This document shows positions 1 through 64,000 of a DNA stretch of 64,000 nt, piece after piece (within the stretch, counting starts at the first letter, position 1; each line of letters opens with the position of its first letter). The notes under the pieces are model-generated. The model was not told the origin of the DNA, did not search any database, and worked only from the letters and a program-made list of their open reading frames with translations. The stretch is from NCBI GenBank assembly GCA_963924555.1, contig OZ004596.1:4536139-4600138 (forward strand), written 5' to 3'. Both the position numbers and the translations under genes were made by a program. The DNA comes from Crambe crambe. Lineage: Eukaryota; Porifera; Demospongiae; Poecilosclerida; Crambeidae.

Positions 1-32
1 GGGGGATAAAACTAATTTGTTATGGTAGAAGA

Positions 33-3000
33 TTAGTGTCCATTCTCAAGAGTTTGGTTGAGCTGAAGTTGGGGGATGTTGTAGTAAAGGTTGAGAGAAT
101 TGGGGTTGGCCAGTGCTCCTCTCTGCTCTATGTCCTCCCCCGAAATGATCTTCTTCACAGCCACTTCCACTTTCTTAGAGTTGATGGTGTACTGAATATG
201 GAAGAAAAAGAATACTGCTTTACTCTTACAAGAAAAACACAAAGAACCTATAGGTGATCAGAGGAAATCCCAAAGATATAATCAAATCTCTAACAGTAAA
301 CAGATTCATTCTCTCATAGAGGACACCTCCTCAAAAGAGTGGACAACAAAATCACACCCAAAAGAACCACTCCCAATTTCATTATAAATGTACATGCAAC
401 ACATCCAAAGAGTCTCATTTTTTATAGCCACAAAGTCTTTAGGTCATAGCTATGTCTTTTCTCAGACATGACATGGCAGGCTGATATCAGACTAATGATG
501 AGGAAATTCCCCTCTGTAGAACTCACAGGAATATCAGAGGTCTCAAGGATAACAGCAGGCACATGTCTTGCAGAGAGTTCTTTCCGGATTGCTGCCTTCA
601 CCATGGACACTAGTGTCTCATCAAATGCATACCCATTGGCCATCTTGAGGAAGAGGACAACCCTTTCATCACCTCCATCATTAATCTTTTGTCCCACACA
701 GAGACTATCTGCAACTTGGTCCATTTTCTCCACTGCAATTGTACATTGTAGGACTACTAATGTGAATGCGAGGAAGTGGGAGGGACTAGAAGAAATGTGC
801 TTCATTCAACTAATATAAGTAGTGTGGTCCATCACACTATGATAGGATGTATTCAGGTCTTTTCTAGGTGGGAGGCAGCAGCCAGCATTTATTTCTCCCT
901 CTCAAATTTTGTCCCACCTTGGTATATTAACTCACCTATATTGTAAATTTCAGCACTACCAAATCTCACACCACTTGGATTCAAAGTGCCATCACTAGGT
1001 AAAAAACAAACAAACAAAAAAACAACAAAAAACAACAAAAAATAAAAACAAGATAGCAACATTAATTTTGGGTCATGTGTGTACTTATTGTATTCACCTT
1101 CTGCCAAGCATGAGGATGCCTCCAGTGGTTGAGCTGATCTGACAGTAGTCACCGTGAGCCCACACATCTGCAGATTACCAAGAATTCAGGTCATATCTCT
1201 AAAACCAAGATAAGATGGAGTGACCTTGGTAGTGTGAGAAGTAGGCTTTCTTGTACTTGATACCGTCCTCGTCATTCCAGAAGCAAGTGGGCATGGAAGG
1301 AAACGGAGAGGTGCACACGAGCTCTCCACTCTCATCAAAAACTGGCTCACCTGAACAGAAGGAGTGTACACCTTCAGTAATTACATGCATGTACTGTAAC
1401 TTATGTTCTTCTCTCTCACTCACCATCTTCATTCCAGCACTCCATTGCCATTCCCAGGTTTCTAGACTGTATCTCTCCTCTGTAGACGGGCACTGTCGGA
1501 TTTTGACCGGCAAAACAAGAGATGATGTCTGTTCCCCCTGCAAAGAATATTGGAAACTGATAGTTGGATTAAATAGGATCTGAGAAAACAGTCCACTTGA
1601 AACAGATGATAAATTTTGAGTTTATGAATTCTTTGAAGGGAAAATAGACCATACTTGTGCGTGAAGTGGGCTGTTTTCTCACAATCATATAATGAAAGAT
1701 TTGTAAGCTTGGAAACTGTTGGCACATCGTAATGATATGATACATGATAGTACATGTACACACTAAGACACTGTACTAGACTGAGTGAAGGGTTTTGTGT
1801 TCAGTCAACTCATACGTACCTGTGATGGAGCCAAGTAAGACATTATTTTTGATGCGGGAGTAGACATAGTCATAACTCTGAGGTTTGAGAGGAGAGCCGG
1901 TGGAGAGGATGGTATGCAGAGATGTCAAGTGGTGGGTTTCCCTGGGACACACCCCTCGTTCCTCCAGAGCCCATAGCCACTTTGCACCTGTCCCTAGAAT
2001 CGTGATGCTAGAAAGGAAACAATACACAATATGCATGAACACACAAAAGTGTATGACCTTATGCCACAAGACACAAAAACAACATTGGGTTGTGACAGAA
2101 TATACTTTTAATGTTTGGGGGAGTGCTAGACACACACACACACACACACACACACAATTCCTGTACCCAAATTTGTCCACACAGTCCCACAGGACATTAG
2201 GTGAGGGGATGAAGGGAGAGCCATCATACAGGATCACTGTTGCCCCCACTGCCAGAGCCGACACTAACCAATTCCACATCATCCAGCCAGTCTGCATGTA
2301 ATAATAACACTTTAACAGTGAATAGAATAGTATGAATCACACTGACTAGCCCATACAAAAGGAGAGAATACACTTGGTACATTGATTAACAATTGAGACT
2401 TAACAATGTGATGCAGTAACCTTACAGTTGTATAGTAGAAAATGATGTCCTGATTGGTCATATTTCCATGGAGAATGTGCTCTTTCAAATGCTGAATCAG
2501 AGTTCCCTATAATAATATTAGTGACTTTTAACCATATTTGGCAAAAACATACCCTATACTCACCCCTACAGAATGAACCATGCATTTTGGAGTTCCAGTT
2601 GTCCCTGACGAGTACATGATGAAGAGAGGGTGGTTGAAAGGAACCTGTTCAAAGCTTAAGGGCGATTCCATATGCTTTTCCATAAACTCTTCATACAATA
2701 CACTGCATAAGGAGTAGATCATAAGTAATACATACAGTACAACCCAAACTCTCTAATCATGCAGGATACTTAGTAATGTGTCCTGAATAATGCCTGTACT
2801 CCACTGTGTGTAAGTAGGCCAGGTAGGGGGGTAGAAGATAGACACTGAAAGGGTATGTTGCTATTGCTATGTTCTAACTTATCTAGATACCTCGATCTAC
2901 AGTACTTAGGAACCTTCTGGCCCTTGGTGTGCTTGGATTGTTACAGCCTAGGGCCATTGGGTTTTATATAGATCCCCTCAGTCTCTATTATTTAGACAAC

Positions 3001-4843
3001 TAAAGTCCACTCATGTAATATCATTTTTTCAATTTCAATTTCAAAATTTCATTACCAGTTGGGGATGTCGGAGTAATGGATGTGTTCATGTCCTGAGCTA
3101 CAGAATGGGAAGAGAATCACTTTTTTGAGGCCAGGAAGTCCATTCACCACCTGCTTCAGCTTTTCCATGTGGTTGTGCACCTTTCCATTGTAGCGAACAG
3201 CCTCAACTGAGAAGATGACCTTTGGCTGTATCTGGGTGAATCGATCCAACACTCCCTGCATGAATGAGCACAAGTAGAGATGGTACAGAGTGAGATGGAG
3301 TATGAGTGGGGAAATTCAGAAGCATATCATGTGACTTCTCCATGAACTAAAATAAATGGTTCAAGAGACCCAAGTATCCTACTTACAGTGACGCCAAAGT
3401 CAGGTGACGTGGAGCTCCAGACGGCACCAATGCTAGCAGTGGCCAACATGGCCACCACTGCCAGGGAGGAGTTGGGCAGGTAACCCACCACCCGATCACC
3501 ACGCACCACCCCACATCCCCTCAGGGAACTCGCTACAGCTGCCACTCTCTGATGGAGCTCAGAGAAGGTGATGGATGCAGGTTCCTGTCCTTCACCTGGA
3601 ATTGGAATTATGATCCAGTTGTAACTTACATAATCTGTACTAATTTTTTCTTACCACAAGTGATTAGTGCTACTTTATCGCCATCCGGGTACTTAAGGAG
3701 ATTCTCAGCATAGTTGAGACGACAGCCACAAAACCACTCTGGAATGTCTGACATTTTTAAACTGGTATCAATGACCTGCAAAGGACAACAAGATGTTGAA
3801 TAGTTATCAATGCAAAGGGCAGTGGTACAGGATGGACTTGATACACATTGTATGGCATCAGTTATGTCCACTGTTCAACAGTTACACAGAGTGGTCAATA
3901 CATATAGTCCAGTACCTTCACTTCCTGCAAACTACATGGCTGGAAAGGTGAATTACTTTGATGGGTCCTAATGGAGTGGTCTCATATGATTAAAAAGCGC
4001 ATTAGACTTGATGGATATTGAGGTGGTCTATATTGGCAGAAAAGGCAGTACTGGTTTTGGGTCTTATTCAGGAACGGTTATGTTCACACCCAATTACTCA
4101 CTAACCTTGTTGTACAGTTTCGAGTACTTGATGTCTGAGAAGTGAAAGAAATCCTCCCAGAACTTGTCATATCTTTCAACAGACCATTGCCATAGGTCAG
4201 CATAAGTCTCTATTAAAACAGAAGGAAAAATAAGGATTCTATAATAGACGTATCCTAAGTACATTTTGAACTTTAAAACACACCACACACACCACCTTTA
4301 AAAATTATCAATTATCCAGAGAGATGCATGGCCGTACTTAGCGGGGAGCAGTTGACTCAATTTTATATTGCACAGTACTATTATACTATTATACCTATAG
4401 AAGGCTGCCCTCCCCAGTACAGTACTGCTAGGTTGTCATGGAGATGCAGCAACAAAAAGGTGGACTTGTGATAGGTATATATATGTGAGCAAAGCTTAGT
4501 GGTGTGATTTCCACATGCACCAAAAAGGCTACACCCTGATATATATCAGCCCATGTGTCCACCCACATTTGGCATAAGGTGACCCCACAGCTGAGCTATG
4601 AATATCGTTATAATGTGTGGCATGAAGTTTCAAATTTGCAAATCTTTCTTGCATATTATATATTGTACCCCTTGATGAACCACACAATCACACTACAAAC
4701 AAAAACATCTACCAGTAGCAGCTGGCTAGCTATTTACCCAATGTCAATTCCAGCTCTCTGTTGACTCTTTCTCTAAACTCATCCATCCTAGTTTTCTCTC
4801 CGGAAGGAGACCACATCTTTTCCACTCTCTGAGGACAGTCCAT
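33..4843 (-). CDS. AACS: Acetoacetyl-CoA synthetase (AACS), about 15 exons
   Basis: This cytosolic enzyme of the acyl-CoA synthetase (ANL) superfamily activates acetoacetate to acetoacetyl-CoA with ATP, feeding ketone-body carbon into sterol and fatty acid synthesis. About 15 exons read in order from the ATG at 4843 ([11 protein letters not shown]...) to the stop at 33-35, and together they cover the whole family length. Recognisable segments are [18 protein letters not shown] (about 3.7 kb), [16 protein letters not shown] and [10 protein letters not shown] (3.4-3.5 kb), the AMP-binding P-loop [16 protein letters not shown] (2.6 kb), GWMMWNW (2.27 kb), GGTDIISCF (1.5 kb), FWNDEDG (1.3 kb), VWAHGDYC (1.16 kb), [15 protein letters not shown] (0.95 kb), and the C-terminal lysine loop [13 protein letters not shown] (0.17 kb). 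Introns show GT/AG borders. The ORFs at 889-1167 and 1186-1371 that start with Met are out-of-frame shadows around real exons. No broken exon was seen. The gene is divergent from the UPB1 gene starting at 5023. Confidence 0.95.
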
Positions 4844-5022
4844 TTGAACACTTCGGAACTCTCCCAAGTTAGTTTAAGAGTCTGTTTCCCTCCCTACTTC
4901 AGCTCCAGAAGATTTTCTGCGCAGCTGAGAGCTTCGCACCTCATTTTATACTTTTCTAGCCTCCGGATTCTCCGCATGCACAGTTAACCGTAAATCGATG
5001 CTGCTGTCACACCCCCAAGAAG
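4844..5022. promoter_or_regulatory. Shared divergent promoter region of AACS and UPB1
   Basis: Only 179 bp separate the start codons of the minus-strand AACS gene and the plus-strand beta-ureidopropionase gene, so both must start transcription within or near this interval. It contains an AT-rich CATTTTATAC stretch near 4943 and a GCATGC motif near 4974. No defined factor site is claimed. Co-regulation is an inference from the spacing alone. Confidence 0.55.
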
Positions 5023-7521
5023 ATGGCTGAAGTGACTAGTCTTGAGAAGTTGCTGGAAACAACAAGAGAGCGTGTCTTAAGCGAACATGAACTTTCAGAG
5101 ATAAAGAGAATGTTATACGGAAACCCTGCCAAGTAAATCCATAGTCTAGCATCCCCCTTCCTTGATGGAAAAGAGATCCGGGACATTATATTTGTTTTGA
5201 TTATAGACCTCTGGATGTGCCAGCAGAAGCATCATCACTAGCTGATGAAAAGGATTTTGAGATCAAGGCCTACAGCATTGGGGCAGCCAAGGAACAGACA
5301 CGCCCTCCACGTCTTGTCAAAATTGCTGTCGTTCAAAATGCTATTGTTCGTCCTACCACTGATCCCATCAAGGACCAGGTACTCAGTTGCTCAGTATTTA
5401 AGAGCTGAGGAAGATTCAATCTTGATCTTCCTTCCCTGTGTATTTTGAGCACTCAGTGCTTGAAATTTGTATACCCAGAAAAGTCCCTGATGATGTGCTC
5501 TATTTAGAATGCAAAGTACTGGTGCATATTTTCTTCTCTTGCTTCCAGATTGCAGCCCTTCATCAGCGTATGCAGGACATCACCAGAGCTGCCTATTACT
5601 GTGGAACAAATGTCATCTGTTACCAGGAGGCATGGAGTAAGTTAAAAATGAGAGATTATACCTGAACTGTAGTGAATGATTCTTAATAACTTAACACTGG
5701 ACATTTTTGGCCAATTTTTTGCCTTTGTCTTAAAAGTATAATTAGAAGTTTTGGAGATAACAGTAGCTAACACAACATGGGCTGAAATCTTTTGATTTGT
5801 TGTATTGCAGCAATGCCTTTCTTCATGTGCACAAGAGAAAAGCTTCCCTGGACTGAATTTTCCGAATCGGCAGAAAATGGACCCACGACCAAACTTGTAC
5901 AGGAGGTATATTATTACAGGGCAACCACACCTTGGCCCACACCATGACCCCCTCAACATATTAATTTTATCAAACCATCAGTTCTCTAACCAGGACACTT
6001 CTTCCAGTTTCCAAAAGTGTCAACCTCCCTCCCTCTTTCTTCCTTCCCCTCCTCCCCCCTACTTCTCTCCTCCTCCTTTTCTCTCCTTCCCTCCATCACT
6101 CATCATTCACTGTATTGACCTTTAATGTGATTGTGTGTTCAGATGGCAAAGAAGTACAACATGGTGATCATATCGCCAATTTTGGAGAGAGACGAAGTCC
6201 ACAATGACACTATATGGAACACAGCAGTGGTAGTCTCCAACTCAGGGAAGGTTATGGGAAAAACACGAAAGAACCACATTCCTCGTGTTGGGGATTTCAA
6301 TGAGGTCAGTTGGGGTGGTAGGTAAAAATCCACCCCCCAATATTTCTAATATAATTATATATTATATATATATATATATATTTGTTTATAATAGTCCACT
6401 TACTACTTGGAGGGGAACACAGGACACAAAGTCTTTCACACTCAATTTGGTTAGTTTCTCCAATATCTTAATTCCTAGGCAATTTTGTTGTTCTTTTGTA
6501 ATGATAAATGCAGTTAAGATGCTAGCTATAATGTAGTGGTTATTAATTTTTACCAAGGCATCCATTCATTTCTTCTGATAGGTCGCATTGCTATTAATAT
6601 ATGCTATGGACGTCACCACCCTCTCAACTGGCTTGCCTATGGGTTAAATGGAGCAGAAATTGTCTTTAACCCTTCTGCCACTGTGGGAGCTCTCAGGTAT
6701 GTGCATAATACATAGAGCCAGCCACTCCACCATTACTATTCTTGATCATGCAGTGAACCAATGTGGCCAATTGAGGCCCGTAATGCAGCCATTGCAAATA
6801 CTTATTTCGTTGGAGCCAACAACAGAGTAGGAACTGTGAGTTGTGGGTGTGTGTCATTTATTATTAGAGAAGAGAGTAAAAGTGTACAGGGATCTTTGTA
6901 CTTGGTAAAGGGTTGTCAAAATGTGTGTAGGGTTGACAAATTAGCAATATTATGTGCAGTTGCTTGCTCACTAGTTATAAGGTCATCATACGGAATTATC
7001 TATTATTCAGGAAGCCTTCCCCAATGAATTTACTTCAGGGAATACGAAACCGGCGCACAAAGATTTTGGTCATTTTTATGGGTCCAGTTATTTTGCTGCA
7101 CCTGATGGAAGCAGAAGTCCAGTGAGTATGAATACCCAGACTATGTATAGTAGTATGTTAATAACTCTCTTTAGGGTTTATCTCGAGTGAAAGATGGTGT
7201 TCTGGTTTGTGAAGTGGACTTGAATCTCATACAGCAGATCAAAGATAAGTGGTGTTTCCAGGTAAGGCTAACATTTAACGGAGTGTCTAGAGTACCAGCA
7301 GACTATACATCAAATTAATACTATGCATATAGGCAAGGGCTGGGCTAGGGTACTGTATTTTTCTGCTGTTACTCTAGCTAGCCACAGCAAACATTTAAAT
7401 GTAACAAGATTGTCTGAACATATTACAGATGACTATGAGGCCAGAAATGTATGCTCAGGAACTTGCACAGTATATCAAACCAGAGTTCAAACCTCAAGCA
7501 GTGTATGAGCCTAGTGACTGA
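5023..7521 (+). CDS. UPB1: Beta-ureidopropionase (N-carbamoyl-beta-alanine amidohydrolase)
   Basis: This nitrilase-superfamily enzyme performs the last step of pyrimidine catabolism: N-carbamoyl-beta-alanine gives beta-alanine, CO2 and ammonia. Exon 1 starts at ATG 5023 ([18 protein letters not shown]). Later exons give [13 protein letters not shown] (5.3 kb), VICYQEAW with the catalytic Glu (5.63 kb), the exon ending [20 protein letters not shown] (5.8 kb), [20 protein letters not shown] and [16 protein letters not shown] with the catalytic Lys (6.2-6.3 kb). A short exon [14 protein letters not shown] (6395-6449) follows, then [16 protein letters not shown] with the nucleophilic Cys (6582 on), [23 protein letters not shown] (6.76 kb) and NEFTSGN...[21 protein letters not shown] (7.0-7.1 kb). 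The last exon, [18 protein letters not shown], ends at TGA 7519-7521. The Glu-Lys-Cys triad is complete and the length matches the animal enzyme. Confidence 0.95.
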
Positions 7522-7661
7522 GTCTTATATATAGCTTAATATGAACGGATCTACTCTATTTTTGTTGTTTATTTGGTAATGATCGATGCCGCGGAAAGCG
7601 CAAGGCCGCTATATATGCGCCTATAATCGATCGTCGACCCTTTACTACCGTTCTTAATGAA

Positions 7662-9634
7662 ATGAGATGTAATGATCATTGTTTAAGTATGGCGGTTTCT
7701 TTCACCTTGAGTGTAGGTAAAAGCGTGTGCCTGATTGCCATAGTAGCTTGGTCCATCGTTGCCATTCTGTGGATGGTGGAGATAGCTGGAGTAAGAGAAC
7801 TGGATTGTCGGAATACTTCTGCAAATAAGGAGGTGTCTGTGATAAAGAGCCCTGGCCCTGCGAATAAGACTGAGAAGATGTTGAAGTACTACTTATCACA
7901 AATCCGAAACAGAACGAAATTCAGTAAACAGGAAAATTGTACAGTGGTCATTGTAGCTCACAATGGGTTTCCTGTGCTCTTCAATCTTCTATTACACTAT
8001 TGCAGAAAGATCACTTGGATCGATAGCGTTGTGGTGATATGGAATAATTTGAATGCTACTATCCCTGCATCTCTAACAAGTTTGAATAGAACTTGTGAAG
8101 CAAATCTTAAGTTCATTCAGTCAAGCAAGGACAGGTACACAAACAGGTATTTGCCACGAAAGGAAATAGAGACTGACTGTAAGTTCTTTTTCAGTGATAG
8201 AGTAGCTAAGTTCTTTATTTCTCATCACTCCCTCATGATCATCACCTCAAATCCCTCCTCCCCACCTCAGAAATTCCTCCTCAACATGTCATTATTGCAA
8301 ACTTGGGACCACACCCTCACAAAATTTTGGTCATGAATAATGACCTTCCCACCCACCCTCAATAAAGTGTCTGGTAAGAGGCAGAGATGATACTCATAAT
8401 AAAATATAGCTTGATTTAATCCACCCCTCCCCAGTACATACATAGTGTGGTGATGGGTATTATCGAGTAGGGGATTTTAATATCTGACCTGACAATTAAC
8501 CTCTAAAATTAACCAGACAAGATGGCTCACCCCTCTTAATATGTATGATTATGTAGGTGTATTTCTTATCGATGAGAATCGTTTGGTTTCAAGATTTGAT
8601 TTAGATTTTGGATTTGAAGTATGGCAGGTATGATGTATATACAAACAGTGGAACCATTGAGTAATGGACACAGCTCTTTTTGGAGGTTGGTGCATGATCA
8701 TGCAAAGATTTTCCTTCCTTGAGAAGTGTCCTTTGTCAGATGTTCCATTGTGATGTATCTCTAACATCATTCATTGTCTTCATTGTCTTCAGAATTTCAG
8801 GCATCGAATTGTCGGATTTGAAGAAAGAGGATTCATGATTGATCCTAACCACAATTATATTTATGTCAATTATGAACGAAAGAGATCTTTTGGCACCTCA
8901 CCTTCTTCATTATTTATAGAGATCGTAGATGGCATCAGAATATTGCACTACAAGAACAAAACATTTATTTTAGGAAAACAGCCAAATAAGATATCAAAAC
9001 TGTCTGAAGTAACGACACCAACTACACCCACCATGACTAAGTCAGAAGGCTACAGCATCATTCTTAATTCTTGCTTTATCCACAGGGCATATTTAGAGAT
9101 GTACTTTGACCCATTAATGCTTCCACCAGCTGCGGTACGATATGTCGATAATCAAAGAGATTGTGAGGACATCCTTTTGAATATTTTGGTTACCAAATTC
9201 TTGCAAGATGTGAAGTGGTCACCTGGTGGTGTGTTGGCAGTTAAGAGCAATATAAAGATAAAGTCTGTATCAGGTAAGTTATGATCAAATCAACGGGAAA
9301 AGTTTCTATAGCTGAATCAACAATTTTAGTTTCATCTTCAGTATTCATTAATTCCAGCCAGCTAGAGTGGAAAATATGGACATAAAATAAGAAAAAAGAC
9401 TGTTGATGTCTTTATTAAATGGGTTGTAGCTAATAATCTCTTTCTGGTTATTATGTGTTTTCTTCTCTGCTTTTCTATAATAGAGAATAACTTTTATTCA
9501 GAACACAGTGCAAAGATATCTGTACCAACAAGACCAGAAAACTTTCAGAAACGTTCTAAATGTTTAGATAGATTTTCACGATTTTTTGGTTATTTGCCAT
9601 TACATATTTCAAATACCGTAGTTACACAGGTCTG

Positions 9635-9635
<1 letters not shown>
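7662..9635 (+). CDS. Exostosin-like GT64 glycosyltransferase, copy 1 (DXD replaced by DEN)
   Basis: Four exons (about 7662-8178, 8557-8629, 8793-9273, 9483-9635) encode a type II membrane protein. It has a short cytoplasmic tail, a signal anchor (VCLIAIVAWSIVAILWMV), a Golgi-lumenal stem and a C-terminal GT64 domain of the EXT/EXTL type. GT64 hallmarks are CTVVIVAHNG, IDSVVVIWNN, TNRYLPRKEIETDC, FGFEVWQNFRHRIVGFEER, SIILNSCFIHRAYLEMYFDPLM, VDNQRDCEDILLNILVTKF and KCLDRFSRFFGYLPL. Several N-glycosylation sequons are present. The metal-binding DXD position reads IDENRL instead of the DDD of copy 2, so the Asp that usually binds Mn2+ is Asn. This may mean altered or lost catalysis. A second in-frame ATG at 7689 (MAVSFTL) is also a plausible start. 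EXTL2-like single-domain enzymes are the closest familiar analogues; the actual substrate is unknown. Confidence 0.82.

Positions 9636-9636
<1 letters not shown>

Positions 9637-9683
<47 letters not shown>
9637..9683 (+). repeat. (TC)n microsatellite between the two GT64 genes
   Basis: A pure TC run begins right after the stop codon of GT64 copy 1, followed by a short TAGCTC-rich stretch. It lies in the roughly 95-bp gap to the next gene. Confidence 0.9.
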
Positions 9684-9684
<1 letters not shown>

Positions 9685-9729
9685 GCTCTAGCTAGTATAT
9701 CTAGCTCTATTTTTGAAATTTTATATTTA

Positions 9730-12150
9730 ATGAGCATGCGCACTGCTTTGGGGCGGGGCCTTTATCGATGCATGCAAGGCAGCAGGAAGATGAAGTTGGA
9801 GTTGTTAGTCTCCAGAACTAGGCACTTTATAGTTATCCTCCTCCTGGTTATTCTGAGCTTAGGAGCAACCTTGTGGATGATCACCACCTTGAGTATGGAC
9901 AGCAGGCACCTGAACTGCGGAGAGAACAGACGTGACGCCCACCCTTCGGAGGCTACGTTATCTCGTGAGGAACAAATTGCACAAAGACTGAAGTATTACT
10001 CATCAATGATATTCAAGGCGGACTCCAAGAGCCTCAAGGAAAACTGTACCTTAGTCATGCTGACTTACAAACGAAACAATATACTCCCCAAAATCCTGAT
10101 GCATTATTGTAGAGTGCCACAGCTTCAGAGGATCGTAGTGGTGTGGAATGATATTGATACACCAATACCCCCTAATATCACCAATATTACGGCTACTTGT
10201 GATGCAGACTTAAAACTGATTGTAGCAAAGAAAAATAAACTCACAAACAGGTACATACCCAGGGAAGAAGTCAACACTGACTGTAAGTTTTGTTAGTAAT
10301 ATACATTGTCATGGCTTGAGCTACAGTACGTACCAACCCAACCTCAGATAACTGAACTCCACTTGGTAGCTATACACTTGTATACCTGGAGCTCTACCAC
10401 CTCAAAATGATCACTCCAGGTCTCTGGGGAAAAAGTGCCCTGATCATGTATAAACTAGCTATCCGTTCACCAATTTTTCAGCCCTAGAAAACCATCACAA
10501 AAATTTCCCCCATGAAATTTTCCCCATCCTGCTATGATGTATTATGAGCTGTAGTAATTGGGGGGCGGATGCAACGAGCCCCACACTAGGAAGTTAATTA
10601 TGTTCTAACATTGCAGCACTTGATGCTTGCACTTCACTTTGAGATGATTATTCTAATGGCTCATTGATAACAATGAAACCGCTCTGTAACAACCATTCAT
10701 CCACTCTGTACACATCTCATGAAGTTCAACCACGCTGTACACATCTCCCCAAATTGACCTGAATCATCATGTAGCTGAACTGAGTACAGCGTGAGATGAT
10801 ACAACTGATCATATGGACCATAAAATGTGTTTATTTGATGCTGAAAAACAACAACAAAACTAAAGTGGTGCACACTCACTCACTGTCACTGGACCCTATT
10901 AGCCAAAAATGTAGTAATTTGCACTTAATGTGGTTATTTTGTGGTAGTGGAGCAGATGTTGTACACTTTATGACTAAAAACACAGACAGTTAATAATTAG
11001 TACTGTGTGTGTAGGTGTATGCCTTATGGATGATGACCGCATCATTGCAAAACAGGACTTAAAGTTTGGATATGATGTTTGGAAAGTACGTGAGTTAATT
11101 TTGCAATGGAATTGCAGGAGTTTCCCCATAATTCAGTGAGTTAATTTTGCAATGGGATAATTTAGTGCAATGAGTTATTTTGCAGTGGGAATTTAGTGCT
11201 AAATAAGATGATAAAGTCATGACTTTCTACATAATTGGCACGATTTACTGATCCCTCTACCCCCCCCCCCCCCCCCCCCCCCCCAGAATTTTAGGCACCG
11301 AGTGGTTGGATTTGAAGAAAGGAGTTTTATTTCGTATCCGAATAAGACCTATTCATATGCTCCTTATTTCCGGATGAGAAATACTGACCCCAGGTCGTCA
11401 AAAAGAACAAACCCCGTGAAAACCAACCGTCCATATTATATAGAGACTGATGCCAATGGAAACAGAATCCTGCATTACAGAAACAAGACATACATCTTAG
11501 GAAGACAGAATACGCTCAGCAACCAAACTTCAGTCACTTCTCACACTTTCATCGGGGAAAGATCCAAGGGTTACAGCATCATGCTGAATTCCTGTTTCAT
11601 CCATAGAACATATCTAGAAATGTACTTTGACCCTTTGATGTTCCCTCCTGGCATTATAGAATATGTTGACCAAAAGAGGAATTGTGAGGATATTCTAATG
11701 AGCATTCTGGTGACAAAGTTTCTGCACGACATAGGGAGGCCACAGTGTGGTGCACTGGCTGTTCATGCATCAGAGGGAATACGGAATTTGGAAGACGAAG
11801 CATGTAAGTAAATTGTTCACAGCTTCCCCCAGATAAAGCAGTTTCTTTATACCATTTAAAAGAGGGGTCTAGGATCAGGTGAATTACTTTTTCAACTTGA
11901 TTAAAAAAAATCCCCCCCCCCCCCCCCCCCCACATATATATCTTGTATAAAATATGGTAAAGGGTCACCACCTATTCATTATTGTTGTTTGTTTCATACA
12001 GTTGAGTTGGGTGGACGTCAAGGACTTTCCAACAGAACAGATCACTATGTGGGCCGTTCAAAATGCCTGGAGAGATTTTCCCAAGCCTATGGATACCTGC
12101 CTCTAAAACTGTCAACGGTTATTATGACACGGGTTATATACAGGGTATAG
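9730..12150 (+). CDS. Exostosin-like GT64 glycosyltransferase, copy 2
   Basis: This is the tandem paralogue of the preceding gene, with the same four-exon design and intron positions (exons about 9730-10280, 11016-11085, 11286-11807, 12001-12150). The N-terminus is a type II signal anchor (RHFIVILLLVILSLGATLWMI). The true start may be ATG 9730 or the internal Met at 9790 (MKLELLV). The GT64 domain shows CTLVMLTYKRNN, LQRIVVVWND, TNRYIPREEVNTDC, the intact DXD motif LMDDDRII, FGYDVWKNFRHRVVGFEER, SIMLNSCFIHRTYLEMYFDPLMF, VDQKRNCEDILMSILVTKF and KCLERFSQAYGYLPL. The stop is TAG 12148-12150. Only 94 bp separate the stop of copy 1 from this start, so the duplication is compact. The gene probably acts in Golgi glycan synthesis. 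A GAGCATGCGCAC motif overlaps the first ATG. Confidence 0.83.
11260..11284 (+). repeat. Poly-C tract acting as polypyrimidine tract
   Basis: 25 consecutive C abut the AG acceptor of exon 3 of GT64 copy 2, so the homopolymer is also the intron's polypyrimidine tract. Confidence 0.9.
11912..11931 (+). repeat. Poly-C tract in last intron of GT64 copy 2
   Basis: 20 consecutive C follow a run of A in the intron before the final exon. Confidence 0.9.
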
Positions 12151-12691
12151 AGTATATTTATTTGTGCTCAACACTGTCATATCTCAGCAACTCTTATGGA
12201 GTAGCTATATCTTTTTCATTTCACACACAAAATAATTATTCTGTATTTAAATATCATCTCCCCTCTCTTATAGCAATGGACCTAGTACCAACCTTGAGTT
12301 TATGTGTAACTCGTGTAGAAACAGTAAAAGATGATGCATGCAGTGACTGTTATGATGATCACAATGATTGGAAGGAAACTTAGTGATGTGTGCAGACTAA
12401 TGGTTAACTTATGGTGATTCTAGAAAGAGAGCTTGGTTGAAAAATGGCTAAGTGATGGGTCTTTGACCTTAAGAATCGAACTGACCTTTATGGAAAAAGA
12501 AAGAAAGAAAGAGATATAGCATACTAGCAATCATTAATGATTCCTAGCACCTGTTTGAATTTGCTTCTTATTTTGCTGATGTCTTCCAAATAAGTGGGGG
12601 AGCTTAAGTCCAGACAGTGAAAGCATTTGATGCATTCCACTAGAGACAACAAAAGCCTGAATACATGAGAAAAGTGAGGTGAATGGGGTGA

Positions 12692-13170
12692 TTATATGTG
12701 GTCAAAGTATTCAAGTAGTTTTGTGTTAATTAACTGAAGCAGTCTGTAGGGAGGAATAAACACCACATGACTCATCAGATCCCGCTGAAAGCAAGAGTAT
12801 ACTGCACTGAACCTTTTAAGTTTCTCCTGTCCTTCACTTGGATCCATCAAGTCTAACATTTGTTCCGCAAAACCGAGATAGTATCCAATCTATAACACAA
12901 TAGTGAGCTAGATATGTTCTTATAATAGTAACTACACTTATAGTGAGTCAGACCTCATCACCAACTTCCATGCCCTTGACTTGACCAGTGGAGAATCCAT
13001 CCACTCTCCCTTCATCTCTACCATGCTTGACACCTGCTTCAAAGCCTGTTTGATGAAGCCTGGAGAGAAGCAGTGAATACAGTGGCATCAGTCTGATAGT
13101 CGATATTATACCTCTCTTCAGCACTGACAACTTCTTCAAAAGGATCTGCAATCCTTGTGTTTATGGACAT
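12692..13170 (-). CDS. LTO1: LTO1/ORAOV1-like Yae1-domain protein
   Basis: Three exons encode about 120 residues. Exon 1 starts at ATG 13170 (MSINTRIADPFEEVVSAEER), exon 2 gives LHQTGFEAGVKHGRDEGRVD and GFSTGQVKGMEVGDE, and exon 3 gives IGYYLGFAEQMLDLMDPSEG...PPYRLLQLINTKLLEYFDHI with TAA at 12692-12694. The periodic Gly motif (GxxxGxxxGxxxGxxxGxxxG) is the signature of the Yae1/LTO1 fold, and the leading ADPFEEVVSAEER matches the 'DIFDAIVMADERF' start of the animal protein. In yeast and human, Lto1 with Yae1 adapts the cytosolic Fe-S machinery to the ABCE1/Rli1 ribosome-recycling factor. Role here is by family. Reading starts further upstream (13224) would add intron-like sequence. Confidence 0.8.
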
Positions 13171-13689
13171 GATGATCTTTACCAATTTTGTGACTATAGC
13201 TTGCATTTCTATTAACAACTTCACCGTTATCAGTGTTTGCCGTGGTACATAGAGTTGCCCCTTTTAGTGAGTTTGTCATAGTAGCTAGCTATATTAGCTA
13301 TGGTTTTAACTAAAATTTTGACAATACTATTGTTTTTTTCCCCCTGAAGATTACCATAAAGGGAAATATTCCCACACCAGACTCTTGCATGGATGGCCCA
13401 CTAGCTACTCTGAAGGACTCAATTCAGACAAAAAATCTGTCTGTCATCATCTTGCCAGAATGAGCTTCAGTGTATGCACATACCAAAATATTATGGGTGA
13501 ATCTATTTGTTTCTTAGTATAGATGCTCACTTATGCTAATTATCGTAAGGAACTTCATATGATAATCCCCAAGCAGTGCAACTTAGAGATAACTACCCAT
13601 TCCAACCACTCAAAAGTATAATTGGCTAATGCTAAAACTGACTCTGAATGCATTTGCTATAGCTAGTCATAGCGCTAGTACCTACCTAC
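13171..13689. other. Intergenic stretch, nothing recognised
   Basis: Upstream of LTO1. AT-rich, with short poly-T and TAGCTA motifs; no conserved coding segment, RNA gene or element end was seen before the MITE that begins at 13690. Confidence 0.5.
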
Positions 13690-14092
13690 CAGTGGCGTGC
13701 GCGCGCGCGAAATTTTTTGCGAACCACGCCCACTTTTGATTAATCACACCCTCTTTATTATACCCAGATGATGGCCTAAGTATTAGCTACCCTACTTTAC
13801 CAGCGTACAGGATCAGAAGTGAGAAGACACTGGTGCAGACTGAATAAAGAAGCACAGAAATTTTAGATCGAGATGTGCATTATTTAGGGTAAAAACGTGC
13901 CGGGCGCATGCGCCTCGCCGATGTGATTATTGAACTCTGATCCAATGCTGCTGTAAGTGTAATAAACTCTTGCTAGATGATCAGCTTTAAATAATTGGAT
14001 AGATAACTATAGAAGCGAGCCTACTGAAAAAGCTAGCTAGCAGCTGAGGGGGGTGCTCGAGCACCCTGAGCACCTCGCTAGATACGCCACTG
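13690..14092. mobile_element. hAT-like MITE with CAGTGGCGT ends
   Basis: The block starts CAGTGGCGTGCGCGCG and ends GATACGCCACTG, giving inverted 9-base termini of the CAGTGGCG type common in hAT-derived non-autonomous elements. CCTAC is present on both sides (13685-13689 and 14093-14097), a partial match to a target duplication. A perfect 16-bp palindrome GGGTGCTCGAGCACCC lies near the right end. There is no coding capacity. The hAT assignment is inferred from the end sequence only. Confidence 0.6.
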
Positions 14093-14273
14093 CCTACACT
14101 CATAGGTTTGATCAAATCTGATTTAGCAACTAAAAGTGAAAATATGACGTACCAAAAATAATTCTATTTCTTAGTTATAAAACCACATCTGTAGCTATAA
14201 CTACACTTAAAAAGTAACTAAACTACGAGACATTTTTTTTTCCTAGAGTTGTACACATGTTGCATTGACTTCA

Positions 14274-17200
14274 CTACAGCTCACATTTCTTGACGTCGGG
14301 ATTCATCGGAGATCTTTTAGGACAGTTGAAAGCAGCTGCAAACTCATGACTGTTGGAGAGTATCCCAAGAGGTCTGCATAATCAAAAACACACTATTATG
14401 TATTCAAATTGACAGATCCAATTATTAGCTATATAGCTAGAATCATTTAAACATTACAGAGGCTGTTCCAGGGAATAGTCATCATGCAGTGTCATCTCAG
14501 GGAACATACCTTATAGGGTCTGGACTGTGGTTATCATATAAGAGAGTTAGCTAGTTGTTGATTTTGCAATGTTGCAACCTGGCACCAAAGCTGCAAGAAA
14601 AGTAATTAGGATTGAGCAGGTCTCTGGCTAATAATCAACAATGAGTACCATATAGCTAGCTACATATCCTGGCTAATAACCATAGTCATTCCAATCTGAA
14701 ACATTTTATTACCTACCTGAGTAGCACCAATGAAGAAGAGTTGATCTGGAGTATATGGAAGTCCAGGGAGCTTCTGCATGACTTCACACTTTACTTTTCA
14801 CTCTATTCTTGTATGCCTGTGATATTGACACAATCAGTCATGCAAACAGATCAGATTGGTACCAAGCCATTACAATGGACTGAACAACAGTATACAGTGG
14901 TGCAGCCAAGGTTTAAAGGAGGGAGTGCATGCACATGCACATTAGTAAGAAAGAAACTTAAGGTGTAATAACTAATATAGCGATGTAGTAGCTACAATTG
15001 TGAGATTCCACTGCATGCAGTTTGAATAACTATATACAACTCAGCCTTTGTACATGAATGAAACTGACCTGGTAGGCAGTGGCTAGGCCTCCATTGTCTG
15101 CAATGTTTTCACCAAGTGTGAATGTGCCATTAACCTGGGGGAAATTCATGTTTTAGTGACCATAACTATATTATAGCTACTTCAATAAAATTAATAGTAG
15201 CAAATTTCACACAAATGGCTAATGGTTTTGCTACAGTAGCCAGCTAAGTATCTTGCTGAGCTACAGAATGATGTATTTCTTACTGGTCCAGCTGGAAGGG
15301 AGTAAGAATTGTACTGATCAATGAAGCACTGCGTCCTTGTTCTGAATTCATTAAGAGATGCATCTGTCCACCAGTCCTCAAGATTACCCACTTCATTGAA
15401 CTGTCGACCTATAATTTAATTACATCATATCCACCTTAGACACAGGAGCTCAGTGCTCCCACTTAGCAAAGAATGAAAACTGGTTTGCTACTGTATATTA
15501 TGCAGTTTTCACTTTTGCCAAAGTCATGTTTTCTTGCAAGCTATTGTAGCTATAAATACCTGTATTATCGAATCCGTGAGTATATTCATGTCCAACAACG
15601 AATCCAATGGTACCAAACTTGAAGTATCTGTCATGTAATCATAGGCAATCTAATGAGCAGGGGTAGGGCATTGTTATTGACTAACAGTGGCCAGTAGGTC
15701 TTGAAGATTGGTGTATTTAGAATCCCCTCAAAGATATCTACAATCATAATTATTTATGGAAAAATGGAAGAAGAAAGAAAGAATCAAAAAATCAATAATA
15801 ATTAATTTATTTTCATGGTCATGTTCAACAATGAACATGAAAATAAATTACATGTACAAAATAGTAAGTACAATAACGTAAATAAATCAATATGAAAGTA
15901 AACACGATAATTTCCCAACTTAAGGTAAGGCTTACAAATCTGGTTTCCTTGTGGATAATAGAATGCATTGACGATACTGGGTGGAGGGAGTTTCAAGCTC
16001 CACTGCGACCTATTATTGACTTTCCGTGCGGAGGAAATCTCTTGAAGACGAGAAAATCGGAGAGCGTTTATGTAATTAAAGAAGTAGCCATTTTGTAGGG
16101 AAAGACTGAGCTGTGAGAAAGGATATATTCCAAGAAAGTAATGCTGATTTTTGTCTGTGCAATGTAACTACACATACTGTACTATAGTATCCATTCAAAA
16201 AGGTGTTGTTGAGCACCATATCAGGATATGCCAAAAATTCATTGACAGAATTGAGTTTATTCAGTGCTCTTTGTTTTGTGGCATCATCCAGCCAATCCCT
16301 TCCGCTTATTCGTTGATTGAGGGCCCTTTTGAGCTCTACCAGAATCTCTGAAAGATTTCCCTGCATGTGTGTGGGAAATTATGCATATTGGAACTATGTA
16401 GCTTGCTATGTACTCACCCTGGATACTGGAGGGAGTAAATGCCCTGGATATTGCAAGAGGAAGCAGCCGTTCAACACTGTTGACACAGAATTGGTAGCGA
16501 GGTGGCTCTTCATTGCCTATAGTTATTATGTTATACAAACAAAGATCAATTTTATCTGAAAGGGGTGGAGTTTCATCTACCTGTTAGGTTTTTTTTGTAT
16601 TATGTAAAAAATGTCGCTGAATTCCCTACTCAGAAATGGTAATGCTACATACAGTAACTGTAGTTTTCCAGAATACTGCATACAGGATTGAAAACAGGAT
16701 GGATTCCTGGTATTACCAGAATGTAGTGGACTGGACTCACACAGTATTTGTTCGTTGAATGAGTGCATTGACTGAACGAAGAAAATCTGGTGCCGAAACA
16801 ATAACTGGTAGGCTTGTGTCCACAGCAACACCACCAAGACTTCCGAAATATTGTATATTTTGTACCCAGTTATACTGAAACATATCATTATTACATTATC
16901 AACATATAAAAGAGAAGCATACCACAGGCATTAATGCAGAAAGTTGATCATAAGACATTAATCTTATCCTCTCAGTCGGCAGTCTCCTCCGAGCATCGAA
17001 GTCATAATACTGTTAATAAATTTACTAGCTGAAGATGATCTTTGTATATTAAAAGATTTATGCTGGCTATCTGTGCCTCAAAGTCCAGTATTCCATCGAT
17101 AGAAGAACTGTACACATCATCAGATATTGAAGGGTTAAGGAGTTGAAAGACCTTCAGCATCATTCCTTTAAGCTGTAACAATAAAAAAAATAACTGAGTC

Positions 17201-18027
17201 AGTTTTAATTCAAGAGCTGCAATTAAGTAGCTAGCTATTACCATTGGATGGTCATAAGAAAAATTCTGCTGGACACACAGCAGTACTTTATTATGTATAC
17301 AATTGTAGTACTATAGATGTATTATGTGTTAAGTCTTGTGGTCTTGTGGTCAATTAAATAAGCATGGCCACTTTGCTTACATAGTCTCGAGTTGAGTTTT
17401 GCTGATAGAACACCTGAGCAGGGATTGTCAGTCCACCCTGATCCACCTACATGTGTAGCCACAACAATGAGCCCATATTATTATCGAGAATCTGATCACA
17501 TACAGAAAGTATATTCCTTGAGGAGTTACTAGGATCAGTGGCAACTCCAAGTGTGAAGAAGGCTGGACTTGTATGAAGCTGCTCAGTGAGGAAGCCACTT
17601 CTGCTGTTGATGTCCCATTGAGTGTCCAAGTTAATCCCCACCAATGGCCATCCTCCTACCATATTACATCAGATAATTTAATCTCTCCAATGAATGTAGT
17701 ATAACTAGGTGATACTTAAGCTTATATTATACAGCATCTACCAATTTATACAGGAATCAAAAAATTTGAATTTCGGGGGTATATTTTTCACTGCCTGATA
17801 CTTTGTCAGATAAATTAATGGTAGCTAAATCCAGATGCCACCTAAGGATGTTATTACTTCAGTGAGAGAAGTACGTGCCTCCTGCAAGGTCATCCCCTGC
17901 ATGCATGATTGGTAGTATGTGATAGCTTTTGCAATGGCTTCCACACTCCTGTTGTTGCCAGACTCCATTAGTGCTCGACATTGATGGAGCATGGCATTGA
18001 AATTGAGCGAACTGTTCCAACACCTAA
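14274..18027 (-). pseudogene. M13 metallopeptidase copy A, decayed
   Basis: Exons of a neprilysin/ECE-type (M13) zinc peptidase are all recognisable from the segment ALMESGNN...[15 protein letters not shown] (17.85-17.98 kb) to the C-terminal [10 protein letters not shown]. They include NAFYYPQGNQI (15.95 kb), the zinc exon [15 protein letters not shown] (15.57-15.62 kb) and [16 protein letters not shown] (15.1 kb). Compared with copy B, a 10-bp deletion near 17973 shifts the frame straight into a stop, and an 11-bp deletion near 16435 shifts it again. The canonical terminal Trp codon is missing (CEL then TAG). No signal-anchor or N-terminal exon exists upstream; a RecQ-like helicase fragment occupies that place. 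It is therefore a 5'-truncated pseudogene most similar to copy B. Confidence 0.85.
15801..15850. repeat. Short inverted repeat in an intron of copy A
   Basis: AATTTATTTTCATGGTCATG is followed a few bases later by TGAACATGAAAATAAATT, which would fold as a stem with a six-base bulge. Function unknown. Confidence 0.6.
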
Positions 18028-18234
18028 TAATTCACCACGTAATGGGAGCAATTGTTTTATCCTGACACACACAAGTCATGGCTCTACTACATACAGTAGA
18101 GCATCTGATAAAGGACACTCGAAAGAGGACAAACTTCTCAACAAAGGACAATCTAAACGTATACACTCTATAGAAAGTAACCTCCAAAAGAGAACAACCT
18201 CTCTACAAAGGACAAAAAGGCAGGGTCCCAAGTG

Positions 18235-18545
18235 TCATTCCACTATACTCATGGTTCTTGTTTTGTGGAGCCTTTCTTGAAACAACTGTGGATTGTTTAT
18301 CTGTTGAAGAGATCCCCAGTGCTGGAATACCAGCCAACTGATGCTTCATTAAGGCACACAGGGGTGATACAACTAGAATTATGGATTTTCTCTCCGACAC
18401 CACAAATTAAATCAAACAGAGAAGGCAGGACTTGCCATAGCCAGTTGGCAAACTGATAAGCACGTCTTTTCCACTGGCCAGCTGCAAGATGCTCCCTCTT
18501 CAAACTGTACCCAAGTGAAGCTGCTACCTTTGCTATGAGTTTTCT
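18235..18545 (-). pseudogene. RecQ-like helicase fragment, with in-frame stop
   Basis: On the minus strand one frame reads GKDVLISLPTGYGKS (Walker A, motif I of RecQ-type helicases) at about 18450-18410. An in-frame TAA follows, then SERKSIILVVSPLCALMKHQL (motif Ia region) and a degenerate continuation. Only the N-terminal helicase motifs are present, on about 300 bp. It is an insertion or processed fragment lying where the N-terminal exons of M13 copy A would be. RecQ-like fragments of this type are often multicopy in invertebrate genomes (recollection, not checked). Confidence 0.7.
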
Positions 18546-18799
18546 GACATTGCTGGCTCTGTCACACTAAAAAAATGAATCATGAAAAAATAGGGCCAGG
18601 TGCATTTCTTTACATGATTCTCTCCATATAAGCAGAGGCATTGAGCTACTGATCAAAGATTATGCACAAGACACTTTAATGCTATATCAAAAATAATTTC
18701 TCTATTTCAGCTTGCCATGCTGTAATTCTGTACTATATAATGTGAGCATGGGGTAGGACAAAATGGAAAAAGCACTACATCATAACAATAACTAGGGCA

Positions 18800-19390
18800 A
18801 TGTTCAACATTCAGTTGACAGCGAGCGAGCGAGCAAGCAAGTTTTCTTTAGTGCTACAACTCTTTAGAAGATTTTGCTGTTTAGTTCATATGTATTAGAT
18901 AAGCTACAACTACTACTAGTGCTTGATATTGTGTCAGAGACAAGATTCATGTAAGTGGTGGTTCCAACCAGAAAACTCCACACATCAAAAGCTGTAAATA
19001 CTTACCACAAGCACTCTATATAAGCCAAGCGCCTACAATTCACTTTGATACATTAGCTAATTTTGACAGTGAGCGAGCAAGCAAGTTAGTGCTACAACTG
19101 TTTTAGATTTGCTGTTGAGTTTATATGTAACAAAGTACTTAAATAAGCCAGGCTAGAGCCTCTACAACTACTACTATAGTAATGTGCAGCATTTGACAGT
19201 GAGCAAGTGAGCAGCTGATAGGCTCCAGTACTTACAAGCTTGATATTGCTGTCAGAGACAAGAGTCATGTAAGTTGTGGTTCCAACCAGGAAGCTCCATA
19301 CATAGAAAGCTGTAAATACTTACCACAAGCACTTAGATAACAAGCGCCTACAATCCACTTAGATAAGCCTAGCGCCAGGCTATAGCTAGG
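18800..19390. repeat. Two tandem copies of a roughly 260-bp unit with exon-like core
   Basis: The two copies (about 18810-19045 and 19060-19385) share TTGACAG(C/T)GAGCGAGC, GTGCTACAAC, GCTTGATATTG, a core containing GTGGTTCCAACCAG, and AAATACTTACCACAAGCAC. On the minus strand the core of the second copy reads as AFYVWSFLVGTTTYMTLVSD after a TTTACAG acceptor and before GTAAGT. The first copy reads AFDVWSFLVGTTTYMNLVSD. That could be a duplicated exon or a chance reading; I do not recognise the protein. The remainder up to 19602 is AT-rich spacer. Confidence 0.55.
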
Positions 19391-19602
19391 ATTCTAGCTA
19401 GAGGCTGGGTTCAAGGCTAGTTAGCTAGTAGCCTATGCAATCATGTGAACAGCTATATACATATCATATAACACAACATCTATACGTTGGAGAGTATATT
19501 ATGTACATCAGCCAGCCTATATAGTTATATAATAGTAATTAGCTAAACTACAAGGTTTTTTTCCTAGCTAAAGCTGTACGCATAATGCATGTTGCATTGA
19601 CT

Positions 19603-21396
19603 TCACCACAGCTCGCATTTCTTGACGGGATTCATGCGAGATCCCGTAGGACAGTTGAAAGCAGCTGCAAACTCACGACTGTTGGAGAGTATCCCAAGAG
19701 GTCTGCACAATCAAATACACACAATCACATATTCAATAATTAGCTAGCATGCTACCAGCTAGCTGCAGAATCCAAAGTCCTTCCTTTATTTAAAGCTAAC
19801 CTTTCCCCCTTTCCCTTTATTGTACTAGTTAGAATTATTCAAACATTACAGAGTCTGCTCCAGGGAATAGTCATCAGTGTCATTTCAGGGAACATACCTT
19901 ATAGGGTCTGGACTGTGGTTGTCACCTAAGAGAGTTTGTTGTTGATTTTGCAATGTTGCAACCTGGCACCAAAGCTGGAAAAAAGCAATTAGATTGAGCA
20001 GGTCTCTGGCTAATAACCAACAATGAGTACCCATAGCTACATATCCTGGCTCATAATCAGGTACAGCATAATACTGAACCATAGTCATTCCAAGCTGAAA
20101 CATTTTTATTACCTACCTGAGTAGCACCAATGAAGAAGAGTTGATCTGGATTATATAGAAGTCCAGGGAGCTTCTGCATGACTTCACCTTTACTTTTCAC
20201 TCTATTCTTGTATGCCTGTGATATTGACACAATCGGTCATGTAAACAGATCAGATTGACACCACAAAGGCACCTATTGGAATGGACTGAGTACAGTGGTG
20301 CAGCCAGGGTTTAAAGGAGGGAGTGCACATATGCACATGTGTATAGATTCCACTACTGCATGCAGTTCAATACTCTATACTGAATAAGTATAAATACTGA
20401 ATGAACTGACCTGGTAGGCAGTGGCCAGGCCTCCATTGTCGGCAATGTTTTCACCAAGTGTGAATGTGCCATTAACCTGGGGGGGATTCATGTTTAGTGG
20501 CTATAGCTACTTAATAGTAGCTAGTAGAGATTTCACACATGATGATGTCTAATAGTTTTGCTACAGTAGCTAGCTAATTATCTTGCTGTATTCTTACCGG
20601 TCCAGCCGGAAGGGAGTAAGAATTGTATTGATCAACGAAGCACTGTGTCCTTGTTCTGAATTCATTAAGAGATGCATCTGTCCACCAGTTCTCAAGATTA
20701 CCCACTTCATTGAACTGTTGACCTATAATTTAATTACAGCATATTACAGTTGATAGAATCTTTCTAGCTATATGGTAGTTTGGCTTGATTATCAGGCCAT
20801 GGAGAAGTAGGGTTGCTAGTGAGTGTACTCTACACTCATAAGTGTGATCATGCAGAGTAACTTCACAGTCATTGATTATTAGTGTTCTCTCAGCCTGGAA
20901 TCAGAATAGCTATAAAGTTGTGGCATCCCCAATAAATATAAAAGGAGGAAAAAAATTGATAACAGTAGTCAGTTCAATCTAGAGGCTGCTAGCTATAATA
21001 TGTAGCCATGTGCCTTCATTTTGCTCCAATGCACAATATCAAAACACTATATACTCAAAGTCTAATTAGATATGTGGGAGGTAACTTATAGCTATAGTGA
21101 CTGGTCTTACTGACCCAGGACACAGTAGTAAAGAATGAAAATTGGTTTGGTACTGTATATTACGCAGTTTCACTTTTGCCAAATTTATGAGATATCTTGT
21201 AAACACTATACCTGTATTATCGAATCCATGAGTATATTCATGTCCAACAACGAATCCAATGGTACCAAACTTGAAGTATCTATCATGTGGTCATAGGCAA
21301 TCTAATGAGCAGGAGTAGGGCATTGTTATTAACTAACAGTGGCCAGTAGGTCTTGAAGAATGGTGTATTTAGAATCCCCTCAAAGATATCTACATC

Positions 21397-21432
<36 letters not shown>

Positions 21433-24400
21433 AACAACAACAATAACAACAACAAACAATAAAGTCCAAGCTTTAGAACTTAAAGCTTGGCAGCTTACAA
21501 ATCTGGTTTCCTTGTGGATTATAGAATGCATTGAGGATACTGGGTGGAGGGAGTTTCAAGCTCCACTGTGACCTATTATTGGCTTCCCCTGTGGAGGAAA
21601 TCTGTTGAAGACGAGAAAATCGCACAGTGTTTATATGATTGAAGAAGTAGCCATCTTGTAGGGAAAGATTGAGCTGTGAGAAAGAGTTAAAGCAGCCAAA
21701 ATTAAAATATAATTTGTCTGTGCAATGTAACCACACATACTGTGCTGTAGTATCCATTCAAAAAAGTGTTGTTGAGCACCATATCAGGATATGCCAAAAA
21801 TTCATTGACAAAATTGAGTTTATTTAGTGCTCTTTGTTTTGTGGCATCATCCAGCCAATCCCTTCCGCTTATTCGTTGATTGAGAGCCCTTTCGAGCTCT
21901 ACCAGAATCTCTGAAAGATTTCCCTGCATGTGTGTGGGAAATCATGTATATTGAAGCTATGCAGCTATGTACTCACCCTGGATCCTGGAGGGAGAAATTG
22001 TTCAGTAAATGCCCTGGATATTGCAAGTGGAAGCAGCTGTTCAACATTGTTGACACAGATTTGGTAGCGAGGTGGCTCTTCATTGCCTATAGTTATTATG
22101 TCAATTTTATCTGAAAGGGGTGGGAGTTTCATCTACCTGTTAGGATTTTTAGTATTGTATAATGAATGTCGCTGAATTCCCTACTCAGAAATGGTAATGC
22201 TTTGTACAGCAACTGCCACTTTGAGTAGTTTTCCAGAATACTGCATAGAGAATTGGATTCCTCTGTGGTGGTATTGTCAAGATGGAGGTGGACTGGACTT
22301 ACGTAGTATTTGTTCGTTGAATGAGTGCATTAACCGAGCGAAGAAAATCTGGTGCCAAAACATTAACAGGTAGGTTTGTGTCCACAGCAATACCACCAAG
22401 ACTTCCGAAATATTGTATATTTTGTACCCAGTTATACTGAAATATATCATTAGCTATTACATTATATGTACCAATAATTAAAAGACGTACCACAGGCATT
22501 AATCCAGAAAGCTGATCATAAGACATTAATCTTATCCTCTCAGTTGGCAGTCTCCTCCGAGCATCGAAATCATAATACTGTTAATAAATAATAAGTTTAC
22601 TAGCTGAAGGTAACCTTATTGAGAAACTACTGGCCCTTGCCATTTTCTGTGCAAAATGGCCAAATTTCCAAAGTGTTTGGCCTTTTGGGCCAAACAATAG
22701 TTGACTTGGCAAGTATAGGGTCTTAGATAATGATGATGCAAAAACAACAACAACAACAACAACAAAAAAAACACACACACTTAGTTGTTGAGGATATGAG
22801 TCAACAAACAAAACTAAAACATCCCACTAGCTCAAATTCTCTAACTGTAGCTTTTCCACTTCTAAGCTACACTCTGAAAGTTGAAAGTGTGTACATATCT
22901 ATTAAAGTAAGTACACCAATACAGTTTACAGGGAATATTCCTTTGGTATTAAGTACACACTTTTGGAATGTATAACTGATTCAAAGAAAATGTAGACAGT
23001 CCTGTCAGTATCACAGCAATTGTCAACTTCACACACACTGGCACTGCGCTTGGGGTTTACTTTTGCTTTATGGCCACCCAACTTTGTCATATGGCCAACC
23101 AAACCTTGAAGTGGTTGGCCATATGGCCAGCTGCCTGAAAAAAAAAATATTGGTCTCTCATTGCATACAAGACTTACGTTGGTTATCTGTGCCTCAAAGT
23201 TCAGTATTTCATCAATAGCAGAATTGTACACATCATCAGATATTGAAGGGTTAAGGAGTTGAAAGGCCTTCAGCATCATTCCTTTAAGCTGTAGAAATGA
23301 AAAATAACTTCCCTACATTTTTTTTTTCATTTCACGAAAATATTTTTTCCCTCACTTATTTACATGGCTCTATTAATACTACATTACAGTCCAACCCAAT
23401 CTAAATCACAAATTAATATTTCTAGCTAGTGGTTCTTGCATACATAATAAAGTACTCCTGTGGATCCAGCAGAATTTTTCTTATGATCATCCAATGATAA
23501 TAGCTAGCTACTTAATTGCAGCTCTTAAAACAATATGATCATTGCTCAAAAAAGTAAGGAAACAAGGGTAGGGGAAATGGGATCAATCTTCGTTCTGCAG
23601 CCAATAATCCCTACATATACATTCATTACTGCACTATAAAGCTACCTGATGTATAGGATTGTTTGCTGGATATACAGAATGAAGATTGATCCCATTTCCA
23701 CCCTTCATCCCTATCCTTGTTTCCTTACTTTCTGAGCAATGGTCATCCCTACATTTTTTTATTTTTATTTCACAGAAATGTTTTCCCCCTCAATTGTATG
23801 CACAAATGCAAGAGTTCGTGTATGCAGGGACATGATGACAATATTTATCAGCTTGAAGTGTTGAGCTATACTTGGAGGTCGAGGTGCAGATGAAATAGAG
23901 TCTACCAGTAGATGGATCGGTAAATCTAAAATCCCCGAGTTGATCAAGTAGTAGCACGCACATAGCTACCTACTAGAGCTAGAGCTTAGCTAGCTGAGTA
24001 ATATCGAATAAAATACATGTGCATCCGTATTATCGAAAATATGGCTTCCAAGGTCTCCTGGATCGACAAGTAGAAAGATCGTAGTAGAAAATACTTGCTG
24101 TAGTTTGTCCAGTATTAGTCTATACGAGGCATGTGCCGGCATCCCTACATAGAGAGAGGCATCCCTACATAGAGAGAGCTACCGCTCTCTTTGATATATG
24201 TTCAAGTCTTGTAGTTAAAATGGCCACTTTGCTTACATAGTCTCGAGTTGCGTTTTGCTGATAGATCACCCGAGCAGGGATTGTCAGTCCACTCTGATCC
24301 ACCTACATGTGTAGCAACAATAATATGTAAAGGCTATGAGAACCTGAATTATCTGATCACATACAGCAAGTATATTCCTTGAGGAGTTACTAGGATCAGT

Positions 24401-25296
24401 GGCAACTCCAAGTGCGAAGAAGGCTGGACTTGTATAGAGCTGCTCAGTGAGGAAGCCACTTCTGCTATTGATGTCCCATTGAGTGTTCAAGTTGATCCCC
24501 ACCAATGGCCATCCTCCTATTACATCAGATAATTTAATCTCTCCAACGACTGTAGTATAACTAGGTGATACTTAAGCTTATATGCAGCATTTATGTCAGA
24601 TAAATTAATGGTAGCTAAATCCAATAATTATTCTATCAGATGCCATTACAAATTGATTTAACATACCTAAGGATGTTATTACTTCAGTGAGAGAAGTACG
24701 TGCCTCCTGCAAGGTCATCCCCCGCATGCATGATTGGTAGTATGTGATAGCTTTTGCAATGGCTTCCAGACCCCTGTTGTTGCCAGACTCCATTAGTGAA
24801 CGGATGCGCTCGACATTGATGGAGCGTGGCGTTGTAAATGAACGAGCTGTTCCAACACCTAATTTAATTCACCACGTACGTAATGGAAGCAATTGTTTTA
24901 TCCTGACACACACAAGTCATGGCTCTACCACATACAGTAGGGCCTCTGATAAAGGACACTCCAACAAAGGAAAAGTATACACTCTACAGAGGTGTTGGAA
25001 GCAAGATTCGATTGGTCAGGCCTGAAATTGAAATGTAGCTAATCCCCTAGAACACTGAAGTTCTACAATTTGCTATAATTATTTGCTATCATAGATCACT
25101 TTCTTTTTTATTATTGATTGATGCTAGCCACTGAATTTAATTAACTTATTTTCCCCCAAAATATTGGTCAGGCCCAGGCTTGACTGGCCTGACCTGTTCC
25201 ACCACCATCTATGCTCTAGCTATAAAATAACCTTCAAAAGAGGGTCCCAAGTATGTCCATTACCACTAAACTCAGGTGTCATGGCATGCCTCTATC

Positions 25297-25333
<37 letters not shown>

Positions 25334-25958
25334 ATGACATTCTTGAGTAACCCAAGTTAGTAGCTAGCCCTCACCTCCCAAAAAAGGCTTTGCCGTTGCT
25401 TTCATACCTGTGCATCATGTTATGGTAAGGAGATGGCACTCACCAAAAGGGATGATAGTTTTCCTTATGAATCCATTGCAAGAAAATAAATAGAAGTCAT
25501 TGCAGGGATCAATGGAATCATCCAGACTTGAAAGAATCTGATTACTCAATTCAATGCAGGAAGGGGTGGTGCAAGTCGTGTCTTCAGATGTGCTGGTGCC
25601 TCTTGCCTTTTCTACTCCCAGTCCAGCTGCCAGGCCGACTATAATGATGATTCCTGCAGCTAAAGCAATCCCTAGCACACAGATAAAACTTCATAAAAAT
25701 ATACTAGCTAAAACTCTAGCTATAACCACCTAATATAAGAGCCACTATCCCGTAGGTCGAACGAAGTCCTTTAGATTTGGTTAACTTGGTATCTACACTA
25801 TAAAGAAATGGCAAAAGGAACTGTTAATAACTTTAGCTAGCTATATTTTGAATAGAAAAAATAGTGAGCTAAAACCCATTCACTTTGTACTGAGTGCAAA
25901 CTTACATAATGTCATATGAAGTCAATTTTTCGGTATCTTTGTCTTTCTCGCCCTCCAT
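19603..25958 (-). CDS. M13 metallopeptidase copy B (neprilysin/ECE-like), apparently intact
   Basis: This is a type II membrane zinc ectopeptidase that trims small extracellular peptides. Exon 1 starts at ATG 25958 ([17 protein letters not shown]), exon 2 gives [20 protein letters not shown], and exon 3 (to 25450) supplies the anchor ([19 protein letters not shown]) and [33 protein letters not shown]. Later exons give [15 protein letters not shown] (24.7 kb), [19 protein letters not shown] (24.5 kb), [20 protein letters not shown] (23.2 kb), [11 protein letters not shown] (22.4 kb), [20 protein letters not shown] (22.07 kb), [15 protein letters not shown] (21.85 kb), [11 protein letters not shown] (21.5 kb), the zinc exon [13 protein letters not shown] (21.2 kb), [16 protein letters not shown] (20.45 kb) and a terminal [10 protein letters not shown]. 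HExxH and ExxxD residues are present. Introns hold a hairpin element, a (CAA)n tract and a 36-nt poly-C. No frameshift was seen by eye. Confidence 0.82.
21393..21456. repeat. (CAA)n-type trinucleotide repeat in intron of copy B
   Basis: ACAACAACA repeats with two ATAACA interruptions lie about 30 bp from an exon/intron border. Confidence 0.85.
22605..23180. other. Large intron insert in copy B, unidentified
   Basis: The equivalent intron of copy A (about 17000-17050) is roughly 10 times shorter, so about 500 bp was gained here. The insert holds repeated TGGCCATATGGCCA-like motifs, a (CAA)n run and no coding motif I recognise. Confidence 0.5.
23537..23744. mobile_element. Foldback (hairpin) element in intron of copy B
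   Basis: The left arm (23537-23599) contains GTAAGGAAACAAGGGTAGGG and GGGATCAATCTTC. The right arm (23675-23744) contains the near-perfect reverse complement, GAAGATTGATCCC and CCTTGTTTCCTTAC. The spacer between them also partly pairs (CCAATAATCC against GGATTGTTTG). The whole 208 bp can fold as one long hairpin, typical of a MITE or foldback element. Transcript of gene B would carry it as double-stranded RNA. Confidence 0.8.
24880..25290. other. Repeat-like intron sequence shared by copies A and B
   Basis: The segment at 24890-24970 (ATCCTGACACACACAAGTCA, then GATAAAGGACACTC) is nearly identical to 18050-18125 in copy A, so it predates or accompanied the duplication. Further on, two copies of TTGGTCAGGCC flank 25015-25190. 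Confidence 0.55.
25298..25333 (+). repeat. 36-nt poly-C tract (poly-G in the copy B transcript)
   Basis: Pure C on the plus strand. In the minus-strand gene the intron RNA would contain 36 G in a row, able to form G-quadruplexes. Confidence 0.9.
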
Positions 25959-26434
25959 GTCGCTCGATCAGATTAATAACTATATCTTATTCATTTTTAT
26001 ATGACGTCATCATTGTAATCTGTATCATTGAGCATGCTCAGTTGCTTTTGTATGTCTTCTGTCTTGCGTGCACTATAATGAGATTTCTCTTACAATTGAA
26101 CTAGTGAAACAGTGCTAGCAGGCCGAACCCAGAACTGATACCTAGTTGATGTTAGAGGGACATCACACTGTGCGCACGCGCGCTAATGATGGTAGCTAAT
26201 CATAAATCATTTTTATGGCCCCTCAGTCACCTGACATTTTTTGCCTTTTTTCCCCCCCTGTTTTATTTTGCATATGCCCTTTGGGCTTTACATGATTGAT
26301 TGATTGATTGGTAGACTATATAGCCATGATGCGATGACCTTCAAGAACACTAGCTATAATAACTAGCTAAATATGTTTGATGTGCACTTGGAGCAACATA
26401 GGAAAAGGTGGAGATTTATCCAAGCAATAATTTC
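25959..26434. other. 5' flank of M13 copy B, nothing coding seen
   Basis: It includes a GACGTCATCATTG stretch near 26003 (a CRE-like TGACGTCA core on the plus strand), a GCGCACGCGCGC run near 26172, and TGATTGATTGATTGATTGG at 26294. The promoter of copy B must lie here; no element is assigned. Confidence 0.4.
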
Positions 26435-26830
26435 CTGCATGAATGCATGTAGACAGACTTTTCGGCATTTTAGTTAGCTAGCTGCTAGCTCATTCAGATG
26501 TCCCCCCTTATACAAGGATCACTTTGCTATTCTTAGACATACTTTTCTCAATATATCTTTCTGTGTGTGAGATAGCTATAGATGTTCCCATGCAAATGTC
26601 CCCCATTATACAAGACTGAGATGAGATCATTTTGCTATTTTTAGACACACTTTTTTCAATGTATCTTCCTGTGTGCTCACACTTAGCTATTTGAGCTCAA
26701 TTCAGAGTCGATTGTTCCCTTTCAGTGCCCATAAGATCACAAGCCTATGACTGGAAGTGAGTCCATATTAACTATTTGTGGCAACTATTCCAAGACACAC
26801 TTTTCTTATCTTAGATAAAATGATAATTTA
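26435..26830. repeat. Dispersed array-spacer repeat, copy 1
   Basis: Shares with later spacer copies the blocks AGACAGACTTTT(C/T)(G/T)GGCATTTTAG, TGCAAATGTCCCCCATTATACAAG, GTGCCCATAAGATCACAAGC, CTATGACTGGAAGTGA and CTTATCTTAGATAAAATGAT. The family is confined, in this window, to spacers of the M13 array. Confidence 0.65.
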
Positions 26831-26980
26831 TGGTGGCGCCTTATTATGGTATGTGGAATGTGGTACAATGAAACTCCAATAGAACTACACTGTATCTCAA
26901 AATCATTATTTTTTTATAATTATCAGCGATGTCGAAATAGCAAGCTACTATTTAGTGCTAACATTATGACAAAAGCGTGT

Positions 26981-27775
26981 TCACCACAGCTCACATTTCT
27001 TGATAGGATTCATGCAAGATCCCGTGGGACAGCTGAAAGCAGCTGCAAACTCACGACTGTTGGAGAGTATCCCAAGAAGTCTGTGTACAACACACAATGA
27101 ATGTGCATGCTGGTGATGGACATTACTGGATACCTTATTGAATCTGGACTGTGGGGGTCAGCTAACAAACGGTTCTTCTGTGCTGCGAGTGTTGCCACCC
27201 AGCAATATATCTAGCTATAAGAAGAATGATAATTAGCTAGCCTGGTATATACCTAACATTACAAACTGCACCTGAGCATGACCTATAAAGAACAGCTGGT
27301 CTGGATTGTATGGAAGTCCAGGAAGCTTCTGCTGAACTTTTCCTGTTCTGCTCACGTAACTTTTGTATGCCTGCAGCATTACCATAGGATAAAATCATAC
27401 ACTTCCTCACAATACTTACTCCATGGCTTGTAACTAACAGTACCAGCAATCACTATAATTGCATTAATTTTTTCAGCAGTTTGTACCTGATAGGCAGTAG
27501 CTAGACCTCCATTGTCTGCAATATTCTCACCAAGTGTAAGTGTACCATTCACCTACAATATTATACAAAGGGCAGCTGCTCAGCAATAAGTATCATAATT
27601 GGCATTATACCGGTCCAGCAGGAAGAGAATAGTTACCGTACTGCTGAATGAAGCACTGAGCTCTGGAGTTGAAATTATTGAGTGATTGAGGTGTCCACCA
27701 GTTCTCAACGTCCCCATGATATTTATTATCACTCACTCAGGCCAGTAAGCTCTGAACACAGGTGCAGCTATTGGT
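26981..27775 (-). pseudogene. M13 metallopeptidase copy C, 3' fragment without zinc exon
   Basis: Only the last exons survive. The terminal exon (TVGEYPK... antisense of SCMNP..KKCELW) has its stop at 26981-26983. The other exons are [14 protein letters not shown] (27.15 kb), [20 protein letters not shown] (27.3 kb), [16 protein letters not shown] (27.5 kb), and part of the ENWW exon [19 protein letters not shown] (27.65 kb). The ENWW exon stops abruptly at about 27717 and is joined to a piece of the VFRAYWPE exon, so the HExxH-bearing exon seen in D at 31.7 kb is deleted. Nothing upstream to 30.8 kb encodes the remaining two thirds. It is closest to copies D and E. Confidence 0.82.
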
Positions 27776-27983
27776 TAGCTACGGATCTACAAGTCTAGCC
27801 CTTGTAACTTAGTGACAACACCTCAGAAATGATTCAAAGAGACATGATGTAATGCATTACATCAGCTACCATAAAATTGATGTGCACTGGACAACACCAG
27901 GAATGTGACCTCATTAGAGCCTATCGGTCAATGAATTTCATCAGGAGAAACAAAAAAAGGCGGGAGACATACCCAGGCGATAG

Positions 27984-28435
27984 CATGCAGACAGACTTTT
28001 TGGCATTTTAGCAAGTTAGCTTAGCTACTGCCTCTACATTTTAGATGAGCTCATCCATGCAAATATTCCCCATTATACAAGAGGTGAGATCATAGGACAC
28101 GTATAATTAATCTATAGGTTGCCATTATTACTGTGATGCTCACACTATTATTATTCATTGTTCCCTTCCCTTGCAAATGTTCCCCCTTGTACAAGAAGTA
28201 AGATCACCAGTCACCCAACTGGGTCAAACGTGTGGCCGACTATTAATAGCTAGGCATTGTGGCTACAGTCACTGTGTGGTCAGTTATCAGTGTTCCCTTA
28301 ATTTCCCTGTAAATTCCCTGGTGAGATCGCAAGTGGGTCATTCTATATATCTATCATGGCAGAGCCCACTCATAATTTTAGGTGTTCCAATTTTGAAGGT
28401 GTTTTTTTCCCCTTCATGTCAGGAAGTCTACGTAC
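27984..28435. repeat. Dispersed array-spacer repeat, copy 2
   Basis: CAGACAGACTTTTTGGCATT, ATTATACAAGAGGTGAGATC, TGTTCCCTT and ATGTCAGGAAGTCTA blocks recur in the same order as in the other spacer copies. Confidence 0.65.
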
Positions 28436-28947
28436 ATTAAAGGGTTGCATACTATACAATGAGGTGCATATACGTACATAGCTACAGAAACAGAACTCCC
28501 TGAAATGTAAAAATCTCTTCAGTCCATAATTCATCCATTCATCCTTGTCAGTGAAAAAAACAACAAAAAACAACAACAAAAAACGACAAAACAAAAAACA
28601 AAACAAAACAAAAAACAAAATAAAAAGAACACAAATCAACCTCCCACACCACAGCCAGTAGCTATAATGATTGTGGAACTGACACAGAATCCTTGACCTT
28701 ATGACCTCTTACATCAGGCAGTGAAAATAGCTAGAGTCTAGAAAATATGTGAGGCAATAATTAATTTTTCTGACTTGAAAATATTTCAGTTAGCTACACA
28801 GTAGCTACGTATATGCTCACTCTCATAATGAATGGGCTCACACTGTAAAAATAGAAATGCTAGCTATAGCTACGCACACTAAATACACACACACACACTA
28901 TATGTGTCCACATGAGAGGAAAAGAACAGTGCACTGTAAAATGAAAG
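28436..28947. other. Spacer with CAAAA-rich simple sequence
   Basis: 28555-28625 is a mixture of ACAAAAAACAACA and AAACAAAACA. The rest is AT-rich with (CA)n at 28885-28897. No gene seen. Confidence 0.5.
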
Positions 28948-29238
28948 TGTACACTGCAACCTATGTATGTGCATAGCAACTATTAAGTGTACACTGCAAC
29001 CTATGTGTGTGCATAGCAACTATTAAGTGTACACTGCAACCTATGTGTGTGCATAGCAACTATTAAGTGTACACTGCAACTCTGAAGTGTACACTGTAAC
29101 CTATGTGTGTGCATAGCAACTATTAAGTGTACACTGCAACTCTGAAGTGTACACTGTAACCTATGTGTGTGCATAGCAACTATTAAGTGTACACTGCAAC
29201 TCTGAAGTGTACACTGTAACTATGTGTGTGCATAGCGA
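28948..29238. repeat. Composite minisatellite with 40-bp (A) and 20-bp (B) units
   Basis: The order is A-A-A-B-A-B-A-B-A'. Every unit starts TGTACACTG(C/T)AAC. The A unit continues CTATGTGTGTGCATAGCAAC and ends TATTAAG; the B unit ends TCTGAAG. The last three AB pairs are nearly identical 60-bp higher-order units, with a C/T change (TGCAAC/TGTAAC) marking the phase. The final unit degrades at CATAGCG. Confidence 0.9.
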
Positions 29239-29339
29239 TCACAAGTCACCCAACCAATTTGTACAGCAGACCAATTGGCTAGTCTGCAGACTCAATGCAT
29301 TGACATTACTCTGTGCTCACACTCTATTGACCTCATTAT

Positions 29340-29560
29340 TTTCTTGCCATGGGCTTGCGCCACCGGCTTGCGCCATGGGCTTGCCGTGGGAATGCCCTGT
29401 TGTACAAGAGGTGAGATCACAGGTCACCCAAGTGGGTCAATTATGTGGCAGACTAATGACAGCTAATCCAGACACTTTTCTTATCTTAGATAAAATGATA
29501 CTGTAGACGTAGAGTCCCTCACATTTTGGGATACAAAAATGTGTCCAAGTTGATGTCAGG
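29340..29560. repeat. Dispersed array-spacer repeat, copy 3
   Basis: TTGTACAAGAGGTGAGATCA, GTCAATTATGTGGCAGACTA, AATCCAGACAC and CTCACATTTTGGGA blocks. They closely match 35400-35545 (copy 5). A local triplication GGCTTGCGCC/GGCTTGCCG sits at 29350-29385. Confidence 0.65.
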
Positions 29561-30018
29561 AAGTCTATGAATATACTGGCGCATGGAAACCGTAATCCCT
29601 GAACCAACAAAATAACAAAACAAAACGAAACAAAACAACAACAACAACAACAACAACTTCTTAGTGTACACATTGAAGTGTGTAGATAATTTTCTCCACT
29701 GAAAACAAGAACTGCAACGTGTTCAAAACAGACAACACCAAAAATCACCAATGGAATGATAATAGTGACAGCCCTTTATGAATAAATTGCTGTACATGCT
29801 CAGGGTTGATGGGGTGAGGTTATTCACTGACAAGGAAATAAAATTCTATAGCTCAGTCACTGATCTTTAATGAAGTGACATTTTAGAGCCAGCATTGCAA
29901 TAATGTCAATTATATTAAGCCACTATTAAGTTACCATGACCTCTACAGTTGCTACTGAATTTCTGATCAAGGAACAAAATGGCTGTCTAGAAACTATTGT
30001 TGATAATTTCCTGACTCA
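29561..30018. other. Spacer, nothing recognised
   Basis: Contains CAAAACGAAACAAAACAAC and a (CAA)n tract at 29625-29656, then AT-rich sequence without coding signal. Confidence 0.5.
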
Positions 30019-30195
30019 TATCATAGACAGACTTATTGGCATAGTAGTTAGTTAGCTCCTATGTGTTCACTCTCTAGATGAGTTCATTGTTCCCTTCCCG
30101 TGCAAATGCCCAAGAGGTGAGATCACAAGCATAAATTATGCTCCCCAACCTGTATGACCGGAAGTCACTTACAGTGCTTCCAGCTTAGAGAGTAA
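30019..30195. repeat. Dispersed array-spacer repeat, copy 4 (short)
   Basis: CATAGACAGACTTATTGGCA, TTGTTCCCTTCCCGTGCAAA, AGAGGTGAGATCACAAGC and TATGACCGGAAGT blocks. Confidence 0.6.
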
Positions 30196-30886
30196 ACTTT
30201 TTTTGATAAGTCCACTAATGGATCAAAAAGAGTCACATTGTCTCCAGACTTGATTTGAGCAAGGATTAGTCAATCCCTATGAACTAGCTACCTCATCACT
30301 GTTATTACACCATAGTTGATAGGAAGAGGAAATCTTGAACTGAAAGTGTTTAAGCCAGCATTTTAAGATATTTTTTTTTGCAGTAAGAATTCATATTTGG
30401 CCAAACTAATTCTCCATTATATGTGAAGTTTCTCTATAGGCATAATGTCAACAAGACTCAAAACATTAGGATCAAAATGCGGTGAAAAAGTGTTTTTAAG
30501 CTAGCATATCTAAGGGATTGTCCAGTATAAGAGTCAAGAATTGAATCCTGGCACTCCAATAGTTATATTTTCAGTTGGTTTTGATGTAGCTATACCAGTA
30601 GCCATACAATGGACTCCAGCTGTGAACTTGTGTATCTCAAAACAGAAAGTATCGGATACTTATCGAAAATAACACTATCATAATAATATTATTCATTATA
30701 CTACTCATGAATGATTCCTTTTAGGGGTTGGGCTGAAGGCCAGTTAGTAGGTTAGTTAGTCCATGTTAGAACATAGTACTATTTTTTTATAACACAAGAA
30801 ACAGAAAATAAATTGACAACAGCAATCTAATGTTAAAGCAAGCTACTAAGTTGAGTAGCAGTTTTGAAGGTATTAGCTAAGAGCGT
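30196..30886. other. 3' flank of M13 copy D
   Basis: No gene seen. TTTTAGGGGTTGGGCTG at 30720-30736 also occurs in the 3' flank of copy E at 38752-38769, so the flank was duplicated with the gene. Confidence 0.5.
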
Positions 30887-32991
30887 TCACCACAGCTCAC
30901 ATTTCTTCATGGGATTCATTCGTGATCCCGTGGGACAGCTGAAAGCTTCTGCAAACTCACGACTGTTGGAAAGTATCCCAAGAGGTCTGTGTACGACACA
31001 TAAAGTCATGACAATGAATGTGTATGCTGATGATGATTGTCTTTATTATTGAATACCTTATTGGATCTGGACTGTGGGGGTCAGTTAACAAACGGTTCTT
31101 CTGTGCTGCGAGTGTTGCCACCCAGCAATATATCTATAAGAAGAACAATAATTAGCTATATCCTGGTATATACCTAACATTACAAACTGCACCTGAGCAT
31201 GACCTAAAAAGAACAGCTGGTCTGGATTGTACGGAAGTCCAGGAAGCTTCTGCTGAACTTTTCCTGTTTTGCTCACATAATTTTTGTATGCCTGCAGCAG
31301 CATTAAATGACATAGTCATTTTTGATTTCTTCACAGTTTGTAGCTATAGAAATATCATGGTAATCATGTAGTTTGTACCTGATAGGCAGTAGCTAGACCT
31401 CCATTGTCTGCAATATTCTCACCAAGTGTAAGTGTACCATTCACCTAAAAAATCATATAAAGAAAGGCAGCTGCTCAGCTTAATTATAATTGGTATAGCT
31501 ATAATATTATACCGGTCCAGCAGGAAGAGAATAGTTACCGTACTGCTCAATGAAGCATTGAGCTCTGGAGTTGAAATTATCGAGTGATTCAGGAGTCCAC
31601 CAGTTATCAAAGTCCCCCAACTCATTAAATTGCCGACCTACATTGACATAAAGATTAGCAAGCTAGCGACAGTCGTCATAAAAATAGCATACATGTAAAG
31701 TTTACCACTATTATCGAATCCATGAGTGTACTCATGACCCACCACATATCCCATAGTCCCAAACAAGAAATACCTATAATAATCACTGAAACAGCATATG
31801 TCTGCAAAAACTTAATCACTCACTCAGGCCAGTAGGTTTTGAACACAGGTGTATCAAGTATTCCTTCAAGAATATCTGCATGCATTACCAATTATGAGCA
31901 CACCACATGTAGCTACTTCTGAATAACTTACACATCTGATTTAACTTAGGATTATATTGTGCATTGGTTTCAGTTGGATTAGACAGCCCTGCATTTAATG
32001 CCCAGGTTGATCTGTTGTTAGCCATTGCAAAATAACTAAATTTCTTGATGAAAGAAGATCTCTTGGAGTTAATCACATTGATGAAGAAGGGGTGATCCAG
32101 GGAAACGTTTAGCTGCAAAGGTTCAAATATAAGCTTCATGGAGTCCTACACAAGACAGAACTCACCCCACTGTAGTAACCATTCAGGAAAGTGTCATTGT
32201 ATATAACGTCTGGGTATGCCAAAAAACGCTTGATAGAACTAAGTTTTTTTAAAGCTCTATTTTTTGTGGGAGCATCGAGCCAATCCTTTCCACTGATGCG
32301 GCTGTGCAGAGCCTTTTCTAATTCTTCTGTAAGAACTGCGAGTTTTTCCTGTAATTTGAGGAAACATTCAAACTATAATAGTGAAATAGAAATCAAAACA
32401 CTCACTCTGGCCCCCATGGGAAGGTACTGTTCAGTGTATGTCCTTGATAGAGCCAGAGGTAGATCTTCTTGAACTTTGCTAACACATACTTTATAGTGCA
32501 CAGGACCTTTAATGACAGAATTGTATTTATAGAACCTCAAAATAAAGGACACACAGCTATTTTATTCCTTATAGAGATTAAACATTTGGGACCTTGAAGG
32601 TCGTCCTTTAATGTAGAGAGCTTATTTCTATTCACAGAGGTTTTTATACATAGTACATAATATTGTAATAATACAAACTTGGTGAAGATGCTGTAAATTC
32701 TGGACTCAAGTATGGTAGAAGAGAAGAAATAAACTGCCACTTGGCATAATTCTCCAGGACACTGAGTAAAATGACCAGTCAATTGTAATCAAACCATGTA
32801 CCATGTAGCTATTATGACTCACGTGGAATTTGTTTGTCGAATTAGGTCATTCATTGAAGCAATGTATTGCAGTGGCAGCACACTAACATGAGCCGATAGA
32901 TCGATATCAGTGATCCCAGCAAGACTCCCATAGTACTCTACATTTTGGGACCAGTTGAACTATTCAACAACAACAACAACAACGACAACAA

Positions 32992-33027
<36 letters not shown>

Positions 33028-34914
33028 TTAATAAACCCCAATAGCTAGACCCACTTTTATGAGACTTACCACTGGCATAGTGTCACGGAGTTCAGCAAAA
33101 GTCATGTATGTTAACTGGCTACTTATGTTCTTGTCTTTCAGATTAAAGTCATAAAACTAGTTTTGGGATAATGATTATTGGTGGTATAGGGAAGATACTT
33201 TCTGCATACCTTAGACATTTCTGTTTCAAAGTCCAGAATATCATCAGCTGCATCACCATATGTATCGTTAGAGATGGAAGAATTGATCTGACTAAGAAGC
33301 CTAATGATTGAGCTCTTTAACTGCATAATCAATAATAAAAATGGACTCTCAATCGATGTGCTGATGAATTCTTTTTAGTATTGCATTACTTACCTTTTCA
33401 ATTAGCTATATAGCACTATAGCTATTTTTACCTGTTCTCTAAGTGGACCAGGTTTATAGAAAACTGCAATAGGGGATGACAGTCCACTTTGCGATACCTA
33501 TATAACAAAATCATGTAACATACTTCAATATTCATACACACACCCCATTTACAGTCAGTATGTTTCTTGACGTGTTGGTTAAATCAATTGAAACTCCTAA
33601 GCTGAAAAAGGCTGGGTTTCCATACAGTTTCTCCAAGAGGAAACCTTGCTGATCATTGATGTCCCATGTGGTGCCAAGGTCTATTCCTACTAAAGGCCAC
33701 CCACCTACAGTGGTAACATAAAACTGATAGAATGTGTGCAATTTGTTCTTATAGCATACCTGTACTTCTGATTAGTTCCTTCAGAGAACTAATCAGGTTT
33801 TCTGAAGTGTCCATCTTCATGCATGATTGGTAGTATGTGATAGCTTTTTCAATGGCCTCCACACTCCTGTTGTTGCCAGACTCCATTAGTGAACGGAGAC
33901 GCTCAGTATTGATTACAAGTGGAGTTTCAAATGAACGAACTGCTGGAGCACCTAATAATAATAATTATAGTCCATTGGTCTTCTCTAAAGAGAGTAGACA
34001 TTTTGTAAGCTATAAGTTGTAAGCTGCCCATAGCTACCACAGAGAAATCTGTGGTACTCCGTGGTAGGAGTAGGACTTAATAAGCTCTACTGCACACTGG
34101 TAGGAAGCAGAATTTCATCATTGAGGAAGTGGCTAAGAGTCTGGGTTGGAACAGTTAGACTAAGAGTATTCAGGTCAATAATTTCCTGCAGTCATTTCCT
34201 GGTGCATACAGACAGACTTCTCAAACTTAGCAGCTAGCTAGCATGAGAGCTATCAAGTGCATGAATATGAGCTGCTGACCATTAAATTAATGTCATTGAA
34301 AATAATTTAGGACAGCTTGTAATGGTATAATGTGAGCATGTGGTAGGACAAAATGGAAAGTAAAAATTAATTTTGTACATCATAACAATAACAACCACAA
34401 CAAAACTTGACTCACCATAAGGGATGATTGAGTTATTTATGAATCGATTGCATGCAAATGCATAGAAGTCGTCACAAGGGTTGACTGATGCATCCAGTTT
34501 GGAGAGGATGAGACTGCTGAGTTCAACACATCCTGGAGTACTGCATGTCTCATTGGAAACAGTGGGGGTGCCGGTGGGGCTAGAGGTAGAGGCATGGTAT
34601 CGTGCTTTACTTAATCCAATCCCCAGGCCTATAATTGTGACCAGCGAAGCAGCCAAAATTACTCCTAAAAAGAATACAACAATAGCTAGTAACATGGTAC
34701 CTCAAGGCCATGCAGATCTTTACCTAACACAGTTGCAATGATACAACAAATGGACGGAGTTTTTCTAACCCTGTGTCTTGTTTCACTAAAAAAATTAAAA
34801 CATAGGTCATAACTAACTGGTGGCTAAGCACAATATCATATAAATCTTTGACTTTGCTACTACAGATGGCTAGCTATATCTGTCTTACGATAGCCAGTGA
34901 TCCTCCTCATCCAT
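30887..34914 (-). CDS. M13 metallopeptidase copy D (neprilysin/ECE-like), apparently intact
   Basis: Exon 1 starts at ATG 34914 (MDEEDHWLS), exon 2 gives [20 protein letters not shown], and exon 3 gives the anchor [19 protein letters not shown], a short Ser/Thr/Pro stalk, and [20 protein letters not shown]...[13 protein letters not shown]. The ectodomain continues with [19 protein letters not shown] (33.85 kb), [19 protein letters not shown] (33.65 kb), [19 protein letters not shown] (33.25 kb), [10 protein letters not shown] (32.93 kb), [20 protein letters not shown] (32.45 kb), [18 protein letters not shown] (32.28 kb), [19 protein letters not shown] (31.97 kb), the zinc exon [19 protein letters not shown] (31.74 kb), [16 protein letters not shown] (31.4 kb) and [10 protein letters not shown] with TGA at 30887. 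HEYTH and the downstream Glu of ENIAD are present. The fold and the substrate class are typical of M13; the peptide substrate is unknown. Confidence 0.86.
32961..33022. repeat. (CAA)n followed by poly-A in an intron of copy D
   Basis: CAACAACAACAACAACGACA then about 30 A. Copy E lacks both at the same intron position (41047-41060), so they were gained after duplication. Confidence 0.9.
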
Positions 34915-35089
34915 CGTAAGAATCAGAGTCCGATAGTCACACACAGAGTATAGAGCAAGATAGCAGATAATTAGGTGGAGGGATTTACCCACTTCAGAAT
35001 AAAAGCTCGCGCGCGCGGTCGTGTGCATGTATATTATCAGAGGGTGCCATGCAAGAGCACCCAAAAAAATGAAACAACAAACTCTAATG
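34915..35089. promoter_or_regulatory. 5' flank of M13 copy D
   Basis: Matches the 5' flank of copy E in several blocks (AAGAATCAGAGTCC; GGAGGGATTTACCCACTTC at 34978-34996 and 43301-43319). It contains a CGCGCGCGCG run near 35010. The promoter is presumed to be here. Confidence 0.4.
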
Positions 35090-35235
35090 GTGGCTACACT
35101 TTTTAACTTTATAGATTGGAGGCAAGTTCAATATTAGCTAGTGCACTTTGAATCCACCAATTTGTTGATCGATTCCCTCTCACATTAGCTATAACTGCCA
35201 AGGTAACTTCATCAATCAGCCAGATCAGTATCAAG
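35090..35235 (-). pseudogene. DEG/ENaC channel C-terminal relic
   Basis: Plus-strand blocks such as GTGGCTACACTTTTT, TATAGATTGGAGGCAAGTTC, GATTCCCTCTCA and TCATCAATCAGCCA align in order with 43742-43905, the 3' end of the intact DEG/ENaC gene (minus strand: IDE..., REI...). Frame is lost. Its position, just upstream of copy D, mirrors the intact gene just upstream of copy E. Confidence 0.7.
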
Positions 35236-35349
35236 CTAGCTACTAATGTTCCCTTCCCCAGCTGAGCTCACAAGTTACCCAAAATAGATCAATCTGTAAG
35301 TTTACGTATGCAATGGACTATTAAATTGGGTCTAGCTACTGTAGTCCAG

Positions 35350-35610
35350 ACACAATGCATGCAGACTTTTTGGCATTGTAGCTACAGTTACTCTGCATAC
35401 TCTTGCCGTGGGAATGCCCTGTTATACAAAAGGTGAGATCACAGGTCACACAAGTGGGTCAATTATGTGGCAGACTAATGGCGCTAATCCAGACACGCTT
35501 TAGATAAAATGATAGGGTAGACTCTCTCACATTTTGGGACTGAAAAAAATCCATTCCAATTTGAGAGTTGATGTCAAGAAGTCTATAATAATTATGTTAA
35601 GGGGTTGCAA
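35350..35610. repeat. Dispersed array-spacer repeat, copy 5
   Basis: ATGCAGACTTTTTGGCATTG, AAAGGTGAGATCACAGGTCA, GTCAATTATGTGGCAGACTA, CTCACATTTTGGGAC and GTTGATGTCAAGAAGTCTA match copy 3 in order. Confidence 0.65.
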
Positions 35611-36024
35611 TAATGTATAGCAACTGGTATGGAATACTGTACAATAAAATAATTAATGATCATATTGTGGTGTAGCTGCATGCAACAAAAACGTTCTATG
35701 CATGCACACTAGAATGTCCCAATAACACAACACTAGGTGTGTATTACATGCGTACTAAAATAGCTAGTTTCTATAGCTAGACACACTCTAATACAGTGTA
35801 CACTTTCATTTTTAATAGTGTGCATAGTTAGCTAAGTCATCATGACTCTGGGTGTTAGGGTGGGGTTGAGGGTATAGGATATTTTCTAATACTGACACAA
35901 GAGGGGAACCTATAGTCACAATGTAAAATCATAGCAAACCAACTGCATTAATAACCATGGCCTCTAATATCTATTTCACTATCATACCTGATCAGGGATG
36001 GATATAGCTAGATTATTAATTTCC
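35611..36024. other. Spacer, nothing recognised
   Basis: AT-rich with TAGCTAG motifs; no coding motif, no element ends seen. Confidence 0.5.
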
Positions 36025-36265
36025 TGACTCGTGAATGTATGCAGACAGACTTTTTGGCATTCATAGTTCCTATGTGCTCACTCTCTACAATAGATGATTT
36101 CATTGTTCCCTTCACCCATGCAAATGCCCCCCACAAGAGGTGAGATCACAAGCATAAATCCGCTCTTCAACCTATGACCGGAAGTGAATCCATAATTATT
36201 GTAATGGTGGTTAATCCAGACACACTCTTCTTATCTCAGATAGCTAATGATAATAATAGTGGCGT
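36025..36265. repeat. Dispersed array-spacer repeat, copy 6
   Basis: CAGACAGACTTTTTGGCATT, TTGTTCCCTTCACCCATGCA, AGAGGTGAGATCACAAGC, CTATGACCGGAAGTGA, AATCCAGACACACTC and CTTATCTCAGATA match copy 1 in order. Confidence 0.65.
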
Positions 36266-36396
36266 CTCTACCTGAAAAAAAAGAGAAGATGTCAGCTGTA
36301 GCTACAATGGGACCTTCCTTGATACATCAGTGTCAACACTGCATGTGGCTATAATGAACTTAATACTGCATGTGCATTTCAAAAGAGATATTATGA

Positions 36397-36500
36397 GCAC
36401 ACCACATGTAGCTACTTCTAACTTACATATTTGATTTAATGTGGGACTATATAGTGCATTGGTTTCAGTTGGATTAGATAGCCCTGCATTTAATGCCCAG
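36397..36500 (-). pseudogene. Isolated M13 exon relic beside the Fanzor element
   Basis: On the minus strand it reads [20 protein letters not shown] then LNQI, still ending at a GTAAGTT donor. It is nearly identical to the corresponding exon of copy D (31930-32006). Homology stops abruptly at 36500 (GCCCAG). The element's left TTAA begins 27 bp further right. No neighbouring M13 exons are present. Confidence 0.82.
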
Positions 36501-36503
36501 ACA

Positions 36504-36528
36504 AAACATTGATGATAGCATTTACTTT
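36504..36528 (+). repeat. 25-bp direct repeat, left copy
   Basis: AAACATTGATGATAGCATTT then ACTTT. It matches 38827-38851 at 24 of 25 positions (C against T). It lies between the M13 exon relic and the left end of the element. Confidence 0.85.
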
Positions 36529-36530
36529 AA

Positions 36531-36542
36531 CCCTAGAACTAC
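36531..36542 (+). repeat. Left terminal inverted repeat of the Fanzor element
   Basis: CCCTAGAACTAC, directly preceded by TTAA (36527-36530). It continues into TTTGTGGGCCCCAAGGACCC, a subterminal GGG/CCC-rich stretch also common in piggyBac-like ends. Confidence 0.85.
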
Positions 36543-36721
36543 TTTGTGGGCCCCAAGGACCCGGCAGCTACAAATCTTGCAACGTACGTACGTACGTACG
36601 TGTGAATTGAGACTTTCTGCGCATTCGCAAAGTTTGAAGGATTCGATCGAGTGCGCATGCTTGCAAGCATGCACAGATACAAGTCCGTTGCTAGGATAGC
36701 TGTCTGGGCTGTTGGACTTTC

Positions 36722-38659
36722 ATGTTGTGGAAAATGAGTTCTTCCAAAAGGCCTTCTACAGCCACAGAGTGCAACCCCAGCAAGAGAAGAAAGCTGAAAG
36801 AAGAACTGAAGTTCTGCACACTAAAGTGCAAGTTAAAGAGAATCACAAAGTCCAGCAATGTACTGTCCAGAGTGAAGGATGAAGTTGTTTTGGCCCACGA
36901 AGTCTTCAAGAGGACACTCTTCTTTATGAGACTATTCTTCTTGGAGAAAGGAGAGGTTCCTCTCATAAACTTGTCCCTGGTGAAGGAGTGTATGAACAGA
37001 GTCAGTATGCGTGAATCCAGGGGGGCAAAGCTGAAGGACACGGGTATGGGCGAGGAACTTGATCGTTTCTGGAAGAAGAGTTTTATCGAAATATATCCTG
37101 ATCGATTAAACTTCAAAGGAAGGAGCATGATGAAGCAGCTTCTTGCACAGCAGATCCTTAGCAACATCCTGGTAGACACAAAGACACACTTCAAGTCAAG
37201 ATTCAGGACTTTTCTGGAGAGTCTGCTGAGAGACGGTGATTCTAATGGAAATCCCAAGTCAGAGGCACGCAAACTGACAGGGCAAGTCTTTGCAAACCAC
37301 TGGAATGACGTTCCTATAGACTTAAAGAGAAAGCTGCGGGACATCTTGCCCGCTGATGTGGAGAAAAGTGTGGCTTACGATGTCACGAAGAACCCAGAGA
37401 AGTACCTGAATGCTACGTTAAGCATGTGCCGGGAAATGGAACGAGTTCAAAATGCGAAGAAGAAGATACATTTCCTTCCCACGAGAACAAGCAATGTCCC
37501 CTGTCATGCTAAATTTGACACTGAAACCATGGCTCAAATGCTTGTCCCTTACAAAGAGAGAGTTGAAGCTAGAAAGTCAGCACTCCACAGAGAGGATTAC
37601 AACGACTGGGTCTGGACGAAGGTGGTAGATCGGTCCCAAATGGTGTTCAGAAAACTGAAAGGCTTCAAGTTCCACCATGAGATTAGTACTGATGGAGTGG
37701 CGGTTTCTATCCTCTTCTCCAGAAGAGCAACTGTAAAACCTGCAAGACCAATGTCCACTGGGGTCCATGCTGCGGAAGAAGCAGAAGGGCCTAGATCCAA
37801 GGCAATTGGAGTGGATCCCGGGAGAAAAAATCTTATCACTGCAATGGATAGTGATGGAAACTCCCTTAGGTACACTTCGAGGCAGAGGCTATTCGAGAGC
37901 AAGGAGACCAGACGCAGAGAGGTACTCGAACGCGAGAAGAGAAGGAGTGAAATTTCTGAACTGGAAGTGCACCTGACCAAATTCGAACGCCAAACCGTGG
38001 ATCCTGCAAGATACAAGCAGTTCCTGGTGGAAAAGCGAAAGGTGGATGAACTCACCAGAGCCTTCTATCATAATGAAAAGTGGAGAGGGTGGAAGTTTCG
38101 GACATACTGCCACAGAAAGAGTAGCGAATACATGCTAATCAACAGAATAATTGACACATACGGACCTCACTGCAAGATCTACTACGGGGACTGGTCCTCT
38201 ATCCACCAACAGAAGGGATGCACGCCCGGGCCCACAGTGGGACTCAGGAAGCTTCTGAGCAAGAGGTTAGAGACAGTGAGCGTAGACGAATTTCGAACCT
38301 CCAAGGTCTGCAACCGATGCTTTGGGGAGTTGACCAGATACAGAAACATAAGAGGAAGATTATCTCACTCCAGGCTAAAGTGCACAAACTGTCGATCTGG
38401 AAGCAAACCTCTCTTCGTAGACAGAGACAGAAACGCAGCAGCCAACATTTTGCTGGCCGGAGAGTCTACAGAGAGACCACAGGCACTGTGTAGAAGTTGG
38501 AAAGAAGCATCTCCTTTCTCCAAAGCTCCACGAGAAGTTGGACTAAAAAGCTTTTTAGGAGAAAAGAGTGCACAATTGACTGAACCTCCAGGAGGAGCTG
38601 GTGGACTATCTAGTGACCCAGTGTTTACTCAGGTAGACATGTATACTGCTGAAGCTTAG
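36722..38659 (+). CDS. Fanzor (eukaryotic TnpB-like, predicted RNA-guided DNA nuclease)
   Basis: This is an uninterrupted, intronless 645-codon ORF among multi-intron genes. The start is ATG 36722 or Met5. A basic stretch KRRKLK (residues 21-26) could be a nuclear localisation signal. An N-terminal half of about 350 residues (recognition/wedge region by analogy) is followed by the RuvC nuclease. It has RuvC-I AIGVDPGRKNLI (Asp365), YYGDWSS (about 487-493) at the place of the usual RuvC-II strand but without the canonical Glu, and VSVDEFRTSKVC with Glu523, the relocated Glu typical of Fanzors. The zinc ribbon is C530-x2-C533 and C554-x2-C557, and RuvC-III is VDRDRNAAANILL (Asp567/569). ERPQALCR after RuvC-III resembles the RPxxLCR ending I associate with Fanzor1. 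The last 60 or so residues are low in recognisable motif and may overlap a guide-RNA gene. All catalytic positions look intact, so the protein is predicted active. Family members characterised so far cut DNA guided by an omegaRNA. It is not a bacterial contaminant, because it is embedded in the M13 array. Confidence 0.93.
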   Translation: MLWKMSSSKRPSTATECNPSKRRKLKEELKFCTLKCKLKRITKSSNVLSRVKDEVVLAHEVFKRTLFFMRLFFLEKGEVPLINLSLVKECMNRVSMRESRGAKLKDTGMGEELDRFWKKSFIEIYPDRLNFKGRSMMKQLLAQQILSNILVDTKTHFKSRFRTFLESLLRDGDSNGNPKSEARKLTGQVFANHWNDVPIDLKRKLRDILPADVEKSVAYDVTKNPEKYLNATLSMCREMERVQNAKKKIHFLPTRTSNVPCHAKFDTETMAQMLVPYKERVEARKSALHREDYNDWVWTKVVDRSQMVFRKLKGFKFHHEISTDGVAVSILFSRRATVKPARPMSTGVHAAEEAEGPRSKAIGVDPGRKNLITAMDSDGNSLRYTSRQRLFESKETRRREVLEREKRRSEISELEVHLTKFERQTVDPARYKQFLVEKRKVDELTRAFYHNEKWRGWKFRTYCHRKSSEYMLINRIIDTYGPHCKIYYGDWSSIHQQKGCTPGPTVGLRKLLSKRLETVSVDEFRTSKVCNRCFGELTRYRNIRGRLSHSRLKCTNCRSGSKPLFVDRDRNAAANILLAGESTERPQALCRSWKEASPFSKAPREVGLKSFLGEKSAQLTEPPGGAGGLSSDPVFTQVDMYTAEA

Positions 38660-38710
38660 CTTAACTTAGCTTTGGTAGTTTAAGGGTTAAAAGAGATATA
38701 CTAGCTATAA
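38560..38710 (+). ncRNA. Predicted omegaRNA scaffold and guide region (speculative)
   Basis: In TnpB and Fanzor loci the guide RNA scaffold is transcribed from the 3' end of the element and the guide comes from flanking DNA just outside the right end. Here only 27 bp lie between the stop and the element end, so a scaffold would have to overlap the 3' coding region. The region contains a CCTCCAGGAGG palindrome (about 38585) and the direct repeat CTTAGCTT (about 38655-38673). The guide would start near 38687-38691 (TTAAAAGAGATATACTAGC). No transcript or structure was computed. Confidence 0.35.
38675..38686 (+). repeat. Right terminal inverted repeat of the Fanzor element
   Basis: GTAGTTTAAGGG, followed by TTAA (38687-38690). 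It is the inverse of the left end with two mismatches. Confidence 0.85.
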
Positions 38711-38954
38711 TATATACCACTCACCAATAATAGGCTAATAGTCTCGTTTACGTTTAGGGGTTGGGCTGGGGGTGAGGGACAGCTATAGAGTTAGCTAGGC
38801 TAAGAGATCTCTCGATCTTACAAAATAAACATTGATGATAGTATTTACTTTTTGAGAAATATTAAATCAGCAAAGAATATCACAAATCAGCAATCTATAA
38901 TGTCAGTGGCTATTATTAATACCAAAGCAAGCTACAATAAGTTGAGTAGTGTGT
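38691..38954. other. 3' flank of M13 copy E with right copy of the 25-bp repeat
   Basis: TTTAGGGGTTGGGCTG (38753-38768) and CAGCAATCTA...AAGCAAGCTAC (about 38889-38935) match the 3' flank of copy D, so this side is the native E flank. The 25-bp repeat (38827-38851) lies inside it, which makes the left copy at 36504 the displaced one. Confidence 0.6.
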
Positions 38955-41900
38955 TCACCACAGCTCACATTTCTTGATGGGATTCATTCGAGATCCCGTA
39001 GGACAGCTGAAAGCAGCTGCAAACTCATGACTGTTGGAAAGTATCCCAAGAGGTCTGTGTACAACACAAAGTCATGACAATGAATGTGCATACTGATGAT
39101 GATGATTGTCTTTACTGGATACCTTATTGGATCTGGACTGTGGGGGTCAGTTAACAAACGGTTCTTCTGTGTTGCGAGTGTTGCCACCCAGCAATATATC
39201 TATAAGAAGAACAATACTTAGCTAGCCTGGTATATACCAAATATTACAAACTGCACCTGAGCATGACCTATAAAGAACAGCTGGTCTGGATTGTATGAAA
39301 GTCCAGGAAGCTTCTGCTGAACTTTTCCTGTCATGTTAACATAGCTTTTGTATGCCTGCAGCATTACAAACTGAGTCATATTTGGTTGTATCAATGTAAT
39401 ATCTAGCATATTATAGCTGCATTAATCCTTTCTGTGGTTTGTACCTGATAGGCAGTAGCTAGACCTCCATTGTCTGCAATATTCTCACCAAGTGTAAGTG
39501 TACCATTCACCTAAAAAAAATAAAAATAAAAAAAAGGCAGCTGCTCAGCTTAATTATGATTGGTATGACGATAATATACCGGTCCAGCAGGAAGAAAATA
39601 GTTACCATACTGCTCAATGAAGCATTGAGCTCTGGAGTTGAAATTATTGAGTGATTGAGGAGTCCACCAGTTCTCAAAGTCCCCCACCTCATTAAATTGC
39701 CGACCTACATTGACAAGTTAGCAACAATCATCATAAAATACCTGACATCATACATGATTGTAAGTGTTTACCATTATTATCGAATCCATGAGTGTACTCA
39801 TGACCCACCACATATCCCATAGTCCCAAATAAGAAATACCTATGATAATCACTGAAACAGCATATGTCTGCAAAACCTAATCACTTACTCAGGCCAGTAG
39901 GTTTTGAACACAGGTGTATCAAGTATTCCTTCAAGAATATCTGCATGCATTACCAATTATGAGCACACCATATGTAGCTACTTCTGAATAACTTACACAT
40001 CTGATTAAACTTAGGATTATATTGTGCATTGGTTTCAGTTGGATTAGACACCCCTGCATTTAATGCCCAGACATTTCTGTTGTTAGCCATTGCAAAATAA
40101 CTAAATTTCTTGATGAAAGAAGATCTTTTGGAATTAATCACATTGATGAAGAAGGGGTGATCCAGGGAAACATTCAGCTGCAAATATTCAAATATCAACC
40201 TCATGGAGTCCTACATGCATGAGACAGAACTCACTCCACTGTAGTAACCATTCAGGAAAGTGTCATTGTATATAAAGTCTGGATATGCCAAAAAACGCTT
40301 GATATTACTGAGTTTTTTTAAAGCTCTATCTTTTGTGGCAGCATCGAGCCAATCCCTTCCACTGATGCGGCTGTGCAGAGCCTTTTCTAATTCTTCTGTA
40401 AGAACTGTGAGTTTTTCCTGTAATTTGAGGAAACATTCAAACTATAATAATAGCGAAATAGAAATCAAAACACTCACTCTGGCACCCATGGGAAGGTACT
40501 GTTCAGTGTATGTCCTTGATAGAGCCAGAGGTAGATCTTCTTGAACTTTGCTAACACATATTTTGTAGTGCACAGGACCTTTAATGATAGAATCATAATT
40601 TCTAAGTAAACTGTATTAGTTTGCTGCAGCAGCATAGAAAGTCATTGATGTGATAATTATACTAAAATTAGTGACAACCAAAATATAGCCAAGTCTACTA
40701 CGTGCCAAGGCATCGAGTCTTTTTAAAGACAAACTTGTTAGAGGTACATATATGTAATAGCATACTTGGTGAAGATGCTGTGAATTCTGGACTCAAGTAT
40801 GGTAGAAAAGAAGAAATAAACTGCCACTTGGCATAATTCTCCAGGACACTGAGTGAAATGACCAGTCATTTATAATGAAATAATATACTAGCAATACTAG
40901 GACTCACGTGGAATTTGTTCGTTGTATAAGGTCATTTATTGAAGAAATGTATTGCAGTGGCAGCACATTGACATGAGGCGATAGATCGATATCAGTGATC
41001 CCAGCAAGACTCCCATAGTACTCTACATTTTGGGACCAGTTGAACTATTCAATGAAAAAATAAGCAAGTCAATAAACACCAACAGCTAACCCACTTTTAT
41101 GAGACTTACCACTGGCATAGCTTCACGGAGTTCAGCAAAAGTCATGTATGTTACCTTGCTACTTACGTTCCTGCCTTTCAGATCAAAGTCATAAAACTAG
41201 TTTTGGGATGATGATTATTGGTGGTATAGGGAAGATACTTTCTGCATACCTTAGACATTTCTGTTTCAAAGTCCAGAATATCATCAGCTGCATCACCATA
41301 TGTATCGTTAGAGATGGAAGAATTGATCTGACTAAGAACCCCAATGATTGAGCTCTTTAACTGCATAGTCAATGAAATGTAACTATAAAAATTGGACTCT
41401 CAATCGATGTGCTGATGAATTCTTTTTTACTTACCTTTTCAATTAGCTATAGCACTAGCGCTATTTTACCTGTTCTCTGAGTGGACCAGGTTTATAGTAA
41501 TCTGGAGTAGGGGACGACAGTCCACTTTGCGATACCTATATAACAAAATCATGTAACATACTTCAATATTCATGCACACACCCCATTTACAGTCAGTATG
41601 TTTCTTGATGTGTTGGTTAAATCAATTGAAACTCCTAAGCTGAAAAAGGCTGGGTTTCCATACAGCTTCTCCAAGAGGAGACCTTGCCGATCATTGATGT
41701 CCCATGTGGTGCCAAGGTCTACACCAACTAAAGGCCACCCACCTACAGTGGTAACATAATGCAACTTAAACCTGTAGAATGTGTGCAAGTCCATTCTTAT
41801 CCCAAACCTGTACTTCTGATTAGTCCCTTCAGAGAACTAATCAAGTTTTCTGAAGTGTCCATCTTCATGCATGATTGGTAGTATGTGATAGCTTTTGCAA

Positions 41901-43060
41901 TGGCCTCCACACTCCTGTTGTTGCCAGACTCCATTAGTGAACGGAGACGCTCAGTATTAATTAAAAGTGGAGTTTCAAATGAACGAACTGCTGGAGCACC
42001 TGAACACGAGTGATTGGCTATTAATTGTAAGCTGTATATATATTAGCTGTGAACTAGCCTACTTTTGTTGTATGGAATACTATTGACAGAATTGTGGAAA
42101 TGACTAATAAGAGTCTAACTTCCTGGTGATGGTAAGTCTAGGCTGATAATTTCAGTATGAGCCATAGTTAAGAGGTGTAGCTAGTAGCGATAGCTATATT
42201 AACCATGACAGCTATCAACTGCATGAGGCACATAACTACATATCAGTCTATTTATGGAAAGTTATTGTAACAATAACAACCACAATAATACTTGACTCGC
42301 CATATTGTTAAATTAATGCTATATTGAAAATATTTTTCTATTTCAGCTTGCTGCTATTCTGCACTGTTTAATGTGAGTATGGGGTAGGACGAAATGGAAA
42401 GTAAACATTTGGAAAGCACTACATCATAACAATAACAACCACAAAACAAAACTTGACTCACCATAAGGGATGATTGAATCGTTTATGAATCGATTGCATG
42501 CAAATGCATAGAAGTCGTCACAAGGGTTGACTGATGCATCCAGTTTGGAGAGGATGAGACTGCTGAGTTCCACACATCCTGGAGTACTGCAGGTCTCATT
42601 GGAAACAGGCTGTGGGGTGGGGGTGGGGGTGGTGCTGGTGGGACTAGGAGTGGTGGGACTAGGAGTGGTCGGGCTAGATCCAGAGGTAGAGGCATGGTAT
42701 CGTGCTTGACCTAACACAGCCCCCAGGCCTATAATTGTGGCCAGCGAAGCAGCCAAAATTATTCCTGAAGAATACAACAATAGCTAGTAACATGGTACCT
42801 CTAGGCCATGCAGATCTTTACCTAACACAGTTGCAATGATACAGCAAGTGGATGGAGTCTTTCTAGTCTTGTGTCTTGTTTCACTAAAAATACAAAAACA
42901 GAGATTGATACATTTGTAGCTAGCGAAATATCATTAATTTTAGCTAACTTTGCTTGACTAGCTGGCTAAAAATTGATCAGATGGTTAGCCTTGCAGCTAA
43001 ATAGACTTTAGCTAGCTCTACTGCACAGTCTTACGATATCCAGTGATCCTCCTCATCCAT
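38955..43060 (-). CDS. M13 metallopeptidase copy E (neprilysin/ECE-like), apparently intact
   Basis: This is the closest paralogue of copy D, with the same exon order. It starts at ATG 43060 (MDEEDHWIS), then [14 protein letters not shown], the anchor [18 protein letters not shown], and a Thr/Pro/Ser stalk longer than in D (three PTTPS-type repeats). [20 protein letters not shown]...[16 protein letters not shown] follows. The ectodomain contains [19 protein letters not shown] (41.7 kb), [19 protein letters not shown] (41.3 kb), [20 protein letters not shown] (40.5 kb), [18 protein letters not shown] (40.35 kb), [16 protein letters not shown] (40.03 kb), the zinc exon [19 protein letters not shown] (39.8 kb), [16 protein letters not shown] (39.47 kb) and [10 protein letters not shown], stop at 38955. 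Zinc and catalytic residues are present. Very high similarity to D, introns included, argues for recent duplication or gene conversion. Confidence 0.86.
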
Positions 43061-43140
43061 CGTAAGAATCAGAGTCCAGTATATAGTCTCACACAGAATC
43101 AGTACCCTCTAGCTGATTGGTTTAGAGTCTTACGAGTCCG

Positions 43141-43200
43141 GCAGTCCACACAGAGATCCAACAGTCCTCACAGAGATCCAGCAGTCCACACAGAGATCCA
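43141..43200. repeat. 20-bp minisatellite, three units, near the copy E promoter
   Basis: The unit (G/A)CAGTCC(A/T)CACAGAGATCC(A) repeats three times in a row about 80 bp upstream of the copy E start codon; a partial fourth unit (GCAGTC) follows. Confidence 0.85.
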
Positions 43201-43609
43201 GCAGTCACGGAAGAATTAAGTGGGGTGGATATTACTAGCTGATAGTCATCATGCGCATGCTCAAACAACTGCCGGATATGGATTATTGTATATCGATTGG
43301 AGGGATTTACCCACTTCGGTTGAGTTCCTGAATGAGTATGACCAATGAATAGATCCTCTGCTTCTTTATCTCCATAAGTGTGAAGGCCTTTGGCCACATT
43401 AAAGTTAGCATGACTACACCCAATAAAGGCTTTACTTCTGCCTGCATAGGCTCTCTTACATATAAATCATAACTAATGTACCAAATATTGTATTGCAGTA
43501 TTTGAAATGCACACATCACTGGTTGGAGGCTCTGTTCGGAGCTTATTATAAACCTGGATCAATAGTAGTACAAATGACTCCCATAGTCCACAACAACTAC
43601 ATGCAGTTC
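43201..43609. other. Spacer between copy E promoter and DEG/ENaC gene
   Basis: It holds the GGAGGGATTTACCCACTTC block shared with the copy D flank. No complete gene; short ORFs here show no family motif. Confidence 0.5.
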
Positions 43610-43672
43610 ACTAGTTTGCACCTGCCATAGACTTCCATTGTTTTTGTCAAGTGTGAGGGTGCCTATATCGCA
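43610..43672 (-). pseudogene. Decayed M13 exon (ENIADNGG exon) relic
   Basis: The plus-strand string GCACCTGCCATAGACTTCCA, then TTGTTTTTGTCAAGTGTGAGG, aligns with the [14 protein letters not shown] exons (for example 39448-39511), with about 10 bp missing at the catalytic motif. No other exon is near, so this is an older relic between copy E and the channel gene. Confidence 0.6.
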
Positions 43673-43754
43673 AGAGCATGCAGCCTTAAAGCATTTGCAT
43701 ACCCATAAGCCATGATTTAAAACAACACAATTTAAAATGTAAGGTAGCTACACT

Positions 43755-45374
43755 TTATAGATTAGAGGTAATTTCAGTATTAGGAGTCAAAGTTAAATCT
43801 CCATTATTGTTATGCACTTCAGAATTCACTAATTTATGAACGTCTAACTTTTTCTTGATTTCCCTCTCATTAATGCCCAAGCAGCGATCCTTAAACTCAT
43901 CAATCAGCCAAATTAAGAATTCTGTTGCAGAAAGAAGACTAGCACCAAGGAAGAGACCCATCTGTCCACCAACATCAGCAACAAGCGAGAGAGGTGTGTA
44001 AGACCTTTCTGTGACCTCTTGCCTCCTAATCAGCTCATCAAAGTAGATGTGCAGGCTGATTAAGCTTTCATCCACAGTTTGTACTGTCAAATTATAACGC
44101 TCAGCCACTGTCTCTCTCTTGAAGGTAGAAGGGAAAGTAGCATAAGTGGTTGTGATGTCGTATTGGGTGTGGTTGCAGGCAAGGGTGCAACTGCATGAAG
44201 GGGCAGTCAGAATAGTGGCAGTGATGCAGCATAAATCTGATGTGGTACACCTCCTTTTGGTTGAATATGCAGATGATGAAGGGGCACTATCATTAGCAAT
44301 ATTCAAGCATTTGCATGTTTCCACAATAGAGTTAAGGATGCAATCGTAAAGGCAAGCAGATAGAGAGTATTCATACCCTGGCAAGATACTGAACGTATGG
44401 CTATTCGATTTGATGCAGTTTTCTGAGTTTTGAATATTCGTTTTATCCTCTATCCGGAGGATTCTCATTCCCATGTATGCACTTTTTCCAACTGGTACAA
44501 CAGTGCCATAGCTAATAGGCAAGGGCGGAGTGGATAGTGGTTGGAATGAAACTCTCACTCCTGCTTCATCATTTAAAGAGCCGATAAATTCATTCTGTCG
44601 CACATTGAGGATGACATTAAGTTCGTGTCTGTATCCACTTCCATCAACAACTTTCACTGGCTTCTTGGCATTAAATGTGTAACATAATCCCAGAGGACTT
44701 AGTGTTGGTGTGAAATCTTCCTCCAAATCACATTCAACACCAAGAAAGTGGCAATCTACTATCAAATCTCTAAGTGGTTGTCCACCACCCCGAAAAAGAT
44801 CTTCCACTGAAATCCGATCACTGATAATACTTTTGAACCGACTGCATTGTTCATGAAACTCATCAGTGAAATTAACTGAGCTAGTTAGTTCCAAATCAAC
44901 TGATGAGCGAACAACATCAAAGATATCGTTTTCCTTTATGAAGGTCTTGTTGAAAGGGTTAATATTGCAAATAGTGACAGAAGGGAATTCAAGTTGAGAA
45001 ACGTGCACAGATGATACAGTTGTTGCTGTAGGAATCACCACTGCAAATCTTATTAAGCTGTTGATAATGTTATAAAGAAGAGCAATTAATGCTATTGTAA
45101 ACAGCATGCCCCAGATAATTCTTCTTATTGTTGATTTGCCAACTAGGTACTTAAGTCCATGAGTTGACGTCGAGGTGAGGTACTTCCGGACTTTCTTCTT
45201 ATCTCTCTTGAATAACCTTTTCCTGAAGCTTTTGACCGGTTCTGGCTCGTTGATGCTGCTCAAACTTCTGCTTGAAAGCATTCTACTGAACCGATTAGTT
45301 TCTCTCTTATCTTTCTGCTGAAATTCTTCCATTATTCTCAAGTGCTGCACAAGGGCCAGGGCCGGGGCTCGCAA
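43755..45374 (-). CDS. DEG/ENaC/ASIC-family sodium channel subunit, single exon
   Basis: One uninterrupted ORF of 539 codons (start at 45374, or Met15 MEEFQQKDK at 45332). The N-terminal region has THGLKYLV, the family His-Gly gating motif HG. TM1 (IIWGMLFTIALIALLYNII) is followed by FPSVTICNINPFNK, a Cys-rich ectodomain with GYEYSLSACLYDCI and CKC/CSCTLACNHTQYD, and a pre-TM2 segment SLVADVGGQMGLFLGASLLS that holds the GxS selectivity filter. TM2 (ATEFLIWLI) and a short cytoplasmic tail follow. Length and topology are standard for trimeric, amiloride-type Na+ channels gated by peptides, acid or force; the gating stimulus here is unknown. Lack of introns is unusual among its neighbours and could reflect retroposition. 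A relic of a second copy lies at 35.1 kb. Confidence 0.93.
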   Translation of the reverse strand: MRAPALALVQHLRIMEEFQQKDKRETNRFSRMLSSRSLSSINEPEPVKSFRKRLFKRDKKKVRKYLTSTSTHGLKYLVGKSTIRRIIWGMLFTIALIALLYNIINSLIRFAVVIPTATTVSSVHVSQLEFPSVTICNINPFNKTFIKENDIFDVVRSSVDLELTSSVNFTDEFHEQCSRFKSIISDRISVEDLFRGGGQPLRDLIVDCHFLGVECDLEEDFTPTLSPLGLCYTFNAKKPVKVVDGSGYRHELNVILNVRQNEFIGSLNDEAGVRVSFQPLSTPPLPISYGTVVPVGKSAYMGMRILRIEDKTNIQNSENCIKSNSHTFSILPGYEYSLSACLYDCILNSIVETCKCLNIANDSAPSSSAYSTKRRCTTSDLCCITATILTAPSCSCTLACNHTQYDITTTYATFPSTFKRETVAERYNLTVQTVDESLISLHIYFDELIRRQEVTERSYTPLSLVADVGGQMGLFLGASLLSATEFLIWLIDEFKDRCLGINEREIKKKLDVHKLVNSEVHNNNGDLTLTPNTEITSNL

Positions 45375-45421
45375 AAAGAAGGTGGGGCTGCTTGCGCGCG
45401 TTTATGGGATGCGCGCGCACG

Positions 45422-45468
45422 GATGTGATATCACGTGATATGCTATCATGTGATATCATGTGATACTA
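45422..45468. promoter_or_regulatory. Clustered E-box palindromes in divergent promoter (DEG/ENaC and SNRPD3)
   Basis: Within 47 bp lie GATATCACGTGATATG, ATCATGTGATATCATGTGAT and a further partial copy. CACGTG is the canonical palindromic E-box and CATGTG a variant. They sit between the minus-strand channel start and the plus-strand SNRPD3 start at 45529. Binding by bHLH-ZIP factors is inference. Confidence 0.6.
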
Positions 45469-45528
45469 TCCAGTCCACGTGCTAATTCAAATTTTCTCTC
45501 AACTTCATCATCTCTTAAGAACTTGAAA

Positions 45529-46092
45529 ATGTCAATTGGGATACCTATTAAACTACTGCACGAAGCAGAAGGGCACATAATAACTCTAGAGACCACTACG
45601 GGTGAGATTTATAGAGGAAAATTACTTGAAGCTGAAGACAACATGAACTGTCAGATGCAGAACATCACTCTGACTGCCCGAGATGGAAGGGTTACGCAAG
45701 TAGAACAAGTGTTTATCAGAGGGAGCATGATCAGATTTTTTATCCTTCCTGACATGTTGAAGAATGCACCAATGTTTAAAGTAAAATCTGGAAACAAGCC
45801 TGCAGTAAAACCACCTGTATTTTCAGGAAGAGGAGGTGATGTGTATAATTAGTACATGGTGCTCACTAAATGGAATGATAGTACACAGTGCTCACTAAAT
45901 GGAATAATTACACTTAACTGCAAATAATTTGTACAGAGGAATGATTAATTGAATGCCATCTTTAGAGTCCCTGAATTAGTCTTTAGCCTTAATCATTTTA
46001 TTTTTGTTAAAGGTATGCGAGGTCGTGGTGGTAGAGGTGGATTCAGAGGACGTGGAGGGGGAGGACCAAACATGTTTCAGCGTCGGCAATGA
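45529..46092 (+). CDS. SNRPD3: Small nuclear ribonucleoprotein Sm D3
   Basis: This is a core spliceosomal Sm protein of the heptameric ring that binds the U-rich Sm site of U1, U2, U4 and U5 snRNAs. Exon 1 (45529-45835) gives [20 protein letters not shown], the Sm1 motif [20 protein letters not shown] and the Sm2 motif [20 protein letters not shown]. Exon 2 (46013-46092) gives the RG-rich tail [25 protein letters not shown], stop TGA. Arg-Gly repeats are expected sites of arginine dimethylation. Length is about 128 residues, as in other animals. The reading past the donor at 45836 (GDVYN then stop) is intron read-through. Confidence 0.95.
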
Positions 46093-46419
46093 TATAGATC
46101 AATGAAGAATTGCATTAGTTAACATTACACTATAACTTCCTTTTTTTTAACTTGCATGTGCTTGCATATTTGTCATTAACAACTATGAATATAATTAACA
46201 TTTCCTGCCTGTGAGCGAGTTCGAACATGCCAAATTCAAAATTTGCTGAGGGCGTAAACGCTTCAAGTGAAAAGGAGCTTCTGGCGCATAGCAACAGTTA
46301 GTCGATGTGTGTGATATAAATTTTGGTTCAACAGAACGCACTTGAAGTTTATGTTCTCCTCTTATTCTCTCTCATCTGTCTACTACTAACGGACTAGGGA
46401 TTACTGTACTAGAACTATC

Positions 46420-48358
46420 ATGTCCAGTCCCAAGAGCACCACTGCGGGTATAACTATAAGCGTAACAGCCGAGACCCACGCAGGCTGTAGAAAACACATG
46501 GAGGACTACTTGGCTGTTAAACTCTATCCTAACGAAGAGCTTCGTACGCTTCCCCATCTCAAAGAACAAGCTTACATCGGTGTATTCGATGGACATGGTG
46601 GTAAAGAGGCGGCGAAATGTGCCAGAGAGAGACTTTGGGATATAATTCAAAATCAACCTAAATACAGACTATCTGATATCGAGAGTGTAAAAGAGTCGTT
46701 GGAAGAGGCCTTCCTGGCACTTCATAAAGAAATGGAACCATTAAGAGGTAACCTAACCACCAATCATTATACTGTACTGGATTTTAGTAATAGATGGGGT
46801 TATACTCATAATACATTTCTCTGTCCAGCTACTTGGAAAAGAAACAAAACTGGTGACCTGAGCACAGCTGGTACTACAGCATCTACTGTTATCTTTAGAC
46901 AGGATCATATCTTTGTGGCAAATGTGGGAGACTCCACTGCAATTCTGGCTGTCGCTAATCCTGATGCAGGCAGGCCTAATCAACATCCAGTCAAAGCAGT
47001 TGTACTCACTAAAGACCATAAACCTGAAGACCCTGATGAAATCAAGAATATCGAAAACCTAGGTGAGTCATGTGATGGTAATATACTTGGTGGTATGTGG
47101 TATGTGGAAGCCTTGTTACACAATAAACACTGCAATGCATGTTCAAGCCTGCATCTGAACTATTGTACTTTGGCATGTGCTATACTAATCAGGTACAAAG
47201 ACAGCACAGCATTCTGGTTTATTACAGTTAAGGAGTGAATAGGTTTATCTTTAGGCAGCTTGGCATGGATTTGAATGCTAATGTCAGCATATCCATTCAG
47301 TCTGAGTCCCTCTGATGCTATCTTCCTCTCCCTCGCTAGGTGGAAGTGTAATGACTAGTAGGAATGGAGTCCCTAGAGTTGTGTGGCGAAGGCAAAGAAA
47401 GTACAACAAAGAGGGACATTATGATTCCATTCCATTTCTCAGTGTATCACGCTCCCTTGGTGATTTTTGGTCTTATAACCCAAGAACTAATCGATTTACT
47501 GTCTCCCCTAAGCCTGATGTTCATGTTCATCCCCTCAATCCTAAAGAGCAGAGATTTATTGTGATCGCATCAGATGGTCTATGGAATGTGATGTCCCCAG
47601 ATGACGTTGTTCGCTTTATCTGGGACTATGAGCACAATGATCAGGAGTGTCTTCAGCCTCGTGATGTTGTAAGGGCGGTCATCACCGAAGCCCTCAGAAG
47701 ATGGGCAAGGAAACGCTTACCAGCTGATAACATTGCTGTCTTGATTGCCTTCTTGTCAGAGTCATCTGAGGATTCCCCTGTGAGTTCCCTTTTACAAGCC
47801 TCTGAGCCTACAACAGAAAACGAAGATGCAAGCATAGCGCTAGAGGCCTCTCCTGGTTCTGAGATGAAGAGTGATAGAGATAGTGAAGTGAGCACGGCTA
47901 CAAATACTGAATTGAGTGACACTCCTCCCGATGCTTCCCCATGTTTCACTAACACAGTCTTGAGCAGGCATTGTAGACTCTCAAATAATCTACGGAGACT
48001 CAGAAGCCCAGTGAGTCCTAATTCCCCTGTCGGTAAGCACAGCAGAGAAGAAGAATCCAGTGAGGCTATTCCTACATCAAAGAAATTAAAGCTAGACTGT
48101 GATTCGGGCTGTGATATGGATGAAAGCAGTGATAAGAATGGACTTGATACTTGCAGTGAAGAATGTGAGGAAACTTGTGAGCCGAATGAAAGCAGTGATA
48201 AGACTGAGCTTGAAAATGATACTTGCAGTGAAGAATATTGTGAGCTGAACAATCTAGTTGAAGTCACTGAGGCGATGATTGATGAGGATAGTGGAACATT
48301 TGGTGATGTAACTGCTGGTCCAGAGAGCTTGTCAAAACCTGCTACTACTAGTGGGTAA
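46420..48358 (+). CDS. PPM1D: PPM1D (Wip1)-like PP2C phosphatase
   Basis: Metal-dependent Ser/Thr phosphatase of the PPM family. Exon 1 (46420-46748) gives ETHAGCRKHMEDYLAV and GVFDGHGGKEAAKCARERLW. Exon 2 (about 46831-47062) gives GTTASTVIFRQDHIFVANVG DSTAIL and LTKDHKPEDPDEIKNIENLG. Exon 3 (from 47339) gives GSVMTSRNGVPRVVWRRQRK, SIPFLSVSRSLGDFWSY, IVIASDGLWNVMSPDDV and RRWARKRLPADNIAVLIAF. Metal-binding Asp residues are conserved. GSVM...RVVW and the basic stretch RVVWRRQRKYNKEG match the insertion typical of PPM1D, which in vertebrates dampens ATM/p53 signalling. A long acidic Ser/Glu-rich tail follows. The frame stops at TAA 48356-48358, but that TAA lies in a good donor (GGGTAAGT). Splicing to an acceptor near 48480 would add about 25 codons (GEYYSSLSPLYDEMVV...). 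Confidence 0.88.
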
Positions 48359-48677
48359 GTTAAGTGGTCAAGCTTGTTGATACATGCAGATCAGTTAGTG
48401 ATTGTGTTTGTGTATGCAGCCCCCCTCTACTTGACAGAGTCAAGGATTGATTAACAAAACACAGTCTTTTTTTATTTAGGTGAGTATTATTCATCTTTAT
48501 CCCCACTGTATGATGAGATGGTTGTTCTCTACAGAATTTCAGAGAGAGAGCTACACTGAAAGTTTATTATGCATTTGTACATATTCACACCAAAGGTTAT
48601 TGTGCAGAATTTATTTATTATTAGTACTATACCATTTTTAACATTATCAACTATGCACGCATGCGCGTTGGAGAAAA

Positions 48678-50519
<1,842 letters not shown>

Positions 50520-50866
50520 CTCAGCAATTCTTATTGTGTCGTCATTGCAAATAGTTATTATAAATAATTATTGTTGCGCATGCGTTACAATTAAAAACCG
50601 CCCAAATCAGGTTTGAACTGGAATGATCCTACTTGATCCACAGTCATCTTAGATAGAATCCAGGTATATAACGACTATGGTTAATCAATCTAGTGTTTAA
50701 ACCGTGTAAATTGTATAGCCAAAGTGTCTTTTTACTGCTTAAACTATAATATCACATCAGTAAGTTAAGTATGTATTAGCTAGCTAAAAGGAGATGTAAT
50801 ACCACCGTGTTAGCAGTTGGCAAATAGTATTGGTTCATTATAATAATTTTGTGTTATAGGATTAGA
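50520..50866. other. FN3K 3' region / first Ran promoter
   Basis: A GCGCATGCGTTAC motif (NRF-1-like core GCATGCG) lies at about 50577, upstream of the first Ran gene. No gene seen. Confidence 0.45.
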
Positions 50867-51790
<924 letters not shown>

Positions 51791-52081
51791 AATATTTTTC
51801 TGATCCTTACCTCTATATTATTATACCAGAAAAAAAATTAATGTAGTTTTTTTTGTTAACTGTTTGTTTCTGTGTTTCTTATTTCAATGGTGTGTGTAGC
51901 GCAATGCATCAAGCGCCACTTAAAAATTCTAGTGCATGCCCAATTTTGCTCGGAAAATCTTGGGTGAACCATAGATTGTATAAGACAGCTAGCTCTTCAA
52001 GGCGTGACGAGTACGCATGCGTAGTAAGATTACTTTTTTCCGCGCGCATGCGTCAAACGCCGCGAAGAGCGTTTGCATGAA
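51791..52081. promoter_or_regulatory. Intergenic promoter of Ran copy 2
   Basis: Contains TACGCATGCGTAG (52012-52024) and CGCGCGCATGCGTC (52041-52054) within about 70 bp upstream of the ATG. GCATGCG is the core of NRF-1-type sites. Function inferred from motif and position only. Confidence 0.5.
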
Positions 52082-52984
<903 letters not shown>

Positions 52985-53527
52985 TTTTTTACATGATGTA
53001 TCATATTAAATCCTAGTAGATATGTACACGTAGATAGGATGGTGGTTCTGATTGGTGTTTGTCTTGTAGCTAGACAAAGCAATATTCATTGCATGCATGA
53101 CTAAGATCGATCGAGCGCGAGCATGCCACGTCAGGCGCGCGCGCGTGTGTAGACCCCGCCCCGCCCCATGCCCACGCGCGCACACAATTAATCGTACGTG
53201 TACGTACGTGTGTGCATGTGCTAAAGATAAAGCCAAAGTGAAAAGGAAGTCGAGCACAGTAGGAGGGAAAGTACGCCCATCCGATTCTGCTTAGCCACTA
53301 CAAGGGACTCCATTAGAATAGGCTATCGGTGTGATAAGTTTCCTCCCTCCACAAAAGTAGTTAAGCCAAAAGATCTAGCTAAAAGAGCTGTATTTGGTTG
53401 CTTTCTTCTTCTTGTCAGCGTACCATCGTCTTTACTCGTAAACTAATGCTCAACAGCACAGCAGAAGCTTAACGAAGCCTAGTTTGAGATAGTGGACGAG
53501 CTACATCGATACAAGACTCGAGGCACT
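52985..53527. promoter_or_regulatory. GC-rich promoter region of the SERCA gene
   Basis: 53120-53215 is a CpG-rich block (AGGCGCGCGCGCGTGTG, CCCCGCCCCGCCCC, CGCGCGCACAC, CGTACGTGTACGTACGTG) in an otherwise AT-rich window. CCCCGCCCC is an Sp/KLF-type GC box. The 5' leader of the pump mRNA probably starts downstream, near 53400. Confidence 0.5.

Positions 53528-64000
<10,473 letters not shown>

Follow-up and report, generated by a model that had tools for sequence, protein, structure and literature searches.

The sponge Crambe crambe carries a Fanzor nuclease gene in a TTAA-anchored element whose copies bear insertion scars that we read as traces of homing: guided by the right flank, Fanzor would break the empty site, repair would copy the element in, starting at the right end, and copies left incomplete would persist (probability about 0.5). 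Our confidence falls slightly below even for the wider reading of RNA-guided homing as a natural drive in an animal genome, in which the same rule would explain the motif-plus-N duplications of algal and fungal Fanzor elements and represent a general Fanzor role. The host role of Fanzor nuclease activity was called unknown in part of a 2023 study (PMC10432273). If the reading is true, Fanzor elements that spread by cutting empty alleles would parallel engineered gene drives in nature, and the scars yield a testable sequence-level prediction of the cut position, target motif and guide.

We analysed a 64,000-nucleotide stretch of contig OZ004596.1 (the window), with annotated features given on the forward strand. 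The window element is 2,156 bp long and spans 36527–38690 including the TTAA words that adjoin both termini (36527–36530 and 38687–38690). Its termini CCCTAGAACTAC (36531–36542) and GTAGTTTAAGGG (38675–38686) agree at 10 of 12 positions in inverted orientation, as the original prediction had stated, and form the CCC...GGG ends with a short terminal inverted repeat (TIR) that define piggyBac-type ends. The left end, TTAA plus CCCTAGAACTAC (36527–36542), was found as an exact 16-mer at only four genome places (the window, L009, L020 and L070). A subterminal palindrome, GGGCCCCAAGGACCC, lies at 36548–36562, and the truncation points of copies L010, L011 and L012 fall inside it. The right end, GTAGTTTAAGGG plus TTAA (38675–38690), is near-constant among copies. 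No transposase ORF was found inside the element, as had been predicted, and the only ORF of at least 150 aa besides that of Fanzor was an antisense one. The window also holds an ASC/ENaC-type channel gene, in keeping with an animal genome.

The Fanzor ORF (36722–38659, 645 aa) encodes a Fanzor1-type RNA-guided nuclease (PF07282, E = 2.9e-6; Spizellomyces punctatus Fanzor chain, E = 6.7e-24) and is intact under the standard code with no intron required. Fanzor1 proteins made up all three strong matches in the PDB (E ≤ 4.6e-18), and GtFz1 was among the proteins matched. An alignment of 10 sequences (A2), in which the RuvC residues D365, E523 and D569 were invariant and the zinc-ribbon cysteines 530, 533, 554 and 557 were at least 90% conserved, corroborated the earlier description of a single intact intronless 645-codon ORF with both motifs. 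The C4 zinc ribbon is followed by R568-D569, as in Fanzor1, and the RuvC D...E...D arrangement has its glutamate at the Fanzor position (reference SpuFz1 D383, E541 and D606). The GVDPGRKN and VDEFRTSKVC stretches of the window protein align to corresponding SpuFz1 stretches, which we infer from their 158-residue spacing to hold D383 and E541. The dN/dS values of 0.19–0.35 for the window gene versus five copies indicate that the gene is under purifying selection.

In the 143-Mb host genome, a DNA search returned 16 matches, comprising the window, nine other family loci (some split in two), a stub of 46 bp and two matches to flank alone, which bore out the expectation of further copies, and a protein search returned 74 Fanzor matches. 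The right junction was nearly constant (...TAAGGG followed by TTAA), left ends were truncated at many different points with the shortest copy being 16 bp, and right-anchored fragments were common. Both ends were seen in two family copies only, the window and L009; L020 consists of the left ~75 bp, and no right end was recognised at L070. Another copy, L015, was 99% identical over its 356 bp. Copy flanks diverged directly after the right-hand TTAA. The prediction of an exact TTAA boundary on each side of the copies held for the right side only, nearly always, the left being truncated and, in 8 of 27 cases, accompanied by a 13–14 bp duplication.

LINEs are marked by 3' anchoring, truncation at the 5' end and duplication of the target, and all three are present here. 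The main rival to homing is a LINE-like target-primed reverse transcription in which a host retrotransposon enzyme copies a Fanzor transcript ending in GGGUUAA into TTAA, which would fix the 3' end, truncate the 5' end and leave 13–14 bp duplications. The lack of an intron in the Fanzor gene agrees with such a process, and the insertion sites, TTAAA in 9/9 listed family-A copies versus 27% of the TTAA words in the window, are compatible with a TT/AAA endonuclease; the extra TTA or TTAA present at a few right junctions could reflect priming slippage. We nevertheless regard this explanation as unlikely. No poly(A) or tail repeat was seen, TTAA is near-strict, two complete copies start exactly at the DNA terminus TTAACCC, which is unexpected for a transcript, and the terminus TTAACCCTAGAACT also begins other Fanzor families (L070 and L043). 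Moreover, LINE target duplications usually spread more widely in length, whereas none of those at the eight loci described below extends past +10.

The duplications were counted at 27 right ends, consisting of all 26 places matching a right-end pattern (10 matches for the reversed-pattern control) and L085; L063 and L064 were kept although they are probably chance pattern matches. From two further match sets (54 and 39), only L085 was taken as a Fanzor end beyond the 26, and L071–L077 were taken as control candidates. At 8 of the 27 right ends (window, L009, L010, L012, L052, L057, L059 and L062), a copy of TTAA+9 matching at 12 or more of 13 positions was found on the left, compared with a mean of 0.27 and a maximum of 2 such loci in flank-swap permutations. 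A formal ninth duplication, at L011, was dropped because the match lay inside its own ORF, and L066 scored 11/13, below the threshold. Possible decayed duplications, uncounted, were noted by eye in L051, L055, L056 and L011. The duplication ended at TTAA+9 in four loci and at TTAA+10 in the other four, never further (13–14 bp in total), with the lower length edge partly imposed by a 13-mer test that is blind to duplications much shorter than TTAA+7. It is borne even by the stubs L052 and L057, at lengths down to 16 bp. In most of the eight loci the left duplicate is followed by filler, and several fillers copy nearby DNA, such as that of L052, which matches the right flank ~40 bp off at 20 of 21 positions. 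These footprints support the proposed action of the nuclease at empty sites more strongly than had been suggested.

A TTAA duplication exactly bounding both ends was not found: in L009, where the left end is complete, its own left flank occurs twice in front of that end and leads into TTAACCC, and the window is probably not plain either. An ordinary non-autonomous piggyBac element with Fanzor as a passenger, inserted with a clean TTAA duplication and worn down by later deletions, would fit the multi-copy state and the window's TIRs with TTAA on each side. As a full account it is disfavoured and in our view decidedly improbable, as deletions cannot produce the TTAA+9/10 duplications and templated fillers that surround 16-bp stubs. 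We also considered one-ended piggyBac-type transposition, in which the transposase would join just the right end to TTAA, ~10 bases would be added to the free target strand before it is joined to a trimmed flap, and Fanzor is uninvolved. The piggyBac-like right junction of nearly all copies, the additional TTAA at some of these junctions and the abundance of piggyBac transposases in the genome speak for it. It leaves the stop at +9/+10 without a reason, however, and a similar layout is published for Fanzor Helitrons (in part of PMC3627910); with the following small control also against it, we hold it to be improbable. Three copies of an array-linked piggyBac family had no such duplication, their best 13-mer matches being 7, 10 and 8 in left flanks of 102–332 bp that ended in TTAT, GTAT and TTAA. 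A fourth copy, C12, was dropped from the control since its right end abuts a like end and the position expected for its left end showed none; a GGAGATTAAGGGTTAA repeat (six loci) was rejected as a piggyBac control because its motif lies inside a repeat of an unrelated kind.

In the window, the left duplicate TCAAAAGAGATAT (36379–36391; TTAA-equivalent + 9) is located 148 bp left of the element's left TTAA, matches TTAAAAGAGATAT at 38687–38699 at 12 of 13 positions and stops where filler starts. The first filler (36390–36503, ~114 bp) resembles a local repeat, with 87% identity to 39956–40073 and 90% to 31891–32005, and the second (36504–36528) matches the right flank at 38827–38851 with 24 of 25 bases identical by BLAST. 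With this arrangement, the outer edge of the insertion event probably lies beyond the TTAA of the left end. Taken alone, the 12/13 duplication has a chance of ~1% per locus (of 702 comparisons with swapped flanks, 8 reached its score, four of them from one flank matching the ORF), and if it is a chance match the window element could be a plain TTAA...TTAA insertion. A genome search for an empty paralogous site found none for the window element or for L052.

We then folded the right ends as RNA. A three-stem structure was predicted from the last 64–84 bases in 14 of 14 copies tested (L065 was re-folded; L042, with a broken right end, was left out of the fold and duplication counts). In the window, this predicted guide-RNA scaffold (38613–38690) has a closing stem UGACCC/GGGUUA and two hairpins; GGG+TTA forms part of the closing stem, and the scaffold takes in the target duplication. 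Six pairs had two-sided changes, a level reached in 0 of 500 shuffles, and covariation exceeded both shuffles and slides. The scaffold was the sole match in an RNA model search of the window up to E = 5, and an Rfam search of 36400–38900 up to E = 1 gave no match. Fanzor1 guide RNAs are described with the same layout, a TTA-type target part lying inside the scaffold (in part of PMC10711439), and by this analogy the element's right flank would serve as guide. From the duplication extents and that layout, the predicted guide region is 38691–38706, and the empty site would be cut after base 9 or 10. If Fanzor instead cut guide-like new sites and the element was copied there without transposase, flanks should resemble each other: the close pair of the window and L009 does share the right-flank TTAAAAGAGA, but flank and element similarity were uncorrelated (0.16, p = 0.20, six bases, with little power at n = 9 copies), and we consider such ectopic insertion most improbable.

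Under the homing reading, the element would first arrive at a TTAA, a piggyBac-type transposase probably acting on it in trans, and RNA from its right end would have the adjoining right flank as its guide. Directed by this RNA, Fanzor would cut the homologous chromosome, where TTAA and flank are uninterrupted, 9–10 bp past TTAA, and the right side of the break, pairing with the occupied chromosome without a mismatched tail, would prime leftward copying of the flank, TTAA, GGG and the element. A complete copy would amount to gene-drive-like homing, and an aborted copy would be linked by end joining to the break's left side, which still bears TTAA and 9–10 bp; a short templated filler would often be added. 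Transposase could not remobilise alleles that lack a left end, which would stay as fossils, and aborted copies down to 16 bp would each record one repair event. The doubled left flank of L009 is expected if copying crossed the whole element and went on into an allelic donor's left flank. TTAA also lies next to the guide sequence where the right end is occupied; were TTAA the whole motif, Fanzor could cut its own locus, so upstream bases must matter. Incomplete homing is documented in an engineered gene drive (in part of PMC4913862).

Several observations count against homing. It needs plain TTAA...TTAA donors, and neither the window nor L009 is clearly plain; 3–6 extra bases between GGG and TTAA in L059, L062, L051 and L085 are not predicted; 19 of the 27 right ends are without a counted duplication, among them L015, for which none was found within 2.4 kb; and a search at one locus, L052, yielded no empty allele. 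By analogy, the inferred cut at +9/10 would be nearer than that of the Guillardia theta Fanzor1, GtFz1, which cuts after bases 14–17 of one strand (in part of PMC10432273), and some Chlamydomonas Fanzor duplications are far longer, at 44–443 bp (in part of PMC3627910).

GtFz1 is nonetheless like the window protein a Fanzor1 with a TTAA adjacent motif (in parts of PMC10432273 and PMC11423790), differing in that inverted repeats and a transposase association were not found there, according to part of PMC10432273, and in its distance of 14–17 bases from motif to cut. According to part of Bao & Jurka (PMC3627910), 5'-truncated Fanzor1 Helitrons of Chlamydomonas have mostly 7–19 bp duplications adjoining a TTTT motif, whereas a non-Fanzor relative shows them in only 1 of 200 cases; in Mucor, the Fanzor elements have fuzzy 5' ends and ATAATTNNNN(N) duplications. 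As described there, CRe-1/2/3 (Chlamydomonas) and MCi-2 (Mucor) share with the window family a Fanzor1 gene, a constant 3' end, truncated or fuzzy 5' ends and duplications beside or made of a fixed motif plus variable bases, and differ in having a Helitron or unassigned vehicle and a TTTT or ATAATT motif; a similar layout appears in unrelated transposon types. The Chlamydomonas case was explained in 2013 as one-ended transposition, before nuclease activity was known (in part of PMC3627910), and homing offers one explanation for those puzzling 5'-truncated copies. The insect-virus SFav-1 and its relatives are likewise compact non-autonomous Fanzor1 elements, likened here by description (TTAN 4-bp target, 13-bp TIRs and a three-stem guide RNA including the target duplication), but they reside in viral genomes, have no assigned transposon family and are reported with short duplications only (in parts of PMC3627910 and PMC10711439). 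Among 54 pattern stretches in viral contigs, no relative was found. The proposed logic, in which an empty site is cut and repair copies the element, is that of IS200/IS605 TnpB (cut-and-copy retention) and homing endonuclease genes, although for the window family it is drawn from genomic scars alone, in an animal.

No assignment of a Fanzor element to piggyBac was found in the open-access literature, including the parts consulted of PMC3627910, PMC10432273, PMC11423790, PMC10711439 and PMC12324416. The window element is like the piggyBac superfamily in its TTAA target, CCC...GGG ends and short imperfect TIR, and unlike it in having no transposase, no identified partner with matching ends and footprints beyond TTAA. 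The original prediction stands for Fanzor in a multi-copy TTAA-anchored element that lacks a transposase of its own and lies in an animal genome, and not for clean TTAA bounds or a matching autonomous piggyBac: no piggyBac transposase with matching ends was found, and no match to its domain (PF13843) lies within 195 kb of the 33 end-motif matches. The genome has 62 PF13843 matches, many with open frames. A piggyBac parentage is plausible but unproven, and the best other piggyBac-like end compared (CCCTTTGCCTACCAAA) shows limited similarity, matching at 13 of the first 16 bases.

The window lies on contig C19 of the Crambe crambe genome (143 Mb in 119 contigs), and its ASC-type sodium channel, PP2C and Ras-family genes fit with an animal host. 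At 36527–38690 we confirmed a Fanzor element with the layout originally described (TTAA, CCCTAGAACTAC ... GTAGTTTAAGGG, TTAA), an inverted terminal match of 10 of 12 bases and an ORF of 645 codons (36722–38659). The encoded protein had a Pfam match to a Cas12f1-like zinc ribbon and also matched Fanzor proteins of known structure from Spizellomyces, Parasitella and Guillardia. In a search of 5.8 billion proteins, 7990 candidates were scored, of which 11 relatives were listed at E ≤ 1e-5, the best with 50% identity; in a 10-sequence alignment D365, E523 and D569 were invariant and the four zinc cysteines at least 90% conserved. The original prediction had read a piggyBac-like vehicle with a Fanzor cargo, and was partly supported: the TTAA-anchored Fanzor element stood, and a clean piggyBac vehicle was not shown.

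A DNA search of the genome gave 16 matches, which besides the window itself covered nine further loci of the family, one stub of 46 bp and two matches to flank sequence alone; a protein search gave 74 Fanzor matches. The latter included several diverged families (e.g. loci L043, L065, L070, L045 and L032), roughly 30–57% identical over most matched stretches; the right end GGTAGTTTAA[GA]GGTTAA was common to L060, L061 and L065, and the left ends of L070 and L043 began with TTAACCCTAGAACT. Among the window and five copies (L009–L013), only the window had an intact ORF: relative to it, L009 and L012 each carried one in-frame stop and L013 three, and L010 and L011 had none but contained gaps not divisible by three. 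The dN/dS values against the window (0.19, 0.24, 0.26, 0.35 and 0.19 for L009–L013, respectively) indicated purifying selection on the lineage. Pattern searches of the genome found 17 exact 16-mer places and 9 with one mismatch for the right end (10 in all for the reversed-pattern control), and 4 exact and 3 one-mismatch places for the left end (control, 6). One copy, L017, was inverted and rearranged, with an inverted internal piece and TTAAGGTACTATGCATG in an inverted duplicate (L017:1985–2400).

The right junction of the copies read TAAGGG followed directly by TTAA, beyond which the flanks differed between copies; 3–6 extra bases preceded the TTAA in L059, L062, L051 and L085, and L066 had TCAA instead. 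In L085:262–323 (C21:461802), a short 3′ fragment that adjoins a palindrome, GGG is separated from TTAA by the six extra bases CTTGAC. The base following the right TTAA was A in 9 of 9 listed family-A copies, compared with 27% for all TTAA words of the window. The left end was complete in the window and L009, as well as in the fragment L020; L010, L011 and L012 began inside the subterminal palindrome, L014, L015 and L016 retained only 356–444 bp, and L052, L057, L059 and L062 retained 16–22 bp.

In eight loci, TTAA and the adjoining flank occurred a second time to the left of the insert: L009 (TTAAAAGAGAGAAA), L010 (TTAAATC[A/G]AGAAT), L012 (TTAAATCACACAA), L052 (TTAAA[T/C]AGTAGGAC), L057 (TTAA[G/A]TATGTAGAC), L059 (TTAAACACCTCCTT), L062 (TTAAACATAGCAA) and the window (T[C/T]AAAAGAGATAT). 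The match reached TTAA plus nine flank bases in four loci and TTAA plus ten in four, and the four differences between duplicate copies were all transitions, as later mutation would give. For 27 right ends (the 26 pattern-search places and L085), a 13-mer starting at the TTAA-like word in the first right-flank bases was sought up to 2.4 kb leftwards. Nine scored at least 12/13; L011, whose match falls inside its own ORF, was dropped, leaving eight, and L066 scored 11/13. When flanks were swapped between loci, 8 of 702 comparisons reached at least 12, and half of these eight paired the L011 flank with the ORF; the permutation mean was 0.27 loci (maximum 2) versus the 8 observed. By chance the left duplication of the window would arise with a probability of about 1%, in which case the window copy would be a plain TTAA insertion.

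The sequence between duplicate and insert was often patched. In L009 it repeated the locus's own left flank twice, running into TTAACCC; in L052, 20 of 21 bases matched the right flank about 40 bp away; L059 repeated the element's own end, L012 had a short target-like stretch, and L010, L057 and L062 had little or no filler. The window carried about 114 bp with 87% identity to 39956–40073 and 90% to 31891–32005, followed by 25 bp matching 38827–38851 at 24 positions. Repair of the polymerase-theta or template-switching type typically leaves templated patches of this kind.

The footprint of these junctions, which goes beyond the original prediction and is its most interesting extension, suggests that the element is copied into a broken site. 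A left junction at TTAA plus nine or ten bases implies that the element entered a target which was still uninterrupted and had been broken within the flank, unlike piggyBac excision, which would break at TTAA itself. The element-encoded nuclease would take that right flank as its guide. The right side of the break would then have perfect homology to the occupied allele and the left side a mismatched tail of 9–10 bases, so copying should begin from the right, which would explain the right-anchored truncation. L010, L011 and L012 all end within one palindrome, and a 5′ deletion of L010 is absent from L011 and L012 but present in the two copies that retain the left end, the window and L009. This suggests separate truncations and stalling at a hairpin; the tree built from the last 340 bp had too little resolution to decide the point. 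As a whole, the mechanism is inferred from sequence scars.

Several results bear against this break-and-copy reading. Extra bases at some right junctions count against it, as does the self-cutting that a TTAA-only motif would leave possible. The counted duplication was absent at 19 of 27 right ends, the young L015 among them, in a test to which short duplications are invisible and which is unbiased only for the absence of longer ones. No clear plain donor insertion was found among the copies, and the piggyBac control was small: none of three single copies gave a TTAA-plus-flank duplication (best 13-mer matches 7, 10 and 8). These three had TTAA at the right, and their left flanks ended in TTAT, GTAT and TTAA. 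Two piggyBac transposase copies, at C3:3512312 and 3516647, lie in direct tandem 4335 bp apart with ends TTAACCCTTTGGC ... GAATG followed by TTAA.

The terminal 64–84 bases were predicted to fold into a closing stem (UGACCC/GGGUUA) with two hairpins in all 14 copies tested, whose right ends were intact and of sufficient length (the window, L009–L017, L054, L060, L061 and L065; L042 and L085 were left out). Single-sequence z-scores for six copies were −0.86 to −2.48. In a nine-sequence alignment, 91.1% of cells paired versus 86.7% in shuffles, six pairs had two-sided changes versus 2.2, and the covariation score was 0.229 versus 0.146 (0 of 500 shuffles), in a test that favours the structure as it was derived from the same sequences, with hairpin II poorly aligned between families and a partly coding stretch adding constraint. 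Pairing fell to 28–46% for slid versions of the structure. The Fanzor1 guide RNA described in PMC10711439 has the same shape as this predicted fold, with target duplication within the scaffold, and by analogy the right flank may serve as the guide.

Comparable footprints are on record. The study of Bao & Jurka 2013 (PMC3627910) describes 5′-truncated Chlamydomonas Fanzor Helitrons with duplications downstream of TTTT, mostly of 7–19 bp and some of 44–443 bp, in about 70%, 57% and 10% of copies in three families, versus only 1 of 200 copies of the non-Fanzor Helitron-1N1, leaving Fanzor as the cause undecided; for Mucor MCi-2 it also reports duplications of the form ATAATTNNNN(N) and 5′ ends that are fuzzy, and for insect-virus elements TTAN with 13-bp TIRs. 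According to PMC10432273, TTAA is the motif recognised by GtFz1, which cuts after bases 14–17; the break proposed here, at bases 13–14 if counted from the TTAA start, would be close to 14. The dependence of GtFz1 on TTAA is confirmed in PMC11423790, where one sentence swaps the two motifs.

The element is surrounded by a local array of diverged repeated segments (14270–40073, with copies at 14270, 19602, 26974, 30885 and about 38950), perhaps exons of tandem genes. The window also contains a TC microsatellite of 229 units with 99% match (49749–50206) and tandem pairs of Ras-family (51060–51581 and 52302–52775) and glycosyltransferase-64 (7662–8336 and 9730–10296) gene pieces.
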